From a virus: 59,424 bases of DNA. The stretch spans positions 1-59,424 of IMG/VR virus record IMGVR_UViG_3300042879_001983. One strand, 5' to 3'. This document shows positions 1 through 59,424 of this stretch, piece by piece (positions within the stretch are counted from its first letter, which is position 1; every line of letters starts with the position of its first letter). The translations under genes and the position numbers were made by a program. The notes beneath the pieces are model-generated. The model made no database searches and was not told the DNA's origin. It saw nothing but the letters and a program-made list of their open reading frames with translations.

Positions 1-708
1 TTGAGAACCTTGTGACTTATCAATTTGTAAAGAAAATTGAATATTATATATTCCAGAGTTTGCAATGACAATATGAGAACTATTTGCTATTGATACTTGA
101 TTTGAAAGGTCTGTTGTGTTTAGTCTAACTGGTTGATATGTATTGACGCCCACTACATTTTGTGTTGTGGTATCATAAAAACTTCCATAATATCCCGTAA
201 CAATACCAACAATATTTCCTGAATTGATATTAACAAATTCTGCTGTATTTGATGAAGAATCCCATTGTAAAAATTTTGAATTATAAGCACTTGAGTTTGT
301 TGCAACACCTACAACATCGTCCAAGTATCTTATTTGAGTTTCACCACCTCCACCTAATGTAGAGAGTTGTTGCTGAATACGAGAAAGGAAAGTGCTGTAA
401 TGTTTTTGTAAATCATCAAGTGTTGCAAACTTTTGATTGAGTGGTGTGAGTGGATCATTCTTATGTTTGGTATCTGATGGTTCAGATAATAAACCTAATG
501 ATTTTTCTATTAAAGTATCTTTTTTTACTTCTACTATTTCAACAATTTGAGGTTCTTGTATTTTCTTTTGAATAATTTTTTTCTTTTTGGGTTTCAGTTG
601 CTCAATAAAAAGTGTCTCAAAAGAATCACCAACTAAAGATTCTATCTCTAGTTTTTTCTTTTTATTTTCTTCTGCAACTATTTTAAATAATTCTGAAAGT
701 TCTTCCAT
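1..708 (-). CDS. virion structural protein, 3' end cut by window edge
   Basis: The 236 visible residues start at the ATG at 708 and run off the left edge without a stop. The N-terminal third is rich in Lys and Glu and probably helical. It is followed by a Gln-rich stretch, a short GGGG linker and the motif QIRYLDDVVG near residue 126. The last 80 residues alternate hydrophobic and Ser/Thr/Asn residues in a beta-rich pattern (GIYNIQFSLQ) like C1q/TNF-type or jelly-roll domains at phage fibre tips. Cyanophage virion proteins commonly look like this, so a fibre or baseplate-associated role is inferred. Without the C-terminus the exact family stays open. Confidence 0.6.
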   Translation of the reverse strand, partial: MEELSELFKIVAEENKKKKLEIESLVGDSFETLFIEQLKPKKKKIIQKKIQEPQIVEIVEVKKDTLIEKSLGLLSEPSDTKHKNDPLTPLNQKFATLDDLQKHYSTFLSRIQQQLSTLGGGGETQIRYLDDVVGVATNSSAYNSKFLQWDSSSNTAEFVNINSGNIVGIVTGYYGSFYDTTTQNVVGVNTYQPVRLNTTDLSNQVSIANSSHIVIANSGIYNIQFSLQIDKSQGSQ

Positions 709-741
709 CAAAAATTATATTTCTTAGATATTTATATTCTA

Positions 742-807
742 TTATATCAGAGACATTAGAAAGAGGAGCACTCCGAATGCTATGAAGGCTGTGAGGATTG
801 TTAGCAT
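742..807 (-). CDS. 21-residue single-span membrane peptide
   Basis: MLTILTAFIAFGVLLFLMSLI is preceded by a 1-base TA-ATG overlap with the stop of the gene at 807-1019, so it is placed for translational coupling. Almost the whole peptide is one hydrophobic helix, as in the smallest photosystem or cytochrome subunits. I do not recognise it as any named subunit. It lies last in the psbD-side gene run, so a thylakoid-membrane role is possible but unproven. It could also be a chance open frame. Confidence 0.4.
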   Translation of the reverse strand: MLTILTAFIAFGVLLFLMSLI

Positions 808-1019
808 TACTTATCGTTATAAAGATTTTCTAGTCTTTCTTTGGTGAGGTCAACATATAAAAGTTCATCACCTTCTTTTGGTGCTTCTGGATGTTGAGGT
901 TTCTTTGGTCTTCTCATTTCCTCATTGATGGACTGGACATTTGCCCACATCATCGCAAAAGCACCTCCTGCGATGACTGCGAAGAATGTGAAGTAGATTA
1001 TTACTAAAAAGTTATTCAT
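807..1019 (-). CDS. small membrane protein downstream of psbD
   Basis: The 70-residue protein has one N-terminal transmembrane helix (about residues 4-25), then a basic turn (EEMRRPKKPQHPEAP) and an acidic tail ending LTKERLENLYNDK, so the tail probably faces the cytoplasm. From memory, similar short proteins occur in cyanophages and marine cyanobacteria without a known function. The start codon sits only a few bases after the U-tract of the psbD terminator and has no Shine-Dalgarno sequence, so expression would need readthrough, RNA processing or a leaderless start. Confidence 0.65.
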   Translation of the reverse strand: MNNFLVIIYFTFFAVIAGGAFAMMWANVQSINEEMRRPKKPQHPEAPKEGDELLYVDLTKERLENLYNDK

Positions 1020-1022
1020 AAG

Positions 1023-1043
1023 AAAAAAGACCCCGAAGGGTCT
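1023..1043 (-). terminator. intrinsic terminator after psbD
   Basis: On the minus strand the stem AGACCC / GGGTCT with loop TTCG is followed by a run of Ts. It begins 8 bases after the psbD stop codon, so it should end most psbD transcripts. Confidence 0.8.
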
Positions 1044-1051
1044 TGGTAAGT

Positions 1052-2113
1052 TTATAGGGCATTCCCTCTCGGCAAAATTTCTTCAGGAAAGACAAAGTTC
1101 TCATGAGGTTGGTCTACTGGAGCCATCCAAGCACGAAGACCTTCATTCAGAAGAATATTTTTCGTGTAAAATGTTTCAAACTCTGGATCTTCTGCCGCAC
1201 GAATTTCCTGAGATACAAAGTCGTAAGCACGAAGATTGAGGGCAAGACCAATGATTCCAATGGAACTTGTCCAGAGTCCCATGACGGGAACAAAGAGCAT
1301 AAAGAAGTGAAGCCAACGCTTGTTAGAAAAAGCAATACCGAATATTTGAGACCAGAACCGATTAGCAGTGACCATCGAATAGGTCTCTTCTTCTTGGGTT
1401 GGTTCGAATGCTTTAAAGGTGTTTGATTGGTCACTGTCTTCAAATAGTGTGTTTTCTACGGTAGCACCATGAATTGCACAGAGCAGTGCTCCTCCCAGTA
1501 TACCAGCAACTCCCATCATGTGAAAGGGGTTGAGTGTCCAATTATGAAAACCTTGTAGGAATAGGAGGAACCTAAAAATCGCTGCAACACCAAAACTCGG
1601 CGCAAAGAACCAACTCGATTGTCCGAGTGGATACATGAGAAACACACTGACAAAAACAGCAATAGGCCCAGAAAACGCGATAGCATTGTACGGTCTAATT
1701 CCTACGAGTCGTGCAATCTCAAACTGGCGAAGCATAAAACCAATCAGACTAAAGGCCCCGTGGAGCGCCACAAAAGTCCAGAGTCCCCCAAGTTGGAACC
1801 ACCTGACGATATCCCCTTGAGCCTCAGGACCCCAAAGTAGAAGAAGAGAATGACCCATAGCGTCTGCTGGGGTGCTTACCGCAGACGTTAAAAAATTGCA
1901 ACCTTCCAAATAACTTGATGCTAAACCGTGTGTATAAAAACTTGTGACGAATGTTGTTCCAGTCAACCATCCACCAAGAGCAAGATAAGCAGTTGGGAAT
2001 AGTAGTAATCCACTCCATCCAACAAACACAAATCTGTCCCTTTTCAACCAATCATCTAATAAATCAAACCAACCTTTTTGTTGAATAGGTTTTGTAAGCG
2101 TAGATGATACCAT
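1052..2113 (-). CDS. psbD: photosystem II reaction centre protein D2
   Basis: D2 pairs with D1 to form the PSII core in the host thylakoid, so a phage copy keeps PSII working while host synthesis stops. The 353 residues match the family length. The redox-active Tyr is present (LMYPLG, Tyr161), as are the chlorophyll/iron ligands in [18 protein letters not shown] and the WLHFFML helix. I chose the ATG at 2113 because GGAGG lies 5 bases upstream and the length fits; an in-frame start 19 codons upstream would add a non-conserved extension. A terminator follows. An HNH endonuclease gene and then psbA lie upstream on the same strand. Confidence 0.97.
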
Positions 2114-2134
2114 CAATCCTCCATTATCGTTTCT

Positions 2135-2170
2135 CATATTTAGTTTACAATACTTTACAAAATAGGTCAA
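2135..2170 (-). promoter_or_regulatory. psbD promoter, sigma70-type with adjacent late-like box
   Basis: On the minus strand TTGACC (2170-2165) and TAAACT (2147-2142) are separated by exactly 17 bases. CTAAATAT, a late-promoter-like element, overlaps the -10 at 2142-2135. The psbD start codon is 21 bases further on. Confidence 0.55.
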
Positions 2171-2179
2171 TAGGAATTT

Positions 2180-2614
2180 CTACTCACCTCTATGCCTTTT
2201 AACATAATCAATCATACTCTTAATCAACTCAACATCTTCATTTACATAACCAATAGTTCTATTGCAGACATTACAGAGAAGTCCACGAACCTCACCAGTT
2301 TTATGATTGTGGTCAACATAAAAAACATCTACTCCACCACCTCTACCAGATTTTCTACCTTTCGGGTCAGTGGAATTACAAATAGCACATTTATACCCTT
2401 GCTTTTCTAAAAGAGTATTATATTCCTCAATACCAATACCATAAACTCTTTTCAAATTTTCATCCCTCTTTTTTACTGGGTCGTAATTTTCTTGTTGTTT
2501 TTTCACATAACACTTTTTACATTTTCCGTGATGCCCATATGGACTACCGTTTCTTACAGTTTGATAGAACTCTGTAAGTGGCTTTAACTGGTTGCAGATT
2601 TTACAAGTTTTCAT
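2180..2614 (-). CDS. HNH / endonuclease VII-like homing endonuclease between psbA and psbD
   Basis: This 144-residue protein has two zinc-binding CxxC pairs at the N-terminus (CKICNQ and CKKC, residues 4-35) and a second zinc unit around an HNH core: CAICN, then VDHNHKTGEVRGLLCNVCN. That is the recombination endonuclease VII-like arrangement. From literature memory, freestanding enzymes of this family (F-CphI of phage S-PM2) sit between psbA and psbD and cut intronless psbA. Here psbA is uninterrupted, so if the enzyme is active its own psbA should resist cleavage or the target lies elsewhere. It is not needed for phage growth in the known cases. Confidence 0.88.
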   Translation of the reverse strand: MKTCKICNQLKPLTEFYQTVRNGSPYGHHGKCKKCYVKKQQENYDPVKKRDENLKRVYGIGIEEYNTLLEKQGYKCAICNSTDPKGRKSGRGGGVDVFYVDHNHKTGEVRGLLCNVCNRTIGYVNEDVELIKSMIDYVKRHRGE

Positions 2615-2628
2615 AATCGGTTTAGTTG

Positions 2629-2663
2629 TTAAAGTTATTATACCATAACTTTAAGTATTTAGC
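2629..2663 (-). promoter_or_regulatory. hairpin leader and late-like promoter of the HNH gene
   Basis: A perfect 10-bp inverted repeat, TTAAAGTTAT / ATAACTTTAA with a 6-base loop (2629-2654), lies 14 bases before the HNH start codon. GCTAAATA, resembling a T4 late promoter, lies just upstream at 2663-2656. The loop and right arm also form TATAAT on the minus strand. Confidence 0.45.
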
Positions 2664-2664
2664 A

Positions 2665-2689
2665 ATAAAAAAGACCCCTTTCGGGGTCT
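2665..2689 (-). terminator. intrinsic terminator after psbA
   Basis: The minus-strand stem AGACCCC / GGGGTCT with a GAAA tetraloop is followed by TTTTTTAT. It lies 21 bases after the psbA stop and separates psbA from the HNH gene. Confidence 0.88.
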
Positions 2690-2710
2690 CTGTTAGAAAA
2701 CTCTAACTTA

Positions 2711-3790
2711 TCAACCAATCGCAGGAGCAGTCAAGGCAACAGGAGTTGCTTCGGCAGCAGCGAGGTCCAAAGGAAAATTATGTGCATTTCTCTCATGCAT
2801 CACTTCCATTCCGAGTCCAGCACGATTCAGGACATCTGCCCAAGTATTGAGCACACGACCCTGACTGTCCAGGATACTCTGATTGAAATTCAGACCGTTG
2901 AGATTAAAAGCCATAGTGCTCACACCAAGAGCGGTGAACCAGATACCTACAACAGGCCAGGCAGCAAGGAAGAAGTGCAGCGAACGGGAGTTATTGAACG
3001 AAGCATATTGAAAAATAAGGCGACCAAAATAACCATGAGCAGCAACAATGTTGTAGGTCTCTTCTTCTTGACCGAACTTATAACCATAGTTCTGAGATTC
3101 GGTTTCAGTAGTTTCACGAACTAAAGATGAAGTGACCAAAGAACCGTGCATTGCACTGAAGAGTGATCCGCCAAATACTCCCGCAACTCCAAGCATATGG
3201 AAGGGATGCATAAGAATGTTATGTTCTGCTTGGAAGACGAGCATGTAGTTAAACGTGCCCGAAATACCGAGAGGCATAGCATCAGAGAACGATCCTTGTC
3301 CGAAAGGATAGACCAAGAATACTGCAGAAGCGGCAGCAACGGGTGCGGAATATGCAACACAAATCCAGGGGCGCATCCCCAGGCGATACGACAATTCCCA
3401 CTCACGACCCATATAGGCATAGATGCCGATGAGGAAGTGGAAAACAACAAGTTGGAAAGGTCCACCATTGTACAACCATTCATCCAGAGAAGCAGCTTCC
3501 CAGATAGGATAGAAGTGAAGTCCAATAGCATTAGAAGAAGGAACAACAGCACCAGAGATGATGTTGTTTCCGTACATGAGAGAACCAGCAACTGGTTCAC
3601 GAATGCCGTCAATGTCCACAGGAGGAGCACCGACGAATGCGATAATGAAGCAAGTCGTAGCAGCAAGAAGGCAAGGAATCATAAGGACTCCGAACCAACC
3701 AACATAGATACGGTTGTTAGTGGAAGTAACCCACTCACAGAATTGGTTCCAGGTATTTGTGGAACGTTGTTGAGCAATTGTAGCAGTCAT
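2711..3790 (-). CDS. psbA: photosystem II reaction centre protein D1
   Basis: D1 carries the Mn cluster, the redox Tyr and the QB site, and is the PSII subunit that light destroys fastest; phage copies replace it during infection. The 359 residues are full length. Visible ligands include Tyr161, Asp170, His190, His198, His215, His272, His332, Glu333, His337, Asp342 and Ala344. After Ala344 a C-terminal extension remains for host CtpA processing. Residue 130 is Glu (MGREWEL), as in high-light D1 isoforms, not Gln. No intron interrupts the gene. It has its own promoter and terminator and is expected to be expressed strongly. Confidence 0.98.
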
Positions 3791-3942
3791 TTGTTTTAAA
3801 AGGTAGTAAGACCATCGGGGAAATGGTGGAGTTACTATGTTCCCCGCACCCTCAGCGGGGATATGAGAGATACTTTACTTCTCGTGATCTCGGTTTGAGA
3901 AGTCAACATTAAGAATCTGTAACGGTTCTTAACTTGTTGATG

Positions 3943-3976
3943 TATTTATCATACTACGGTTTGCCGTAAGAGTCAA
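3943..3976 (-). promoter_or_regulatory. composite early/late promoter of psbA
   Basis: TTGACT (3976-3971) and TATGAT (3953-3948) are 17 bases apart. The late-like box GATAAATA (3950-3943) overlaps the -10 by three bases. The spacer holds a TACGG/CCGTA inverted repeat. The roughly 150-base leader that would follow contains two more stems: TAAGAA/TTCTTA (about 3910-3931) and CCCCGC/GCGGGG (about 3842-3860). Confidence 0.7.
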
Positions 3977-4010
3977 GCCCCAATATGAGCCCCAATGTGG
4001 GGACACTTTG

Positions 4011-4018
4011 CTAAATAA
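4011..4018 (+). promoter_or_regulatory. late-like promoter of the plus-strand island
   Basis: CTAAATAA lies 25 bases ahead of the first plus-strand start codon (4044), at the spacing expected for a T4-like late promoter. It is divergent from the psbA promoter. A CCCCA/TGGGG stem (about 3990-4002) lies between the two. Confidence 0.45.
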
Positions 4019-4043
4019 TAGTAGTGTTTATTACTAAGAAAAA

Positions 4044-4505
4044 ATGAAAAGACTTCTTTTAGCCTTTTCGTTATTCTTTATCACTCCTGTAAGTGCTGCT
4101 GAAATTACATCAAGAATTACTGATTCTGTTCAATTAGGTGTACAGGGCGCGGCGGTTCAGTCAACAAGAATTGGGGCATCATATTCTGCCTCAGGTACAA
4201 ATATTCAAGCAACTTCATTCGGTGGTGTAAGTGGCGCTGGAACTTACGATATTAATACGGCAGGTCAAGCATTTACTTTCTCAGAAAGTTTCAATGCTGC
4301 TGATTCAATCGTCACCACTCAGTCGGTCTCTGGTGGAGTTATTGCTTCTCCCAACCTTTATGGGGATAGTGTTACTCAGTTAGCAGGAGACAAAGGTTCT
4401 CTCGCTGGTACATTATCACCTACAGGTGTTCCTACTGTTACTGCTGGTGGTCCTGGTACTACAGCAACAGCACAACGTAGCGTTGAATTGAGCGTATTCA
4501 AATGA
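4044..4505 (+). CDS. exported Ser/Thr/Gly-rich protein, first gene of plus-strand island
   Basis: The 153 residues begin with a clear Sec signal peptide (MKRLLLAFSLFFITPVSAAE, cleavage likely after SAA). The mature part is low in charge and rich in Ser, Thr, Gly and Ala with a beta-strand pattern (GTYDINTAGQAFTFSESF), as in extracellular or virion-surface proteins. A shared motif, AFTFSESF here and PFQFSETY in the next gene, suggests these neighbours are related. Its end overlaps the next start by 4 bases (ATGA), so the two are translationally coupled. The function is unknown to me. Confidence 0.75.
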   Translation: MKRLLLAFSLFFITPVSAAEITSRITDSVQLGVQGAAVQSTRIGASYSASGTNIQATSFGGVSGAGTYDINTAGQAFTFSESFNAADSIVTTQSVSGGVIASPNLYGDSVTQLAGDKGSLAGTLSPTGVPTVTAGGPGTTATAQRSVELSVFK

Positions 4506-4861
4506 AAAGTATCCTAGCAGGGTTGCTCCTGCTAGGGTTTTCTTGTCCTGCCCTAGCTGAACAAGTTGTTCCTAATTTTACTAGAGGAACAATCACTGCA
4601 ACCACAGAATCGACTACAAAGATTGTAGAAACAATTCGCCAAGTTGAATATACAACTGGCACATCTTACACTGTAACTGGAACAAACATCAATATTCCTG
4701 GTAATCCAACACCTGGAGCCAATTATACTATTATGAATCAAGGCGCTCCATTCCAGTTCAGCGAAACTTATCTCGGCCCAGGAGTGGCTAAGGAAACATG
4801 GATAGATCGCAGTACAGAAACAAATTCGGTTACAAACTCGGTATCTGTCTTTACACAGTAA
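4502..4861 (+). CDS. exported beta-rich protein, second gene of plus-strand island
   Basis: The 119 residues have a signal peptide (MKSILAGLLLLGFSCPALAE). The mature part carries TGTNINIPG and PFQFSETYLGPG; the latter resembles a segment of the preceding protein, so the pair may be diverged duplicates. No catalytic motif is visible. It overlaps the previous gene by 4 bases and the next by 64, which argues for tight co-translation. An envelope or virion component is the simplest inference. Confidence 0.72.
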   Translation: MKSILAGLLLLGFSCPALAEQVVPNFTRGTITATTESTTKIVETIRQVEYTTGTSYTVTGTNINIPGNPTPGANYTIMNQGAPFQFSETYLGPGVAKETWIDRSTETNSVTNSVSVFTQ

Positions 4862-5439
4862 CAGGAATATTATTACTATCTCTTGCAGGTTCGACAAAAA
4901 GTAAAGCTCAGCAAGCACCGAGCAATACTAATATTGCAGGACCCTCAGCATCTGCGACTGGTAACGTAACTAACCAGGCAGTTCAGGTGCTTCAGGGTCC
5001 TTATGCAATGAATACTTATGGTGGTGGGGTTAGTTGCCAAGGTCCAACAATGAGCGTTGCTCCATTTGCATTAGGAAATTTTAATGGGAGTCAAGATCCA
5101 GAGTCTTATCAATCTTATAATGGGAATTTTGGTGTAAGTCTAGGATTTAATTTCCCCCTCGATGGTTCATTACAAGAACTTTGTAAAGAAAGAGCAAGAA
5201 CAGAAATAAAAAGACAAAACGCAGAAGCGGATAAAGCACGTCTCGATTTTGAATTAGTTAGGTTATTGAAATGCGGTGAAGCAAAAAAATCAGGTATCGA
5301 CTTTCATCCAAATAGTCCATATGCAAGTGTTTGTGCTGATGTAATAATACAACCACCAAAAATTGTTACAATTGACCCTGTTGGATCTCTAAATATAAAG
5401 ACACCTCCTAAGCAAGTCAATGGGCAAACCCAAAAATAA
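4798..5439 (+). CDS. exported protein with conserved Cys and coiled-coil tail
   Basis: The 213 residues start after AAGGAAAC. An N-terminal hydrophobic segment (residues 15-30) ends before KAQQ and probably serves as a signal peptide. The middle has GPYAMNTYGGGVSCQGPTMS, then a helical Lys/Arg/Glu stretch (KERARTEIKRQNAEADKARL) that may form a coiled coil, and a C-terminal part with two Cys. The start lies inside the preceding gene in another frame. I recall similar unnamed proteins in cyanophages; no function can be assigned. Confidence 0.68.
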   Translation: MDRSQYRNKFGYKLGICLYTVTGILLLSLAGSTKSKAQQAPSNTNIAGPSASATGNVTNQAVQVLQGPYAMNTYGGGVSCQGPTMSVAPFALGNFNGSQDPESYQSYNGNFGVSLGFNFPLDGSLQELCKERARTEIKRQNAEADKARLDFELVRLLKCGEAKKSGIDFHPNSPYASVCADVIIQPPKIVTIDPVGSLNIKTPPKQVNGQTQK

Positions 5440-5521
5440 AAAAAGTAAGTCTGCTAACGCCAAGCAGAATTCTGGTAATGCTACAGCGAAAAAAGCAAAG
5501 AATGGTGGTAAGAAGAAGTGA
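5420..5521 (+). CDS. 33-residue highly basic peptide
   Basis: The frame begins inside the end of the previous gene and encodes almost only Lys, Asn, Ala, Gly and Ser (MGKPKNKKSKSANAKQ...), ending GGKKK. The extreme charge suggests nucleic-acid or membrane-surface binding. Its stop overlaps the start of the next small frame (TGATGG). The phasing with its neighbours supports it, but it is short enough to be fortuitous. Confidence 0.45.
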   Translation: MGKPKNKKSKSANAKQNSGNATAKKAKNGGKKK

Positions 5522-5697
5522 TGGAGTTCATCGCTTTTATGATAGTTGGTTACATTGAAACAAATCCTGGTCAATGCACTTTAGAATATTTTAGATATAA
5601 CGAAATACACTCACTAGTAGTACCGTGCCAAGAGAATGGAACACTCCAAAGAGGGAGTGTTGGAATGCTCCAATCCATCAGATTCTCAAAGCTATAG
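5521..5697 (+). CDS. 58-residue hypothetical protein
   Basis: It starts at a TGATG overlap with the basic peptide: MEFIAFMIVGYIETNPGQCT. It contains two Cys and no recognisable domain. Its last 73 bases overlap the next gene in another frame, so at most one frame is under strong selection there. I regard it as plausible because of the coupled start. Confidence 0.42.
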   Translation: MEFIAFMIVGYIETNPGQCTLEYFRYNEIHSLVVPCQENGTLQRGSVGMLQSIRFSKL

Positions 5698-5825
5698 ACA
5701 ATCACACTCGTCTTTGGATGGAGACGGGTGACTATTGGCATGAAGAACAGGCCCAGATCTTGAGAAAGTATGTAAAAGATTTGAAAGTCTGGATTCATAA
5801 ACAAGAAGGATGGTGGGATGAATGA
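5625..5825 (+). CDS. 66-residue Trp-rich hypothetical protein
   Basis: The protein has seven Trp in 66 residues (EWNTPKRECWNAP, TRLWMETGDYWHEEQAQIL, KVWIHKQEGWWDE) and an amphipathic helix in the middle, with no signal peptide. Its stop overlaps the start of the metallopeptidase-like gene by 4 bases (ATGA), so coupling is likely. Several cyanophages carry a similar unnamed protein, as far as I recall. A protein-protein interaction role is only a guess. Confidence 0.6.
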   Translation: MPREWNTPKRECWNAPIHQILKAIDNHTRLWMETGDYWHEEQAQILRKYVKDLKVWIHKQEGWWDE

Positions 5826-6568
5826 AAAAGATCCTCACAGCAATCGGGTTATCATTAACCTTTTCATTTCCAGTTAATGCAAATAAATTAGAAAAGACTC
5901 AACCAACTGTTCCCGCATATAGCGTAGCAGCGATGGGTTGTATGATACTCAGAGAATGTACAGAAGGGGTTGAACAACTTACACCAGAGTCTGATATACT
6001 TAAAAGCGCATCTTTTGATCCATTCAGAGAAGAAATTAAAAGTATTTTAACTGCTTTGAATAAAGTTAACGTCCCTGTATATGTTGGGCAGAGTAGATAC
6101 TTTACTCCAAGAACAGTCGGACTTTACAAACCAAAGTATAATCGTTTCTTTGTTAATGAAAATCTTTTAAAAGATCCTAGAGAATTTCTGGGAACAATGA
6201 GACATGAGGGTTGGCATGTCGTCCAAGACTGTATGGGTGGTGGAATTGAAACATCTTTTATGGCTCAGGTTCATCAAGATTCTGAGATTCCATCTTGGGT
6301 AATGAAGAGCACGAGACTTGCATATGAATCAATGATGCAAAGTCGTGCAGTTCCTTGGGAGGCAGATGCTAACTGGGCAGAAGAGCAGTCAAATGTAACC
6401 GCACAGAAGTTAGAAATGTGTGCGAAAGGTCCATTGTGGGAACAGATTCGTCCAACACCAATGACGATGGAATGGTTAATCGGTTGCGGATGGATGAAAC
6501 CACAAGAAGGTTACAAAGAATATACTCCAAATCAAAAATCAGAGTATTGTGTGGAGGGTAAATACTAA
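5822..6568 (+). CDS. exported putative zinc metallopeptidase (HEGWH)
   Basis: The 248 residues open with a signal peptide (MKKILTAIGLSLTFSFPVNA). At about residues 133-143 the sequence MRHEGWHVVQD contains HExxH, the zinc-binding and catalytic motif of zincin peptidases. A downstream Glu in WEADANWAEE could be the third ligand. Cysteines around the core suggest disulfides outside the cytoplasm. No named family was recognised, so a peptidase acting in the host periplasm or on released material is inferred from the motif alone. The gene ends in a TAATG overlap with the next small membrane peptide. Confidence 0.62.
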   Translation: MKKILTAIGLSLTFSFPVNANKLEKTQPTVPAYSVAAMGCMILRECTEGVEQLTPESDILKSASFDPFREEIKSILTALNKVNVPVYVGQSRYFTPRTVGLYKPKYNRFFVNENLLKDPREFLGTMRHEGWHVVQDCMGGGIETSFMAQVHQDSEIPSWVMKSTRLAYESMMQSRAVPWEADANWAEEQSNVTAQKLEMCAKGPLWEQIRPTPMTMEWLIGCGWMKPQEGYKEYTPNQKSEYCVEGKY

Positions 6569-6675
6569 TGTCTCATGCTGTTGTTTGGATATTAAACAAT
6601 CCAATAACTTTAGGGATACTTTGTTTTTGTTTAGTAATTTTTCCTATTGTGGGTATTTGGTATGTCCATAAATGA
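6568..6675 (+). CDS. 35-residue membrane peptide
   Basis: This peptide starts at a TAATG overlap: MSHAVVWILNNPITLGIL, then one continuous transmembrane helix ending in WYVHK. The next frame begins before its stop. I do not recognise it. The coupled starts on both sides and the clean membrane profile support it as a gene. Confidence 0.5.
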   Translation: MSHAVVWILNNPITLGILCFCLVIFPIVGIWYVHK

Positions 6676-6820
6676 TTTTCCCTGGGGAGTTGTTATAATA
6701 TTATCTTGCGGACTTGCGTTCACAGGATACATCATTTACTACATATTAAGATTAGCATATATGGAGATGCAAGATGAAGAACCTAGCACTCATTCTATCA
6801 GCAACAAGTCTAGCGATTAG
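6662..6820 (+). CDS. 52-residue membrane protein
   Basis: The protein begins MSINDFPWGVVIILSCG and has one strong transmembrane segment (about residues 8-33), then a short charged tail (MEMQDEEPS). It overlaps the preceding peptide by 14 bases and the following gene by 47. No family is recognised. It fits the pattern of this island, where nearly every product is membrane-bound or exported. Confidence 0.5.
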   Translation: MSINDFPWGVVIILSCGLAFTGYIIYYILRLAYMEMQDEEPSTHSISNKSSD

Positions 6821-6983
6821 TGGAGCACTTTGTTATGGTGCTTATGTGACTTATCAAAAGGCACAGAATATTCTGAATAATCCAGAAGAGTTTGTTGGTG
6901 CTGTTGTTGAAAAACAAGTTAATAAAGCATTTGAAAAACTACCTATTCCTAAACTAAATACTGAGAAGTTTAAACTATTCTGA
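6774..6983 (+). CDS. membrane-anchored small protein
   Basis: The 69 residues have an N-terminal hydrophobic helix (LALILSATSLAISGALCYGA) followed by a hydrophilic region with FEKLPIPKLNTEKF at the end. The first segment could be an uncleaved anchor or a signal peptide. It starts inside the previous frame and ends 3 bases before the nuclease gene, so the two are probably co-translated. The function is unknown. Confidence 0.6.
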   Translation: MKNLALILSATSLAISGALCYGAYVTYQKAQNILNNPEEFVGAVVEKQVNKAFEKLPIPKLNTEKFKLF

Positions 6984-6986
6984 AGA

Positions 6987-7421
6987 ATGTCAGACAAAGA
7001 TCCATACATCTATAGAATACGTTCAGTTCATAAGGTAGTAGATGGCGACACTATTGACGCTGATATTGATTTGGGTTTTGATATCTCCCTTACTAAGCGA
7101 ATTCGTCTTGCTGGTGTCGATACCCCAGAGAGCAGAACAACTAATGCGTATGAAAAGAAACTTGGTCTTGAAGTTAAAGAGTGGCTTAAAAAGAAATTAG
7201 AAGGTCAGACTGATATTATTGTAAAAACAGAACTCCCAGATTCGACCGAAAAATACGGAAGAATTCTGGGACATCTTTTTATTGGGGACAAAGAAGTATC
7301 AGCAGTGAATAAAAAGAAATCCATCAATCAACAAATGATTGATGAAGGTTATGCTTGGGAATATGATGGTGGTACAAAGAAAAAGGACTTTGCTTTATTG
7401 GAATCTAGGAGGCAAAAATGA
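6987..7421 (+). CDS. thermonuclease (SNase family)
   Basis: The 144 residues match the staphylococcal nuclease fold, a Ca-dependent phosphodiesterase acting on DNA and RNA. HKVVDGDTIDADIDLGF gives the first calcium Asp, RIRLAGVDTPESR supplies the catalytic Arg, Asp and Glu, and EKYGRILGHLF the second catalytic Arg. No signal peptide is visible, so it acts in the cytoplasm or enters another way; host DNA or RNA breakdown for nucleotide recycling is a reasonable inference. The last codons overlap the next start (AAAATGAC). Confidence 0.9.
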   Translation: MSDKDPYIYRIRSVHKVVDGDTIDADIDLGFDISLTKRIRLAGVDTPESRTTNAYEKKLGLEVKEWLKKKLEGQTDIIVKTELPDSTEKYGRILGHLFIGDKEVSAVNKKKSINQQMIDEGYAWEYDGGTKKKDFALLESRRQK

Positions 7422-7555
7422 CTGCTGCACCAGTAAAAGAAAAGCGTAAGGAAGAGAAAGATAATATCTTTCTTGAAATTCTTTACAACGTTTCAATTCA
7501 ATTACCAGTCTTAGTAATTGGGTGGATTATTACACAATTCACATCAGATAGATAA
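7418..7555 (+). CDS. 45-residue tail-anchored membrane protein
   Basis: Its ATG overlaps the nuclease stop (ATGA) after a good AGGAGG-type ribosome site. The N-terminus is highly charged (KEKRKEEKD) and is followed by one transmembrane helix (IQLPVLVIGWIITQF). It ends convergently with the minus-strand gene that follows, overlapping it by 12 bases. The function is unknown. Confidence 0.58.
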   Translation: MTAAPVKEKRKEEKDNIFLEILYNVSIQLPVLVIGWIITQFTSDR

Positions 7556-8437
7556 TTTAGCAGACAATTTTTTAGCAATTTTTTTAGCGGGGGCAAAGAG
7601 AGATTTAAATCTTTCTTTGCCCTCTTTTGTAAACTTATCTTTGATAATATCATCAATAATAATCTTATTGTCTATTTCGTAAAGAGCATTAATCTCAACT
7701 TGATCCCGAATATATTGCTCTACATTAGTAACTTGTTCTACAAGTTTTGTCCCATTTTCAGAATATTCAAAAATATCAACGTGCCCTTCTTCTGCTAAGA
7801 CATAGTGTAAAACAGGTTTAACTTGTTTGATTTTGATTTTAAATTTATTTTTAGTTGCTTCTTTAATGATTGGTTCTGCTGCGTTCTTTAATGCATTAAG
7901 AACAGTTGTAGACGCTATCGTAGCGGCAGTAGTTACTACTGCGACAGCACCAGCCGTAGCAACAAGAGAAGGATCAGGTAGATTAATATCTGCACCAAGA
8001 ACTGTAAAGGTTGGTTGAGGTTTATCTGCTGGTATTTCAGCAATAGGCGCTTGAGTGGGGGGAGTTTGAAAAACTTGAGGCACTTGAGGTGGGGGAGTAC
8101 TATTAGGTAAACTCCTGTTCTTATCTGCCTGTTCCTCTTGTTTTTTCTGATCTGCTTTTACAGCTGCATCAAACTCTTCCTGTGTTGGAACATTGATCAC
8201 AGGATATTTTATAGAAGGTCTAGGAAAGTCTATAATAGGAAGTCCTAGACCTTGTGTTACTGGAACTTCAAGCTTCGGGGCGGGCAGACGCTCTACTGTA
8301 GTCTGGGGAATCCCCTGGATCGCAGTTTGGGCAACCTGTGGTTGCTGAAGCATCGGCAACGAGTTCTGCTGGAGGTTCTGGTTCTGGAGTTGGTTCAACT
8401 GAGGTGATCCCAGGTTGTCTATTTGGTTGATCTCCAT
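7544..8437 (-). CDS. Pro/Gln-rich structural-type protein
   Basis: The 297 residues fall into three parts: a Gln/Asn/Pro-rich N-terminal half with repeated short proline motifs (KYPVINVPTQEEFDAAV), a hydrophobic Ala/Val/Thr segment (about residues 157-180) that could insert in a membrane, and a charged helical C-terminus. The start at 8437 has GGAGA 8 bases upstream. Its first 170 bases overlap the preceding putative holin gene in another frame. I recall similar unnamed proteins near cyanophage lysis or tail genes; a virion or envelope-interacting role is inferred. Confidence 0.6.
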   Translation of the reverse strand: MEINQIDNLGSPQLNQLQNQNLQQNSLPMLQQPQVAQTAIQGIPQTTVERLPAPKLEVPVTQGLGLPIIDFPRPSIKYPVINVPTQEEFDAAVKADQKKQEEQADKNRSLPNSTPPPQVPQVFQTPPTQAPIAEIPADKPQPTFTVLGADINLPDPSLVATAGAVAVVTTAATIASTTVLNALKNAAEPIIKEATKNKFKIKIKQVKPVLHYVLAEEGHVDIFEYSENGTKLVEQVTNVEQYIRDQVEINALYEIDNKIIIDDIIKDKFTKEGKERFKSLFAPAKKIAKKLSAKLSI

Positions 8438-8636
8438 CCTTATCGTCTCCTTTTTTTAGAGTATCAACTCCAAAGGTAGCAGCTGCTGCAGTAAACACTG
8501 TAGCAATAAAGGTTGGATCCATTTTAGCAAGTAGACCCGCATATGATGCTGTGAGTAGAGCAGCACTCCAACTCAAAACAGTAATTCTAACGATAGTGCT
8601 CATACATCTTTCCTTTTTCTGTTGTGGTTCAGCCAT
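8268..8636 (-). CDS. putative holin with two possible starts
   Basis: The 122 residues lie 21 bases after the lysozyme gene. Two hydrophobic helices are visible (about residues 14-37 and 41-60), then an acidic, Pro-rich tail with CPNC. Two Met starts exist: ATG 8636 gives an extra basic leader (EPQQKKERC), while ATG 8603 has a better-spaced AAGGA. A long and a short product differing by a charged leader recalls the holin/antiholin pair of lambda S. The holin call rests on position and topology, not homology. The C-terminal half is also read in another frame by the next gene. Confidence 0.5.
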   Translation of the reverse strand: MAEPQQKKERCMSTIVRITVLSWSAALLTASYAGLLAKMDPTFIATVFTAAAATFGVDTLKKGDDKDGDQPNRQPGITSVEPTPEPEPPAELVADASATTGCPNCDPGDSPDYSRASARPEA

Positions 8637-8657
8637 TGTCCTTGATTGAGAGTGAGG

Positions 8658-9329
8658 TTAACCTTTTTTCCAAGCTTCACCTTCCGCCTTTCTTCTACGT
8701 GCTAAACCTGCTTCTACATTTGAACCAGGATTTCTGTAGAGATAGAGCGCATCGGGAACTTTGTCCCACTCTTTATTCTTCAGTACTCTAGTTATAGTAT
8801 TAAAATTATCACCACCGTAAAAACCAGCGCCGAGATTATAAGCAAAGCTGAGCAAAGCTCCTCTTTTACCATCACTCATTTCATTCCAATGTGGAATCTT
8901 ACGAAGTGCTGGGAGAAAGTGATGCTTCGCTTCTTCAATCAGTAGCTCATCTGCTTCTGCTTGAGTAATTTTGTCTCCCATCTTGAATGGTTGCCCATTC
9001 TTATTTCTAGTAGAACCCCAACCAATAGTGATTGGAAGTCCACCAGAAAGAGGATCTGGATAGGCATTCAATCTGCATCCTTCAAATTCTTTAACTAATT
9101 TGATGCCCATTTGTGGAACATCATCACCACCAACTACAGAAGCAGGAGCTGCAGCAGCAGGGGCTGGTGCAGCATTACCCTTTTTTCCTCTAAAAATCTC
9201 CGCCCAATCTACGTTATCTTCTAGATACTTAACTGGTAAGTTATCTTCTAACCACTGTACGGCTTTAACGTGATTAGGATTCTTCTCATCATAGAACTTG
9301 AAAAAGTTGTGTAGATCAATTCTTGCCAT
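8658..9329 (-). CDS. GH24 lysozyme with N-terminal accessory domain
   Basis: Residues 80-223 form a T4-lysozyme-type GH24 domain that cleaves peptidoglycan: LVKEFEGCRLNAYPDP carries the catalytic Glu, and ITIGWGSTRNKNGQ and LSFAYNLGAGFY are family motifs. Residues 1-48 (LHNFFKFYDEKNPNH, AVQWLEDNLPVKYLEDN) closely match the N-terminus of the peptidase encoded upstream, joined here by an Ala/Pro linker. It lacks a signal peptide, so export through a holin or a place in the virion is needed. It lies upstream of the putative holin gene and overlaps a small gene at its start. Confidence 0.9.
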   Translation of the reverse strand: MARIDLHNFFKFYDEKNPNHVKAVQWLEDNLPVKYLEDNVDWAEIFRGKKGNAAPAPAAAAPASVVGGDDVPQMGIKLVKEFEGCRLNAYPDPLSGGLPITIGWGSTRNKNGQPFKMGDKITQAEADELLIEEAKHHFLPALRKIPHWNEMSDGKRGALLSFAYNLGAGFYGGDNFNTITRVLKNKEWDKVPDALYLYRNPGSNVEAGLARRRKAEGEAWKKG

Positions 9330-9462
9330 TTGTTCCTCCTATATTTGGAAAGTAAATTTCAAATAATTCGTTTGCTTCTTTGTGTTTTCCTTGATTTGTG
9401 AGTTTCTTCACTTCTTCCAGAATTTTCTTTTTAAACTCAGTCGAAGATCCTTCCCCACCCAT
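9316..9462 (-). CDS. 48-residue helical protein between two wall hydrolases
   Basis: The protein begins MGGEGSSTEFKKKILEEV and continues as a charged helix (KLTNQGKHKEANELFEIYF). AGGAGGT lies 5 bases before the ATG at 9462; another ATG one codon earlier is too close to it. The frame overlaps the end of the peptidase gene and the start of the lysozyme gene, whose ribosome site it contains. It could be a regulator or partner of the two hydrolases; nothing in the sequence decides. Confidence 0.55.
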   Translation of the reverse strand: MGGEGSSTEFKKKILEEVKKLTNQGKHKEANELFEIYFPNIGGTNGKN

Positions 9463-10108
9463 CATTACCTCCTGGACACCAACGATGCTTCAGGACTGCC
9501 TTTGTATAAATGGTCTTCTTACCATTTGTTACGGGACCAGTGTAATTATCATTCAAAGAACCATAAGGATCATTAACGAAATATCCCTTTCCATCTGGAG
9601 TCTTACCAATCACTACACACATGTGACCACCAGTAGGAGCAGATAAAGAACCGCGATGCAAGATACCAATAACAACAGGTTTCCCAGCATCAAGACTCTT
9701 ATCAATATCAGCAAAAGAAAGATTATAGCTAAAGTGAGACTTAACTCCATAACCTGCGAGAACTTTCGTCTGTACCGCATGGTCAGTAGTGTCGCCAATC
9801 GCAAATACTTTCTTAACGTATTCATCGTCGCCTTTGATGCTTCCTGGCTTGAGGAAAGCAAGGCACATAGCGCACGATGAACTGTTACAAGTTCTATGTG
9901 CATCTCGATAGTTATCTACTTGATTGAAGTATGGAACGTTAAGAACTGCTGGAGTTGGAGGTTTTGTTCTAAAAATACCAATCCACTCGGTTTCTGAATC
10001 GTCCATAAACTCAGCAGGAAGGTTATCTTCTAACCATTGAACTGCTGCTACGTGATTCGCGTTACCATCATCATAATATTTGAAAAAGTTATGAAGATCT
10101 AACGTCAT
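9437..10108 (-). CDS. C39-like cysteine peptidase with shared N-terminal domain
   Basis: Residues 1-48 (LHNFFKYYDDGNANH, AVQWLEDNLPAEFMDD) match the N-terminus of the downstream lysozyme. From about residue 57 the pattern is that of C39-type papain-fold peptidases: VPYFNQVDN, then CNSSSCAMCLAFL with the candidate nucleophile Cys, GGHMCVVIG with the catalytic His and VNDPYG with the Asp. Such domains can cut peptide cross-links in cell walls, so it probably works with the lysozyme. A consensus late promoter lies 25 bases upstream, consistent with late or virion-associated function. Confidence 0.78.
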   Translation of the reverse strand: MTLDLHNFFKYYDDGNANHVAAVQWLEDNLPAEFMDDSETEWIGIFRTKPPTPAVLNVPYFNQVDNYRDAHRTCNSSSCAMCLAFLKPGSIKGDDEYVKKVFAIGDTTDHAVQTKVLAGYGVKSHFSYNLSFADIDKSLDAGKPVVIGILHRGSLSAPTGGHMCVVIGKTPDGKGYFVNDPYGSLNDNYTGPVTNGKKTIYTKAVLKHRWCPGGNDGWGRIFD

Positions 10109-10132
10109 CTCGTTTTTCTATAAACACTGAGG

Positions 10133-10140
10133 TATTTATA
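10133..10140 (-). promoter_or_regulatory. consensus late promoter TATAAATA
   Basis: An exact T4-type late box ahead of the C39-like peptidase gene. It directly continues the U-tract of the peroxiredoxin terminator. Confidence 0.8.
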
Positions 10141-10163
10141 AAAAAAGCACCTATTAAGGTGCT
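10141..10163 (-). terminator. terminator after the peroxiredoxin gene
   Basis: The minus-strand stem AGCACC / GGTGCT with a 6-base loop is followed by seven Ts that run into the late promoter. Confidence 0.8.
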
Positions 10164-10179
10164 TACAAAGATTATATTT

Positions 10180-10686
10180 TCAGCAATTTACACAGGATTT
10201 ACTTTTTAGGTATCCCAAAACTTTTTCTGGTGTGGTTTCCTCATAAGGATCATCTTCTGCATTATCACATTTACCAGACTCGATGAACAGTTTCTCAATC
10301 AAACAATTATCAATAACAGCAGCATATCGCCACGAACGGTAAGCAAATCCTAGATTAAATTTCTTTACAAGCATATCCATACCTTTGGTAAATTCTCCAT
10401 TACCATCAGGAAGAAGTTTGACTTTTGAAACTCCTAGAGATTTTGCCCATGCATTCATAACGAATGCATCGTTCATAGAAATACAATATACGTCATCAAT
10501 TCCTTGCTGAATGAATTCAACAAACTTTTCTTCATACCCAGGTAATTGATATGAACTGCAAGTAGGGGTAAATGCTCCAGGAAGTGAAAAAATAACTACT
10601 CGCTTTCCAGTAAAAAGTTCTTCTGTGCTGCGAGCAACAAACTTTCCGCTCTCACGGAACATTAAATCAACTGAAGGAATAAGCAT
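10180..10686 (-). CDS. peroxiredoxin (Prx5-like)
   Basis: A thioredoxin-fold peroxidase that reduces H2O2 or organic peroxides. SLPGAFTPTCSSYQLPGY contains the peroxidatic Cys in the PGAFTPTCS motif of the Prx5 group; KLLPDGNGEFTKGMDM is also typical. The C-terminus ends KSKSCVNC, a CxxC-like pair not usual in this family, which might act as a resolving or electron-accepting site. I chose ATG 10686 (168 residues); a TTG three codons upstream is possible. Together with hli genes upstream on the same strand it suggests protection from photo-oxidative stress. Confidence 0.85.
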   Translation of the reverse strand: MLIPSVDLMFRESGKFVARSTEELFTGKRVVIFSLPGAFTPTCSSYQLPGYEEKFVEFIQQGIDDVYCISMNDAFVMNAWAKSLGVSKVKLLPDGNGEFTKGMDMLVKKFNLGFAYRSWRYAAVIDNCLIEKLFIESGKCDNAEDDPYEETTPEKVLGYLKSKSCVNC

Positions 10687-10691
10687 AATTT

Positions 10692-10778
10692 TCAATACGT
10701 TTCTAATACTTTCTCTACACTATAACCTAAAAGTGTTAAAAAGGCAACAGCTGTTACTGTCCAAAGTAATTCGATCAT
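10692..10778 (-). CDS. 28-residue membrane peptide after hli
   Basis: MIELLWTVTAVAFLTLLGYS and a short charged tail form one transmembrane helix. It starts at a TGATG overlap with the hli stop and reaches the peroxiredoxin start, so the three are probably translated from one mRNA. It resembles very small thylakoid subunits in size only; no name is justified. Confidence 0.5.
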   Translation of the reverse strand: MIELLWTVTAVAFLTLLGYSVEKVLETY

Positions 10779-10885
10779 CACCAAATACCTGGAATGATTT
10801 GACCAGTAAAAGCATAACTGCCCATAGCGGCAACAATACCGATCATTGCTGCCCAACCATTAATACGTTCTGCGCGTTCGTTCAT
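10778..10885 (-). CDS. hli: high-light-inducible protein (short HLIP)
   Basis: The 35 residues are a complete single-helix chlorophyll a/b-binding motif: ERINGWAAMIGIVAAM followed by SYAFTGQIIPGIW. HLIPs bind chlorophyll and carotenoid and protect photosystems during stress; phage copies are common in cyanophages. GGAGG lies ahead of the ATG. The gene overlaps the previous frame by 4 bases and the next by 1, forming a tight run with the peroxiredoxin. Confidence 0.92.
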   Translation of the reverse strand: MNERAERINGWAAMIGIVAAMGSYAFTGQIIPGIW

Positions 10886-11034
10886 TTTAGAATCCTCCAA
10901 ATTTCTTTTAATTTTTGAATAATTTTTTGACGTTTTGTTTTTTTAGTCGAAAGAAAGGCTGGTTTTTGATTTGGGTCAGCAGGAACAAATTTAATCTCTG
11001 CCCAAATTTCTGGTTTTTTATTTGAATCTAGCAT
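10882..11034 (-). CDS. 50-residue basic hypothetical protein
   Basis: The protein begins MLDSNKKPEIWAEIKFVPAD and ends in a strongly basic helix (TKKTKRQKIIQKLKEIWRIL). Its stop overlaps the hli start (ATGA) and its last codons contain the hli ribosome site. No family is recognised. The coupled position supports it as a real gene. Confidence 0.55.
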   Translation of the reverse strand: MLDSNKKPEIWAEIKFVPADPNQKPAFLSTKKTKRQKIIQKLKEIWRILK

Positions 11035-11064
11035 TTACGATTAAATCGAAAAGATCTTTAAAAT

Positions 11065-11093
11065 AATTTATCACTAAATGCGTAGAAAATCAA
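11065..11093 (-). promoter_or_regulatory. sigma70-like promoter ahead of the short hli run
   Basis: TTGATT (11093-11088) and TAAATT (11070-11065) are 17 bases apart, in the gap between the two hli genes. Confidence 0.4.
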
Positions 11094-11101
11094 CTCCAAT
11101 A

Positions 11102-11311
11102 TCAAATCAATCCAAAGAAGAATTTACCTGTGATAGCATAAGAAAGGAAACCAGCAACAATGCCGACCATAGCCCAACGTCCATTTGCTTTCTCCGCTTT
11201 TACTGCATAAGGTTCAAACCCATAACGTTCGATGTCTTCTTTCGACATCCACATTGTAGGTTCTTTAGCGAACATGTTCATTTGTCCGCGCTCATTAGTT
11301 GTTACAGTCAT
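11102..11311 (-). CDS. hli: high-light-inducible protein (long HLIP)
   Basis: The 69 residues have a 35-residue N-terminal extension with EDIERYGFEPYAVKAEKANG and one HLIP helix, NGRWAMVGIVAGFLSYAITG, with the conserved chlorophyll-binding Glu, Asn and Arg pattern. It is expected to dissipate excess light energy near PSII with the phage D1 and D2. A near-consensus host promoter lies 28 bases upstream, so early expression by host polymerase is likely. Confidence 0.93.
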   Translation of the reverse strand: MTVTTNERGQMNMFAKEPTMWMSKEDIERYGFEPYAVKAEKANGRWAMVGIVAGFLSYAITGKFFFGLI

Positions 11312-11338
11312 TTTCGTTTTATTACGAATTGTTACACA

Positions 11339-11367
11339 ATTATATAGGAAAAATAAAAAAGAGTCAA
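11339..11367 (-). promoter_or_regulatory. strong sigma70-type promoter of the hli region
   Basis: TTGACT (11367-11362) and a perfect TATAAT (11344-11339) are separated by exactly 17 bases, 28 bases ahead of the hli start codon. Confidence 0.8.
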
Positions 11368-11411
11368 GTACCTTTGGTAAGCATTTATACTTATTTTGTT
11401 AGGAAATGAAA

Positions 11412-11439
11412 ATAAAAACCACCCCTTTTGGGGGTGGTT
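11412..11439 (-). terminator. terminator after the porin gene
   Basis: The minus-strand stem AACCACCCC / GGGGTGGTT (9 bp) with a 5-base loop is followed by TTTATTTTC. A second small stem, CACTCA/TGAGTG, lies between it and the porin stop. Confidence 0.85.
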
Positions 11440-11461
11440 CCACTCATTATGTGAGTGATTA

Positions 11462-12910
11462 TCAGAAGGTGAACTTAGTCTGAACGACGCCGCCCCACTT
11501 GGAGGAGTCATCGAACCTTTGATTGTTCGTCACATAGAAGAGAGCAGGAGTGATGCTGATGTTATCAGACACTTGGAACTTGTAGAAGATTTCCAGAAGT
11601 TGAGCGTCTTCTACGTCAGTGGTAGGTGCTGCACCATAAGCAACTCCAGCAGAGTTGCCCTTGGCGAACACATCGCTCCACTGAAGACCGACGAACCAAG
11701 AATCGGTGTTGTAATCATCACCGCCACTTACGGCATTGTAACCGTAACCAGCACTGATTGAAGGAACAAAACCAGACTCAGTAGGTTGCCAGTAACCATT
11801 TACAGCAACGCTATTTGATTCTTGACCAGTAGCAAGAGTTCCATTGAACCCAAGAGGACCGTTGAAGGAACGAGGACGGGTGCCCTCAGTACCATAACGA
11901 TAACCAACACCAACACCCCAGTTAGATGCCTTGTAACCAACTTGAGCAAGCAGGTTTAGAGCACCATCGGCATTGAATACACCAGTCTCACTATCGCTAC
12001 CGTTTTGAGCAACGTAGTTCAGACCAGCAACGAATCCAGTTTTACCAACATACTGAGCACCGAAACCAGCACCAGTTGCCTTGTTATAGACACCAGGAGC
12101 ACCAGCAGTGGTGAAGAAGTCAAGAATTTCCGAACGATAAGCGGTAGGAACCCAAGACATCTCAGTGTTACGAACCAGAGGTCCAGCAGTCAGAGTTACA
12201 TTCTGAGCAACAGGGAACTGATAATACAGGCGATCAATCTCTACACTATTAGCAGTGGTTTCTGCCTTATCAAGTTTGAAGAGTGATGAAGAAGAACCGA
12301 AAGGATTATCATTGAAGTTACCAGCACGAAGACGAGTGCGGAGCAGATCCTTACCAGTGAATGAAGTATCAAAGTTCAGACGGAGATCATAGTTGAATGC
12401 GGTGTTTCCAACGTTTCCACCATCATTCGTTTCAAGACCAGGAACTCCACCCAAAGCAAAGATTGCTTCACCCTTGAGTTTGGTAGTAGTGGAGAATTGA
12501 GTTGCCTCAAGTTCACCAACTTTTGCTTCAAGGCCATTTACACGACCCTTAAGAACACCAAGTTCAGTTTTGAATTCAGCAATAAGACGCTGAAGTTCAT
12601 CGGTAACTTCCGTTACACGATCCAGACAAGCGTTCAGAAGAGCAGCGGCTTCGTAACGACTCATCGAACGACCACCACCATAGGTCCCGTTAGGATAACC
12701 AGCAACGCAACCATAACGCTCAACGAGGTTGCTGAGTGCCTGATATGCCCAATCGGTAGGTTGAACATCAGACAGTTGATTGATACTTGAGACTTGTTCT
12801 GCTGTAGCATATTGATTGACTGCCGCCATATTAAGGTCTGCGGCATTCGCAGCAACAGGAGCAACCATTCCCAGAGCAACAGGTGCAAGCATCAGTTGTT
12901 TGAGTTTCAT
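11462..12910 (-). CDS. cyanobacterial SLH/OprB-type outer-membrane porin
   Basis: The 482 residues have the layout of Synechococcus Som porins. A signal peptide (MKLKQLMLAPVALGMVAPVA) leads into an SLH domain (VQPTDWAYQALSNLVERYG, SMSRYEAAALLNACLDR) that anchors to the wall, a short coiled coil (ELQRLIAEFKTELGVL) and a beta-barrel ending in VQTKFTF, an outer-membrane C-terminal signature. Such porins let small solutes through the outer membrane. I chose the ATG at 12910 because only it gives a clean signal peptide. It has its own promoter, a 5' hairpin and a terminator. Host origin is likely. Confidence 0.93.
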   Translation of the reverse strand: MKLKQLMLAPVALGMVAPVAANAADLNMAAVNQYATAEQVSSINQLSDVQPTDWAYQALSNLVERYGCVAGYPNGTYGGGRSMSRYEAAALLNACLDRVTEVTDELQRLIAEFKTELGVLKGRVNGLEAKVGELEATQFSTTTKLKGEAIFALGGVPGLETNDGGNVGNTAFNYDLRLNFDTSFTGKDLLRTRLRAGNFNDNPFGSSSSLFKLDKAETTANSVEIDRLYYQFPVAQNVTLTAGPLVRNTEMSWVPTAYRSEILDFFTTAGAPGVYNKATGAGFGAQYVGKTGFVAGLNYVAQNGSDSETGVFNADGALNLLAQVGYKASNWGVGVGYRYGTEGTRPRSFNGPLGFNGTLATGQESNSVAVNGYWQPTESGFVPSISAGYGYNAVSGGDDYNTDSWFVGLQWSDVFAKGNSAGVAYGAAPTTDVEDAQLLEIFYKFQVSDNISITPALFYVTNNQRFDDSSKWGGVVQTKFTF

Positions 12911-12940
12911 AAAGTTGTTTTTAGTACTAAACGACATATC

Positions 12941-12975
12941 GAATAACCATGCAAATAGTTGCGGCATGGTTATTC
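12941..12975 (-). repeat. perfect 11-bp hairpin at the porin mRNA 5' end
   Basis: GAATAACCATG and CATGGTTATTC pair perfectly around a 13-base loop. The predicted transcription start from the promoter at 12985-13013 falls within a few bases of the hairpin, so it would form the 5' end of the porin mRNA. No T-run follows, so it is not an ordinary terminator. Confidence 0.7.
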
Positions 12976-12984
12976 AATGAATTT

Positions 12985-13013
12985 ACTTTAACATTTTTTT
13001 TACAATTCGTCAA
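12985..13013 (-). promoter_or_regulatory. sigma70-like promoter of the porin gene
   Basis: TTGACG (13013-13008) and TAAAGT (12990-12985) are 17 bases apart. The -35 overlaps the stop codon of the last glycan gene. Confidence 0.55.
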
Positions 13014-13816
13014 GCTTTTGGTTGAGATGGTTCTGTGATTCTCCCTAGATACGGATCATATTCCATTAAGTCCGCAATGGTTAACTGAGCCCCAGTCTGT
13101 TCCCAAAAGTTTTTAAGTCCATCATGACTTTGACGATGAAAAATATCAACGTGTTCTGGATGAATAGATGATCCCAATTGAATCTTGTATAAGAAGAGTG
13201 GAATGGAGTAAGTATTTCCCGAATTATAAATTAAGTCATCAGCAACAGGACGTGGTTTAACACCATTATCCAATCGATATTTGTCTTCTCCCTTCACATG
13301 AAATTTAAGAAGCTTTTCTGCATGATGCCTGTTGATAATATAACAAGCTGTAGAAAAATCATTTACAAATCTTTTATGAAGTTTCACATGCAAATCACCA
13401 GTACAAATAATAGCAGTTTGAACTACATCCCAATCATATGGAATTCTAGAATAAAAATCTAACCAAGTAAAATTCCAAAATCTAACCAAATCCAAATTAC
13501 AATCATCTTCCATAATAACTGCATATGGACTATCAGATGTTTCCATCCAATGTTTGATTGCTTTAAGATGTGATGTCGTGCAACCAATTTCCCCAGAGGT
13601 CATCATTTCTGGATATCTACCAGTAAGAATATCACTAAGGTCATCTTGTCTACCATCATACGCAGAGATACGAGTATAGTTTTCAATTTCCCAATATTTA
13701 AATTGGTCTTCCATATATTGAGCTCTCTCTGGTTGACCATCCAGATTAAGATAATAAATTGGACCAATTCCCCTCAGCTTATATGCTGATTTATTTTTAT
13801 CTAATAATTCATTCAT
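13010..13816 (-). CDS. glycosyltransferase family 25
   Basis: The 268 residues match LPS-type GT25 enzymes: IYYLNLDGQPERAQYM at the start, GEIGCTTSHLKAIKHW in the middle and AVIMEDDC, the acidic motif that binds the metal and nucleotide sugar. Family members add galactose or similar sugars to lipo-oligosaccharide. It is the last gene of the 18-gene glycan operon and overlaps the sugar dehydrogenase gene by 4 bases. Donor and acceptor cannot be read from sequence. Confidence 0.85.
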   Translation of the reverse strand: MNELLDKNKSAYKLRGIGPIYYLNLDGQPERAQYMEDQFKYWEIENYTRISAYDGRQDDLSDILTGRYPEMMTSGEIGCTTSHLKAIKHWMETSDSPYAVIMEDDCNLDLVRFWNFTWLDFYSRIPYDWDVVQTAIICTGDLHVKLHKRFVNDFSTACYIINRHHAEKLLKFHVKGEDKYRLDNGVKPRPVADDLIYNSGNTYSIPLFLYKIQLGSSIHPEHVDIFHRQSHDGLKNFWEQTGAQLTIADLMEYDPYLGRITEPSQPKA

Positions 13817-14976
13817 AACCCAACCAGAATAAAATCTTCTTTAATTTCAGATTGCTCAGAGACAAAAACAACTCTATCACCATAGTATTCTAGCATTGGT
13901 TGCTGAATTTGATCAAGGATTGTTTGGTTATCACCAATATAAACTTTATATCCAGCATCTAAAAGATCGATACAAAGTTTATATTGGCGACTTTCAGTTA
14001 AGATGTCCGTTCCTTTCTTATAAGAAACATGTGGGAAGTAATAAGGAAGACCTTCATTATTAATTGAAGCAAAATATTCAAATAAGAATTTTGAATGTTG
14101 CTCATTAAAAGCATCAGTAACCGATCCAAGATTATACTTCAATCCAACCTTTTGAGCATATGCAGCAAAAGAACGATTGTCTCTAGGTAGACATGGACCA
14201 CCATATCCAAATCCATATCTCATATATTTTTTACCAACTCTACTATCAGATCCGATAGCATCTAAAACCTGTTCGATTTCGTTTTCTAGACCAGATAAAG
14301 TTAAAACTTCACCGACCATATTTGCGTAACTGATTTTAGTTGTAAGGTAACAATTAAGTGCTAGTTTTACAATCTCTGCTGCAGTAGTAGACATAAAACA
14401 AGGATTTGCTTCAATCCATTGAATTCTGCTATAAATCGTAGCAATCTTAGATCTTACATTAGGATCTTCCCCTCCAATAAGAACCATATCAGCATATCTC
14501 AGATCATGAATAATAGATCCCTGAGCAATAAATTCTGGGTTATAAAAAACGTCTACTCCATATGGAGAAAGTTTTTCTTTAAACTTTTCACAATCTCCAG
14601 GATTTGTAGTGCATCCAACTACAAAAACTTTTCCATTTAAATCAATACCATACTCAGATGCTTTTTGAATATCTTCAACTACTTTCCAAACAGCAGTTAC
14701 ATCGTAAGATCCATCTGCAGCAGAAGGAGTTGCTACCAAAGTGTAGATGATATCGGATTGCTTTACAACCTCAATATTATCAATAGTCGCTACGAAGTTT
14801 TTAGCATCATCTAAAAGATCCGCTACTTCTGGTTCGTTGGTATTGATGATTCGATTGTTTAGGGAAATAACATAATCCTCACGACAATCAGATACGATAA
14901 CATCATATCCAGATTTTTCTGCAAGAAGAGCAAAGCAAATACCAAGTCTTCCTGCTCCGATAACTCCAATCTTCAT
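13813..14976 (-). CDS. UDP-glucose / nucleotide-sugar 6-dehydrogenase
   Basis: This NAD-dependent enzyme oxidises a nucleotide sugar (usually UDP-glucose) to the uronic acid. The N-terminal Rossmann motif is MKIGVIGAGRLGICFALLAE; NPEFIAQGSIIHD matches the family motif NPEFLREG, and FGYGGPCLPRDNRSF contains the catalytic Cys. At 387 residues it is full length. It directly follows NadE in the operon; the reaction consumes two NAD+ per sugar, so the pairing is suggestive. Confidence 0.9.
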   Translation of the reverse strand: MKIGVIGAGRLGICFALLAEKSGYDVIVSDCREDYVISLNNRIINTNEPEVADLLDDAKNFVATIDNIEVVKQSDIIYTLVATPSAADGSYDVTAVWKVVEDIQKASEYGIDLNGKVFVVGCTTNPGDCEKFKEKLSPYGVDVFYNPEFIAQGSIIHDLRYADMVLIGGEDPNVRSKIATIYSRIQWIEANPCFMSTTAAEIVKLALNCYLTTKISYANMVGEVLTLSGLENEIEQVLDAIGSDSRVGKKYMRYGFGYGGPCLPRDNRSFAAYAQKVGLKYNLGSVTDAFNEQHSKFLFEYFASINNEGLPYYFPHVSYKKGTDILTESRQYKLCIDLLDAGYKVYIGDNQTILDQIQQPMLEYYGDRVVFVSEQSEIKEDFILVGL

Positions 14977-15767
14977 AGTTTAAATGTAGGAATAGACAAC
15001 ATTTTATGTTTATTTTGGGTGTTAAATTTTTTATAGACTTCGATTGCTTTTAGTTGATTTTCGTTAAGAAACATTGGATCTTCACTCAATCCAGTTTCCA
15101 TAACCCACTCAAGCATTTCATAAGATGTTCCAATCTGATCCTCATCAGATCTACCATCTTCCCAAAGTCCATCTGTGGGAGGAGCATCAACAATACGTTG
15201 ATCTACTCCAAGATATTTTCCAAGTTCCCATACCTCAGTTTTATAAAGGTCTGCGATAGGAGCAATATCAACTCCACCATCACCATATTTAGTATAAAAT
15301 CCCACACCGTAATCTTCAACTTTATTTCCAGTACCGACAACAATACCACCAACAGATCCAGCAATTTGATACAAAGTAACCATGCGAATGCGTGATTTTG
15401 TATTTGCATTTGCAAGTTGATTGCTTGTGTACTGAGAACTGTTAGTCCACCAATTCAAACTATGAACGAATTTATCATACACACTAGAAAGTTCTACACG
15501 AATTCTAGTAACATTAGGATATTTTGCTTCCAATGCTTTTGTATGATCATCTGAAAGTCTATCATTATCTACATTTGAAAGTAGAGGCATAGACAAGACA
15601 TATGTTGGTAGTCCAGTTTCTGCACAAAGAGTTGAGACTACAGCAGAGTCAATTCCTCCAGAAACTCCTACAACAAGAGATTTGATGCTAGGGTTTTCTA
15701 GTACATAGTCACCCAACCATTTAACAATTCTATTTTTTAATTGTTCGTAATCTGAAATTCGATTCAT
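14973..15767 (-). CDS. nadE: NAD synthetase (NadE)
   Basis: Ammonia-dependent NAD synthetases convert nicotinic acid adenine dinucleotide to NAD+ with ATP. VVGVSGGIDSAVVSTL is the ATP-pyrophosphatase loop; KSRIRMVTLYQIAGSVGG, VVGTGNKVEDYGVGFYTKYG and DLYKTEVWELGKYLGV follow in the family order, with PPTDGLWEDGRSDEDQIG near the end. There is no glutaminase domain. Length is 264 residues, as expected. Its place between a glycosyltransferase and a dehydrogenase, overlapping both by 4 bases, makes it part of the glycan operon. Confidence 0.9.
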   Translation of the reverse strand: MNRISDYEQLKNRIVKWLGDYVLENPSIKSLVVGVSGGIDSAVVSTLCAETGLPTYVLSMPLLSNVDNDRLSDDHTKALEAKYPNVTRIRVELSSVYDKFVHSLNWWTNSSQYTSNQLANANTKSRIRMVTLYQIAGSVGGIVVGTGNKVEDYGVGFYTKYGDGGVDIAPIADLYKTEVWELGKYLGVDQRIVDAPPTDGLWEDGRSDEDQIGTSYEMLEWVMETGLSEDPMFLNENQLKAIEVYKKFNTQNKHKMLSIPTFKL

Positions 15768-16576
15768 TGGTATTTTTTAAGATACGACTGTTGTAAATAA
15801 TAATTTTTTAATTCTTCCACACTCATTGATTGGACCTTTTCCCATTCATCATTATTCTGATTCATATGGGGATTACTGAACCATGAATTAGGACCTCTTT
15901 TATGTTCTAGATGATAGACATAATCATTAATACGTCCTACATTATACCCCAATGTAGTAAATCTGTAAAATCTTTCTTTATCTTCTGGTGCATATGCTAC
16001 AAAGTTTTCATTTTCCATTCCACCTTCAATATAAACTTTACGGTTAAAGAACTGAGCCCACCCAAAATCGGAGGTGTGAGTATTTGAATTTTTATCTAAA
16101 ACTGAAAAATCAAAATCGTTAGATAGAAAATCAGAGACTAGTTCATCAGTAGCAGCAACTTGCTTCTGATACATCCCTTGACCGTATGGATATACAATAT
16201 CATAAGTATGATCAATAATAGAATTATATGCCTCTAGATAAGAATTGAATGGGAGAATAACATCACAATCATAATTTACAACAACCTCAGTATTGGAAAC
16301 CCATAGCATTTCATTCAGAATTCTTTGCCTATGAAAAGTTCCACCATCACTTTCTTCAAAGATATGATCAATATCTGGAACATTTCCCAGAAATTCTGAA
16401 ATCTGAGGAAGTGCTTGATTACGAAATACTGAAGTAGAATCAACCTCCTTTAAGATTATATTTGTTTCAAAATTTTCCAATAAAAAGCATAGAGATGTAA
16501 TAACATTCCTAAGTCTATCATCAGATTCTATTCTGACTGGAATGATAAAAGTCGCTTTTGATAAATCAGTTTTCAT
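15764..16576 (-). CDS. GT-A fold glycosyltransferase
   Basis: The 270 residues begin with a GT2-like strand (SKATFIIPVRIESDDRLRNV). VVNYDCDVILPF supplies a DxD metal site, and YAPEDKERFYRFTTLGYNV with its acidic ED resembles the galactosyltransferase-like C-terminal part found in polypeptide and chondroitin synthases. A processive or capping sugar transfer in the cytoplasm is expected. The substrate is unknown. Overlaps with both neighbours support co-translation. Confidence 0.75.
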   Translation of the reverse strand: MKTDLSKATFIIPVRIESDDRLRNVITSLCFLLENFETNIILKEVDSTSVFRNQALPQISEFLGNVPDIDHIFEESDGGTFHRQRILNEMLWVSNTEVVVNYDCDVILPFNSYLEAYNSIIDHTYDIVYPYGQGMYQKQVAATDELVSDFLSNDFDFSVLDKNSNTHTSDFGWAQFFNRKVYIEGGMENENFVAYAPEDKERFYRFTTLGYNVGRINDYVYHLEHKRGPNSWFSNPHMNQNNDEWEKVQSMSVEELKNYYLQQSYLKKYQ

Positions 16577-17324
16577 CTGGATACTTTCTAGTTTGTATAA
16601 ATTCTGAATATTTTTCTTGAATATATTTTAATTCTTTACTATTCATCATCCATCCACCTTCTGGATGCTCTACAACACAATCATATTGAGAAGTTGCTTG
16701 ACTGCTTATTCGATTATCATGATCTCTATTTGCAACTAGAATATCAGGAATAATATTTGGAAGTCCATTATTCCACCTCATTCTATGATAAAAATCGGTG
16801 TCGAGTAATAGTTTTAGATTTAAATCAAAGTTAACTTTGCAATCATTTAAAAATGAAACTACGGATGGACTGCTCAGAAGATTTCTTCCCTCAAGAGTGT
16901 AGTCAACCCATTTTGGAACTTTTTGATCATAGAAAGAAACTCCGTCTTTAGTTCCGCAAAATCCACTAAATGCCCATTTACAATTAGATGTTTTGTATTC
17001 CTCGGAAATAATTTCTAATGCTTTCGGTGAAACAAAAACATCATCGGAGAACATGATTTTAATTATTTTACCAGCACAATTATCTAAAGCAACATTAATA
17101 TTTTCACATGCATTAGTACCAGAATATCTAACAAAAGTAAATTCAAAATCATCAGAATATTCTTTACAAACATCCAAGATTAAATCATTTTTACTTTGAT
17201 CAGAAACAACAATATCAAAATCTTGAAACGTTTGAACCTTAAGAGAATCGAGCAATTGTCTCATCCAAATTGGTCCATTCTCTCCCCTATCATGAGATGG
17301 AATTGCAATAGAAAATTCAGTCAT
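16566..17324 (-). CDS. glycosyltransferase family 2
   Basis: A GT2 enzyme with the N-terminal nucleotide-binding pattern FSIAIPSHDRGENGP, LLDSLKVQTFQDFDIVVSDQ and a metal-binding KIMFSDDVF. At 252 residues it consists of little more than the catalytic domain, and no membrane helix is seen. I chose ATG 17324, which overlaps the previous stop as TAATG; five more codons upstream are possible. The sugar and linkage are unknown. Confidence 0.82.
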   Translation of the reverse strand: MTEFSIAIPSHDRGENGPIWMRQLLDSLKVQTFQDFDIVVSDQSKNDLILDVCKEYSDDFEFTFVRYSGTNACENINVALDNCAGKIIKIMFSDDVFVSPKALEIISEEYKTSNCKWAFSGFCGTKDGVSFYDQKVPKWVDYTLEGRNLLSSPSVVSFLNDCKVNFDLNLKLLLDTDFYHRMRWNNGLPNIIPDILVANRDHDNRISSQATSQYDCVVEHPEGGWMMNSKELKYIQEKYSEFIQTRKYPDEN

Positions 17325-18115
17325 TAAATTCTTTCCCAATCCTCAGGTACTAAATCAACTTCATCAATTGTAGCAGCAGGTCCAAACCAAACTTTGGGTG
17401 CAATAATTTTTTTAGAATTAGCCAACCATGCTCCCCACCAACTATAAGTACTATTAGCAATGATATGATATGAGCAAAGAGTCATAAGGCACATATCAAT
17501 TATATTATCATCAGATTCCGAGATCAAAAATCTATCACTCTCAAATAAAGATTGAGTCTTACACCACTTTGGATCATCAGAAAAAATCATAACTGGAAGA
17601 TTTTCTGGTAGTTTTTCCAGTGCTGCTTCGTAGTATTCAAGAGGGAGAACTGGATGATATTGTGGTTTAATTAGATGATCTGTTCTACGAATATGAAGAG
17701 AAATTGCATCAACTCCAAATGAGAACATCTCTTTACATGGTTTGAGAATATCATCTACGAAAGTAAAGTCTTCACGAATTTCATCAGCAATATGATTAAA
17801 GTATTTTGGTGATTGAAAATACCCATAAAGATTTACGTTATCTTCGCAGTTATTAAAAAGATTTTCATTAAATCTAAATGTTTCCTCTTCCACATAAGGT
17901 GCTGGAAAAAGATTAACCTCCTTTACATGAGGAAGATTAAAAGCCATGAATAACTTATGCTGATTTTCTTCATCGTTGAATTCATCATAAGTTTTAGGAC
18001 CAGGGGGAATACACCAATCAAATCCTCGATTAGCAGCAATTCCTCTAGTAGCAGCGTATTGGAACATTTGATTTCCAAAACGACCATTCTTTCCTAAGTG
18101 ATTATGTCCGATCAT
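17324..18115 (-). CDS. GT11 fucosyltransferase-like enzyme (copy 1)
   Basis: Family 11 enzymes make alpha-1,2-fucosyl (or related) linkages. GKNGRFGNQMFQYAATRG is the diagnostic N-terminal motif, ISLHIRRTDHL is the Arg motif that contacts the GDP-sugar, and HIIANSTYSWWGAWLAN is the third conserved block. It is a paralogue of the gene at 25485-26339; they share WCIPP, GYFQSPKYF and WFGPA. The donor could be GDP-fucose or another GDP-sugar made with the epimerase of this operon. Confidence 0.85.
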   Translation of the reverse strand: MIGHNHLGKNGRFGNQMFQYAATRGIAANRGFDWCIPPGPKTYDEFNDEENQHKLFMAFNLPHVKEVNLFPAPYVEEETFRFNENLFNNCEDNVNLYGYFQSPKYFNHIADEIREDFTFVDDILKPCKEMFSFGVDAISLHIRRTDHLIKPQYHPVLPLEYYEAALEKLPENLPVMIFSDDPKWCKTQSLFESDRFLISESDDNIIDMCLMTLCSYHIIANSTYSWWGAWLANSKKIIAPKVWFGPAATIDEVDLVPEDWERI

Positions 18116-18786
18116 AGTACAGTTCCTGGTGGTAAATGATAATGGAATCCAAAGGGAACAATTCCCTGAGTTTCTGGAAGTGGTTTTTCGTGAGAAAATT
18201 TAGCGGCAACTTCCACTGGGGCAAACTTACACCCCAATGCTTCGTAGATATGGCGATTGTGAACGCAGATATTTCCATCCTCTCCAGTATTACCATATCC
18301 AAAATGCTTATAAAAGTCTCCCCAATTTACATCAAAGTGAATATAAGCTCTCTTGGGTACATCTAAAAGTTTTTTACTTCTAAAAGAGAATCCCCCATTT
18401 CCAACTCTATGAGGTTTTCCCCAAGGATCCAGATAAGAATGAGGAACTTGCTCCCAAGGAGCACCAATATAATCATAATTAAAGAACTCATTATCCCATT
18501 TATCTGGATTAATTACAAACCCATCTGGTTGAACAAGAAGACAATAATCAGTATCAATATGTTTGCTCAGGTTGTAAATGCAATAATAATTGTAATCATG
18601 AATTGACTTAATCTCATAGCATTTAGAAAACTCAATTCCCTCGGGAAGATTACCTGGATCTTCGTGAGTAATCAACTTTACTGCACCAAAATTAATTCCC
18701 TTCATACTATGCTGTAGAGCAAAGAGTGCTCCAGGAATATTATTTGAAGATATGCAGAATAAAGTTACATTAGGTAGATTGATCAT
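18112..18786 (-). CDS. DUF5672-type glycosyltransferase-like protein
   Basis: The middle reads YDYIGAPWEQVP, then RVGNGGFSFRSKKLLD, the pattern I associate with the DUF5672 family near LPS genes; DTDYCLLVQPDGFVI may include the acidic metal site. I chose ATG 18786 because GAGGTGA lies at a suitable distance; ten more codons upstream are open. It overlaps both neighbours. A cytoplasmic sugar transferase is inferred. Confidence 0.68.
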   Translation of the reverse strand: MINLPNVTLFCISSNNIPGALFALQHSMKGINFGAVKLITHEDPGNLPEGIEFSKCYEIKSIHDYNYYCIYNLSKHIDTDYCLLVQPDGFVINPDKWDNEFFNYDYIGAPWEQVPHSYLDPWGKPHRVGNGGFSFRSKKLLDVPKRAYIHFDVNWGDFYKHFGYGNTGEDGNICVHNRHIYEALGCKFAPVEVAAKFSHEKPLPETQGIVPFGFHYHLPPGTVL

Positions 18787-19627
18787 TAGTTTCATCACCT
18801 CGCTTGATATACACAATAATATTACTACTATACCACTCTTCTACCTTATTTGTATCATCAACTAAAAAGTTTTCTGGAAGAGAATCAATAGTCTTTACAT
18901 GATGCTCAAATCTTTCTTGAGTGTCTGGATTACGAACAATGTATGAAAAATTTGATTTAGATACAAACTTATCAAAGTAATCTAATTGAGTTTCAAGATT
19001 ACACTCTGAAAGAGAATTTACAGCAATAACTAAATCAAAATCTTTTTTCTTTATTGAAGAAAGTTTATCGCATGGAACGAAATTGACTTTATCTTTTAAA
19101 TGCTCGAAATTTGAAATATACTTTTGAGCAAGTTTACAAGCCTCAGGTAAATCTATTAGAGTATAAGACTCAAATTCAATTAGATTAGATAATAGTAAAC
19201 AAAGTCCACCATACCCACCACCAATCTCAATAATATTTTTTAAAGAAAGAGGTTGCGATTGTTGTTCAAGAAAACAAACAATATCAATAGCGTTAAATGC
19301 AAACTTAAGAGTACTTGGAGAAATTAAACCAATTTCACTCTCATCGTATAAGTCTGGATTACCAATCTTATCATTCTCTTTAAACTTTTCAAGATTGCTG
19401 TAAAACAAATTTTTCTTTAAATGAGAATTAATTTTCTGAACATAATAATCAGAAAAAAGTTTTGGAGCACCTTCTAAAATTGTTCTGTATTTTTCATTCT
19501 TCCTGAAGTTAGAAAATTCATTATCATATTCCACTGCTTCAAGACATGCAGAAGTATAATCAGAAAGAGTTTCATTTTCTGCGGCAATCCATCCGTAGAA
19601 ATTTTTCTTTTTATTAATCGTTTTCAT
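18770..19627 (-). CDS. putative sugar O-methyltransferase
   Basis: A class I SAM methyltransferase: NIIEIGGGYGGLCLLLSN is the SAM-binding loop and ESYTLIDLPEACKLAQKY the following acidic strand; FDLVIAVNSLSE is motif IV-like. The layout agrees with a family annotated as putative sugar O-methyltransferase in polysaccharide clusters. Start at ATG 19627 gives 285 residues; nine further codons upstream are possible. Methyl capping of a surface glycan is the likely role. Confidence 0.72.
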   Translation of the reverse strand: MKTINKKKNFYGWIAAENETLSDYTSACLEAVEYDNEFSNFRKNEKYRTILEGAPKLFSDYYVQKINSHLKKNLFYSNLEKFKENDKIGNPDLYDESEIGLISPSTLKFAFNAIDIVCFLEQQSQPLSLKNIIEIGGGYGGLCLLLSNLIEFESYTLIDLPEACKLAQKYISNFEHLKDKVNFVPCDKLSSIKKKDFDLVIAVNSLSECNLETQLDYFDKFVSKSNFSYIVRNPDTQERFEHHVKTIDSLPENFLVDDTNKVEEWYSSNIIVYIKRGDETNDQST

Positions 19628-20597
19628 ATTTTGTAATGATACCCGAAAGTCCAAAGTTTTGTACGCCCTTATAATTCTCGTATTCTTCCCAACACTGAGC
19701 AGCAGTCTTTACTGTTCCGTTTTTATCCATGTAATTCCAATCCATAACGATGGAATCTGCAGGTCTCCAAAATCCATCAGAGATGTTCCAATCAAACCAA
19801 TACATTGGTGCGATTACTTTCTTAACTTCTGTAGATAACCAAACAGGCCAGAAAGAAAATGTAGATGCAGACATGATAACATATTTTGCAGTATTCAAAA
19901 TAGTGTAATCAATAGAAAGAGGGCCTCCACCCATCTGATACCATCCAATTTTATAATCTGGACCCCCTGGTTCATCAGAAACTGCTGCACCAACAACTTC
20001 AGCGTTTGGAATATGTCTTCTAGCTAGATTTGGATCATCAGTCACAACAACAAACTTAATATCAGGATTTTCTTCTTGCATTGCTTTCATCGCCATCTGA
20101 TAATACTCGGGAGGCAAGAAAGAATGTCCAGTAGAATAATCTCCACCCCTAAAGTGAACTACACAAATATTATCTTGAGAATAATCTCTAATAATTTTAT
20201 CTTCATCAAGTTTACACCATTCTCTAATATCATCACGACGATCTTCAATAAAGATCATGTTTTGAAATGTTCCATCAACTTTTGTGTTATCTGGGAGAAA
20301 AAACAACATTGGGTCAACAGGATTATAATCATGACCACTTTTTGGATGTCGATACTGACATTCTTTATACCAGTATTCGATTCCTTGCGGAAGAGAATCA
20401 GGTGGTCCTCCATCAGGACCAGACCCACCAATTACTTCATTACCCCAGAAAAAAGGCATCCAACCAGCACCTTTCCAAAGGTGCTTTCCCATAATACCAT
20501 AATCATATCCTAACTTTTCTGCGATGATTCTAACCACAACAGCGCCCCAGATCTGGTTTCCAATTCCAGATCCAAGATACATTTCATTAACTAGCAT
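19614..20597 (-). CDS. GT11-like glycosyltransferase (divergent copy)
   Basis: The N-terminus GSGIGNQIWGAVVVRIIAEK and NICVVHFRGGDYSTGHS correspond to the GNQ and HxRRxD motifs of fucosyltransferase-like enzymes with one change (FRGGD). YVIMSASTFSFWPVWLS matches the third block. At 327 residues it is longer than the other two GT11-type genes here and clearly diverged. A cytoplasmic transferase using a GDP-sugar is expected. Confidence 0.72.
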   Translation of the reverse strand: MLVNEMYLGSGIGNQIWGAVVVRIIAEKLGYDYGIMGKHLWKGAGWMPFFWGNEVIGGSGPDGGPPDSLPQGIEYWYKECQYRHPKSGHDYNPVDPMLFFLPDNTKVDGTFQNMIFIEDRRDDIREWCKLDEDKIIRDYSQDNICVVHFRGGDYSTGHSFLPPEYYQMAMKAMQEENPDIKFVVVTDDPNLARRHIPNAEVVGAAVSDEPGGPDYKIGWYQMGGGPLSIDYTILNTAKYVIMSASTFSFWPVWLSTEVKKVIAPMYWFDWNISDGFWRPADSIVMDWNYMDKNGTVKTAAQCWEEYENYKGVQNFGLSGIITKYEND

Positions 20598-21538
20598 GAA
20601 ATCTCCTTAATAGCTTTACTTACAATGTTATCATAGAAATATGGTAGGGTCAATGTGGTAAAATCTATTTGTTTTACCTCATTATAAAGATGTTCATTTT
20701 GAACTAAAAGTTCTTCAGTAACATCTTCATAGTTGTCTACAAAAAGAACAGGATAATTCTTATACAGTTCCTCAAGATAAGGATGTCTCTTCATCACTGG
20801 AACTCTTTTGAGGTATAACACTTCCCAATTTCGGTGACAGTCTAAAGCGTTACCGATAGGACAAATCATAAATTTGTGATTTTTGATTTTCTTCAAAAAC
20901 TCTTCATACCCAACACGTTCTTTATCTACCAATACCCAATACTTATCTTCAAAGATTTCATTAATACCAGATCTCTCTTTTGGATTTGTATGAGTGCTAT
21001 GATTTATGTATAAGAGATTGGTTGGAGTGATATCAGAATCTAACATCACTTTATTCAGAATCTCATTTCTATTATCTCCAGGATGCATTTGCCTTTGTAA
21101 TCCATATGGTGCTGGAATAACTTTACCACCCCAAGAAGCAGCGTTTACAGCAGAAATACAAAGGACATTTTCTGGGATAGCATCAAAGATATATTGATCA
21201 ATTGGGGTATCTTCAAGATTAGTAAAGATGATAAAGTTTATATCTTTAAAGTTAGAACACAATTTTAAAAGATCGCTTCTATCCATTAAAGACCAAACAT
21301 AATCTTTATCTTCTGGTTTTACTTCTTCAATATCTCTCTTATACAGTCTGATATTATCAATAAACAAAGTCATATAGTTTCTTTGTTTCTTTAGTTCAAA
21401 AACTTTAGAAACAAATTCAACATTTGTTAAATTAGCATCTTTCATAAAAGAGGTAAAAATATTACCCCATTGTCCAGATTGATCACCGAAAGAGTAATCG
21501 CAAAGTTTAGATAATGCTACGCCTTCAATCAATTCCAT
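20591..21538 (-). CDS. exostosin-like glycosyltransferase
   Basis: The C-terminal third carries KFMICPIGNALDCHRNWE and LYLKRVPVMKRHPYLEEL, like the end of exostosin or GT47-type enzymes where a Cys/His-rich loop precedes a conserved Glu. The N-terminal 150 residues are not recognised. No membrane segment is present. It overlaps its two neighbours by a few bases. The glycosyltransferase call is by motif and context and could be wrong in detail. Confidence 0.55.
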   Translation of the reverse strand: MELIEGVALSKLCDYSFGDQSGQWGNIFTSFMKDANLTNVEFVSKVFELKKQRNYMTLFIDNIRLYKRDIEEVKPEDKDYVWSLMDRSDLLKLCSNFKDINFIIFTNLEDTPIDQYIFDAIPENVLCISAVNAASWGGKVIPAPYGLQRQMHPGDNRNEILNKVMLDSDITPTNLLYINHSTHTNPKERSGINEIFEDKYWVLVDKERVGYEEFLKKIKNHKFMICPIGNALDCHRNWEVLYLKRVPVMKRHPYLEELYKNYPVLFVDNYEDVTEELLVQNEHLYNEVKQIDFTTLTLPYFYDNIVSKAIKEISC

Positions 21539-22389
21539 GGTTTAATGTACTGAGTAAACTTATCTTGATTATTCAAAATGTATTCTGGGAAAGAATCATC
21601 GATAGGAACTGTAGGATAAACATTTCCGCGATTGAGAGGATCTAATCCGTTTTCAATTTTTTCTTCTGCATTATCAATTACATCTGGTGTATTGTGATGG
21701 CAGTCTGCAGACGCTGCTAACTTTTGTTTGAATTTATCAGCATCACCAAAATAACTCCAATGCCAACCAGCAGACTCGATTAAATGAGATTCACTTAAAC
21801 TCTGTCTCAGTTTATCAACACTAATCTCCTTAAGAGTTTTCCAAGAACAAATTCTAGATCCTGCCCAATTTTCTTGATAAAGAATGTTGAGTTTATAATA
21901 AAATGATCTTTGAAGACATGCATAATGATTTGAAGCATCGAACCAATCCACATTCTTAAGAATTAATGGATTAACAATTTCATCAGCATCACTGGTAATA
22001 ACAATATCCTCATCAGAAACTCCTGCCTTTTCTAAAGAAAACGCTGTACAATTTCTAGCGTAGATATCTCTTTGATACCTAACAGGAATATCAATAAATC
22101 TCTGCCCGCAGTTATTATCAATATCCCCATAGGCAGTATGATATTTTTTCTTCTCTACATAATCCGAGAAGTCATTAGGAATTTCTTCCGTAATATCATG
22201 AATCACTTTATCATTAAACTTTGAAAACTGATCTTTATTTTCCAGATAAAGTAATGGCTTTTCATGTCCACTAATTGTATATGGACATTCAGTGATTACA
22301 AAATAGTCTACAACATCATAAAGTAGATTAAATCTAATTTCTAAAAGTTCCAACTCATTAAAGAATCGAAACGAATCAAAAATTTTCAT
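21529..22389 (-). CDS. glycosyltransferase family 17
   Basis: MKIFDSFRFFNELELLEIRF, then VVDYFVITECPYTISG, are the GT17 opening motifs. VITSDADEIVNP is the metal-binding DxD region, and GWHWSYFGDADKFKQKL closes the family pattern. GT17 proteins are related to the beta-1,4-N-acetylglucosaminyltransferase that adds bisecting GlcNAc in animals; bacterial and viral members occur in glycan clusters. At 286 residues it is complete. Confidence 0.88.
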   Translation of the reverse strand: MKIFDSFRFFNELELLEIRFNLLYDVVDYFVITECPYTISGHEKPLLYLENKDQFSKFNDKVIHDITEEIPNDFSDYVEKKKYHTAYGDIDNNCGQRFIDIPVRYQRDIYARNCTAFSLEKAGVSDEDIVITSDADEIVNPLILKNVDWFDASNHYACLQRSFYYKLNILYQENWAGSRICSWKTLKEISVDKLRQSLSESHLIESAGWHWSYFGDADKFKQKLAASADCHHNTPDVIDNAEEKIENGLDPLNRGNVYPTVPIDDSFPEYILNNQDKFTQYIKPWN

Positions 22390-22390
22390 A

Positions 22391-23062
22391 TCAGTTCTTA
22401 GTAATAATGATTAGTCCGTTATTTTCTTCAGTCTCATATTCAATTTCCCATTCGGGATTTTCTTCCAAGAATTCATCAATTGCTAGTCTAATTCCACCTG
22501 ATCCATCAAGAGTATCTCTTTGTGGATGGTTTGGATCCATGGATGGATAACCTTCACCACGCTCACCAAATGTATAGGTATCGTGAAAAGCAATATACTT
22601 TCTAACTTTACCAGCATGAAGTTCTAGTTCTTTTTTAAGTTGATCGTAGCAGTGCCACGTATCAATGAAAAGCATATCAGTTTCTTCAATTTCTACTGTA
22701 AGAACATCGGCACCAATATATTCACAATTCACACCCAATTCTTGTGCTTGATGAAAGACTTTAATTAGAGCGTTAACTTCTCTAGCGAGGTGTGGTTCTG
22801 GATTTTCATATTGATAATCATAAGAGACAAATTTTTTAGGATTAGCATATAAAAATGCAGATGTACTATTTCCAGATCTTGCCCCCATTTCGGTTACATG
22901 ATCACACTTCTTAGCGTATTCATACAAAACAGGAAGATGCATGTAAATATCAGATACTTCACATGCACATGCATCTTCATAGATGTCTTGAATACTAAAT
23001 GGTTTAGCGACTTTAGCAGGTCTATTCTTTGGTTGATAGACAAGAACTTTTGAATTTCTCAT
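22391..23062 (-). CDS. class I SAM-dependent methyltransferase
   Basis: CDHVTEMGARSGNSTSAFLY is the SAM loop, ETDMLFIDTWHCYDQLKKEL contains the acidic and His motif seen in CmcI or Methyltransf_24-type enzymes, and KYIAFHDTYTFGERGEGYP follows. It lies one base after the GT17 gene's start codon in the operon order. Together with two similar neighbours it suggests several methylation positions on the glycan. The substrate is unknown. Confidence 0.75.
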   Translation of the reverse strand: MRNSKVLVYQPKNRPAKVAKPFSIQDIYEDACACEVSDIYMHLPVLYEYAKKCDHVTEMGARSGNSTSAFLYANPKKFVSYDYQYENPEPHLAREVNALIKVFHQAQELGVNCEYIGADVLTVEIEETDMLFIDTWHCYDQLKKELELHAGKVRKYIAFHDTYTFGERGEGYPSMDPNHPQRDTLDGSGGIRLAIDEFLEENPEWEIEYETEENNGLIIITKN

Positions 23063-23075
23063 AATTTTAATTAAT

Positions 23076-23753
23076 TTAATTTAAGGTTTCCGATGAAATT
23101 GGTTTCCAATGAGATGAATTTCCAATGTATGTGATCTTTCTTTCAAAAGGACTTTCTTCCATAATAACGTATTTTGGTTGATTATCATTCACAAAATTTT
23201 GTACAGATTTACTCACAAGCCCATTATCACAATCATCAATTAATATATTATCAATTCCCAGTCTAGCACAATTTTTTAAATCTGAATATGCACATTCGTA
23301 ATCGTGCCCACCATCAACCCAAGCAAGATCAAATTTAATTTGTTCTGGATTCTCAAAATTACTTAAAGTCTCTACAGAATTTCCAGGAAAGAAAGTAATA
23401 AATTCTTCACCAAAATACTTGTGAATTTCATCAACGCAAAGTTGACTTTCTTCATTTATGCCGAATGTCCAAATTTTAACATCTGGAATTAACTTTTTCA
23501 TAAAATATGAATAATATCCTTTATGAGTTCCAACCTCTAAAACATTTTTAGGTTTGATTTGATCCACATATTTTTTATGAAAATCCAATTGTTCCACTAA
23601 TCCATTACAACCCAACCAATTAAATAAAGCACCCTCGTCATCTAAAAACATTACATAAAGTTTATTCAAGAAATCATAATCATATTCTTTTAATTCTTCC
23701 CTTGATAAAAATTCATCCCTATCCGTCGTTAATCCTTTGATTGGTTCTTGCAT
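23076..23753 (-). CDS. class I SAM-dependent methyltransferase
   Basis: The SAM-binding region is KPKNVLEVGTHKGYYSYFM, and FDLAWVDGGHDYECAYSDLK is the Asp-rich motif of Methyltransf_24 enzymes; NILIDDCDNGLVSK completes it. At 225 residues it is a bare catalytic domain. It overlaps the upstream epimerase gene by a single base (ATGA-like junction). A sugar or lipid O-methyltransferase is inferred. Confidence 0.75.
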   Translation of the reverse strand: MQEPIKGLTTDRDEFLSREELKEYDYDFLNKLYVMFLDDEGALFNWLGCNGLVEQLDFHKKYVDQIKPKNVLEVGTHKGYYSYFMKKLIPDVKIWTFGINEESQLCVDEIHKYFGEEFITFFPGNSVETLSNFENPEQIKFDLAWVDGGHDYECAYSDLKNCARLGIDNILIDDCDNGLVSKSVQNFVNDNQPKYVIMEESPFERKITYIGNSSHWKPISSETLN

Positions 23754-24745
23754 CAGTCTTTCCAGTATTCGTAAATATTTTTAGTAACTTCATAATCCAT
23801 ATCTTTAACTTTTCTATTTGGTTGCTTCATAGCCCAAACAAAAACATCTTCAATGAGATCTTCAAGGTTTGTGTTATCCACAAATTCTAATATAGTCTTT
23901 GCTTTTGTATGATCACAATAAGCGTGTTTTACTTCATGCCTAGCTTCCCCATGCTCGATAGGAACATCATATCCATATTTTCGCCCAATCTTTTGAACTG
24001 TTTGAGCAACTTCATTAAGTGAAAAATACTTATCAGCACCAATATTAAAAATTTCACCATCGTACTCTGTTAGAAGTTTATCGAATGGTTCCATATAATA
24101 TTTGATATCTGAAAAAGCTCTTGTCTGCTCACCATCACCATACACAAGAATAGGAATTCCATTTAGAGTTTTTCTAATAAAAATTCCAATTACGTTTCTA
24201 TAACGATCCCAAATATTTTGGTACTTACCCAAAACGTTGTGTGGACGAACGATATTATACCTTAACCCAAATTGCTTACGAGCTAATTCAAGATCAACCT
24301 CTACGGCATACTTTGCAACGCCATAAGGATCGATAGGTTGTGGTCTCTTATCTTCAGTAAAAGGAGGTTCCTGAGCACCATAAACAGCCATGCTTGATGT
24401 AAAAATCATCTTAGCATCGTGTTTAATGCACTCATTAATCAAATTTGCAGAGCAAATAAGATTGTTCCTATAGTTAAAATTCCTAATAAAAGGAGAAAGT
24501 CCTTCGGCAGCATAAGCAGCAAAATGTACTACTACATCTGGTTTATGTTCATCAAATAAATCTATAAGTTTTTTTCTTTTCTCTAGATTCAATTTAGCAA
24601 AAGTAAAGTGTTCATCTTTAGGAAGAAACGCTTTATATCCCCCAGAAAGATCATCAATACCAATTACATCATGACCATTCTTAAGAAGATGCCTAGTATA
24701 ATTGGACCCAAGAAGTCCAGCACATCCAGTTACAAAAATCTTCAT
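23753..24745 (-). CDS. NAD-dependent nucleotide-sugar epimerase (GalE-like)
   Basis: An extended short-chain dehydrogenase: KIFVTGCAGLLGSNYTRHLL is the NAD loop, DDLSGGYKAFLP the UDP-sugar-type continuation, and YGVAKYAVEVDLE contains the YxxxK catalytic pair. RPHNVLGKYQNIWDRYRNV and YGDGEQTRAFSDI match UDP-glucose 4-epimerases. At 330 residues it is complete. It probably converts a UDP-hexose needed by the glycosyltransferases. Confidence 0.85.
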   Translation of the reverse strand: MKIFVTGCAGLLGSNYTRHLLKNGHDVIGIDDLSGGYKAFLPKDEHFTFAKLNLEKRKKLIDLFDEHKPDVVVHFAAYAAEGLSPFIRNFNYRNNLICSANLINECIKHDAKMIFTSSMAVYGAQEPPFTEDKRPQPIDPYGVAKYAVEVDLELARKQFGLRYNIVRPHNVLGKYQNIWDRYRNVIGIFIRKTLNGIPILVYGDGEQTRAFSDIKYYMEPFDKLLTEYDGEIFNIGADKYFSLNEVAQTVQKIGRKYGYDVPIEHGEARHEVKHAYCDHTKAKTILEFVDNTNLEDLIEDVFVWAMKQPNRKVKDMDYEVTKNIYEYWKD

Positions 24746-25488
24746 ACAGTAATTACCATTTCATTTAAACAATTGGGATCAATTTCCTCGATATAATATG
24801 GAGAAGATCTATTAAAATATATATTCGTTAAGAAGTTACGCATCTCAAAAACTTCTTCCCAATCAATATTTTTTTTATATTCTGGAATATAAGATACGTC
24901 TTTAATTTGTACGAAGGTCATACCATAACTTTCTTTAAAATGCCTTACTGCAATATGGTCATCTTCATATTCCCCATCCAACTCCTTCAATCCAAAGAAA
25001 TCCATAACTGCATGATTAACAGTTTTAGTCTCTCTTCCATCATATATTTCGCAAATACCATCCTCCCATTCCGTATCATGAAAAACAAAAAATCCATTTG
25101 GTTTAATATAATCTGTCCAAAAATAAAGTTCGGCAAGGACTTGTTCTCTAACGTGAAGAGTATCTACAAATACTAAATCTACTAAACCTTCACCCCACAT
25201 TTTTCCAAGAGTAACGCTATCAGCAGCAATTTTGTGGTAATTAGAAGTTCTATCGTACCATTCATCAAGCACATTGAATGTAATATCACACCCAAAGATA
25301 TGGGTGTTTTTTTCTTCCGCACGATAAGAGAGAATTGCAGAAGAAACTCCGTGTCTAACACCCAGATCAACGCAAATTAAATTATCACATGGTTCTATCA
25401 AAGAAAATAATCTTAGACCATTGACCCCCAGATCACAGTATGGATTGGTTAAAGCATGTATTACATGTTCTCTTTCTGTTATTTTCAT
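24742..25488 (-). CDS. class I SAM-dependent methyltransferase
   Basis: NLICVDLGVRHGVSSAILSY is the SAM loop, and LVDLVFVDTLHVREQVLAEL is the acidic motif with His; NGFFVFHDTEWEDGICEIY follows. I chose ATG 25488 because GGGAG lies 5-8 bases upstream; a second in-frame ATG four codons earlier is inside the ribosome site. It is the third gene of this methyltransferase type in the operon. Confidence 0.75.
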   Translation of the reverse strand: MKITEREHVIHALTNPYCDLGVNGLRLFSLIEPCDNLICVDLGVRHGVSSAILSYRAEEKNTHIFGCDITFNVLDEWYDRTSNYHKIAADSVTLGKMWGEGLVDLVFVDTLHVREQVLAELYFWTDYIKPNGFFVFHDTEWEDGICEIYDGRETKTVNHAVMDFFGLKELDGEYEDDHIAVRHFKESYGMTFVQIKDVSYIPEYKKNIDWEEVFEMRNFLTNIYFNRSSPYYIEEIDPNCLNEMVITV

Positions 25489-26339
25489 AAAATCTCCCAT
25501 TCACTGCAATACAAATCTTTAGTATCCTTATCAGCATATGCTGGTCCAAACCAATTCTTTGGGGTGATTACTTTTTTATTTGGATTTGATTGCAACCAAG
25601 CACCCCACCAGCTCATAGAACTGTTAGCAATAATAGCATGAGAACACAGGGACATCAAACACAAATCTGCATATGGTGTATAGGAACCATCCGCATATTT
25701 TTGTTGAGGGACTGATTGAAAAAATCTATCTCCAGAGAAAAATTCTTGCTCTTCGACCCATTCGGGAGAATCAGAAAACACAATCACTGGTTGATTATCA
25801 TCAAATACCTCTAAAGCACGTTCATAATAATCAAGTGGTTGAACAGGATGCTGATCACCACACTGAGTATAAGACCACTTAAAACCACGAGGATCCATTA
25901 AATTTGGATCTCCCCTACGAACATGAAGCATGATTGGTTCTTGCCCTTCAAACTCAGACATAAACTCTTTACATGGTTCTATGTGCTCATCATGAAACGT
26001 GTATTCTTTTCTTATAACATTTTCAACATGTGAGAAATATTTCTCAGATTGAAAAAATCCATGAAGACTTACATTGTCTGGACATTTCTCAAACAACTCT
26101 TCATCAAAGTGAAAAAATCTTTCAGATAGATATTGGACTTCTAAAATTTGAAGATTTTCTTCTTGCACGTCCTCCATCTTGAAACACTTATGAAGACTGT
26201 AGTTTTCAATACCAGTCAGATGTGTTGGAGGAATACACCAATCATATTCATGTTTAGCAGCAATACCTCTTAATGCTGCATATTCAAACATTTGGTTTCC
26301 AAGTCTTCCAAGGTTTCCAATTTGATTAAACGCCAGCAT
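25485..26339 (-). CDS. GT11 fucosyltransferase-like enzyme (copy 2)
   Basis: NLGRLGNQMFEYAALRGIAA, IMLHVRRGDPNLMDP and AIIANSSMSWWGAWLQSNPN are the three family-11 blocks. It is clearly related to the gene at 17324-18115 (shared WCIPP, GFFQSEKYF, WFGPA) and longer by an insertion after the second block (FKWSYTQCGDQHP). Duplication inside the operon, with divergence to another acceptor, is the simplest explanation. Confidence 0.87.
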   Translation of the reverse strand: MLAFNQIGNLGRLGNQMFEYAALRGIAAKHEYDWCIPPTHLTGIENYSLHKCFKMEDVQEENLQILEVQYLSERFFHFDEELFEKCPDNVSLHGFFQSEKYFSHVENVIRKEYTFHDEHIEPCKEFMSEFEGQEPIMLHVRRGDPNLMDPRGFKWSYTQCGDQHPVQPLDYYERALEVFDDNQPVIVFSDSPEWVEEQEFFSGDRFFQSVPQQKYADGSYTPYADLCLMSLCSHAIIANSSMSWWGAWLQSNPNKKVITPKNWFGPAYADKDTKDLYCSEWEIL

Positions 26340-27183
26340 AGTCTTCCCTCATACTCTTAAAAATCTGTGCAATTCCTTGCTCAATTGTAGTCTTAGGTTG
26401 CCACCATTTCATCAGGTAAGTATCTGGTTTATTTCTCTTGTCCATCTGAACACTATCCTTTTCAGCAGAAGGTTGAACCTTAACATCATGCCTTCCAATC
26501 AAATTAAATTGACCACAAATTATACTTGCGATATCAATAATTTTTGTAGAATGAAAACTTGTAATGTGAAGATTATCCTCTGAGGTAAAGTCATTATAAT
26601 TTTCCATGATTGATTCAAGTGCTTCACAGCAATCCTCAGCATAAAGAAATTCTCTTTCTTCTTGTCCATCAGTCATCATATCAATAACACCAGTTTCAAA
26701 TCCCTTACGAATAAAGTCAGTGATTACATGAGCCTTCTCATGATCTTTTTCAATACCATAAACATTCCAGAACTTAACGATAAGTCCATTCAATGACTTA
26801 GTATAAAGTTCACCAACATTCTTGAGAACTCCATATGGAGAGTAACTCATATTACTCATCTGAGATGATGCAAAGATGAACCTCTTATTATACTTTTTAA
26901 GAAGTCCAAATGCATTGACCATCAAACGACCATTGTTATCAATGAATTGGAAAGTGTGTTGATACTTTTTAAGATAACGAGATCCACCAACATCAAATGC
27001 AAGGAAGAACACAAAGTCTGAATCTGCAATTCTTTCTTCAAGAAGAAGATTGGGAATCAAGGTCATATCCTCATGAGGATTATTTACGACATCAAACTCA
27101 TAAACATAATGACCTTTTTCGCGCAAGTAATCTGTAAGGTAGGCACCAATCTGCCCACTGGAACCAAGAATAGTAATTTTCAT
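26326..27183 (-). CDS. NAD-dependent sugar epimerase/dehydratase
   Basis: KITILGSSGQIGAYLTDYLR is the dinucleotide loop. FASSQMSNMSYSPYGVLKNV supplies the Ser and the YxxxK-like YGVLK catalytic set, and FWNVYGIEKDHEKAHV matches the conserved NVYG motif of extended short-chain dehydrogenases. TDGQEEREFLYAEDCCEAL follows. The substrate is open. The tight overlap with the GDP-mannose-epimerase-like gene suggests consecutive steps. Confidence 0.8.
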   Translation of the reverse strand: MKITILGSSGQIGAYLTDYLREKGHYVYEFDVVNNPHEDMTLIPNLLLEERIADSDFVFFLAFDVGGSRYLKKYQHTFQFIDNNGRLMVNAFGLLKKYNKRFIFASSQMSNMSYSPYGVLKNVGELYTKSLNGLIVKFWNVYGIEKDHEKAHVITDFIRKGFETGVIDMMTDGQEEREFLYAEDCCEALESIMENYNDFTSEDNLHITSFHSTKIIDIASIICGQFNLIGRHDVKVQPSAEKDSVQMDKRNKPDTYLMKWWQPKTTIEQGIAQIFKSMREDYAGV

Positions 27184-28256
27184 ACTGTTTGCAATAAATT
27201 ATCAGTTGTTTCTTTAATTAGGATTTGGGACTCAATCCAATTATAAGTCTTACGAATTCCTTCCTCAAGAGTCTGAGAATAATCCCATCCCAGTTTTTCA
27301 CGGATAAGATCATTGTTGGAATTACGTCCGCGAACTCCAAGAGGTCCATCGATATGATTCCTTTCTACAGTTTTTCCAGAAACTCTTGCTGCAGTTTCTA
27401 CAAGTTGATTGATAGTAACCATTTCTTCTGATCCAATATTCACTGGTCCAATAAAATCAGAATCCATTAATCTGCGGGTTGCCTCAATGCATTCATCAAT
27501 ATACAAGAACGACCGAGTTTGTTTTCCATCACCCCACACATCAATAGTTCCTCCTTCTTCTGGGAGGTAGGCGACTTTGCGACAGATTGCTGCAGGTGCC
27601 TTTTCTCTTCCACCTTCCCATGTTCCTTCTGGGCCAAAGATGTTGTGATAACGAGCGACCCTAACAGGAATCCCATAGTTACGATAGTACGCAAAATAGA
27701 GTCTTTCACTGAAGAGTTTTTCCCATCCATATTCGGAATCTGGGTTTGCTGGATATGCTGATTCTTCACGACAGTCTGGATTATCGGGATCCAATTGATT
27801 ATGTTCTGGATACATGCAAGCAGATCCAGAATAGAAAATTTTAGTCTTATTTACGCTCTTAAAGTCATTTAATTGACGCTGTGCCTCAAGAACATTAAGG
27901 TTAATTTGTGACGAGTTATGCATAATATCAGCGTCGTTTTCGCCAGTAAAGACGAAACCTGCTCCACCCATATCAGCAGCAAATTGATATACCTCATCAA
28001 AGGTATCAATATATCTTGAAGGAACAAAGTTATAGAAATTTCTGTAAGGACCTTTATATTGGAGAACTCTTTCAACAAAAGTAAGATCTCTTAGGTCTCC
28101 TACAATAAATTCATGTGCTTCACTTTCTGAAAACTCAGGAAGTTTAAGATCTACACCACGAACCCAATATCCTTCGGAGCGCAGTCTTTTTACCATGTGA
28201 CTTCCAATGAAACCACCAGCACCAAGTACAAGTGCTGTTTTCGTATATTGACTCAT
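27180..28256 (-). CDS. GDP-mannose 3,5-epimerase-like enzyme
   Basis: The first gene of the glycan operon. TALVLGAGGFIGSHMVKRLR binds NAD. QFAADMGGAGFVFTG, FYSGSACMYPEHNQ, SEYGWEKLFSERLYFAYYRN, HNIFGPEGTWEGGREKAP and VWGDGKQTRSFLYIDECIEA follow the GDP-mannose 3,5-epimerase pattern very closely, including the Cys in SACMYPE. The plant and bacterial enzyme turns GDP-mannose into GDP-L-galactose or L-gulose. Start at ATG 28256; four codons upstream are also open. GDP-L-galactose could feed the GT11-type enzymes. Confidence 0.87.
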   Translation of the reverse strand: MSQYTKTALVLGAGGFIGSHMVKRLRSEGYWVRGVDLKLPEFSESEAHEFIVGDLRDLTFVERVLQYKGPYRNFYNFVPSRYIDTFDEVYQFAADMGGAGFVFTGENDADIMHNSSQINLNVLEAQRQLNDFKSVNKTKIFYSGSACMYPEHNQLDPDNPDCREESAYPANPDSEYGWEKLFSERLYFAYYRNYGIPVRVARYHNIFGPEGTWEGGREKAPAAICRKVAYLPEEGGTIDVWGDGKQTRSFLYIDECIEATRRLMDSDFIGPVNIGSEEMVTINQLVETAARVSGKTVERNHIDGPLGVRGRNSNNDLIREKLGWDYSQTLEEGIRKTYNWIESQILIKETTDNLLQTV

Positions 28257-28298
28257 AAAAGCAATCAAGTAAATAATCTTCTTATTATATATTCTACT

Positions 28299-28327
28299 AA
28301 AAAAGGGAGGTTTTGTAAACCTCCCTT
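28299..28327 (-). terminator. strong terminator between structured RNA and glycan operon
   Basis: The minus-strand stem AAGGGAGGTTT / AAACCTCCCTT (11 bp) with a 3-base loop is followed by TTTT. TATAAT occurs 10 bases beyond it (28289-28284), ahead of the first glycan gene, though no good -35 is visible. Confidence 0.88.
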
Positions 28328-28476
28328 GGGTAACTCAGGCTCGCCACCAATTCTTTGACTGGAAATTGGAAACCAGGCGGGAGAGAGTCCCATCCGCACC
28401 ACTTGCCTTTTAATGGGAAGGCAAGAAACCAAAAGGGGTCGTTTTGACTCCACCACCTAGTTTGACTGAACTAGGA
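28328..28476 (-). ncRNA. candidate structured leader or small RNA ahead of the glycan operon
   Basis: No gene fits this stretch, but consecutive stems do: CCTAGTT/AACTAGG (28456-28475), CTTGCCTT/AAGGCAAG (28412-28435), a bulged GCGG/CCGC stem (about 28377-28397) and CCAATT/AATTGG (28357-28379), then the terminator. GAGTC and GACTC in separate loops could pair as a pseudoknot. The first stem includes the stop of the upstream gene. It could be a 3' UTR, a stand-alone RNA, or an attenuating leader like the wcaG motif reported ahead of cyanobacterial and cyanophage exopolysaccharide genes. Confidence 0.5.
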
Positions 28477-28690
28477 AAAGTTGGGATAATTTTGCAAACT
28501 CATTAACAGAAAAGAAAGCACATAAAATTAGAACATCATAGAGTTTTAATTTGATTGCAAATGGTATTGTGAGTGCGCCACCAACAAACTTTACCAATAA
28601 CCCATATTTAAAATCCCCCCATAACATGATTTGATAACCAACTATGAGAAGAATATTTCCAAGATATCTTAAGACACTTGTTTTAGACAT
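28457..28690 (-). CDS. small multispanning membrane protein
   Basis: The 77 residues hold two or three hydrophobic helices (GNILLIVGYQIML, LLVKFVGGALTIPFAI, VLILCAFFSVNEF) with few charges. I recall similar unnamed proteins in other cyanophages. No transport motif is visible. The gene ends inside the first stem of the structured RNA that follows. Confidence 0.65.
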   Translation of the reverse strand: MSKTSVLRYLGNILLIVGYQIMLWGDFKYGLLVKFVGGALTIPFAIKLKLYDVLILCAFFSVNEFAKLSQLFLVQSN

Positions 28691-28743
28691 AAGGGGTTTG
28701 CTCCCGACCAGGGCAAGTTTTAAGTCATTCCGAGACTATTTAA

Positions 28744-28992
28744 CTAATCCCAATCCTGAAGATCATCAGGATCGACATAACAAGGAACACGATCAGGATC
28801 TAACCATTTCGCATATTCAATATCTTCCATTGCAGTAGTGCATTGTAGACCGTTATCAAAAAGATAAATGTCATTCCAGCGTTTAGTGTATTCATTTTGC
28901 TTTTGCAAGCGATAATCGGGTTTACCGTTAATTTCAAGAATACCCGCTTCAATAAAGCGATACCCTTCACGCTCTAGAAGAATTTTAGTCAT
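28744..28992 (-). CDS. hypothetical protein, 82 residues
   Basis: An acidic soluble protein beginning MTKILLEREGYRFIEAG and ending DPDRVPCYVDPDDLQDWD. The central QKQNEYTKRWNDIYLFDNG suggests a compact alpha/beta fold, but no family is recognised. Its start overlaps the upstream stop by 4 bases, so both are expressed from the sigma70-type promoter at 29227-29255. Confidence 0.65.
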   Translation of the reverse strand: MTKILLEREGYRFIEAGILEINGKPDYRLQKQNEYTKRWNDIYLFDNGLQCTTAMEDIEYAKWLDPDRVPCYVDPDDLQDWD

Positions 28993-29204
28993 GCAACTTC
29001 AACTGATTCAAGATCTGCAGCAATGTAATCGAGGAGCATTTCATAGTCATCAAGAGGATCACCAGAGAATACTACACCTTCATTTTCATAAAAGCGACGA
29101 ACTTTTTTATAAAGTTTCGGATTCTTTACATCAAGATAAAATTCGCCGTTTGCAGCACCCTTAAGGGTTTGAACATCTTTCTTGAATTTTGCTGTAAGAG
29201 TCAT
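28989..29204 (-). CDS. hypothetical protein, 71 residues
   Basis: The protein begins MTLTAKFKKDVQTLKGAA; NGEFYLDVKNPKLYKKVRRF follows and it ends in an acidic helix (DDYEMLLDYIAADLESVEV). I chose ATG 29204 because the open frame farther upstream runs through the promoter and into a tRNA gene. No function is recognised. Confidence 0.65.
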   Translation of the reverse strand: MTLTAKFKKDVQTLKGAANGEFYLDVKNPKLYKKVRRFYENEGVVFSGDPLDDYEMLLDYIAADLESVEVA

Positions 29205-29226
29205 TGTTTTGAATGTTGACCTTGTT

Positions 29227-29255
29227 ATTATAAGGGTTTGACTTATGAAAGTCAA
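29227..29255 (-). promoter_or_regulatory. sigma70-type promoter, TTGACT-N17-TATAAT
   Basis: TTGACT (29255-29250) and TATAAT (29232-29227) have the ideal 17-base spacing, just downstream of the CAT-anticodon tRNA gene and 22 bases ahead of the start at 29204. Confidence 0.8.
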
Positions 29256-29280
29256 GTAGGACAGTTTCGGATCTGTCCAG

Positions 29281-29353
29281 TGCTCCTTGCGTGGATCGAA
29301 CACGCCTTAGGCGAATTATGAGTTCGCTGCATTCACCAGATTGCTAAAGGAGC
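29281..29353 (-). tRNA. tRNA with CAT anticodon (Met, or Ile2 if lysidine-modified)
   Basis: The 73-nt cloverleaf has a GCTCCTT/AAGGAGC acceptor, D-arm GCAATCTGGTGAATGC, anticodon stem GCGAA/TTCGC with loop CTCATAA and T-arm GCGTG-TTCGATC-CACGC. Discriminator is A. The CCA end is not encoded. CAT can be elongator Met or, after lysidine modification, Ile for AUA. A 10-bp hairpin abuts its 5' end. Confidence 0.9.
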
Positions 29354-29377
29354 ATTCGCTATTCGCAAATAGCGAAT
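29354..29377 (-). repeat. 10-bp perfect hairpin touching the tRNA 5' end
   Basis: ATTCGCTATT and AATAGCGAAT pair around a 4-base loop. The outermost base lies next to the first tRNA nucleotide, so the hairpin may guide tRNA 5' processing. It has no terminator T-run. The next 50 bases (to 29427) hold a further GGAGG/CCTCC stem and no gene. Confidence 0.6.
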
Positions 29378-29427
29378 GGAGGATTTACCCAGCCTCAGAT
29401 TTCTCTTCACAGGCACGGAACCTCCAA

Positions 29428-29499
29428 TAGGACTGCGGAGAATTGAACTCCGTTCACACCGTTATAAGCAGTGGGCCTTAACCCATAGGCGACAGTCCC
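29428..29499 (-). tRNA. tRNA-Ile(TAT)
   Basis: A 72-nt cloverleaf: acceptor GGGACTG/CAGTCCT with a G-T first pair, D-arm GCCTATGGGTTAAGGC, anticodon stem CACTG/CGGTG with loop CTTATAA (anticodon TAT, codon AUA) and T-arm CGGAG-TTCAATT-CTCCG. AUA-reading tRNAs with TAT are unusual in bacteria, which normally use modified CAT, so this gene would help AT-rich phage mRNAs. Confidence 0.85.
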
Positions 29500-29505
29500 A
29501 AAAAA

Positions 29506-29685
29506 TTATGGGGCATCATTGTTTAGTTCGGTGTGTATTCGTATGACTTCTTCAACTTCTTCGTTATGTGGAACTATTACTGCATCACCATATTCACTAG
29601 TAATCAAAAAAGATTCTCCGTTTTCTACTCTGTCCATGAGGTTATCGAAATTAGATTGAAATTCTTCTACAGTAAATTTTTCCAT
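29506..29685 (-). CDS. orphan Phd/YefM-like antitoxin
   Basis: The 59 residues start MEKFTVEEFQSNFDNLMDRV and continue ENGESFLITSEYGDAVIVPH, which matches the N-terminal DNA-binding and dimer half of Phd/YefM antitoxins (the common form is FRxNLSELLDRVENGE...ITRHGKPVAVLVP). No toxin gene lies beside it: tRNA genes flank both sides. A lone antitoxin in a phage could neutralise a host toxin or act as a repressor. The C-terminal toxin-binding part is short (VEEVIRIHTELN). Confidence 0.68.
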   Translation of the reverse strand: MEKFTVEEFQSNFDNLMDRVENGESFLITSEYGDAVIVPHNEEVEEVIRIHTELNNDAP

Positions 29686-29705
29686 TTAAAAAAATAAAAT
29701 GTAAG

Positions 29706-29779
29706 TCGGGGTGATAGGATTTGAACCTACGACCGCCCGCTCCCAAAGCGGATGCGCTACCAAACTGCGCTACACCCCG
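29706..29779 (-). tRNA. tRNA-Pro(TGG)
   Basis: A 74-nt cloverleaf with acceptor CGGGGTG/CACCCCG, anticodon stem CCGC/GCGG with loop TTTGGGA (anticodon TGG) and a standard T-arm with TTCAAAT. A possible promoter (TTGCAA, 18 bases, TATAAT at 29803-29798) overlaps the end of the upstream gene. Confidence 0.93.
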
Positions 29780-29797
29780 TTTTTGTTGACTTGATTA

Positions 29798-30055
29798 TTA
29801 TACCACAGTGGCGGGTGAACTTGCAACCGCTTCTTCCATAAAGAAACGACTTACTTCATCAAATGTATTAAATGTTTTCACCTGATCTTCAAACTCCACC
29901 CACCAAACTACATCATTTACTGAAACATTATTAATATCAGTATTTGCATTTTCATCTTTGGGAATTGCTTCAATAACCATATGAGTATGCTCTCCGTGCT
30001 TTTTCTCTGCAGCAAGAGCAAGATTAAAAATAGGTACTTCTGATAATAAAGTCAT
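29798..30055 (-). CDS. hypothetical protein, 85 residues
   Basis: The protein begins MTLLSEVPIFNLALAAEKKH and contains VNDVVWWVEFEDQVKTFNTF and FFMEEAVASSPATVV. It is soluble and acidic, and has no recognised domain. Its stop codon overlaps a TATAAT element that may drive tRNA-Pro. The late-like ACTAAATA about 35 bases upstream (30097-30090) may be its promoter. Confidence 0.6.
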   Translation of the reverse strand: MTLLSEVPIFNLALAAEKKHGEHTHMVIEAIPKDENANTDINNVSVNDVVWWVEFEDQVKTFNTFDEVSRFFMEEAVASSPATVV

Positions 30056-30145
30056 TGGTTAATCTTTTAATTTAACAATTATTTAACGTATTTAGTTTGG
30101 ATATGCATTACTAATTCTCTAAACTAGAAATGAGCAAATTAGTCA

Positions 30146-30367
30146 CTAGTATCCTCTCCAAGTTTTAAATTCGTAATAAAAATATTGGTCTAAAGTCATG
30201 CTGTCTAACGGAGCATTTTCAGTTCTATATGCCCATACTTCACAGAATTCTACGATACGACGATCATGTAAAGAACTATGTCCCCACATTCTTACAAATG
30301 CTGATGCGGCAAAATGATACCGCTGTCTAATGTGCGGTTCCGTTTCCTTTATACTTTTCGGTATCAT
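30146..30367 (-). CDS. hypothetical protein, 73 residues
   Basis: An aromatic, basic protein: RQRYHFAASAFVRMWGHSSL, then IVEFCEVWAYRTENAPLDSM and QYFYYEFKTWRGY. GGGGGG lies 4-9 bases before the start codon. It overlaps the small membrane peptide downstream of PTOX by 41 bases. No family is recognised; the helical pattern suggests a small DNA- or protein-binding domain. Confidence 0.6.
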   Translation of the reverse strand: MIPKSIKETEPHIRQRYHFAASAFVRMWGHSSLHDRRIVEFCEVWAYRTENAPLDSMTLDQYFYYEFKTWRGY

Positions 30368-30449
30368 AATACCCCCCTTTTGTTCCGAAATAAAGAGTTG
30401 TTAATATGAAAGGAACTGAAACAAATAAAAGTGCTTTTGCTAATAACAT
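30327..30449 (-). CDS. 40-residue membrane peptide coupled to PTOX
   Basis: Its start codon overlaps the PTOX stop (TGATG). MLLAKALLFVSVPFILTTLY forms one transmembrane helix, and the remaining residues (FGTKGGYYDTEKYKGNGTAH) are polar with several Tyr and Gly. Small single-helix subunits of thylakoid complexes look like this in size and layout, so an accessory role near quinone metabolism is a hypothesis. I cannot name it. Confidence 0.52.
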   Translation of the reverse strand: MLLAKALLFVSVPFILTTLYFGTKGGYYDTEKYKGNGTAH

Positions 30450-30949
30450 CAGATCATCTCCATTGCTCGTTCTAGTTCAATATAATGATTCATTTCATCC
30501 ACTGCGATCTCTACAATCTTCGCATCATCCTGATGATCCCAGAAGTAATCTAGGTATGTTTCTGTTGCATGAAACTCAATACCTGAGTTCAGATGATAAG
30601 CGAAAACAGGAGCAAGAAAATAATAACCCACCATAATCCAATAATAGATGAGAACCAAATGATAAGCGAAAAAACGATCAACCCAGCGGTCTGCTCCGCC
30701 ACGCGACTCCATTTCTCTGAGGTGTTCGGTTTCATTGATTGTTTGAGCAAAGTGTTCTTTCATCAGGTAGTAGTGTTCTTCTGTTCGGAGACCTAGTGAT
30801 TCTCTGAGATGAAGAACACTGAGAAACGCGAAGTAAGGTGCTCTGGCGATTGTTTCCAGAACCCAGAATCTTTGGATTGGTAGATCACGGTAAAGAAAGT
30901 CAATGATGGCTACCGTGATTGATAGAACTACATCATTAAACTTTCTCAT
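30449..30949 (-). CDS. plastoquinol terminal oxidase (PTOX, alternative-oxidase family)
   Basis: This di-iron oxidase passes electrons from plastoquinol to O2, relieving over-reduction of the photosynthetic chain. All six expected iron ligands are visible: Glu32 in VLETIARAPYF, Glu73 and His76 in NETEH, Glu125 in SGIEFHATE, and Glu152 and His155 in VDEMNH. At 166 residues it is a compact member with no chloroplast targeting part. It is a known cyanophage accessory gene. Here it ends a run of very small overlapping genes, and its start overlaps the preceding stop by 3 bases. Confidence 0.92.
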   Translation of the reverse strand: MRKFNDVVLSITVAIIDFLYRDLPIQRFWVLETIARAPYFAFLSVLHLRESLGLRTEEHYYLMKEHFAQTINETEHLREMESRGGADRWVDRFFAYHLVLIYYWIMVGYYFLAPVFAYHLNSGIEFHATETYLDYFWDHQDDAKIVEIAVDEMNHYIELERAMEMI

Positions 30950-31113
30950 AGGAATACTCCTGGTTTGTAATCGACCAATTTCTGAATCTCACCAAGAAGT
31001 GCTCCATACTCTTTAAACTTTCGGTCTCCAGCAATATGATGTCTTTGTCTTACCCATACTGCATCTGCAAGGAGACGCAATTCATACTCTGAAAAATCTT
31101 TGAATCTTTCCAT
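30946..31113 (-). CDS. 55-residue hypothetical protein coupled to PTOX
   Basis: The protein begins MERFKDFSEYELRLLADAVW and continues VRQRHHIAGDRKFKEYGALL. It is helical, charged and soluble. AGGAGA precedes its start, and its stop overlaps the PTOX start (ATGA), so the two should be co-translated. The function is unknown. Confidence 0.6.
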   Translation of the reverse strand: MERFKDFSEYELRLLADAVWVRQRHHIAGDRKFKEYGALLGEIQKLVDYKPGVFL

Positions 31114-31121
31114 AATGTCTC

Positions 31122-31214
31122 CTAATGTTGTGGATATGCGTGTGTAAGACCCCAGTAAATAAAGGTTCCAATCGCACCGAAAAGTAAAATTGACGATATG
31201 AATGTTTTAGTCAT
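31122..31214 (-). CDS. 30-residue membrane peptide
   Basis: MTKTFISSILLFGAIGTFIY and a short tail (WGLTHAYPQH) form a single transmembrane helix. It overlaps the previous frame by 8 bases, and its stop is part of the ribosome site of the next gene. It is probably a membrane-bound member of the PTOX run. Confidence 0.5.
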   Translation of the reverse strand: MTKTFISSILLFGAIGTFIYWGLTHAYPQH

Positions 31215-31320
31215 TTTCTTCGTCCTCATAGGTAGATGGTTCTTCAAATAACTCATCCATTTTTTGTCTTAAAACTATTTCTCGTAATTCTTGTAAGTCT
31301 TCTTCTGTAATCGTTATCAT
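31207..31320 (-). CDS. 37-residue acidic peptide
   Basis: MITITEEDLQELREIVLRQK followed by MDELFEEPSTYEDEEND forms one amphipathic helix and an acidic tail. It begins at an ATGA overlap with the preceding gene. No family is recognised. Its position between two coupled small genes is the main support. Confidence 0.48.
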   Translation of the reverse strand: MITITEEDLQELREIVLRQKMDELFEEPSTYEDEEND

Positions 31321-31496
31321 TTGTCTCTAAGTAGTTCCTCTATTCTTTTACGCATTGTTGTGCTATCTTGTTTCATATAGTCACGTAAAGAATAACCACG
31401 CTGATTTCTTATGATACAAGTTCCTTGATAGAACATTGTGGCGGCAAATACCAATAGTAGGACGATGCCTATTATTTCAGGGTAATGTTGAGCCAT
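31317..31496 (-). CDS. 59-residue membrane protein with basic tail
   Basis: An N-terminal helix (PEIIGIVLLLVFAATMFY) crosses the membrane, and the remainder is basic and helical (CIIRNQRGYSLRDYMKQD, MRKRIEELLRDK), probably cytoplasmic. The start at 31496 lies inside the upstream gene in another frame; a later Met at residue 21 would remove the membrane helix, so I prefer the longer form. Confidence 0.55.
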   Translation of the reverse strand: MAQHYPEIIGIVLLLVFAATMFYQGTCIIRNQRGYSLRDYMKQDSTTMRKRIEELLRDK

Positions 31497-31678
31497 GGTA
31501 GAAGTGGTGGAATAACTCCAATCAACCTCAAAAGTCCCTCAGCAAATAAAGCAAGAACCACCCAACCAACGCACATACTAATGATAGAAGCATTACGGTT
31601 GTGTCGTCGTATTGCGGCATCAATCATCTCCTGAACTTCAGAATGTGTTGCATAATCATCATCAAATGGTTCCATCAT
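31472..31678 (-). CDS. 68-residue membrane protein
   Basis: The N-terminal half is a soluble acidic and basic helix (YATHSEVQEMIDAAIRRHNR), and the C-terminal half is hydrophobic (IISMCVGWVVLALFAEGLL, IPPLLPWLNI). A tail-anchored protein is indicated. Two adjacent Met codons could start it. It overlaps the next gene by 25 bases. Confidence 0.6.
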   Translation of the reverse strand: MMEPFDDDYATHSEVQEMIDAAIRRHNRNASIISMCVGWVVLALFAEGLLRLIGVIPPLLPWLNITLK

Positions 31679-31824
31679 TTCTCATCTCCAAGAAACTTTG
31701 CAAGAGGATCTTTGTGGGTTTTGACTATTTCAACTGCTCTCTTGTAGAACATATTATTTGTGTTCCCAGAGGCTTCAAAAGTCTCCTTGATCTTCACCCA
31801 ATTATCGTAGGTGTGCTGATCCAT
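31675..31824 (-). CDS. 49-residue hypothetical protein, first gene of the PTOX run
   Basis: MDQHTYDNWVKIKETFEASG and NNMFYKRAVEIVKTHKDPLA make two helices. Its stop overlaps the next start (ATGATG). It follows a TTGACA-N16-TAGCAT promoter by 27 bases. No function is recognised. Confidence 0.58.
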   Translation of the reverse strand: MDQHTYDNWVKIKETFEASGNTNNMFYKRAVEIVKTHKDPLAKFLGDEK

Positions 31825-31850
31825 GGGGTTGAGGTTGAATACTACTAGTT

Positions 31851-31878
31851 ATGCTAGTGAGTGTTCTTAGACTGTCAA
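31851..31878 (-). promoter_or_regulatory. sigma70-like promoter of the PTOX run
   Basis: A consensus TTGACA (31878-31873) and TAGCAT (31856-31851) are separated by 16 bases. The -10 is weak and lies in a small inverted repeat (ACTAG...CTAGT). Confidence 0.5.
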
Positions 31879-31936
31879 GTTTGTGTTGGTTTCAAGAAAG
31901 TGTTTAAGACAATCTTAAATTCTGTAATATTTGTAA

Positions 31937-32021
31937 CGGAAGCGGTAGGATTTGAACCCACGAATGCTTTCACATTGCCTGTTTTCAAGACAGGTGCCTT
32001 AAACCACTCGGCCACGCTTCC
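31937..32021 (-). tRNA. tRNA-Ser(TGA)
   Basis: An 85-nt class II tRNA with acceptor GGAAGCG/CGCTTCC, anticodon stem CTGT/ACAG with loop CTTGAAA (anticodon TGA), a long variable arm and T-loop TTCAAAT. Discriminator is G, the Ser identity base. Confidence 0.95.
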
Positions 32022-32026
32022 AGGTT

Positions 32027-32278
32027 TTAACGAATTTCAAAATCAAGTTTTCTGACTTTACGCTTACGTCTCGCTTCTTGAAAGGCAAGATCTTCGTTAG
32101 AAAGAATACCTGTTTTTGTATTCGTATTTATTGAGTTTAACATGACTACACGAGATAAGTCAACAGCAGAAATAATTCCGCCACGAATAGTAGTCATATT
32201 AGAACATCCACAAGTTACCGTCTTTGTGGAATTTCCAGTTAATTCTCTATTGCAATCCTTGCATCTTACTGAAATCAT
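32027..32278 (-). CDS. zinc-ribbon-like hypothetical protein
   Basis: The N-terminus MISVRCKDCNRELTGNSTKT, then VTCGCSN, gives two Cys pairs spaced like a zinc ribbon. The remainder is basic (ARRKRKVRKLDFEIR). I recall similar short proteins in cyanophages near tRNA genes. Nucleic-acid binding is likely but not shown. The gene ends 6 bases before the tRNA-Ser gene. Confidence 0.65.
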   Translation of the reverse strand: MISVRCKDCNRELTGNSTKTVTCGCSNMTTIRGGIISAVDLSRVVMLNSINTNTKTGILSNEDLAFQEARRKRKVRKLDFEIR

Positions 32279-32293
32279 TGTTCTTCATCCTTA

Positions 32294-32728
32294 TCACTGT
32301 AAATGTGATCTTAACATCCATACAAATTTACCATGAGACTCCATTAAATCTTGAACTAAATTCGCAGTTGCATACGATTTTTGCTCTTCTGCTTCTTCTG
32401 AAATCTCAGACATTAACTCACAAAATTTAGTATTATTTTCAAGAAGTTCTTGGAGCATTTCTTTTGCACCAGTTGAACTTGCCGCTTCTTTAATTTGCGT
32501 AACCTCAAGCATTCTTGAAAGAGAACTCAGAGGTTTAACATTTAAGTATCTCATGTGTTCAGAGAGTCTATCAATCTCTTCAAACATAGTTTCATATTGT
32601 CCACCAAAAAGTTGATGTAGTTGGGTAAAATCTTCACCAACTACATTCCAATGAAACGCCCAAGTTTTATGAAACAACACAAAAAGTGATGACTGAGCAT
32701 CACTTAAGAGTTTGAATAATTTTTCCAT
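32294..32728 (-). CDS. dps: Dps-like ferritin-family protein
   Basis: Dps proteins store iron and bind DNA, protecting it from peroxide. FHKTWAFHWNVVGEDFTQLH carries the ferroxidase His residues, then FGGQYETMFEEIDRLSEHM has the paired Asp and Glu; four long helices are predicted. At 145 residues it is slightly shorter than host Dps. I chose ATG 32728 because the longer frame would run through tRNA-Val. A late-like element (GCATAAATAC) lies about 20 bases upstream. It fits with the peroxiredoxin and PTOX as a set against oxidative stress. Confidence 0.88.
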   Translation of the reverse strand: MEKLFKLLSDAQSSLFVLFHKTWAFHWNVVGEDFTQLHQLFGGQYETMFEEIDRLSEHMRYLNVKPLSSLSRMLEVTQIKEAASSTGAKEMLQELLENNTKFCELMSEISEEAEEQKSYATANLVQDLMESHGKFVWMLRSHLQ

Positions 32729-32756
32729 TATACTCTTTTTTGAGTATTTATGCAAG

Positions 32757-32828
32757 TGGGCGATGACGGGATCGAACCGCCGACATACTCGGTGTAAACG
32801 AGGCACTCTACCGCTGAGTTAATCGCCC
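32757..32828 (-). tRNA. tRNA-Val(TAC)
   Basis: A 72-nt cloverleaf: acceptor GGGCGAT/ATCGCCC, D-arm with GGTAGAG, anticodon stem CTCG/CGAG with loop TTTACAC (anticodon TAC) and T-loop TTCGATC. Discriminator is A. Confidence 0.95.
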
Positions 32829-32829
32829 A

Positions 32830-32955
32830 AATGCCTAGGAAGGGTAACCCTCAACCAACGGAGGACCCCAGAACTAGGCAACGAACGGGGGTGATCAAGT
32901 CCCCGACCTAAGTAAACTTAGGATTTAGAGGAAGTCCCAGACATTTCCAGTCCTT
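32830..32955 (-). other. structured 126-base spacer between tRNA genes
   Basis: No gene is seen. Four stems can be drawn: TGCCTAG/CTAGGCA (outer, about 32831-32880), CGGGG/CCCCG, CCTAAG/CTTAGG with a 4-base loop, and GGAAG/CTTCC. Similar stems lie in the other tRNA spacers. It may be a processing spacer or a small RNA. Confidence 0.5.
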
Positions 32956-32959
32956 CCAA

Positions 32960-33031
32960 CTCCACAACCTGGGATCGAACCAGGGACCAGTCGATTAACA
33001 GTCGAATGCTCTACCGCTGAGCTATTGTGGA
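32960..33031 (-). tRNA. tRNA-Asn(GTT)
   Basis: A 72-nt cloverleaf: acceptor TCCACAA/TTGTGGA, anticodon stem TCGA/TCGA with loop CTGTTAA (anticodon GTT) and T-loop TTCGATC; discriminator G. Its first 10 bases are also the last codons and stop of the HNH endonuclease gene. Confidence 0.95.
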
Positions 33032-33375
33032 ATAAGTATTTCGTGATGTATTTCTCTATGACAATTGGCACAGAGTAAATCACATTTATCAAGTTCTGCA
33101 GTTAACTTATCTTTTGAAACTAATCGCATTTTTTGCCAAACAAATTCTTTTTCTTTGGGATTTCTATGATGAAATTCTAAAGCACCATAGTATTTGGAAT
33201 AACCACATACTTGACACTTTCCACCTTTGTATTGAATAGCATCAAGTTTTCGTTGTTTCCAACGATCTTGAAATATTCTATTCATACAAGTCTTGCAATA
33301 TGATTGAAGTCGTTTGCCCTTTTTATAAGCATTGTCTTCGTTTAATTCAATTTTGCAAGTAGAACAGGTTGACAT
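33022..33375 (-). CDS. HNH homing endonuclease embedded among tRNA genes
   Basis: The 117 residues have two zinc units: STCSTCKIELN with YCKTCMNR, then CQVCGY with the HNH core LEFHHRNPKEKEF and LLCANCHREIHH. The family makes site-specific breaks and mobilises its own gene. The coding sequence ends inside the 5' end of tRNA-Asn: its last three codons and the TAG stop use tRNA bases. The start is preceded by a late promoter lying inside a hairpin. The target could be a neighbouring tRNA. Confidence 0.85.
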   Translation of the reverse strand: MSTCSTCKIELNEDNAYKKGKRLQSYCKTCMNRIFQDRWKQRKLDAIQYKGGKCQVCGYSKYYGALEFHHRNPKEKEFVWQKMRLVSKDKLTAELDKCDLLCANCHREIHHEILIPQ

Positions 33376-33387
33376 TTTATTTTATAT

Positions 33388-33414
33388 TTGGATAATATTA
33401 TTTATACTATCCAA
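33388..33414 (-). promoter_or_regulatory. late promoter in a hairpin loop ahead of the HNH gene
   Basis: TTGGATA and TATCCAA pair (7 bp); the 13-base loop holds a consensus TATAAATA (33406-33399). The upstream arm begins right at the tRNA-Arg 3' end. A transcript started at this promoter would lack the 5' arm of the stem. Confidence 0.68.
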
Positions 33415-33488
33415 CGGGCTAGGCTGGATTCGAACCAGCGACTCACGCTTTAGAAGAGCGTTACTCTATTCCACTGAGTTACTAGCCC
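33415..33488 (-). tRNA. tRNA-Arg(TCT)
   Basis: A 74-nt cloverleaf: acceptor GGGCTAG/CTAGCCC, anticodon stem ACGCT/AGCGT with loop CTTCTAA (anticodon TCT, codon AGA) and T-loop TTCGAAT. This tRNA is common in cyanophages and matches AT-rich codon use. Confidence 0.95.
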
Positions 33489-33491
33489 ATA

Positions 33492-33526
33492 AGTAGGTTC
33501 CTATCGCCGCCACTCCTGAACCTACT
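33492..33526 (-). repeat. 9-bp hairpin between tRNA-Arg and tRNA-Tyr
   Basis: AGTAGGTTC and GAACCTACT pair around a 17-base loop. It lies three bases beyond the tRNA-Arg 5' end and has no T-run. Confidence 0.6.
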
Positions 33527-33561
33527 GAAGGGGAGTACCGCAGTTGATTTTCAACTCTCAT

Positions 33562-33590
33562 ATCATAGCAGACGGTGGTTTGATCGTCAA
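33562..33590 (-). promoter_or_regulatory. sigma70-like promoter ahead of tRNA-Arg
   Basis: TTGACG (33590-33585) and TATGAT (33567-33562) are 17 bases apart, between tRNA-Tyr and the hairpin at 33492-33526. Confidence 0.7.
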
Positions 33591-33592
33591 GG

Positions 33593-33674
33593 TGGGCAGG
33601 ACTGGATTTGAACCAGTGAAGGCAGAGCCGTCTGATTTACAGTCAGATTCCTTTAACCACTCGGAAACCTACCC
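33593..33674 (-). tRNA. tRNA-Tyr(GTA)
   Basis: An 82-nt class II tRNA: acceptor GGGTAGG/CCTGCCC, anticodon stem TCTGA/TCAGA with loop CTGTAAA (anticodon GTA), a long variable arm and T-loop TTCAAAT; discriminator A. Confidence 0.94.
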
Positions 33675-33683
33675 GATGTCTTT

Positions 33684-33712
33684 ATTGTATCAATCCTTTG
33701 GGCAATCGTCAA
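33684..33712 (-). promoter_or_regulatory. sigma70-like promoter ahead of tRNA-Tyr
   Basis: TTGACG (33712-33707) and TACAAT (33689-33684) are 17 bases apart, overlapping the end of the upstream gene. Confidence 0.7.
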
Positions 33713-34103
33713 CCCATACAGCACAGATTCTCATTTCTCCACCAAGTAATCTCGATTCTCCAGTTTGAAGATTAGAGTCTATCGGTTTCTCAGAATATCT
33801 TGGTTTATATTTTTTATCTGCTTCACGAATGATACGATCATATTCTGGAGTCACTTCATTCAGTGCTCGATCTACATCTCTCTTAATTCTCCTCTCTAAT
33901 TTCTCAGGATCTTTAAGTACAAACTCATTAAGAATCGTTTGCGGGAAATATTTTCTTTGAATCTCGTCCAGTAAATCCCAAAGTCCATTTTCAGATACTC
34001 CAGTACATTGTGAGAGTGCTGCAATAATAGAAGATAATACAATCCCTATAATTGCGTATTGTTTTATATCTGGTTTCTTTTTACCAAAGTTAAAGTTAAA
34101 CAT
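33690..34103 (-). CDS. membrane-anchored hypothetical protein
   Basis: The 137 residues have one N-terminal membrane helix (YAIIGIVLSSIIAALSQC) after a basic start, then a charged helical region (KLERRIKRDVDRALNEVTP) and CAVWVDDCPKD at the end. I chose ATG 34103; a GTG five codons upstream is part of a GGGGAGT/ACTCCCC stem. The late-like GATAAATA at 34133-34126 probably drives it. The function is unknown. Confidence 0.65.
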   Translation of the reverse strand: MFNFNFGKKKPDIKQYAIIGIVLSSIIAALSQCTGVSENGLWDLLDEIQRKYFPQTILNEFVLKDPEKLERRIKRDVDRALNEVTPEYDRIIREADKKYKPRYSEKPIDSNLQTGESRLLGGEMRICAVWVDDCPKD

Positions 34104-34125
34104 AGGGGAGTTATGCACTCCCCCG

Positions 34126-34133
34126 TATTTATC
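34126..34133 (-). promoter_or_regulatory. late-like promoter GATAAATA
   Basis: The same variant box as at psbA, 23 bases ahead of the start at 34103. A 7-bp stem (34105-34123) lies between them. Confidence 0.5.
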
Positions 34134-34138
34134 CTAGA

Positions 34139-34792
34139 TTAGGAATTTTTAGTTTCAACCTCTACCGTGATCAGTCGGGACGCATAATCATGAGCATACG
34201 AAGTGCGGGCACCATGATACCCCCAACCAATCCAACTATACGCATAGTCCATGTAACGATTGATAGACTTACCAGGAGTTTTCATCCTATCTTCAATTCG
34301 TTGCCATTGAACCTCAGTCGTTAGATAACGAAGTTGCGTATGAAGTGATGATGGCGAACCACCATACTTCTTAGCAAAATCACCCAATCCATAATAACGG
34401 TCGGCAGATGTCCATTGAATCAGTCCGTAACCGCGGCCGCAGTTACTCCAACTGGTTCTGCTACCACCTTCACAAATGTTAGGAATAAAAGTTGATTCCT
34501 GACGAATGTTACCCATGATGGTAGCAAGGGCGTTTCTGTCTTTAATACCACGATCCTGGAAAAATACCAGGGTAGCATTCTCATGTTCATTACACCCTTT
34601 ACAAATTAGCCTTTTCTCTTTTGGCTTTTCGGGAGCAACCTCGCGGATTGCTGTCTTTGATGTAGGCTCCTCCTGAATAATTGCGAAAGGTGGATTATTC
34701 ACAGGTGGAGGAGGAAACACTGAAGGCAGTGTTGCCGTACTGGTTGTAACCGTTGCCATAAGAGGCAGGGCTACTGTAAAGAAATTTTGCAT
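34139..34792 (-). CDS. tail-lysozyme-domain protein with signal-like N-terminus
   Basis: Residues 1-20 resemble a weak signal peptide (FFTVALPLMATVTTSTATL), and a Pro-rich linker follows. From about residue 85, ALATIMGNIRQESTFIPNIC, then RGYGLIQWTSADRYYGLGDF and RTSYAHDYASRL are the pattern of the phage tail-lysozyme family, with catalytic Glu in RQES. Such domains cut peptidoglycan during entry. It stands alone beside tRNA genes, not with tail genes. CGCNEH-type Cys residues before the domain are unexplained. Confidence 0.82.
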   Translation of the reverse strand: MQNFFTVALPLMATVTTSTATLPSVFPPPPVNNPPFAIIQEEPTSKTAIREVAPEKPKEKRLICKGCNEHENATLVFFQDRGIKDRNALATIMGNIRQESTFIPNICEGGSRTSWSNCGRGYGLIQWTSADRYYGLGDFAKKYGGSPSSLHTQLRYLTTEVQWQRIEDRMKTPGKSINRYMDYAYSWIGWGYHGARTSYAHDYASRLITVEVETKNS

Positions 34793-34892
34793 TAACTCCG
34801 ATTGAACTCTACATCCTAATAGAGAAAGCGCACTTCCCCTTTCTCAAGGGGCAATCTCCTAGGCTCTAAATGTCACTTCAATGACTCATTAT

Positions 34893-34919
34893 TAAAAAAC
34901 CCACCGAATTCGATGGGTT
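34893..34919 (-). terminator. terminator after the small gene at 34959
   Basis: AACCCA/TGGGTT with inner palindrome CGAATTCG is followed on the minus strand by TTTTTTAAT. The rest of 34793-34958 holds no gene: a CCCCTT/AAGGGG stem (about 34836-34852) lies just ahead of the tail-lysozyme gene. Confidence 0.72.
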
Positions 34920-34958
34920 ATGTACATAATAAGTTAATATTTAGGATTTGTCAAGAAA

Positions 34959-35135
34959 TCAGTCCTCTGGTTCCAAAGACAAGATGTTGATCTCGTCACT
35001 TTCAGGTTCAATCCATTCACGAAACTCATCGTAAATTGCTTTAGCATTAGCACTATTAATAGGTTTAATCAAACTAATTGTTTCAATAGACCAATCACGG
35101 ATATCTGAAACAATATCCTCAGTCGTTACAGTCAT
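34959..35135 (-). CDS. 58-residue hypothetical protein
   Basis: An acidic helical protein: MTVTTEDIVSDIRDWSIETI, then NAKAIYDEFREWIEPESDEI. I chose ATG 35135; the longer open frame is only the shadow of the upstream endonuclease gene. It overlaps that gene by 17 bases. The function is unknown. Confidence 0.62.
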   Translation of the reverse strand: MTVTTEDIVSDIRDWSIETISLIKPINSANAKAIYDEFREWIEPESDEINILSLEPED

Positions 35136-35562
35136 AATAATCTTTTCGGAAGTACCTGTTAAGGATGTTGCTATTGTAGTACCTTGGTCTTCCGTCGTCA
35201 AGAGATTCTGTAAGGACGTTGTGGGCAAAGAGTTGTCTTGTTTCTTCAAAGTTAGTTTTGCCCTTTGTTTTATGTAATGATAAAATAGTGCGCGTAAAAT
35301 TCTCCCTACCATATTTTTTCACATCTTCTTTGAGTTCTGGACAAGATCCATAATAGCATTTCCAGTCAGACTCTGCTTTAACCTTTCTAGATTTTCCCTT
35401 CGGTGTTCGGAAACTCCAGAAATATTTTCTACCAATGTAATCACGCCCAGTTTGATTGCAGTGAATGTGATAAACAAAACCAAAATAATCTTGAATATCA
35501 TCTGAATTAAAATATTTTCCCTTATACGTCCAAGGATTTTCATAGTCAATATCTATACTCAT
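35119..35562 (-). CDS. SegE-like GIY-YIG endonuclease
   Basis: FGFVYHIHCNQTGRDYIGRK is a GIY-YIG variant (VYHI...YIG) with the catalytic Arg soon after (RKYFW). SDWKCYYGSCPELKEDVKKY and NFTRTILSLHKTKGKTNFEE follow the layout of T4 SegE-type proteins. At 147 residues it is near the family length. I chose ATG 35562; the preceding 13 codons are hydrophobic and lie in the next gene. Whether it is a mobile or a housekeeping phage enzyme is undecided. Confidence 0.75.
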   Translation of the reverse strand: MSIDIDYENPWTYKGKYFNSDDIQDYFGFVYHIHCNQTGRDYIGRKYFWSFRTPKGKSRKVKAESDWKCYYGSCPELKEDVKKYGRENFTRTILSLHKTKGKTNFEETRQLFAHNVLTESLDDGRPRYYNSNILNRYFRKDYYDCND

Positions 35563-35707
35563 CAAGAATATCAAGAACTTCGTTGAGATATTTATGAGCA
35601 AGTCCTTTCATATCCATTTCTGGACGAATGTGCTCTATATTAAGTTGATGTTTCAATCTTAAAATGCGAACCTTAAGTTCTTCCTTTGTTATTTGATTTT
35701 TAGCCAT
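35546..35707 (-). CDS. 53-residue hypothetical protein
   Basis: A charged helical protein: MAKNQITKEELKVRILRLKH, then IRPEMDMKGLAHKYLNEVLD. It overlaps the start of the SegE-like gene by 17 bases, which supports co-translation. A terminator for the upstream gene lies just before it. The function is unknown. Confidence 0.6.
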   Translation of the reverse strand: MAKNQITKEELKVRILRLKHQLNIEHIRPEMDMKGLAHKYLNEVLDILDEYRY

Positions 35708-35709
35708 AA

Positions 35710-35734
35710 AAAAAGAGGAGGCAATTCCTCCTCT
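35710..35734 (-). terminator. terminator ahead of the SegE-like run
   Basis: AGAGGAGG and CCTCCTCT pair (8 bp) around a 5-base loop, with seven Ts following on the minus strand; the gene at 35742-35897 ends just upstream. Confidence 0.85.
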
Positions 35735-35741
35735 ATGTATG

Positions 35742-35897
35742 CTACTCTTCGGTATTTTTACTTATCCAAATATAAGAATAGTCATGATCTCCGAACAAAT
35801 AATCATCATATTCTGCTGCTTCTTTAAAAGCATTTAAAAGTTCTTGCTCACACCATTCATCATAATTGGAATCCTGCGAAAGTATTTTTGGTTTCAT
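35742..35897 (-). CDS. 51-residue acidic protein
   Basis: MKPKILSQDSNYDEWCEQEL and NAFKEAAEYDDYLFGDHDYS form a strongly acidic, Tyr-rich chain. It ends 8 bases before a strong terminator. Very acidic small phage proteins sometimes mimic DNA or inhibit host enzymes; there is no direct evidence here. Confidence 0.55.
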   Translation of the reverse strand: MKPKILSQDSNYDEWCEQELLNAFKEAAEYDDYLFGDHDYSYIWISKNTEE

Positions 35898-35915
35898 AAT
35901 AAAAACTAAAATAGA

Positions 35916-36461
35916 TTAACCGATAATAGAGTTTCTCCACTCTTCACTCATATTCACCATAATGACTTCTGCTGCTTCTTGAGTATCAGCATAACCTTCA
36001 TCAAGAAGATGCGAGAGAATGATGTCGTAGAGGTCATAACTTTCATCAACATCTCTTGTATTTGGAACAGACTTACCTGCTCTTCTTGCTGCTTTGTTTC
36101 CTGCTCCCCTATCTCTAGTTGGACCAGCATTGCCCGCCCAATATGCTGCGTTTTTAGCACGATTAGGACCTTTTCCAACTCTTTCGTCAGCAGGAGCATT
36201 TGTTCCACCACGACTTCTTACTGGATTTCCCTTTGACCCAGTTTCACCACTTCCATGAAGGAGATGAAATGCTTGCTTACTCCTTTCCGAAGGATACTTG
36301 CTACGTGGATTTTCTCCCTTTGAGGCGTCACCTTTTCTTCCTTTATCAGTATCCATTATAGCACGAAGTTTCTTTCTGCTTTCAGGATTTCTGATTGCTT
36401 CATCAAGTTCATAAACCTGACTATAAGCTTCTTGGAGATTGCGAAGTTCCTGTGCGTCCAT
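35916..36461 (-). CDS. basic protein with internal-protein terminal modules
   Basis: The N-terminus MDAQELRNLQEAYSQVYELD and the C-terminus YDLYDIILSHLLDEGYADTQ with EVIMVNMSEEWRNSIIG match short modules repeated at the ends of other cyanophage proteins, including the one at 48722-49291 here. The middle is basic and Gly/Arg-rich (SRGGTNAPADERVGKGPNRA, GNKAARRAGKSVPN). Packaging inside the capsid is possible, with the ends acting as sorting signals; this is an inference. Confidence 0.65.
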   Translation of the reverse strand: MDAQELRNLQEAYSQVYELDEAIRNPESRKKLRAIMDTDKGRKGDASKGENPRSKYPSERSKQAFHLLHGSGETGSKGNPVRSRGGTNAPADERVGKGPNRAKNAAYWAGNAGPTRDRGAGNKAARRAGKSVPNTRDVDESYDLYDIILSHLLDEGYADTQEAAEVIMVNMSEEWRNSIIG

Positions 36462-36475
36462 TTTATGAATACTTT

Positions 36476-36994
36476 TTAGTTATTTATTATAGTCCAACCT
36501 TTTGTGTTCTTGCTTTTCTTTCCCAAAACCGCATCATAAGTTATTCCTATTTCTTTACAGAACTTTTTAACTCCACCTTCTACAATATGTTTTTTACCAT
36601 CTGGAGAAATGAAGATATATTTTTTTGCTTTTGGATTGTTTTTACCAGCAACTTTTAATGATGTTTTCTTTTTACTTTCTTCACTATGTTTTTTCCCACT
36701 AAATCCTCTGGTTTTTTGTCCTCCTGGTTTTCCTTCTCCACCAAGATTTTGGTTTAATAAAACTCCACCATCACACTCTCTTTTCCAAAGTGCTATATGT
36801 TTTATTTCAAGTTCTATTGCTTCTTCTTTAGTTAATCCAGATTTTACAATCCACCTTCTTTCTCTTGATGGTAATAAGTTTGCTCCATTACTCCTTAAAT
36901 GTTTTGCGTGTATTCTTCTTGGTTTTCCATAACCAACATAAAAGGGAGAACTAAAGTCCTCCCTCAAGTAATAGTAAAGAATATAGTTATTCAT
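36476..36994 (-). CDS. GIY-YIG homing endonuclease downstream of nrdB
   Basis: YILYYYLREDFSSPFYVGYG is a GIY-YIG-type start with the catalytic Arg in KPRRIHAKH. GFSGKKHSEESKKKTSLKV is a NUMOD3 DNA-binding motif, and the end (YIFISPDGKKHIVEGGVKKF, then KSKNTKGWTIINN) resembles the IENR/NUMOD-type module. This is the modular layout of freestanding homing enzymes such as the T4 Seg/Mob proteins. It begins directly after an inverted repeat that fills the gap to the nrdB stop codon. Confidence 0.9.
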   Translation of the reverse strand: MNNYILYYYLREDFSSPFYVGYGKPRRIHAKHLRSNGANLLPSRERRWIVKSGLTKEEAIELEIKHIALWKRECDGGVLLNQNLGGEGKPGGQKTRGFSGKKHSEESKKKTSLKVAGKNNPKAKKYIFISPDGKKHIVEGGVKKFCKEIGITYDAVLGKKSKNTKGWTIINN

Positions 36995-37050
36995 TTTAAG
37001 ACTGAAGTGGAGTTATATTTATTTATACAACATTCAACTTCAGTCTTAAA
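36995..37050 (-). promoter_or_regulatory. 14-bp inverted repeat enclosing a late promoter
   Basis: TTTAAGACTGAAGT and its exact complement ACTTCAGTCTTAAA (36995-37008 and 37037-37050) fill the gap between the nrdB stop and the endonuclease ATG. The 28-base loop contains TATAAATA (37027-37020). Readthrough RNA would fold and hide the start; RNA begun at the late promoter would not contain the first arm. Confidence 0.85.
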
Positions 37051-38181
37051 TCATAGTTTAAACCCACTAAATGTGTCTTTTTTTACATCTTGTTTGATTC
37101 CACCAATCACATAACTTTCGATTTCCGTTTCCTGGGGAGCAACCTGGAGACCTTTAGAGGAGATCCAATGCTGAGTCCAAGGAAGGGGATTATTGTTTGC
37201 TGAAATATCATATTGAGGTTTAAGTCCAATTGATTTTAATCTACGATTAGCAATCCATTCAACATATTGTTGTAAAAGTTTATCATTTAATCCAATCATG
37301 CTTCCATCTTTGAACAGATAATCTGCCCATTTCTTTTCTTCATTCACAGCACGATCAAACATTGCATAAACCCACTCTTCCTCCTCTTTTGCAATTTGCT
37401 TCATTTCTGGATCATCACCATCTCTCCACTTATTCAGAATATTCTGAGTAATTGCTAGGTGTTGATTTTCGTCTCTTGCGATGAGAGAGATGATCTTAGC
37501 TGATCCTTCCATAAGCTTAAGTTCACCGAAGGCGAAAGAACAAGCAAAACTAACGTAGAACCGAATACCTTCAAGAATGTTAACATTAGCGACTGCTCTG
37601 TAGAGTTTTCTTTTAACATCGTTGAGTGTTTCCTTTGCGTTTGTGACTCCTTCAAGTCTAAACATCCAATCTTTGGATGTACTATAAGATTGAGCGGATT
37701 GAATAAAGTCATCATATGATTCTGTAACGCTCCTAGAACGCTCTAGAATACGCTTATCATGGATGATAGTATCAAACACCTCAGATGGATCTGAATAAAC
37801 ATTTTTAATAATGTATGTGTATGAGCGTGAGTGAATCATTTCCATGAAACCCCACACTTCCATACATGCCTCCAGTTCTGGAAGGGAACAATAGGGAATA
37901 AACGCCATACCAGGACCACGACCTTGAACAGAGTCGAGCATAATCTGGTATTTTAAATTAGAAGTATAAATGTGTTTTTGTTCTGGGCGAAGAGTGTGAT
38001 AGTCTCCTCGGTCTTTTTGAAGAGATACCTCTTCAGGTCTCCAAAAATATCCGAGTTGTTGAGTTGTTAATTTATCAAAGATAGGATATTTGTACGAGTC
38101 ATATCTTTGAACTCCGAGCGGTTTTCCAAAAAACATTGGTTGCTTTTTGGTGTCCACTTTCTCAGTATTAAATACGGTCAT
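37051..38181 (-). CDS. nrdB: ribonucleotide reductase small subunit (class Ia)
   Basis: NrdB makes the tyrosyl radical that NrdA uses to reduce ribonucleotides. EVWGFMEMIHSRSYTYII contains Glu and His iron ligands, LIARDENQHLAITQ a second Glu/His set, and the C-terminus ends FSGFKL, where NrdA docks. I chose ATG 38181 (376 residues, MTVFNTEKVDTKKQ), the usual cyanophage start; a GTG farther upstream would overlap nrdA. It follows nrdA by 37 bases. Confidence 0.96.
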   Translation of the reverse strand: MTVFNTEKVDTKKQPMFFGKPLGVQRYDSYKYPIFDKLTTQQLGYFWRPEEVSLQKDRGDYHTLRPEQKHIYTSNLKYQIMLDSVQGRGPGMAFIPYCSLPELEACMEVWGFMEMIHSRSYTYIIKNVYSDPSEVFDTIIHDKRILERSRSVTESYDDFIQSAQSYSTSKDWMFRLEGVTNAKETLNDVKRKLYRAVANVNILEGIRFYVSFACSFAFGELKLMEGSAKIISLIARDENQHLAITQNILNKWRDGDDPEMKQIAKEEEEWVYAMFDRAVNEEKKWADYLFKDGSMIGLNDKLLQQYVEWIANRRLKSIGLKPQYDISANNNPLPWTQHWISSKGLQVAPQETEIESYVIGGIKQDVKKDTFSGFKL

Positions 38182-38218
38182 CCCTTTAATTTGGGTCTGA
38201 TCTTCAGTTGAAGAAACT

Positions 38219-40516
38219 TTAAACTGCACAGGATTCACACTCGCCCTCCTCTATTGAACTTAATTCACTTAGTAAATCTTGAAGATTGGGTTTCTCTTCT
38301 ACCACTTCATCAGTCTTAATATCGTAAGTATTTTGATAATAAGAAGTTTTCCACCCATACTTGTATGTAGTCAAGAAGTCATTCGCCATCACGCTAACAG
38401 GAACTTCATTATTTTCATAATTCTCTGGATTATAGGACCAGTTTCCAGAAATCGCTTGATCGAAGAATTTTTGCATAACAGCAACAATATTGATGTACCC
38501 GCGATTGCTAGGCATATCCCACAGAAGCGTATAATTGTTCTTAAGTGTTTGATACTGGGGGACAATCTGCTTAAGAGGTCCTTTCTTTGATTTCTTAATG
38601 GACAAGAATCCACGAGGCGGCTCGATTCCATTGGTTGCGTTTGACACAACGGAACTGCTCTCCGATGGCATCTGTGCGGACAGTGTTGAGTGCCTGAGAC
38701 CGTGAGCCAAGATGGATGCTCTAAGTGATTCCCAATCATGTTGTAGTGGAGTTGCTGAAATTTCGTCTACATCTTTTTTGTATGTATCAACGGGAAGAAT
38801 TCCGTCCGCATACTTAGTACGACCAAAGTAGTCACAATAACCCTTCTCTTTAGCAAGTTGATTAGATGCCTTCAAAAGATAAAACTGGAAAGATTCAGAA
38901 AGACCATGAACCGCATCCCACGCTTCTTGAGAGTCATACTTAAATCCAAGTTTCGCCAAATAGTGTGCTAATCCAATATACCCAATTCCAAGAGATCTCC
39001 TTGCCTTGGTAGCAAGTTCTGCTGCCGCAACAGGATACTTTTGATAATCAATTAGTTCTTCCAATCCACGAACAGAAAGATCACAAAGTTCTTCAAGTTC
39101 TTCATCAGACTTGACTTTACCAACATTAATTGCGGAGAGGATGCAAAGTGCAATTTCTCCATTTTCGTCATCAATATGTTGAATAGGATAAGTTGGTAGA
39201 GTAATTTCCTGACATAAGTTACTCATTTCAATTTTGTCTTTGAAAGATGAGTGAGAATTGCAGTGATCAATATTCATGATATAGATTCGACCAGTCTCAG
39301 CCCTCTCTTTTAAAAGACTGAGAATGAGTTCTTGAGCGCCAATAGTTTTTCTTGGAATAGACTCATTTCGTTCTGCAGCCAAATAAAGATCGTCAAATCC
39401 ATCAAGCCCAAAATTAGTACTAAGCTCAGGAACGTCGTGGGGACTAAAGAGTGAAATTTCTTCGTTGCGGATGAATCGTTCATAGAAGAGTTTGGAGATT
39501 TGGATACTGTAGTCTAACTTACGAACACGATTATCTTCAGTTCCCTTATTATTTTTCAATACTAAGATATCTTCTATTTCTTGGTGCCAGATAGGAAAGT
39601 GGACTGTAGCCGAACCACCTCGGATCCCGTTTTGAGTGCAGCATCGTACAGTTGCTTCAAACTTTTTAAGGAAGGGGACAACGCCTGTGTGTTGTACCTC
39701 TCCACCTCTGATTTTGCTGTTGATACCACGGATGCGACCTGCGTTGATACCGATGCCCGCCCTTTGTGCAACATATCTGCCGATAGCCATATCAGAACTA
39801 AAGATGCTATCGAGGGTGTCATCAACATCAACAAGAACACAGCTAGCAAATTGTCGAAGTGGAGTTCGCACTCCCGCCATGATAGGTGTGGGAATGTTGA
39901 TTTTGTGTTTGGAGATTGCGTCATAATACTTTTTGACGTATGAAAGTCTAGTTTCTTTGGGGTATTCCGCAAAAATAGTTAATGCAATCATCATGTACAT
40001 GAACTGAGGAGTTTCATATACTTTTCCAGAACTTCTATCTTGAACAAGATACTTATCAACTACTTGTCGAAGTCCAGCATAGGTAAACAGAAAATCACGA
40101 TCATGATCAATAAATGTATTTACCTTATCAATTTCTTCTTTTGAATATTTGTTAAAAATATCATTATCATATATTTCTCTTTGAACACAATTAATGATGT
40201 GTTCTTCCAGGTGAGGAAGTTCGATCATTTTTCCAAATAAACTTTTACGAAGAGCAAATAACAAGAGTCTTGCTGCAACATATTGATAATTTGGATGGTC
40301 CAAGTCAATTAAATCTGAAGCCGAACGAATCAGAATTTCCTGAATCTCTGCTGTGGTAATTCCATCATAAAATTGAATGCCCGAAGTCATCTCAACTTGA
40401 CTCGCAGAGACGCCTGCAAGACCCCTACATGCCTCCTCAACCATCAGATGCATCTTATCCAGGTCAAGGGACTCAATTCGCCCATCACGCTTTTTTACTT
40501 TGGTTCCGTTGCTCAT
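38219..40516 (-). CDS. nrdA: ribonucleotide reductase large subunit (class Ia)
   Basis: The 765 residues begin with an ATP-cone regulatory domain (VKKRDGRIESLDLDKMHLM). The catalytic barrel contains FASCVLVDVDDTLDSIFSSD, where the redox Cys lies, and MPSESSSVVSNATNGIEPPR, the conserved active-site region. The C-terminal CESCAV gives the Cys pair that thioredoxin or glutaredoxin reduces. I chose ATG 40516 with GGAAG upstream. The start overlaps the gp61 stop by 4 bases, so nucleotide supply and primase are co-translated. Confidence 0.97.
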   Translation of the reverse strand: MSNGTKVKKRDGRIESLDLDKMHLMVEEACRGLAGVSASQVEMTSGIQFYDGITTAEIQEILIRSASDLIDLDHPNYQYVAARLLLFALRKSLFGKMIELPHLEEHIINCVQREIYDNDIFNKYSKEEIDKVNTFIDHDRDFLFTYAGLRQVVDKYLVQDRSSGKVYETPQFMYMMIALTIFAEYPKETRLSYVKKYYDAISKHKINIPTPIMAGVRTPLRQFASCVLVDVDDTLDSIFSSDMAIGRYVAQRAGIGINAGRIRGINSKIRGGEVQHTGVVPFLKKFEATVRCCTQNGIRGGSATVHFPIWHQEIEDILVLKNNKGTEDNRVRKLDYSIQISKLFYERFIRNEEISLFSPHDVPELSTNFGLDGFDDLYLAAERNESIPRKTIGAQELILSLLKERAETGRIYIMNIDHCNSHSSFKDKIEMSNLCQEITLPTYPIQHIDDENGEIALCILSAINVGKVKSDEELEELCDLSVRGLEELIDYQKYPVAAAELATKARRSLGIGYIGLAHYLAKLGFKYDSQEAWDAVHGLSESFQFYLLKASNQLAKEKGYCDYFGRTKYADGILPVDTYKKDVDEISATPLQHDWESLRASILAHGLRHSTLSAQMPSESSSVVSNATNGIEPPRGFLSIKKSKKGPLKQIVPQYQTLKNNYTLLWDMPSNRGYINIVAVMQKFFDQAISGNWSYNPENYENNEVPVSVMANDFLTTYKYGWKTSYYQNTYDIKTDEVVEEKPNLQDLLSELSSIEEGECESCAV

Positions 40517-41481
40517 ATTTTCTTCCAAGTAGTAAATTTTAGTTTTGCTTCTAATCCAGAATATGTGTTTGATTCTATCACAGACTGAACATTCAGTCCA
40601 GATAGCATCATTTCATTAATGTCTTTTTGTTGAATGTTTGAAGGCCAAATTACGACCTTATCTCCTTTACTAATGCAGTGTTCGATTCGGCGGTGGATTT
40701 CTGCATTACGTGGTTCGTTATCATAGATCCACACACAATCGCTAATACCCCACTTACTAATATCACCGTCAGCTCCGCAAAGAGCAATCGCGTTGCGAAC
40801 GAAAGTTGAATCGAAGGGTCCTTCTGTGACGTAGACAGTTTGATCTTTTTGTACTTCATCGAGACCATAAATTTTTGGGGCATTATCATCAAGCATTATG
40901 GTAATGTATTTAACCTTGTTTGGTCCAAGAGATCTTCCCTGAAATCCGACTAACGTATTTTGATAAAACAAAGGAATAATTATCCTAGGTTCATCTTTAC
41001 TAGTGCTGTCGAATGTTGGTTGAAGAGAGTTGGTCCACTCTTTAAATTTGTCGGTATAATAAAATTTATCTGGATTTAATTTTCTATTTTCAAGATATTT
41101 TTTTGCATCCAGATTTTCAGATGCTTTGGGCAAATTTAGTTTAGGTTTAAACTTAGGTTCCTCAAAATTAAATTCAGGGTCCTCTACAGTAAAGTTTCTA
41201 CCAGTATGACCCTCTTTAAATTTCTCAAACGTATATTGTTTGTGAATATTAGCATCAATACTTTTTAAAAAATTATTGAAAGAAACATTAATTCCGCAAT
41301 TATGGCACTTAAAGTTGGTGTTGCTTTTAACTTGATACAGATATCCCCTTGCTTTATTTTTATTCTTTTGAGAATCTCCACAAATTGGGCAGCGAAAATT
41401 GTAAAGACTCGTCTTAATTCTTTTAAATTTTTGAAGTCTATGAGAAATCAAATTGATGTATTTAACATCAACAAAGTCCAT
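40513..41481 (-). CDS. 61: DNA primase, T4 gp61-like
   Basis: gp61 makes RNA primers for lagging-strand synthesis and works with the gp41 helicase. FRCPICGDSQKNKNKARGYL plus FKCHNCG forms the N-terminal zinc-binding domain. A Toprim-type core follows: VYVTEGPFDSTFVRNAIALC and CVWIYDNEPRNAEIHRRIEH, with the acidic Glu and Asp residues. At 322 residues it is near T4 gp61 size. Its gene lies just upstream of nrdA. Confidence 0.9.
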   Translation of the reverse strand: MDFVDVKYINLISHRLQKFKRIKTSLYNFRCPICGDSQKNKNKARGYLYQVKSNTNFKCHNCGINVSFNNFLKSIDANIHKQYTFEKFKEGHTGRNFTVEDPEFNFEEPKFKPKLNLPKASENLDAKKYLENRKLNPDKFYYTDKFKEWTNSLQPTFDSTSKDEPRIIIPLFYQNTLVGFQGRSLGPNKVKYITIMLDDNAPKIYGLDEVQKDQTVYVTEGPFDSTFVRNAIALCGADGDISKWGISDCVWIYDNEPRNAEIHRRIEHCISKGDKVVIWPSNIQQKDINEMMLSGLNVQSVIESNTYSGLEAKLKFTTWKKI

Positions 41482-41529
41482 AATAATTCGTACAGATATT
41501 TACTACTCTAGCAAAAAATACTGGTATCG

Positions 41530-41640
41530 TCAACGACTGTATTCACGGCAAGCACTTGCTAAGATTCCAGTCCATTTTACAACAGAGTTGGTGAACTTTT
41601 GAAGTTTATATAGGGTTACAGGTTTGTCTTTAGTTTTCAT
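41530..41640 (-). CDS. 36-residue basic hypothetical peptide
   Basis: MKTKDKPVTLYKLQKFTNSV, then VKWTGILASACREYSR. It lies in the otherwise empty 184-base gap upstream of gp61. No family is recognised, and a chance frame is possible. A short stem (GGCT/AGCC) and an AATAAATAAG late-like element lie just upstream of it. Confidence 0.4.
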   Translation of the reverse strand: MKTKDKPVTLYKLQKFTNSVVKWTGILASACREYSR

Positions 41641-41665
41641 TGTGGCTATTAAGCCAACTCTAAAC

Positions 41666-42013
41666 TTATTTATTTTTAACTTGTTCTGAGAATGAATTTA
41701 AAGAAGTCTGTATAAAATCTGTTACAAATGGAACAAACAATAGAGTAATAGCAACTACTCCAGCAACCATCCATCTAAATTTTGAAAGTTCATCAACTTT
41801 TACTTCAAGTTTTCCAAGTTTTTCATTTGTATCTTCATCACTTCTAGCGCAATTAACTATTCTTTCATCATGCACTGCGAGCATTTTACAAATGTTTTGA
41901 TTAGTTTCACTTAGGGTTTGAATGGCGGCATCTACGCGCTCTACCATTTCTTCATGAATTTTTACTCTTTCTTCAAGAACTGCAACTTTAATTTTTGATT
42001 CTTGACCAAACAT
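41666..42013 (-). CDS. coiled-coil, tail-anchored membrane protein
   Basis: Residues 5-80 are a long charged coiled coil (VLEERVKIHEEMVERVDAAI, KLGKLEVKVDELSKFRW), followed by one transmembrane helix (MVAGVVAITLLFVPFVTDFI). The pattern resembles XhlA-type or other phage lysis-associated membrane proteins, but no specific match is claimed. I chose ATG 42013, which has AAGGGTC upstream. Confidence 0.65.
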   Translation of the reverse strand: MFGQESKIKVAVLEERVKIHEEMVERVDAAIQTLSETNQNICKMLAVHDERIVNCARSDEDTNEKLGKLEVKVDELSKFRWMVAGVVAITLLFVPFVTDFIQTSLNSFSEQVKNK

Positions 42014-42018
42014 GACCC

Positions 42019-42237
42019 TTACCTGTTTTGTTTTTTGGGATCCCAACGATTTCGGGAATTTTTTCCAAGACCAATTATCTTTTTTCTTCTAGAAGAACCG
42101 ATAACGGGATCAAAACCAGCAACTGGACCCTTTGGATCTGCTGCATTTGTAAATCCACCTGCACCTACGACCATTCCACCTTCCTCTTTAAGAGTGCGAA
42201 CTATAGAAATAATCCAATCAAGCTTTGTGTTTTCCAT
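42019..42237 (-). CDS. conserved cyanophage hypothetical protein, 72 residues
   Basis: The N-terminus MENTKLDWIISIVRTLKEEG forms a helix, a Gly/Ala/Pro-rich middle (GAGGFTNAADPKGPVAGFDP) follows, and the C-terminus is basic (RRKKIIGLGKNSRNRWDPKK). I recall this layout in other cyanophages, always unnamed. It overlaps its upstream neighbour by 20 bases. Confidence 0.7.
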   Translation of the reverse strand: MENTKLDWIISIVRTLKEEGGMVVGAGGFTNAADPKGPVAGFDPVIGSSRRKKIIGLGKNSRNRWDPKKQNR

Positions 42238-42610
42238 TGAAAATTTTCTGAAGTTCGTGCAAACAGTTCATATCCACAGGTATATCATGTATATAACATT
42301 TTGGATATTCTGGGAGTTTTCCCAGAAACATAATAAAAGTTTTCATCACCGACCATAAATCTTTTTCTATCTTAAAAAAAAGCATCGGAGTCGTTGCTTC
42401 GCCAAAGATATTGTATAGAACAATAAAATGATTAAGTAGAAGGTGAGTTTTTAACTCACCCGTACTTTTATATCGTTTCAATAGTCTTTTGATATATTTA
42501 AAATAATTTAAATCTTTATCAAAATCTTCCTTCGTAACCGCTTGAGGATTTTCATAATTTTTAATCGCAAAAAGAAGGAAATTATCATTCGTCAATTCAT
42601 TAAAAATCAT
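42218..42610 (-). CDS. conserved cyanophage hypothetical protein, 130 residues
   Basis: A soluble alpha-helical protein: MIFNELTNDNFLLFAIKNYE, YFKYIKRLLKRYKSTGELKT, LLLNHFIVLYNIFGEATTPM. The regular helical pattern and the conservation I recall across T4-like cyanophages suggest a core but unstudied function. The end overlaps the next gene by 20 bases. Confidence 0.75.
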   Translation of the reverse strand: MIFNELTNDNFLLFAIKNYENPQAVTKEDFDKDLNYFKYIKRLLKRYKSTGELKTHLLLNHFIVLYNIFGEATTPMLFFKIEKDLWSVMKTFIMFLGKLPEYPKCYIHDIPVDMNCLHELQKIFNGKHKA

Positions 42611-42616
42611 ATTCTA

Positions 42617-43495
42617 TCAAACGGTAGTTACTCCTAGTGTTGCAGCATTTGAAGCAACTATACGTGCTCCAGTTGCGGAGAGAAGTACACGATACTGGTA
42701 ACCATTCTTAACAGCGTTGGTATTAGCAACACTAACTGTTGCAGTCGTTGTATTGCTATAATCACCACCGTTAGAAAGATCGGACCAGGATGTTCCACTA
42801 TTAGTAGATACCTGCCAGAGGTAGCTAAGTGCTGAAGCATTTCCTGGGGGATCAGAAATAGCAGCAACTGTAAAGGTAAGCGTAGTTGTAGCAACACCAA
42901 CAGCATTAGATGGTTGAGTATTGATTGTAATCTTCACATCCTGAAGTGTAGCATCATCCGCTGCATCACCAGCAGCAGTAACAATGTCCTCATAATCAGT
43001 TGCTGTTGCAGTATTGATATAATCCGCAGTTCCTGTGGAAATACCAGACATCGCTACAAGAGTTTCAGTCTTTACTCTCAGATTTCCATCAGTATCAACA
43101 TAAGTCTTAATTCCAACCCAACCAGCATGAGTTAGAGCGTATTGAGTTCCAGTATTTGCGTCTACTTCAATATTGCTGTCTGCTCCAAAAATCTGCGCGT
43201 CGGTATAATTAGAATCAAGTAGTGCATACTTAGGCATCTGAGAAATTGTATATACACTTACTGCAGAAATTGCTTCACCATTTAAGGTATCAGTTGAAGC
43301 AATTGAAATCACAGTATTTGAAGTAATTCCTGAGATTACTGCAGAACCAAAAGTCTTTCCAGTTCCAATGCTGATAACATCACCTTCAGATGCAGAGGTG
43401 AATGAAGTACCAGTACCAGTAATTGTTTTATTTTCATAATTTACGGTTACGGAACCAGGAGAATAAATGTCGTCCGCTTTGCCCCAGAGTGCCAT
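42617..43495 (-). CDS. virion surface protein with Ig-like C-terminal domain
   Basis: Residues 1-90 are beta-rich (VTVNYENKTITGTGTSFTSA). The C-terminal 100 residues resemble a bacterial/phage Ig-like domain: ALSYLWQVSTNSGTSWSDLS, then GYQYRVLLSATGARIVASNA. Such domains decorate capsids or fibres and bind host glycans weakly. A late promoter lies 35 bases upstream, consistent with a structural protein. Confidence 0.8.
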   Translation of the reverse strand: MALWGKADDIYSPGSVTVNYENKTITGTGTSFTSASEGDVISIGTGKTFGSAVISGITSNTVISIASTDTLNGEAISAVSVYTISQMPKYALLDSNYTDAQIFGADSNIEVDANTGTQYALTHAGWVGIKTYVDTDGNLRVKTETLVAMSGISTGTADYINTATATDYEDIVTAAGDAADDATLQDVKITINTQPSNAVGVATTTLTFTVAAISDPPGNASALSYLWQVSTNSGTSWSDLSNGGDYSNTTTATVSVANTNAVKNGYQYRVLLSATGARIVASNAATLGVTTV

Positions 43496-43529
43496 TTTGT
43501 TTACCCTACACGAATAGTTAATCTAAGAA

Positions 43530-43537
43530 TATTTATA
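43530..43537 (-). promoter_or_regulatory. consensus late promoter TATAAATA
   Basis: An exact late box 34 bases ahead of the Ig-like virion protein gene, directly after the T-run of the upstream terminator. Confidence 0.8.
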
Positions 43538-43563
43538 AAAAAGGAGAAGTTCTCACTTCTCCT
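43538..43563 (-). terminator. terminator fused to a late promoter
   Basis: AGGAGAAGT and ACTTCTCCT pair (9 bp) around a 4-base loop. The following T-run merges into TATAAATA. Confidence 0.88.
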
Positions 43564-43587
43564 AGAAATGCATTTTTATTTTTTAGT

Positions 43588-43767
43588 TCAAGGAGTTAAA
43601 TCTGTAGCGCCTTTCTTCTTAAGTGCTGCTTGAGCTTGAATAAGAATGAGTGAAAGAATACCGTTTGATTTTACCTTTGGGTTTGCTCCCAATGCCTCTG
43701 AAACTGCAAACAGAACTGTTGCAATCAGAGCCTGATTAGCAAGACACCAAGCGACTAGTGCAGACAT
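43588..43767 (-). CDS. 59-residue hydrophobic protein
   Basis: The N-terminal MSALVAWCLANQALIATVLF with AVSEALGANPKV suggests one membrane or amphipathic helix, followed by ILSLILIQAQAALKKKGATD. GGAGGT precedes the start. A late-like CTAAATAG lies 30 bases upstream. I recall similar short proteins in cyanophages; a holin-like or virion role is possible, but no evidence decides. Confidence 0.65.
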   Translation of the reverse strand: MSALVAWCLANQALIATVLFAVSEALGANPKVKSNGILSLILIQAQAALKKKGATDLTP

Positions 43768-43805
43768 AATGACCTCCGTGTGAAGAGTATCCTGTCCTAT
43801 TTAGA

Positions 43806-45596
43806 TCAATCAAACCTTGAATGCATCATGTCCTGTGATCTTTGAGCAGCAGCACGACGTTTTGCAACTTTTTGAGCAGGAGATGCTGGAGCGCCATATT
43901 CACCCGCTACAGGTGGTTTTTTACCCTTCTCCTTTTTCTGTTGACCTACTGGTGTTCCTGATTGTTTACGCATTGACTGTCTAACCGATCTCATCACAGG
44001 ATCAGTTTCTCCACCTTTTTTTGTAGGGCGACCTTTAGGCATATTCAGAGAACCAGAAGATTTACCAGTTTCTTTTTCATAACGATTAAGTTCATCTAGG
44101 TGAAACTCTTCGGTTGCATGAGTATCAACTGGAAGTTTTCCTTGTTTTTGAAGTGCAAGTTCTTGATTTTGAAGTTGACGCTTCTTCATAATCATAGTTC
44201 TCAACTGTTGAACTTGTTGCTTTCTTTGAGCATCCTGTGCAGTTGACTGAGTTTTTGAAGTTGATTTTGTAGACCCAGTTGGTTGTTTTGTTACTCCAGT
44301 ATTTGATGGGAGATTTTGCTCAACAAATTCAATTTCTTCGTTTGCCTTCTTCATCTTAGCAGGACTTGCTGGATGAGTGTCTTTGTAGAAAGTTGAAGAT
44401 CTTGATGCTTTAGCAGCATCCTGTTTTTCTCTCTTTGCCTTTTCAGATGCATGGAACATCTTACTGAAACGAGTGGTATTTTTCTTTTCAGAATCACTTA
44501 CTTGAGGAGAAGGTACATTCTTAGTCTCTCTACCATAGACAGAACCTTTTCTTGCCTTTTCCATTTGCTTTGCAACTTTCTTTGCGGGGAAAGTTTGCTT
44601 TGCCTCTTCAATTTCAAAGTCCTCTTTATTATATTGCTTCCAAGCAGTAGCATAAGCAATTGACTTTTCTTTCTTAGTTAGTTTTCCATCTTTAGCATAT
44701 CCTTTCTTAATATGCTTAACCATACGCTCTGCTTTAGCAGATGGTGGGGATACTTCATCAAGTTGAACTTCTTCGACTTCAAGTAATTCTCCACCAAGAT
44801 TTTCAACTGCTTCTTTTAATGGTGGGTTAATTGTAATTTTATTTTTTACATTTTTCTCTTTAATCTTTTTTCCGTTTTCACTTTTAATTTCATCAACAAT
44901 CTCAACTAAATCCTGTCTCCAGTTTGAAAAACCTTCCTTTACGCTTGAAGTATCCTGACCATCTGCCTTTCCACCTTTCTTACGCTGAATAGCGTTATGG
45001 ACTGCACCGCGATACTCTTTAGCACCGCTTTCTACTTTACCATCACCATCATAATCCTTTTTAGAAAGACCTTTACCCGATTTAACTGCTGCGGTTTGCT
45101 CACCTTTTCTCTTTTCACCCTCATAAGGTGATCCATATTTCGTCATTTCAACTGAAGAAATATTTGGATTTGCACGAAGTTGATTGATCTTTTCACGGGT
45201 AGCCATACGAACATATGACTTACCAGAATTTTTATCAGTTACGCGAACTTGAAACTTTTTCTCTTCTACTTCTTCAACAACTCTTTCTTCACCAAGTTTT
45301 GATTTAACTTCAGATTTTTCTGGACCAGTCATGGTCGTATGCGACATGTACTGGTTATATGCTTGTTGAACTGGAATTTCTTCTCTACGTGCTCTATAGC
45401 GAATATCATAAACTGCCTGACGAACTCTCTTTGCAGAACCTGCAGAAGCATCACCTTCTTTCTTTTCTCCACCTTCAGCAGATGGTTTTTCTCCACCTTC
45501 CTTTTTTGCAGGTGCTGCTGCGCCTTTACCCAGTTGAGGTTTTAATACCTCCTTCAGATAAACAGAGGAGATATCGTTAAGAGGATTCATCGACAT
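43806..45596 (-). CDS. large Lys/Glu-rich virion-internal protein candidate
   Basis: The 596 residues begin MSMNPLNDISSVYLKEVLKP, an N-terminal module seen in cyanophage structural proteins. The body is low-complexity, rich in Lys, Glu, Gly and Ala (KKEGGEKPSAEGGEKKEGDA), with helical stretches, DYDGDGKVESGAKEYRG and a basic end (VAKRRAAAQRSQDMMHSRFD). DYDGDGKVE has EF-hand-like acidic spacing. It is probably packaged with DNA or forms part of the virion; proteomics would decide. Confidence 0.7.
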   Translation of the reverse strand: MSMNPLNDISSVYLKEVLKPQLGKGAAAPAKKEGGEKPSAEGGEKKEGDASAGSAKRVRQAVYDIRYRARREEIPVQQAYNQYMSHTTMTGPEKSEVKSKLGEERVVEEVEEKKFQVRVTDKNSGKSYVRMATREKINQLRANPNISSVEMTKYGSPYEGEKRKGEQTAAVKSGKGLSKKDYDGDGKVESGAKEYRGAVHNAIQRKKGGKADGQDTSSVKEGFSNWRQDLVEIVDEIKSENGKKIKEKNVKNKITINPPLKEAVENLGGELLEVEEVQLDEVSPPSAKAERMVKHIKKGYAKDGKLTKKEKSIAYATAWKQYNKEDFEIEEAKQTFPAKKVAKQMEKARKGSVYGRETKNVPSPQVSDSEKKNTTRFSKMFHASEKAKREKQDAAKASRSSTFYKDTHPASPAKMKKANEEIEFVEQNLPSNTGVTKQPTGSTKSTSKTQSTAQDAQRKQQVQQLRTMIMKKRQLQNQELALQKQGKLPVDTHATEEFHLDELNRYEKETGKSSGSLNMPKGRPTKKGGETDPVMRSVRQSMRKQSGTPVGQQKKEKGKKPPVAGEYGAPASPAQKVAKRRAAAQRSQDMMHSRFD

Positions 45597-45610
45597 TTTA
45601 ATACTGTTAC

Positions 45611-46792
45611 TTACTTTTTTGCCTTATACTTATTTATGAAATTTTTGATTTCTTTAGTTCCAGTCATTTTCATAACATATTCTCTATGAGAATCTGTCCC
45701 AACCAACCTTTTTTCTGCAGGAACTCCAGAAACTTCAGTCCATTCTTTTACATCCCTAATCCAAGATTTGAACATAATATTGTCTTCAGTTACACAAATC
45801 AAGTAATTTGTACCTCTGCGAATAATACGGCCGATCAATCCAGTGTTTAAATTTTCTACAAGTTGTCCAATATTAAATATATTTTCAGTTACATAATTTT
45901 CTCTGAGATTTATCCAATCAAACTTAGGAGCAATTTCCCAAAGACTCCAACCTTCTTTAATTTTCATACTCTTACGAAGAGTATTATAGAGTTGTTTGGT
46001 TGCCTTATCGTCTAAGGTTTTCGGTACACCAGATCTAAATGAAGCAAAATCTCCCTCAGCTGCTGCTTTGCGAAGTTTAGATGCAGACATTCCCTCTACA
46101 CCTTCTGCATCGGGATCTCTTTCTCCAGCAGAAACTACATTAATATCTTTGAAGTCATATAGTTCTCCATTATATTGTTTTGAAAGTTTTTCAAATTCTG
46201 CTTGACGATCTGCGCCAACAACAATGTTTACGCCAGAATATCCATCCGCATGTGCTTGTTTTAATACATCAAAAATTGTTTTTGAATTTGCATCGTTTAC
46301 AATCCTTTCACCATGCTTAGGATACATTTGACGCATAACAGAAATTTTAGTATCTGGATCTAATGGATTTTTCTTTGGGTCATTAGATCTTGATGGATAA
46401 ATTCTGTAGTCTCCTTTTCCAGCAACCTTTGCAACATGATTTAAAAGTTTTTCATGGCCAACAGTTGGTGGATTAAATCTACCAAAAGCAACTGTTAGAG
46501 TTCCTCTATCTTCTACTTGTTCTGGTTCTTGTTGATCTTGCTGCTGAGGTTGTTGTGTTTGAGTCGCAACAGGAGATTGATTTGCTTGAGTTCTTTGTTG
46601 TGGAGGATCTTGTCTTCCAGGTGTTTGATTTTGATTATAAAACTTCAGTTTACCATTAACTGTTTTCGCAGTAAATTCTCCATTTTTATCATACCACCCA
46701 CCGTGTCCATCTCCAGTCAAACCAAGACGTTTCGCTTGAGTTACAGCAAGCGACTCTTTTGCCTCAGATAGAAATCTTGAAAAACTTTTCAT
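45611..46792 (-). CDS. HxGH nucleotidyltransferase fused to virion-type modules
   Basis: After an N-terminal module (MKSFSRFLSEAKESL) and a Gln/Pro-rich linker, residues 98-270 form a cytidylyltransferase-like domain: LTVAFGRFNPPTVGHEKLLN contains the nucleotide-binding GxFNPxxxGH and GMSASKLRKAA corresponds to the ISxTxxR motif. Family members transfer AMP or CMP (NMN adenylyltransferase and relatives). The C-terminal 120 residues (LRENYVTENIFNIGQLVENL, LIGRIIRRGTNYLICV) look like a small barrel. The substrate is unknown; NMN-type activity is one option, given NadE in this genome. Confidence 0.75.
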   Translation of the reverse strand: MKSFSRFLSEAKESLAVTQAKRLGLTGDGHGGWYDKNGEFTAKTVNGKLKFYNQNQTPGRQDPPQQRTQANQSPVATQTQQPQQQDQQEPEQVEDRGTLTVAFGRFNPPTVGHEKLLNHVAKVAGKGDYRIYPSRSNDPKKNPLDPDTKISVMRQMYPKHGERIVNDANSKTIFDVLKQAHADGYSGVNIVVGADRQAEFEKLSKQYNGELYDFKDINVVSAGERDPDAEGVEGMSASKLRKAAAEGDFASFRSGVPKTLDDKATKQLYNTLRKSMKIKEGWSLWEIAPKFDWINLRENYVTENIFNIGQLVENLNTGLIGRIIRRGTNYLICVTEDNIMFKSWIRDVKEWTEVSGVPAEKRLVGTDSHREYVMKMTGTKEIKNFINKYKAKK

Positions 46793-46826
46793 ATTTTGTG
46801 TTGATATACCTATATTTATTAACTAC

Positions 46827-48500
46827 TCATTCCCAGCGGGCAGATCCCCAAGTTTTTTTAGCTGCCTCCTTTTTATATAGATTAGCAAAACTATTTTGTT
46901 TTACAGACATAAAAACTTGAAATTGAGGTTCTCCAGTAAGAGCACCTTTATATCTAACTTCCAACATAACGATACTTACTGGTTGTCCAGGTTTTCCAAT
47001 AATCATCTCATAAAATAATTTTGCTGCAGTAGCAGGTGGTTCAAAAGCATGAAACTTATCTGCTTGTTTAACAATTCTAAATTGCGTATTATCTGGATCA
47101 GAAAAAAGTTTTCTGAATATTTCTGCTGTAGTTCTACCCTCTTTCTCTAGCGGTGGTTTTACCTCAAGTATTTTTCCTTTTTTATAATCACCCTCACCAG
47201 TTATCAAACTAAAATGAAATGAAGTATCTTCCAAATAAGAATCCAATTTTATTTTAAAAATAGTATCTAAAAATTCTTCAAAAAATTCTTTATTATTATC
47301 GAAGTATTTTAAAAATACTCGATCCATTTCTTTAAAGTAAATATTTGGATTTCCAGAATATTTACCCTGACCCCTCAACATCTCACTCTTTTCTTTTGAA
47401 TTTGTAAATTCAGTATTACATGCCTTCAAAACTTCTTTAACATTCATCTTTTGAATGACTTTATCCTTATACTTTACATTTCCAGTTTTAATTTCCAATG
47501 CTTGTTTAAAAAACTTTTCCTTAGCTTGTTCAATTTTTTGATGTTCACCCGTTTCTTTTATAGTTTTAGTTAGAAATCCTTTAGATCCAAAGGCTGGTTT
47601 ATTGAGCAGTGTAGGTTCTGGTTCACCCAGACCCCTTTTTTTCAAAGACAATCCCCAATAGTGTTCTGCTTCGTTTTTTCCTTTAGTTTTAAATTTAACA
47701 ATAATATCTGAAGAGTTATAGTTTTGAATTGTCTTTGGACCTACATTGAATTTTTTAATTTCATTTGCCCACTTAGTTCCAGTCTGCCATACAGTGAGAA
47801 CATCGGCATTTCCAATTTGCTCTACAACATAATTTGATACTGATATTGCCTTTGCTAGATTAACTAGATCTGGTTCTTGATTTGACGAATCCGTATAGAA
47901 TCCATTCAATCCAGCAGCACCAACAACAGTTCTTGCAGATTGATATAACTTATCTACAATTTTTTTATACTCAGCAAATCTCTTAGCATCTGGTTTATTG
48001 TTAATTACCTCATAATTCACAATCATCTTTTCTTTGATTAAAGCTGCAGTCATAAGTTCATGAGGATCTTCAGATGCTCCAGACCCATTTGATATTCCTT
48101 TAGACTGCAATAATATGGTAATTGATGGTCTGTTCTTACCTTTTTCAACTACTCTAATAATAAAAGACTTTAATCCAGTTCCAGCTACAACTTCTTCAGT
48201 ATATGAAAATTGATATGCAATTTGAGGTGGAACTAATTTTACAATTTCTTTTTCTAAATTATCTTTTATACTTTCAATGTAGGACTTAAATTCTCCACGC
48301 AACCAGTCTCTTTCTTTCTTTGATTTTATTCTTGGTTTTAAAAGTAATGTGCTTTTGCTTTTAAGAACCACCATATCTTGGGATTTGTTATCCCATGGAT
48401 CTATTTCCCTATCCCCTCCCTTTTGAGATATAGAATTAAAAAACTTATTTAAGTCCCCAAACACCAAATCAATGTTTCCTTTTATTATTTCAGCAGACAT
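46827..48500 (-). CDS. large hypothetical protein, 557 residues
   Basis: I do not recognise a family. The protein is soluble, Lys-rich and mixed alpha/beta, with VVLKSKSTLLLKPRIKSKKE near the start, EDPHELMTAALIKEK in the middle and SIVMLEVRYKGALTGEPQFQ near the end. The Asp/Glu spacing with ADVLTVWQTG and HYWGLSLKKRG might belong to a nuclease-like core, but this is too weak to claim. I chose ATG 48500 because the longer frame crosses the tRNA-Ala gene. It lies immediately upstream of the nucleotidyltransferase fusion. Confidence 0.68.
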   Translation of the reverse strand: MSAEIIKGNIDLVFGDLNKFFNSISQKGGDREIDPWDNKSQDMVVLKSKSTLLLKPRIKSKKERDWLRGEFKSYIESIKDNLEKEIVKLVPPQIAYQFSYTEEVVAGTGLKSFIIRVVEKGKNRPSITILLQSKGISNGSGASEDPHELMTAALIKEKMIVNYEVINNKPDAKRFAEYKKIVDKLYQSARTVVGAAGLNGFYTDSSNQEPDLVNLAKAISVSNYVVEQIGNADVLTVWQTGTKWANEIKKFNVGPKTIQNYNSSDIIVKFKTKGKNEAEHYWGLSLKKRGLGEPEPTLLNKPAFGSKGFLTKTIKETGEHQKIEQAKEKFFKQALEIKTGNVKYKDKVIQKMNVKEVLKACNTEFTNSKEKSEMLRGQGKYSGNPNIYFKEMDRVFLKYFDNNKEFFEEFLDTIFKIKLDSYLEDTSFHFSLITGEGDYKKGKILEVKPPLEKEGRTTAEIFRKLFSDPDNTQFRIVKQADKFHAFEPPATAAKLFYEMIIGKPGQPVSIVMLEVRYKGALTGEPQFQVFMSVKQNSFANLYKKEAAKKTWGSARWE

Positions 48501-48528
48501 TGAACTAAAGTCTTTTAGATATTTAGAA

Positions 48529-48601
48529 TGGAGAATAGGAGACTTGAACTCCTGACACCCGCCTTGCAAAGGCGATGCTCTACCAACTGAGCTAATTCCC
48601 C
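48529..48601 (-). tRNA. tRNA-Ala(TGC)
   Basis: A 73-nt cloverleaf: acceptor GGGGAAT/ATTCTCC with a G-T pair, anticodon stem CGCC/GGCG with loop TTTGCAA (anticodon TGC) and T-loop TTCAAGT; discriminator A. It lies 28 bases upstream of the large gene and shares its promoter. Confidence 0.95.
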
Positions 48602-48662
48602 AGATGGATTAAGTGTGATACACCTCAAGGATATAACAGGGACTTAACCTCTATCAGTATAT

Positions 48663-48697
48663 ATTATAAAACCCCTCAACTAAGAAGTCAAGGGGTT
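48663..48697 (-). promoter_or_regulatory. promoter embedded in a terminator hairpin
   Basis: TTGACT (48691-48686) and TATAAT (48668-48663) are 17 bases apart. AACCCCT/AGGGGTT (48670-48697) forms a stem ending in TTTATAAT. The same bases would end the upstream transcript and start the tRNA-Ala transcript. Confidence 0.75.
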
Positions 48698-48721
48698 AGA
48701 GCAACCTTCCGTGGTTATTTA

Positions 48722-49291
48722 TTACTTGTTTTCTCTTTGTCTCTTGATGTAAGCATCAAGTTCTGCCTTTCTTTGCTCAGGTGACTTTTTCGCTTCCTTT
48801 TCTCTATGAGATTTCAATGCAGCCTGAAATGCAGGATCATTGTTTGGTTTGGATTGCTTATAAACATTCATAGGTCCTGAAGCAGGACGACCTCTTGGAT
48901 CCATACGAGTTTCAACAATTGTATCAATATCTTCTTTAGTTAATGAAACCATCATCTCTTGTGCTTCTTCCAGAGTTTCTGCAAATCCCTCAACACAAAG
49001 AAACTCAAGAACTAAATCAAAGATATCAAACTCTTCCTTGCTTAGTTTAACAGTCCTTTCCTTTGCTCTCAACTTACCAACTTTGGAATAGATACGAGAT
49101 GCTTGTTGTGCCTTTTTAGAAGCAGTCTCTCTATCTCCAGCAATAGATGCTTTTCTTCTTATTTCATCCGCCTTTTGTGATGCAGTCAGAGCAAGATTCG
49201 CGGATATCTCATCAAGTTGCTCAGTCTCTTCTTGATCTAAGTAAACTTGCTGATATGCTTCATTCAGACTTTGAAAAAGTTTTGGATCCAT
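48722..49291 (-). CDS. protein with internal-protein terminal modules
   Basis: It begins MDPKLFQSLNEAYQQVYLDQ, like the gene at 35916 (LQEAYSQVY). FDIFDLVLEFLCVEGFAETL and EEAQEMMVSLTKEDIDTIVE correspond to the other gene's C-terminal module. Between the modules lies a helical, Ala/Lys-rich stretch, and the end is basic (KKSPEQRKAELDAYIKRQRE). A consensus late promoter 22 bases upstream supports late, virion-related expression. The function is unknown. Confidence 0.65.
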   Translation of the reverse strand: MDPKLFQSLNEAYQQVYLDQEETEQLDEISANLALTASQKADEIRRKASIAGDRETASKKAQQASRIYSKVGKLRAKERTVKLSKEEFDIFDLVLEFLCVEGFAETLEEAQEMMVSLTKEDIDTIVETRMDPRGRPASGPMNVYKQSKPNNDPAFQAALKSHREKEAKKSPEQRKAELDAYIKRQRENK

Positions 49292-49312
49292 TTCATTAAA
49301 AACCTTTTCAAA

Positions 49313-49320
49313 TATTTATA
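49313..49320 (-). promoter_or_regulatory. consensus late promoter TATAAATA
   Basis: An exact late box that continues the T-run of the terminator of the polymerase operon. Confidence 0.8.
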
Positions 49321-49345
49321 AAAAAATATCCCCAAGATGGGGATA
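49321..49345 (-). terminator. terminator of the polymerase operon
   Basis: TATCCCC and GGGGATA pair (7 bp) around a 5-base loop, with six Ts following, then TATAAATA. Confidence 0.85.
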
Positions 49346-49349
49346 CTGA

Positions 49350-49529
49350 TCACTCAAGAATTACTTTTTCAAGTTCTTGATCAAGGTTGCTCATAAGATT
49401 ACGCAATCTTACGATTCTTTCTGGAGCATATTCTTTGCTATACCCAGCAACAGAACTATCCAATACTTGAAGTAATTCAAGTGCAGTCTTAGAATCTAAT
49501 TTAAGAGTAACTTGTTTTTCTTTAGTCAT
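49350..49529 (-). CDS. 59-residue hypothetical protein, last gene of the polymerase operon
   Basis: The N-terminus MTKEKQVTLKLDSKTALELL and RLRNLMSNLDQELEKVILE give two helices. It overlaps the mazG stop by 4 bases and ends just before the operon terminator. I recall similar cyanophage proteins with no assigned role. Confidence 0.65.
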   Translation of the reverse strand: MTKEKQVTLKLDSKTALELLQVLDSSVAGYSKEYAPERIVRLRNLMSNLDQELEKVILE

Positions 49530-49945
49530 CGGTCATCAGCAGCACGGTTTTCAGAAAAATAAACATCAAAAGCGCCTTCAGGATAACGCTTAAGAAGTTT
49601 CTGCACATTACGGGCAACTACATCATCAAGTGTAGTATCCAATGCAATACATGCCTGAGCAACATACCACATGATATCACCCAGTTCAATGATTAGATGT
49701 TCACGATTATCCTCATTATAAGGTTTGCCCTGGAACACCATTTTCTTGACGATTTCCATGAACTCACCGCCTTCGGCATTGATGCCAACCGAAGCAGTCA
49801 AAAGACGTTCAATGTTAGCACCTTTCTCATCAAGTTCAACCAAACGATCAGAAAGAGCAAGAAAGTCTTTGGATGCATCTGAAGTCACAGCATCCACAAA
49901 CTCAGCATACTTATTAAAATTAACTTGTTTTGCGGTTTCAGTCAT
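49526..49945 (-). CDS. mazG: MazG-like nucleotide pyrophosphohydrolase
   Basis: MazG hydrolyses (d)NTPs to monophosphates; phage versions were once proposed to lower ppGpp but prefer deoxynucleotides in published work. VGINAEGGEFMEIVKKMVF with ExxE and HLIIELGDIMWYVAQACIAL with ExxD form the metal site. At 139 residues it is a single-domain form. It is a widespread cyanophage accessory gene. It lies within the replication operon, so it is expected to be expressed early. Confidence 0.92.
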   Translation of the reverse strand: MTETAKQVNFNKYAEFVDAVTSDASKDFLALSDRLVELDEKGANIERLLTASVGINAEGGEFMEIVKKMVFQGKPYNEDNREHLIIELGDIMWYVAQACIALDTTLDDVVARNVQKLLKRYPEGAFDVYFSENRAADDR

Positions 49946-49955
49946 AGTAAATTAA

Positions 49956-50243
49956 TTACACAATAAATTCTTGTAAGTCGTTTTCTTTTAATTTATTTTG
50001 ATGAGGTTTAAGTTTTTTAGGAGTTGGTTTTTTAGCAACAACCACTTCACTTGTAGGAAGTTGTTTTGGAATTTCAATATCAACAACCTGCCCCATCAAA
50101 AATTGATTTCTTGTAATTGTTCTATTTGCAGGATCAAAAGAAACCATCATCAGAGCATCTTGTTCATCTGCACAATCACAAATTTTTCTTCCAGTTCTTT
50201 TATCAATCACTGAAAAGTTATCATCGGACTGATATTTCTTCAA
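49956..50243 (-). CDS. hypothetical protein, 95 residues
   Basis: MKKYQSDDNFSVIDKRTGRK and CDCADEQDALMMVSFDPANR form a compact beta-rich start; the end is basic and Pro/Lys-rich (VVVAKKPTPKKLKPHQNKLK). It overlaps the gp41 stop by 4 bases. A helicase-associated or single-strand-binding accessory role is only a guess. Confidence 0.6.
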   Translation of the reverse strand: MKKYQSDDNFSVIDKRTGRKICDCADEQDALMMVSFDPANRTITRNQFLMGQVVDIEIPKQLPTSEVVVAKKPTPKKLKPHQNKLKENDLQEFIV

Positions 50244-51616
50244 AACTTAAATCCCTCAAATGATTTTTTAGGTTTTCTTTCTTCATTATCATACTCTTCT
50301 TCTTGTCCAGAGTCAAGTATATCCGATTGAGCACTTTGTTCACAATCATAAAGTCGCATCTTTGCACGATCAATACCAACAACAAATCGTTTATAAATGG
50401 TTGGATCGTTATATCGATTCTTAAGTTGTTTTACCAATATTTGTCCCAAACCCTCCAACTCTTCTGTGCTAATAAGGGCAAACATAAGATCAGCAGTAGC
50501 AGGGAGACCAAAGGACTCAGAAGTATCAGTAAGTTCAACATCGCTACTACCGTAACCGCTACGAGTGGTTTGAGTAGCAGATACGATTGGTACGTTGAAT
50601 TCAACTGCAAGTCCTCTAAGTTCTTCAGCAATTGCCTTGACAAATGTATAAGAATTAATGTTACTGTTTCCGCGATACCTAGAGGAAGCACAAATATTAA
50701 GGTAATCAATGAAAATAATATCAGGTCTAAATGACTTCTTAAGTAGAAGTTCATTGAGAAGTGCTTTAAAGTGTCCAGCATGAGCGGATGCCGTTGGGTA
50801 TTCTTTAATTATAAGAGTGCCCTGAGTTTTCTTTGCAAGATTTGTAACCTTACTCTCAAACATCTGTTTTGGAAGATCTGCAATATCTTGAATTGGAACG
50901 TTCAAAAGATTCGCATCAATTCGCTCAGCAATTCGTTCTTCCGCCATTTCAAGAGTGATATAGAGAACGTTCCTGCCTTGCAATAGGACGGAACTAGCCA
51001 CATGACACATGAATAGCGATTTCCCAACGCCCGTCCCAGCAAGAGCGATGTTGAGAGTCTTATTAGGGAGACCACCTTTTGTAATCTTATTGAAATATTC
51101 CAGATCAAATTCGATCTTATCTTCCTTTTTATGATAGGATTCATAACGTTTTTCGTAGTCTAGCAGATAATCATGGCCAATATGAGTATCAAAAGATACT
51201 GCAAGAGCATCGGATAGAATAGTTGGAATTGAATCTCTTCCTCGTTTATCATCTTTACCATCAGCAATATGAATTGATTCCATCAGTGCAAGATAAATTG
51301 CACGATCACGGCACCACTTTTCAGTAGTATCTATTAACCAATTTATTTCTACAGGAATATCCTCAAGACAATCAATAAGATGAATGACTTCTTTAAAAGA
51401 AGTATCATTAATATCCTTACGTTTTTCTACTTCAATACAAAGAACTTCTTTTGTTGGAAGTTCATTATACTGCTCTAAAAAAGAAAAGATTTCTTCAAAG
51501 ACAATTTTTTGATTAATATCTTCAAAATATTCTGGTTTAATAAACGGTATAACTTTTCTTACATAATCCTCCAAATAAAGTAAATTTCTAAGAATCAAAA
51601 ATTCAATCTTTTCCAT
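50240..51616 (-). CDS. 41: replicative DNA helicase, T4 gp41-like
   Basis: A DnaB-type hexameric helicase moving 5'-3' on the lagging strand with the gp61 primase. NIALAGTGVGKSLFMCHVAS is the Walker A loop, RPDIIFIDYLNICASSRYRG the Walker B region, and VPIVSATQTTRSGY a DnaB motif with the Gln sensor. At 458 residues it matches T4 gp41 in length. It sits between the 2OG oxygenase gene and the small gene before mazG. Confidence 0.95.
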   Translation of the reverse strand: MEKIEFLILRNLLYLEDYVRKVIPFIKPEYFEDINQKIVFEEIFSFLEQYNELPTKEVLCIEVEKRKDINDTSFKEVIHLIDCLEDIPVEINWLIDTTEKWCRDRAIYLALMESIHIADGKDDKRGRDSIPTILSDALAVSFDTHIGHDYLLDYEKRYESYHKKEDKIEFDLEYFNKITKGGLPNKTLNIALAGTGVGKSLFMCHVASSVLLQGRNVLYITLEMAEERIAERIDANLLNVPIQDIADLPKQMFESKVTNLAKKTQGTLIIKEYPTASAHAGHFKALLNELLLKKSFRPDIIFIDYLNICASSRYRGNSNINSYTFVKAIAEELRGLAVEFNVPIVSATQTTRSGYGSSDVELTDTSESFGLPATADLMFALISTEELEGLGQILVKQLKNRYNDPTIYKRFVVGIDRAKMRLYDCEQSAQSDILDSGQEEEYDNEERKPKKSFEGFKF

Positions 51617-52176
51617 TACTGATAATGCAAATAAGTGCTCAAGAGATACTTTTCGTTACTAATTGGAGGCATTCCTTTATGAGGAAATATCCACAGGGGG
51701 GGAAAAACTAACAAAGTTCCCTTCCGAGGTTTAATTATAACATCACTAAAGATTGTTTCTCCACCCTCATTCACATCGTTTAAATACCACATAAATGATA
51801 AGTAGCGAACTGCGCTTGAATGATCAGTTACATCGACATGAGTATCAAACATATCGTTTCCATCATTCATGTACCTTTTAATTCTAAACTCCTCAAAGTT
51901 ATGTTCTTGTGGGAAACATCTTTTATCAACATGTTCATAATATAAATTTCTATAGTGAAAAACTTCAGAAATCAAATAATTATGAACTGCATTCAAATCT
52001 TGAGAGTCAGATATATTTTCGGTTAAATTGTACTGTGTAAAGTTTGGAGTCTTGTTTTCTTCGACTCTTTCTTGTTTATTCTCGTTAGATTCAAAAGTCT
52101 TTACCAAAAAATCACACACGTTTTCTGGTAAAGCACTATCATAGGTTTTAATAAAATCTCTAAGTTCAAGAGCCAT
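51616..52176 (-). CDS. 2OG-Fe(II) oxygenase
   Basis: The 186 residues have the double-stranded beta-helix signature: [13 protein letters not shown] with Hx[21 protein letters not shown], then [20 protein letters not shown] with the third His. Prolyl-hydroxylase-like oxygenases use 2-oxoglutarate and O2 to hydroxylate proteins or small molecules. The substrate is unknown. I chose ATG 52176; the gene overlaps the uvsX stop by 11 bases and abuts gp41, an unusual position inside a replication operon. Confidence 0.85.
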
Positions 52177-53170
52177 AGGAAAATTCGCCTTTAGCAATCA
52201 CATCCAATTTTTCCATTACTTCTTCAGTAAAGTATTCTTCTGGATTTGAAAGAATTTGCTTAGCGTAAATTTTCTTACCATCAATCTCATAGCGTCCTGC
52301 TACATTCTTCCAGAGTCCACCAATCTCACCAAGTTCCAGAAGACCATAGTAACGATCAAGGCCGCGCTCATCATAATACAGACGGACTTCAACATCTTTG
52401 TTCTCCTTACTCAAACGCGATTTAGCAGTCTTAGCTTTGATAATATTTCCGACCACTTCCGTTCCATCCTTTTCTTTCTTTTTGCTGAGATAAATGATCG
52501 TACTTGCTGCGTACTTGAGTCCGCTGCCGCCGCCCATTTCTTTAGTTGGTACATAAGATCCGATAACATCATAAGTGTGGTTAGTAACAATCATTGGAAT
52601 ATTTGCTTGACCAAGTTTTAAGGTAAGCATACGAAATGCGCCCTTGATAAGTTGTGATTTGGTCATATCACGAACTTCCTTATCATTCAGAGCATCATTA
52701 ATCTCTTTACTTGTGGAAAGCATTCCCAAAGAGTCTAACACAAACATACAAGGACTGCGTTCACCTTCAGGTTTCTTCATATAAAGATCTACTGCTTTGA
52801 GCGCCTTTGTACGAAACTCTTCGACAGTAACAACATTAACAACAACCAAACGAGTAGTATCAATTCCACGAGATTCTAATAGAGATTTAGTAATAGCAGC
52901 CTCAGTATCAAAGTAGAGGCAGTAACCATCGGAATGAGTATCAAGAAAGTTCTTAACAACGGCGAGAGAGAAAAAAGTCTTTCCAGTAGAAGACTCTCCA
53001 GCAATAGCAGTAATTTTATTCCCAGATACACCACCAAATACACTACCTGAAACCAGTGCATTAAAAATGTATGAACCCGTATCAACATAACTTTCAGTCT
53101 CATCAATATCAGAGGCGAGTTGCGTGTACTCTCCACCAATTTCTTTTACAATATCTTTAAGAAAGTCCAT
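52166..53170 (-). CDS. uvsX: UvsX recombinase (RecA-like)
   Basis: UvsX coats single-stranded DNA and exchanges strands for recombination-dependent replication. [20 protein letters not shown] is the Walker A loop, [19 protein letters not shown] the Walker B region, and [20 protein letters not shown] the L2-like segment. At 334 residues it is slightly shorter than T4 UvsX. I chose ATG 53170; a TTG five codons earlier is open. Confidence 0.95.
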
Positions 53171-53171
53171 A

Positions 53172-53711
53172 TCAACCAATATCAATTTTCCAATTTTTTA
53201 CATCAGTATCACCTTGTCTGGTGATAGTAAGTTCAGTTCCATCATCAAAAGCATCTAGCACTCCAGCAGAATGTCCTTCATACAAAGAATATTCCTGATA
53301 GTAAGTATCATCACTTTTTTGAATAGAGAACCAAGGACATCCAACTGTCGGATTAGTCACACAAATAAGAAGTGCTTTACCAATCGCATCTCCACGACTA
53401 GTAACTCTTTGAATACGAACATAAACGTCCATACTATTCACCCAATTACTGATACCATCAACAATATCAGCAACAACATCTTCACTAATACCACCAACAG
53501 TAGTAGAACCAGAGACTTCTGGATACGGAGTCATTACATTGGTAGTCTTATCCATATAAACAATTGTCTTTGTTTCTGGACTAGGAGTTGCCATTTTAAT
53601 TTGATAGAAGACATCATCTCCCCATCCATCACTGTTTCTGACCATTACATCAGTGTCTTTTCTCATCCAAGCAGTTAATCTGTTAAAAATAGATACTAGT
53701 TTTTTCATCAT
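53172..53711 (-). CDS. hypothetical protein between polymerase and uvsX
   Basis: The 179 residues begin [20 protein letters not shown] and are mostly beta-rich and polar ([40 protein letters not shown]). Its stop is 2 bases from the uvsX start. No family is recognised. Its place in the replication operon suggests a DNA-related role, but nothing in the sequence proves it. Confidence 0.65.
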
Positions 53712-53872
53712 GCTACCATTCCGTATTCTTCACGAAGTATTTGTTTATAGGGTAAACCTTGTTGCCTAAGTTCTCTTACCAATTTTAGTTTTTGGTATAA
53801 TGCTGCATTACCGCCAAGAGTTAGAGCACTTATAATAGTATTTAATTCTTCATCATTAATAGGCAAATCCAT
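53708..53872 (-). CDS. 54-residue helical hypothetical protein
   Basis: MDLPINDEELNTIISALTLG and GGNAALYQKLKLVRELRQQG are consistent with a small helical domain. It starts at a TAATG overlap with the polymerase stop and ends in an ATGATG overlap with the next gene, so coupling on both sides is strong. The function is unknown. Confidence 0.68.
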   Translation of the reverse strand: MDLPINDEELNTIISALTLGGNAALYQKLKLVRELRQQGLPYKQILREEYGMVA

Positions 53873-56367
53873 TAGGCAAAAAATAATTCAAGGTTTACAG
53901 TTTTTTCTACATTCCACCCAATAATATCAAGAATTGACTTAAGTGGGTCAAGGAAACTCTTTTCAAATTGTAGTTCATAGTCGATGTATTTGTCAAGACC
54001 GAGTTCCTTGGGAAAGTCTTGAATAAATGAAATTACATTTTCCTGAATAATATTTGGTTTTTTTAGAAACAGGTATTTAACTTTTTCACCATTATTGATA
54101 AGAGAATACTTGTGTGTAAGTTTTTTCTCTTTCACATGATGATTAAACAAAAGTGCTCCACGAACATGAATTGGAGTTTTGGGAGCATAAATGTTTGACG
54201 AAGATTGATATTTACGAATGTCTGAAGCAGTTCTAGGAAAAGCAATTTCTTCTGGGGGAAGAGATTTAAACTTGGTTCGGCATTGATCAATGAACTCAAT
54301 CACTTCATCTTCAGTTCCATTCATCATCAACTTAAGTCCATCCTTAATCATCTTACGGCAAGGAGCAGGAGTTGAAGATTTAATTGCTTCAATACCCATG
54401 ATCTTAAGTTTAGGTTCTTCATAACGAACACCTTCACTATCCCAAACGTTAAGAATATATCGCTTCTTTGCAGTCCAAATACCACGATCAGCAATATTCT
54501 CACGCTTCATCTGCATCTTCTGGTCATATGCATTCACATAGGTCGCCAGTTCTTGGTAGCAACCTTCAATATACTTTTCAAGTTCCACCGTACAGACCTT
54601 ATCAAGGAACGAAACAATGCTTTGAGAAGTTTTCTCTCTTCCTTTGAATACAGTTTCAACCAGAGGACCCATATTAAGATAAATGGAGTCAGTATCTGAA
54701 GCAATAACATAATCTTCACCATCCGTTTTAAGAATCTTATTCAGATAAGCATTCATCTTGTCTTCAATCCAACGAATCGAAACTTGACCAGACAAAGTGA
54801 TTGCTTCAGCATTTGCTAGTTTATAGTACCTGAAATACTGATTACCGATAGCACCATAAGCAGAGTTAAGTTGAATCTTCCTCGCCATTTGGATGTTATT
54901 GCATCTTGCAATCTCTTTAACCAATTGCTTGTCCTTAGTCTTTTCATATTCTTGCTTTGCCGCAAGCATTTTCTTTTTATAAATGGTGCGATCTTTATAG
55001 ATTTTCTCCATCAATTCTGGAAGGAATCCACGCACATCCTTGCGGAACATTGCTCCGTTAGCACATACAGCATAGTCTTTGTAGAGTTCAAAATTAATTT
55101 GTTGATTTAAAATTTTATCTACAGTTACAGTTGGATGCCTCTCTTCCAGAAGAGTTTCTGGCGAGATGTTATACTGCATGATTAAGTGCGGATATAGAGA
55201 GTTAAGGTCAAAAGATACAACCCAGTCATATTTTCCAGGAACAGGTTCCTTTACATAAGCACCAGCATATTTTTCATCTTTAGATGTCCTCTCCTTTGGC
55301 GGAATAACAATATCTCTTTTCTTGAGATAATTGTAGATAATATTATCCCACATGCGAACTTGGTAGAATACATCACCATAATTTACTTTAGCGTCATACG
55401 CCATAGTAATTGCAAGTTCGATCAATTTCATCTTGTCTTCCAAACGGTCAACAAGTTCTACGTCAACGATGTTGTACTCCACAAACTTCTGCCAGTTTTG
55501 AGTATAAAAATCTTTAAACGTATCAAACTCAGAGTGGTCAAGTTTTTTCTGACCTAACTCCACATTTGCAATATGATCAAGACGATATGATTCTTGGTTG
55601 GTGTATGTGAATTTCTTATAAAGATCGAGGTAGTCTAGTTGAGTAATTCCGCCAACGTCATAGACAATTTGCTTTCTACCATTCACAAAAATTTCATCTT
55701 GAGTAACCAAACCCCAAGGAGAAAATCTTTTCATTTGACGTTCTCCAAGAACTCTACTCAAACGCCCACAAATATAAGGAACGTCATACATTTGAATATT
55801 CCACCCAGTAATTACTTCTGGAATATTTGCATCCCAATAGTTAATAAAGTTACTCAAAAGTTGATGCTCAGTATTACACTGAATATACTTAACGTTTTTT
55901 TGCTTGTTTACAAATGGATGAATGCCCCAGGTTACAATTTCTTTGGTGGTATAGTCTTGGATTGTGATAGTGAGAATTTCTTCGCAGCAAGATTCTGTAT
56001 CTGGAAATCCTTGTTCTGCTGCCACCTCAATATCAATAGTAGTTAGTTTAATTTTTGAAATATCAAATTGAATTTCATCTTCTGGATATTTGTCTGAGAT
56101 ATACTGAGCAATGTACCTATCATTGCCGTAAATACGAAACCCATCTACATCCTCGTACTTTTTATAAAATTCTCTACAGTCTCTTACAAATCCTGGTTGA
56201 ATTGGTTCAACGTGCTCTCCATCAAGAGTTTTATATTTGGTTTTCTTTTTAGAAGGTACAAACAAAGTTGGAATGTACTCCTCTTTGAACATCACATGTT
56301 TTCCGTTATCAAATCCTCTAACAAGGAATTGATTACCGATCATTTGCACGTTAGTATAAAATCTCAT
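53872..56367 (-). CDS. 43: DNA polymerase, T4 gp43-like (family B)
   Basis: This replicative polymerase has 3'-5' proofreading. The exonuclease site is seen in KLTTIDIEVAAEQGFPD (DxE) and in the NIVDVELVDRLEDKM region; polymerase motif A is VSFDLNSLYPHLIMQYN, motif B KIQLNSAYGAIGNQYFRYY, and motif C YVIASDTDSIYLNMG with DTDS. At 831 residues it is a little shorter than T4 gp43. The C-terminal ELFFA end is a likely clamp-binding peptide. It overlaps neighbours on both sides. Confidence 0.98.
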   Translation of the reverse strand: MRFYTNVQMIGNQFLVRGFDNGKHVMFKEEYIPTLFVPSKKKTKYKTLDGEHVEPIQPGFVRDCREFYKKYEDVDGFRIYGNDRYIAQYISDKYPEDEIQFDISKIKLTTIDIEVAAEQGFPDTESCCEEILTITIQDYTTKEIVTWGIHPFVNKQKNVKYIQCNTEHQLLSNFINYWDANIPEVITGWNIQMYDVPYICGRLSRVLGERQMKRFSPWGLVTQDEIFVNGRKQIVYDVGGITQLDYLDLYKKFTYTNQESYRLDHIANVELGQKKLDHSEFDTFKDFYTQNWQKFVEYNIVDVELVDRLEDKMKLIELAITMAYDAKVNYGDVFYQVRMWDNIIYNYLKKRDIVIPPKERTSKDEKYAGAYVKEPVPGKYDWVVSFDLNSLYPHLIMQYNISPETLLEERHPTVTVDKILNQQINFELYKDYAVCANGAMFRKDVRGFLPELMEKIYKDRTIYKKKMLAAKQEYEKTKDKQLVKEIARCNNIQMARKIQLNSAYGAIGNQYFRYYKLANAEAITLSGQVSIRWIEDKMNAYLNKILKTDGEDYVIASDTDSIYLNMGPLVETVFKGREKTSQSIVSFLDKVCTVELEKYIEGCYQELATYVNAYDQKMQMKRENIADRGIWTAKKRYILNVWDSEGVRYEEPKLKIMGIEAIKSSTPAPCRKMIKDGLKLMMNGTEDEVIEFIDQCRTKFKSLPPEEIAFPRTASDIRKYQSSSNIYAPKTPIHVRGALLFNHHVKEKKLTHKYSLINNGEKVKYLFLKKPNIIQENVISFIQDFPKELGLDKYIDYELQFEKSFLDPLKSILDIIGWNVEKTVNLELFFA

Positions 56368-56636
56368 TTAGTTGCAGACTGATATTTTTCAAGAAGCATT
56401 GCTTTAGGTTCGATAATAGTCAAAATCTTATCAGAACTTATCATAAAATTATTTTGGACGGTATACTCCATCAACCATGGTTCAATCGTAGCTCCCAGTC
56501 CACCAACCGTACCAGAAACTATTAGATATGGTTCAATTAGTTTACAATCTGGTTCTCCCAATTCAGATCCAACTTCTTCAATTTGAGAAATAAGAACTTG
56601 ATTATTGTTTAGAACTAATACTTTGATCGTTTTCAT
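56364..56636 (-). CDS. small barrel-like protein, paralogue 2 (next to polymerase)
   Basis: The 90 residues include IKVLVLNNNQVLISQIEEVG, IEPWLMEYTVQNNFMISSDK and ILTIIEPKAMLLEKY. The last two align with PWIALSKDRQIPVTADWI and TIVEPIESLVEMY of the gene upstream, so the two are diverged duplicates. The short strand pattern is compatible with an Sm/SH3-like barrel; an RNA- or protein-binding role is inferred. It overlaps the polymerase start by 4 bases. Confidence 0.62.
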   Translation of the reverse strand: MKTIKVLVLNNNQVLISQIEEVGSELGEPDCKLIEPYLIVSGTVGGLGATIEPWLMEYTVQNNFMISSDKILTIIEPKAMLLEKYQSATK

Positions 56637-56928
56637 AATTTAACACATTGTTTACATACATTTCTACAAGACTTTCGATTGGTTCAACAATCGTAATAAT
56701 CCAATCAGCTGTAACTGGAATTTGTCTGTCCTTACTCAGAGCAATCCAAGGGACAATATCAACATTTACAGAAGCCTTTCCATCGATAGTTACTTCTGGA
56801 GTATTCTTAAACTTTACAACACAAGGTTTATTAAAGAAATAACCAACTACTTTTTCATCAACGATCATTTCTTTAACGTCTGCAATTACATCTTCTCCAG
56901 ACTTTAAAAGAACAAGTTTAACAGTCAT
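56602..56928 (-). CDS. small barrel-like protein, paralogue 1
   Basis: The 108 residues begin MTVKLVLLKSGEDVIADVKE, a pattern like the first strands of LSm-type proteins (gain of a Gly-Glu turn then DV). GYFFNKPCVVKFKN follows and ends NVDIVPWIALSKDRQIPVTA. It is the first gene of the polymerase operon and overlaps its paralogue by 35 bases. LSm-like RNA chaperone function is a hypothesis to be tested by structure prediction. Confidence 0.62.
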   Translation of the reverse strand: MTVKLVLLKSGEDVIADVKEMIVDEKVVGYFFNKPCVVKFKNTPEVTIDGKASVNVDIVPWIALSKDRQIPVTADWIITIVEPIESLVEMYVNNVLNYENDQSISSKQ

Positions 56929-56949
56929 AGTTTTTCCCGAATCATATTT

Positions 56950-56978
56950 ATTTTAGCAGAAAAAAAGAGGGGAGTCAA
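56950..56978 (-). promoter_or_regulatory. polymerase-operon promoter overlapping a terminator
   Basis: TTGACT (56978-56973) and TAAAAT (56955-56950) are 17 bases apart. The -35 lies in the terminator hairpin, and the T-run forms most of the spacer. A late-like AATAAATA also overlaps the -10. Confidence 0.7.
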
Positions 56979-57001
56979 CTGGATTTTGCCAGTATCCCCT
57001 C
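56960..57001 (-). terminator. terminator of the hsp20 run
   Basis: GAGGGG and CCCCTC close a long stem with inner CTGG/CCAG pairs; seven Ts follow on the minus strand. It shares bases with the promoter of the polymerase operon. Confidence 0.78.
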
Positions 57002-57033
57002 CGTGGCTTAGCGCCGACGATATTCAATTATAT

Positions 57034-57180
57034 TTATTCACCACCATCGCCACCATCACCGCCAGCACTTGAGGGTGATCTTTTTGCATATGCTTTACCT
57101 TTAGGCAATCCCAAATTTGGTTTAGCCATTTTATACCCAATCACTTTTAATTCTTCAAGATACTGGAGGAAAGTTTTCAT
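57034..57180 (-). CDS. 48-residue Gly-tailed hypothetical protein
   Basis: MKTFLQYLEELKVIGYKMAK resembles the MKxFxxFLxEA start module seen at 45611; KPNLGLPKGKAYAKRSPSSA and an acidic Gly tail (GGDGGDGGE) follow. It may be a small virion-internal protein. The frame is 12 bases after hsp20. The function is unknown. Confidence 0.55.
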   Translation of the reverse strand: MKTFLQYLEELKVIGYKMAKPNLGLPKGKAYAKRSPSSAGGDGGDGGE

Positions 57181-57192
57181 TTTTATTTTTAT

Positions 57193-57627
57193 TTAGAGGT
57201 AATCCTTTCTTCTATGATGTTCTGGAACAATCCTACCAAGAGTAATTGTTAAAAGCCCATCCTCAAAATCAACTGATCGAACTTCCGTGTCGTCACTGAG
57301 CGTCCAGGAACGTGTAAAACTCCGTTGAGCCAAACCTTTGTGGAGGTAGTTGGACTCCGTTTCTTTATCTTCCTTTTGGCCCTCAATAAAGAGTTTACCA
57401 TCCTGGGTGTAAACATAAACCTCTTTTTTCTTAAAACCAGCAAGTGCAAGTTCCAATCGTGACTCTACATTACTAACTTGAACCAAATTATAAGGAGGAT
57501 AGTTAGAAGTTGTTTCGTGAAGGCTGAAGATGCGATCAAAGTATTCATCCAATCCGATACTATTGCGAGTGATCTTATCCATCAGAGTAGAAAGATCCGC
57601 AGCAGTATACCTTGTGAGATTAGTCAT
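57193..57627 (-). CDS. hsp20: small heat-shock protein Hsp20
   Basis: The alpha-crystallin domain runs from about residue 46 to 133: NLVQVSNVESRLELALAGFK, then YVYTQDGKLFIEGQKEDKET and the conserved end VDFEDGLLTITLGRIVPE. Hsp20 holds unfolding proteins and is nearly universal in T4-like cyanophages. I chose ATG 57627 with AAAGGAG upstream (143 residues). The C-terminal PEHHRRKDYL lacks a clear IxI motif. Confidence 0.93.
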   Translation of the reverse strand: MTNLTRYTAADLSTLMDKITRNSIGLDEYFDRIFSLHETTSNYPPYNLVQVSNVESRLELALAGFKKKEVYVYTQDGKLFIEGQKEDKETESNYLHKGLAQRSFTRSWTLSDDTEVRSVDFEDGLLTITLGRIVPEHHRRKDYL

Positions 57628-57687
57628 TATGGTAGCTCCTTTAAAAGCGAGTTTGTGTTTTGTGGACCCCGAAGGCATCCAATACTA

Positions 57688-57693
57688 ATTATA
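57688..57693 (-). promoter_or_regulatory. -10 element of the hsp20 gene
   Basis: TATAAT lies 9 bases beyond the T-run of the RegA terminator and 60 bases ahead of the hsp20 start. The -35 position (GTACCT) is weak and falls in the terminator stem. Confidence 0.5.
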
Positions 57694-57702
57694 CAAGAAA
57701 CG

Positions 57703-57736
57703 AAAAAAAGAGGTACGGAAAAAACCGAACCTCTTT
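57703..57736 (-). terminator. terminator of the dam-62-regA operon
   Basis: AAAGAGGT and ACCTCTTT pair, extended by CGG/CCG after one mismatch; the loop is six Ts and more Ts follow on the minus strand. Confidence 0.82.
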
Positions 57737-57785
57737 TTAGGGTGTTCCGACTTTCGTAGAGACCGCACGAAGGTCTCATACTTAT

Positions 57786-58223
57786 TTATTCGGTTTCTAC
57801 TTTTTTCTTTGCACCAATATTATATTTTTGCTCCAAAATCCATTCACCCTTATCTTTATAAGGTAAAACTTTAATTTGATTCAGTGGAGCAATATCTCTA
57901 ATTTTATCTGGCGTTACAACAGTAATTAGTCCCCAATCTGCAAGAAGTTGCGTAATGCGATTTCTACGCTGAACATCGTTTACAGTGAGGTTTGCATGTT
58001 TCCCATCAAGAGCAAACAGTTCCTTAAAGTGAGTAATATAATATCTACCCTGTTTATGTAAAATATGGCAAGATTGGTAAAGTTTCTTTTCTTTCCGAGA
58101 AGCAACTCCAATACGAGTTAAAGTCTCACGAACTTTTAGAAAGTCATCAGGTTCATTGAGAATAACCTCAACCATCATATCAGGAGACCAATTTACTTGA
58201 GGTTCAATTGTTTGGTTAGTCAT
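57786..58223 (-). CDS. regA: translational repressor RegA
   Basis: T4 RegA binds early mRNAs near their start codons and shuts off translation, including that of replication genes. VEVILNEPDDFLKVRETLTR, KEKKLYQSCHILHKQGRYYI and HFKELFALDGKHANLTVND match the T4 protein closely. At 145 residues it carries a longer basic end (GAKKKVETE). Its start overlaps the gene 62 stop by 4 bases, the T4 order. Confidence 0.95.
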   Translation of the reverse strand: MTNQTIEPQVNWSPDMMVEVILNEPDDFLKVRETLTRIGVASRKEKKLYQSCHILHKQGRYYITHFKELFALDGKHANLTVNDVQRRNRITQLLADWGLITVVTPDKIRDIAPLNQIKVLPYKDKGEWILEQKYNIGAKKKVETE

Positions 58224-58600
58224 TTCGTTCCGCCAGTTTCAAGTCGTTGTTTTATGTAATCGATTTGCGATTTATTTAAGATCCTCAAAGCTTGAGATGC
58301 TTTTTCATTACTATATCCATAGTATTGTTTTACGCATTCTAAATCTTTGATTTTATCTTTCCGCAACCAAGGAGAAAATCTTTTCCTCTTTCTCAGACTA
58401 TTTAGATAAAATGAATATTGCAGATCTTTATCTAGATGATGATTCATATTCATTTCATTTGCGAAAAGAATACAGTCAATATGTCCACTCAAACAACGAT
58501 TAATAATGTAAGATGGATAATCTTTGATTGTATTTGGATTTTCTTCAATCAAATTCTCTTTAGAGAAATTTATCGAATTAAGCCAATCCTTCAATTCCAT
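58220..58600 (-). CDS. 62: clamp-loader small subunit, T4 gp62-like
   Basis: gp62 joins gp44 to load the gp45 sliding clamp. The 126 residues begin MELKDWLNSINFSKENLIEE and contain YPSYIINRCLSGHIDCILFA, LQYSFYLNSLRKRKRFSPWL and KDLECVKQYYGYSNEKASQAL, the gp62 pattern. Position next to regA agrees with T4. Genes 44 and 45 are not in the window and may lie beyond the right edge. It overlaps the dam-like gene by 10 bases. Confidence 0.93.
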   Translation of the reverse strand: MELKDWLNSINFSKENLIEENPNTIKDYPSYIINRCLSGHIDCILFANEMNMNHHLDKDLQYSFYLNSLRKRKRFSPWLRKDKIKDLECVKQYYGYSNEKASQALRILNKSQIDYIKQRLETGGTK

Positions 58601-59424
58601 AACAAATCTTTATTATAATTAAACAGTAAAAGTTCCTTTCTTTCTTTTTGCTCTCGCATATATTCACCAACCGAACGCATCGTATAAGTTAGATCAAACT
58701 CACCCATCTTCCAGTTCTTGAAGCGATCTTTAACCAGTTGATCTGAGTTGTAACTTATTAGTTGGTGCATATAACAAGCATCGCAATCAGCAGCAAACTT
58801 ATCGTGATCAAATCCTTTGTGCATTGATCCCTTACGCCCATAGAGATTATCCTTAATATCATAAGGAGGATCGAGATACACAAAAGCACCCATATTTCCA
58901 TCCAACAAATAGTCGTAGGAATAGTTAGTTATACGCCAATGCTCAATCAGTTTAGAATACGCAGGCAGTTTTTCGATCCCTCGCAGACTGAAGTTGTTTT
59001 GGGAAGCTTGTTGTGAAAATGATGAACTCTCCGTGAGACCACTGAAACTACACTTATTGACAATATAGAAAGCCACAGCACGATCAATGCTAGGCAAACT
59101 TTGGTCATTGATTTGCTCCTTTGCTTTAAGAAAGAGATCTTTTGCTAGTTCTGGAGTATTATTTGTAGTCTTAAGATCTACCAGTTTATCCTTAAGATCA
59201 ATTCCAAAAATCTGGAGTTGCTGCCAGAAGTTTACAAGAGGTTCATATAAATCATTTACCCAAATATCTAGGTTGGGATATTTTTTAGTGACATAAATCG
59301 CAACGCTTCCACCACCAAGAAATGGTTCGCGGAACTCATCGTAGTTACGAAGGTCTGGAAAGTAAGGGTCCATCTTAACGCAAGCACGGGACTTACCTCC
59401 CGGATACCTTAAGGCAGTTTTAAG
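58591..59424 (-). CDS. dam: Dam-type DNA adenine methyltransferase, 5' end cut by window edge
   Basis: A D12-class N6-adenine methylase. The visible 277 residues begin in the SAM-binding region (LRYPGGKSRACVKMDP), then FREPFLGGGSVAIYVTKKYP. FVYLDPPYDI is the catalytic DPPY motif. The frame stays open to base 59424, so the start codon is outside the window. Phage Dam methylates GATC-type sites, protecting DNA from restriction or marking it for regulation. It appears to be the first visible gene of the dam-62-regA unit. Confidence 0.9.
   Translation of the reverse strand, partial: LKTALRYPGGKSRACVKMDPYFPDLRNYDEFREPFLGGGSVAIYVTKKYPNLDIWVNDLYEPLVNFWQQLQIFGIDLKDKLVDLKTTNNTPELAKDLFLKAKEQINDQSLPSIDRAVAFYIVNKCSFSGLTESSSFSQQASQNNFSLRGIEKLPAYSKLIEHWRITNYSYDYLLDGNMGAFVYLDPPYDIKDNLYGRKGSMHKGFDHDKFAADCDACYMHQLISYNSDQLVKDRFKNWKMGEFDLTYTMRSVGEYMREQKERKELLLFNYNKDLLWN

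Follow-up and report, generated by a model that had tools for sequence, protein, structure and literature searches.

The window, by which we mean the whole stretch of DNA analyzed here, is a 59,424-base virus record with T4-type replication genes, and its nrdB is nearest to the nrdB of Synechococcus phages. PhotoRC-II and wcaG RNA motifs lie on the minus strand at 3827–3916 and 28333–28433, the first of which we take to be a cyanophage RNA motif. The second, wcaG, is described as a cyanophage RNA motif (PMC12197685). The locus of interest is on the same strand, where nrdA and nrdB stand upstream of an endonuclease ORF. The nrdB gene, for the ribonucleotide reductase small subunit (37051–38238, minus strand; Pfam Ribonuc_red_sm, 4e-57), ends in a TGA stop codon at 37053–37051, and the endonuclease gene (36476–36994, minus strand) encodes 172 amino acids with a GIY-YIG-like N-terminus and a NUMOD-like C-terminus.

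The endonuclease matches the PHROGs homing-endonuclease profile phrog_314 (1e-11). The residues of the GIY-YIG catalytic motif (Y, YxG, R, E, N) are all present, and Y7, Y19-x-G21, R27, E63 and N81 are invariant across 15–17 relatives (alignments A2 and A3). The Pfam match to NUMOD3 is weak and below the cut-off, as is an NCBIfam match to group I intron endonucleases; a predicted structure of middling quality (pLDDT 66) has only a weak best match in the PDB, to I-HmuI (E 0.03). Judged from its sequence, the product is a freestanding GIY-YIG-like endonuclease with a putative homing role; the GIY-YIG assignment, which the original prediction put too firmly, rests on the motif residues. Codons 10–19 contain a terminator-like hairpin (36938–36965, minus strand; GAGGGAGGAC TTTA GTTCTCCCTT TTAT), made up of 36965–36942 plus a tail. 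Most of the 20 distinct variants compared retain this hairpin, and the window's version of it exceeds synonymous recodings in strength (P about 0.001). Weak terminators inside the coding start are also carried by T4 mobE and segF (PMC2988022). Further along, at 35119–35601 (minus strand), is a SegE-type GIY-YIG gene (Pfam SegE_GIY-YIG, 3e-53); a similar gene is found shortly behind nrdB in phage S-SCSM1.

The gap between nrdB and the endonuclease gene is 56 nt long and, as originally predicted, consists of one inverted repeat, in which two 14-nt arms match perfectly and the loop contains a late-promoter box. Read 5' to 3' on the minus strand, it runs TTTAAGACTGAAGT - TGAATGTTG - TATAAATA - AATATAACTCC - ACTTCAGTCTTAAA, followed by ATG. 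Arm 1 (37037–37050) abuts the nrdB stop codon and would be found in read-through RNA only; the box in the loop occupies 37020–37027 and is overlapped by a second late-type match, AATAAATA (ATAAATA), at 37016–37023; the last base of arm 2 (36995–37008) is position -1 of the ATG. All 14 arm pairs are Watson-Crick, and beyond one mismatch the arms still pair inward (17-nt arms at 94% in a repeat search). With its flanks, the minus-strand gap folds at -35.3 kcal/mol (z -3.6), a value equaled in one of 200 shuffles. The stem is by far the longest among the 32 [AC]TAAATA boxes of the window, with a score of 14 against 9 for the next and at most 8 for the others. The ATAAATA motif itself occurs 20 times where 22.6 are expected, which is not above chance; all 20 matches lie on the minus strand, the main coding strand. 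NATAAATA is a documented late-promoter motif of cyanomyoviruses, in which gp55, gp33 and gp45 are present (PMC2984593). A Shine-Dalgarno sequence was looked for in the endonuclease leader and is absent, so that the stem buries the stretch from -14 to -1, adjoining the AUG, and not a classical ribosome-binding site; an SD-like motif was found in only 5 of the 20 window genes checked. A search with Rfam covariance models gave no match at 36995–37050.

Conservation of the hairpin and its link to the endonuclease

Relatives with the same layout, whose existence the original prediction had proposed to check, proved abundant. A scan of metagenomic viral contigs located the endonuclease at 80 loci, 78 of which have the order nrdB stop, arm, box, arm, ATG, with 35 distinct gap sequences. 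In the alignment of these 35, standard pairs make up 92.4% of the pair cells, and pairing falls to 48–58% when the partner is shifted by one column. Two-sided changes occur in 6 of the 14 pairs, against a shuffle mean of 2.3 and with six reached in 2 of 500 shuffles, although this covariation rests on few cells (12). Examples of compensatory change are GACCGAAC/GTTCGGTC in L071 and GAGACTG/CAGTCTC in L073. The loop box is TATAAATA in 33 of the 35 distinct relatives. By these sequence measures, the combination of hairpin and box is beyond chance.

Whether the hairpin belongs to nrdB or to the endonuclease was addressed with the 80 nrdB genes closest to that of the window. Among these, 77 have neither the endonuclease nor the full hairpin, and the full hairpin is present in all three that bear the endonuclease. 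The hairpin is therefore part of an inserted cassette, and a general feature of nrdB 3' ends is ruled out by the 77 relatives without it. It is accordingly very improbable that the structure serves as the 3' end of the nrdB mRNA, be it as an intrinsic terminator or as a stabilizing or processing stem. The position directly after the nrdB stop and the terminators found after many cyanophage nrdB genes would suit such a role, but the hairpin travels with the endonuclease and is missing behind endonuclease-less nrdB genes, and the symmetry that extends up to the ATG and the conserved promoter box in the loop would be left unexplained. An intrinsic terminator in particular was rejected: terminator calling returned none at 36995–37050, where arm 2 is followed by ATGAATAAC and no U tract.

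The presence of the endonuclease behind nrdB varies among phages, which is consistent with candidate homing. In one endonuclease-less relative, L243, the nrdB stop is followed directly by arm 1 plus one half of the loop and then by other sequence, probably the scar of a lost cassette. A small gene of the window at 35742–35897 (minus strand) begins with a displaced copy of an nrdB 3' end (ACCAAAAATACTTTCGCAGGATTCCAATTATGATGAATGG); in the endonuclease-less relatives compared (L226, L237 and L244), the ACCAAAAATACTTTCGCAGGATTCCAATTATGATGAATGG letters make up the end of nrdB itself, and the start of the small gene lies within nrdB. From this comparison, a new nrdB tail seems to have arrived with the cassette, the old one being displaced 1.1 kb downstream. 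A resemblance of the arms to nrdB, as expected of an operator related to the homing site, was checked by eye only and none was seen.

Breadth of the layout in cyanophages

The window holds a second, smaller late-promoter hairpin at 33388–33414 (minus strand), between a tRNA and an HNH endonuclease gene (33022–33375, minus strand; phrog_2255 HNH endonuclease, 8e-34). Its arms, TTGGATAGTA and TATTATCCAA, flank a TATAAATA box at 33406–33399; the hairpin is kept in five relatives (L303–L307), with a compensatory change in L307. Whole genomes were scanned for late boxes flanked by arms that form 10 or more net pairs. In T4 there were two hits against 1.5 expected, so the scan has no statistical power in that phage, but one of the two precedes gene e, for which this mechanism has been demonstrated (PMC3014915). 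In S-SRM01, ten boxes at nine loci were found against 2.3 expected, and all nine of these strong elements stand before endonuclease-like genes: seven of the downstream genes match endonuclease profiles (EndoVII/HNH or homing), the one at 77663 aligns with the endonuclease family of the window, and the one at 56059 was called endonuclease-like by motif only. S-SRM01 has thirteen endonuclease-like genes, four of them without a strong element. Three of the five hits in B23 precede endonucleases; MA01 gave no hit at the threshold and has a slightly weaker element at its endonuclease.

Across the fetched loci, a stem with a box was present in 92 of 119 distinct endonuclease leaders versus 17 of 762 other ORFs, and about 12 of those 17 start like endonucleases themselves. 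Judged from sequence, the layout precedes both GIY-YIG and HNH/EndoVII endonucleases of cyanophages. In L182 and L218, near-perfect palindromes surround TATAAATA before ORFs (MEREEKNRRERERYNAKIKD and MIRNAYKSTDAEFIQAVKSS) that are not obviously endonucleases. A chance repeat, or a functionless scar of insertion, is hardly credible as an explanation of the window element. Inverted repeats of 9–10 pairs near start codons are not rare, and about 10% of control ORFs reach a score of 9; against this stand the concentration of the layout before endonuclease genes and the compensatory changes conserved across the 35 gap sequences.

The same comparisons bear on a DNA operator, in which the endonuclease or another protein would bind the dyad that spans the late promoter and repress its own transcription. 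I-TevI provides the precedent, as it autorepresses by binding over its own late promoter (PMC2988022), and the arm core AAGACTGAA is fairly constant within the nrdB class. Against an operator, arm sequences are unrelated between loci while their complementarity is retained, and among the inner ten pairs G-U pairs and mismatches are equally frequent (6 each). A G-U pair keeps an RNA stem and breaks a DNA dyad. An operator is thus an unlikely reading of the palindrome, though such a role could coexist with that of the hairpin.

Proposed control of endonuclease expression

We consider it likely that the endonuclease gene belongs to a cassette with its own timing device, in which the hairpin would block translation early and the late promoter in the loop would permit it. 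The homing-endonuclease cassette would have inserted directly behind the nrdB stop codon and brought this device with it. Read-through RNA from nrdA-nrdB, presumably early or middle in timing, would contain both arms and fold, hiding the start region, and for this reason the endonuclease is proposed not to be made early. A phage late sigma factor of the gp55 type would then act on TATAAATA in the loop; RNA started there, at about 37014–37013 if the spacing is as in T4, would lack arm 1 and be translated. Expression may be limited further by the weak terminator-like hairpin near the start of the coding sequence. Under this scheme, the endonuclease is probably translated only late in infection.

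The anatomy of the element and its conservation are observed directly, as is the change in predicted accessibility: in folds of the 35 sequences at 25 C, the mean unpaired probability from -15 to +4 is 0.22 in the long RNA versus 0.53 in loop-started RNA, taken to begin six bases after the box. The use of the promoter, its timing and the effect on translation we infer. Several points count against the mechanism. There is no Shine-Dalgarno sequence available to hide; a ribosome ending nrdB translation would cover arm 1 and could momentarily open the hairpin; and S-SRM01 and RN05-S also have endonucleases of the same kind without the element. The interpretation in the original prediction is partly supported, namely in the layout, in its conservation with compensatory changes and in the predicted switch of start-site accessibility between long and short RNA.

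Control by a hairpin and a late promoter has precedents in I-TevI, I-TevII, I-TevIII, SegB and MobE (PMC2988022). For T4 gene e and I-TevI the mechanism is established, and among freestanding enzymes it has been either demonstrated or implicated in MobE and SegB (PMC2988022, PMC3014915). The comparison with I-TevI drawn originally was correct (PMC2988022). The accompanying idea of a common control reaching a freestanding enzyme fared unevenly: the layout is wider than was supposed, but such control was already known in T4 segB and Aeh1 mobE.

The likeness to I-TevI, I-TevII and I-TevIII lies in a hairpin that hides the start region in read-through RNA, a late RNA without the 5' arm, and a homing endonuclease as the product. 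Those three are intron-encoded, whereas the window gene is freestanding, and the window hairpin occupies the entire gap from stop codon to AUG. The inverted repeat in the window leader is predicted to fold in read-through RNA, and a late promoter that would leave the late RNA without the 5' arm is indicated by sequence; the T4 introns sequester a Shine-Dalgarno about 8 nt before the AUG, which the window leader lacks, and the start region next to the AUG is paired instead. The window element is therefore classed as a variant that works alike and not as an identical member. T4 SegB and MobE of Aeromonas phage Aeh1 share the freestanding state and the hairpin-plus-late-promoter control. MobE is also linked to ribonucleotide reductase genes, and T4 mobE shares the weak terminator within the coding start; MobE differs in being an HNH enzyme in or by nrdA, and SegB in lying among tRNAs. 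T4 gene e (lysozyme), found by the scan used here, resembles the window in its late boxes in the loop and an arm 2 abutting the ATG, but is a lysis gene, not mobile, with a strong Shine-Dalgarno in arm 2. The control principle is thus already known, and what is new in the window copy is that it is a cyanophage variant without a Shine-Dalgarno.

Two-promoter elements and predicted small RNAs

Most elements outside the nrdB class have two additional features, a further late-type box ahead of arm 1 and a loop that includes a terminator. Among the 107 elements collected, 63 have a terminator inside the loop, and 61 of the 63 have a TAAATA box whose end lies 6–12 nt before arm 1; 38 of the 44 terminator-less elements have no such box within 40 nt. 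The two-promoter, terminator-containing elements occur ahead of many endonuclease genes in L142–L221 and in S-SRM01 (e.g. L403, L401 and L410). Should both boxes act as late promoters, a small RNA is predicted from the first and the endonuclease mRNA from the second. The predicted small RNA is 49–62 nt long (median 57; 60 distinct) and consists of a small hairpin and the terminator. The small local hairpin rests on single-sequence folds, since it was missed by alignment-based folding, owing to the variable loop, and a re-dealing test was weak (50 seen against a mean of 42 and a maximum of 50 in 200).

The loop of the predicted small RNA has its complement in the endonuclease mRNA leader. Cognate duplexes have a mean of -20.9 kcal/mol versus a median of -12.3 for non-cognate leaders, and the cognate leader is the best partner for 40 of 61 predicted small RNAs and, within S-SRM01, for six of six. 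An Rfam search of ten related loci gave no match, and no papers describing the predicted small RNAs or the spread across nuclease families were found in a literature search that most subscription journals lay outside.

The window element, with no upstream box and no loop terminator, represents the simple form. Pairing of its arm 1 with the endonuclease mRNA leader in trans, or in the form of a separate small RNA, is improbable. The upstream boxes and loop terminators of related elements elsewhere would favor this, but both features are missing from the window's class, so that arm 1 could reach the leader only within nrdB RNA. We tentatively suggest, at somewhat less than even confidence, that a portable leader module is common to freestanding cyanophage endonucleases of unrelated families, that its full form makes an antisense RNA of about 57 nt, equipped with a late promoter of its own, a recognition hairpin and a terminator and copy-specific like orthogonal RNA antitoxins, and that in the simple form the arm would be supplied in cis by read-through RNA.

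Phage antisense RNAs are known: Sar of P22, 68/69 nt long, pairs with the ant mRNA (PMC12197685, PMC2984593). The likeness of Sar, and of CfrI from cyanophage S-PM2, is to the two-promoter elements only and consists in complementarity between a phage RNA and a message. A further link is that of CfrI to a homing-endonuclease gene (PMC12197685, PMC2984593). CfrI is about 225 nt long and antisense over psbA and the endonuclease gene, whereas the predicted small RNAs, of 49–62 nt, are placed upstream on the same strand and recur within one phage with different specificities. Judged by the literature covered, neither the breadth across nuclease families nor the set of predicted small RNAs seems to have been described before.

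Work on T4 had revealed late-promoter hairpins at a few endonucleases; in environmental cyanophages the layout precedes many, from several families. Because the arms differ between them and yet remain complementary, the question of why selfish endonucleases are held until late becomes testable on natural sequence sets. That nine of nine strong elements in S-SRM01 stand before endonuclease-like genes makes the module usable for finding unannotated homing endonucleases. Should the two-promoter form give rise to the predicted small RNAs, mobile genes would be using orthogonal antisense RNAs in a new way.
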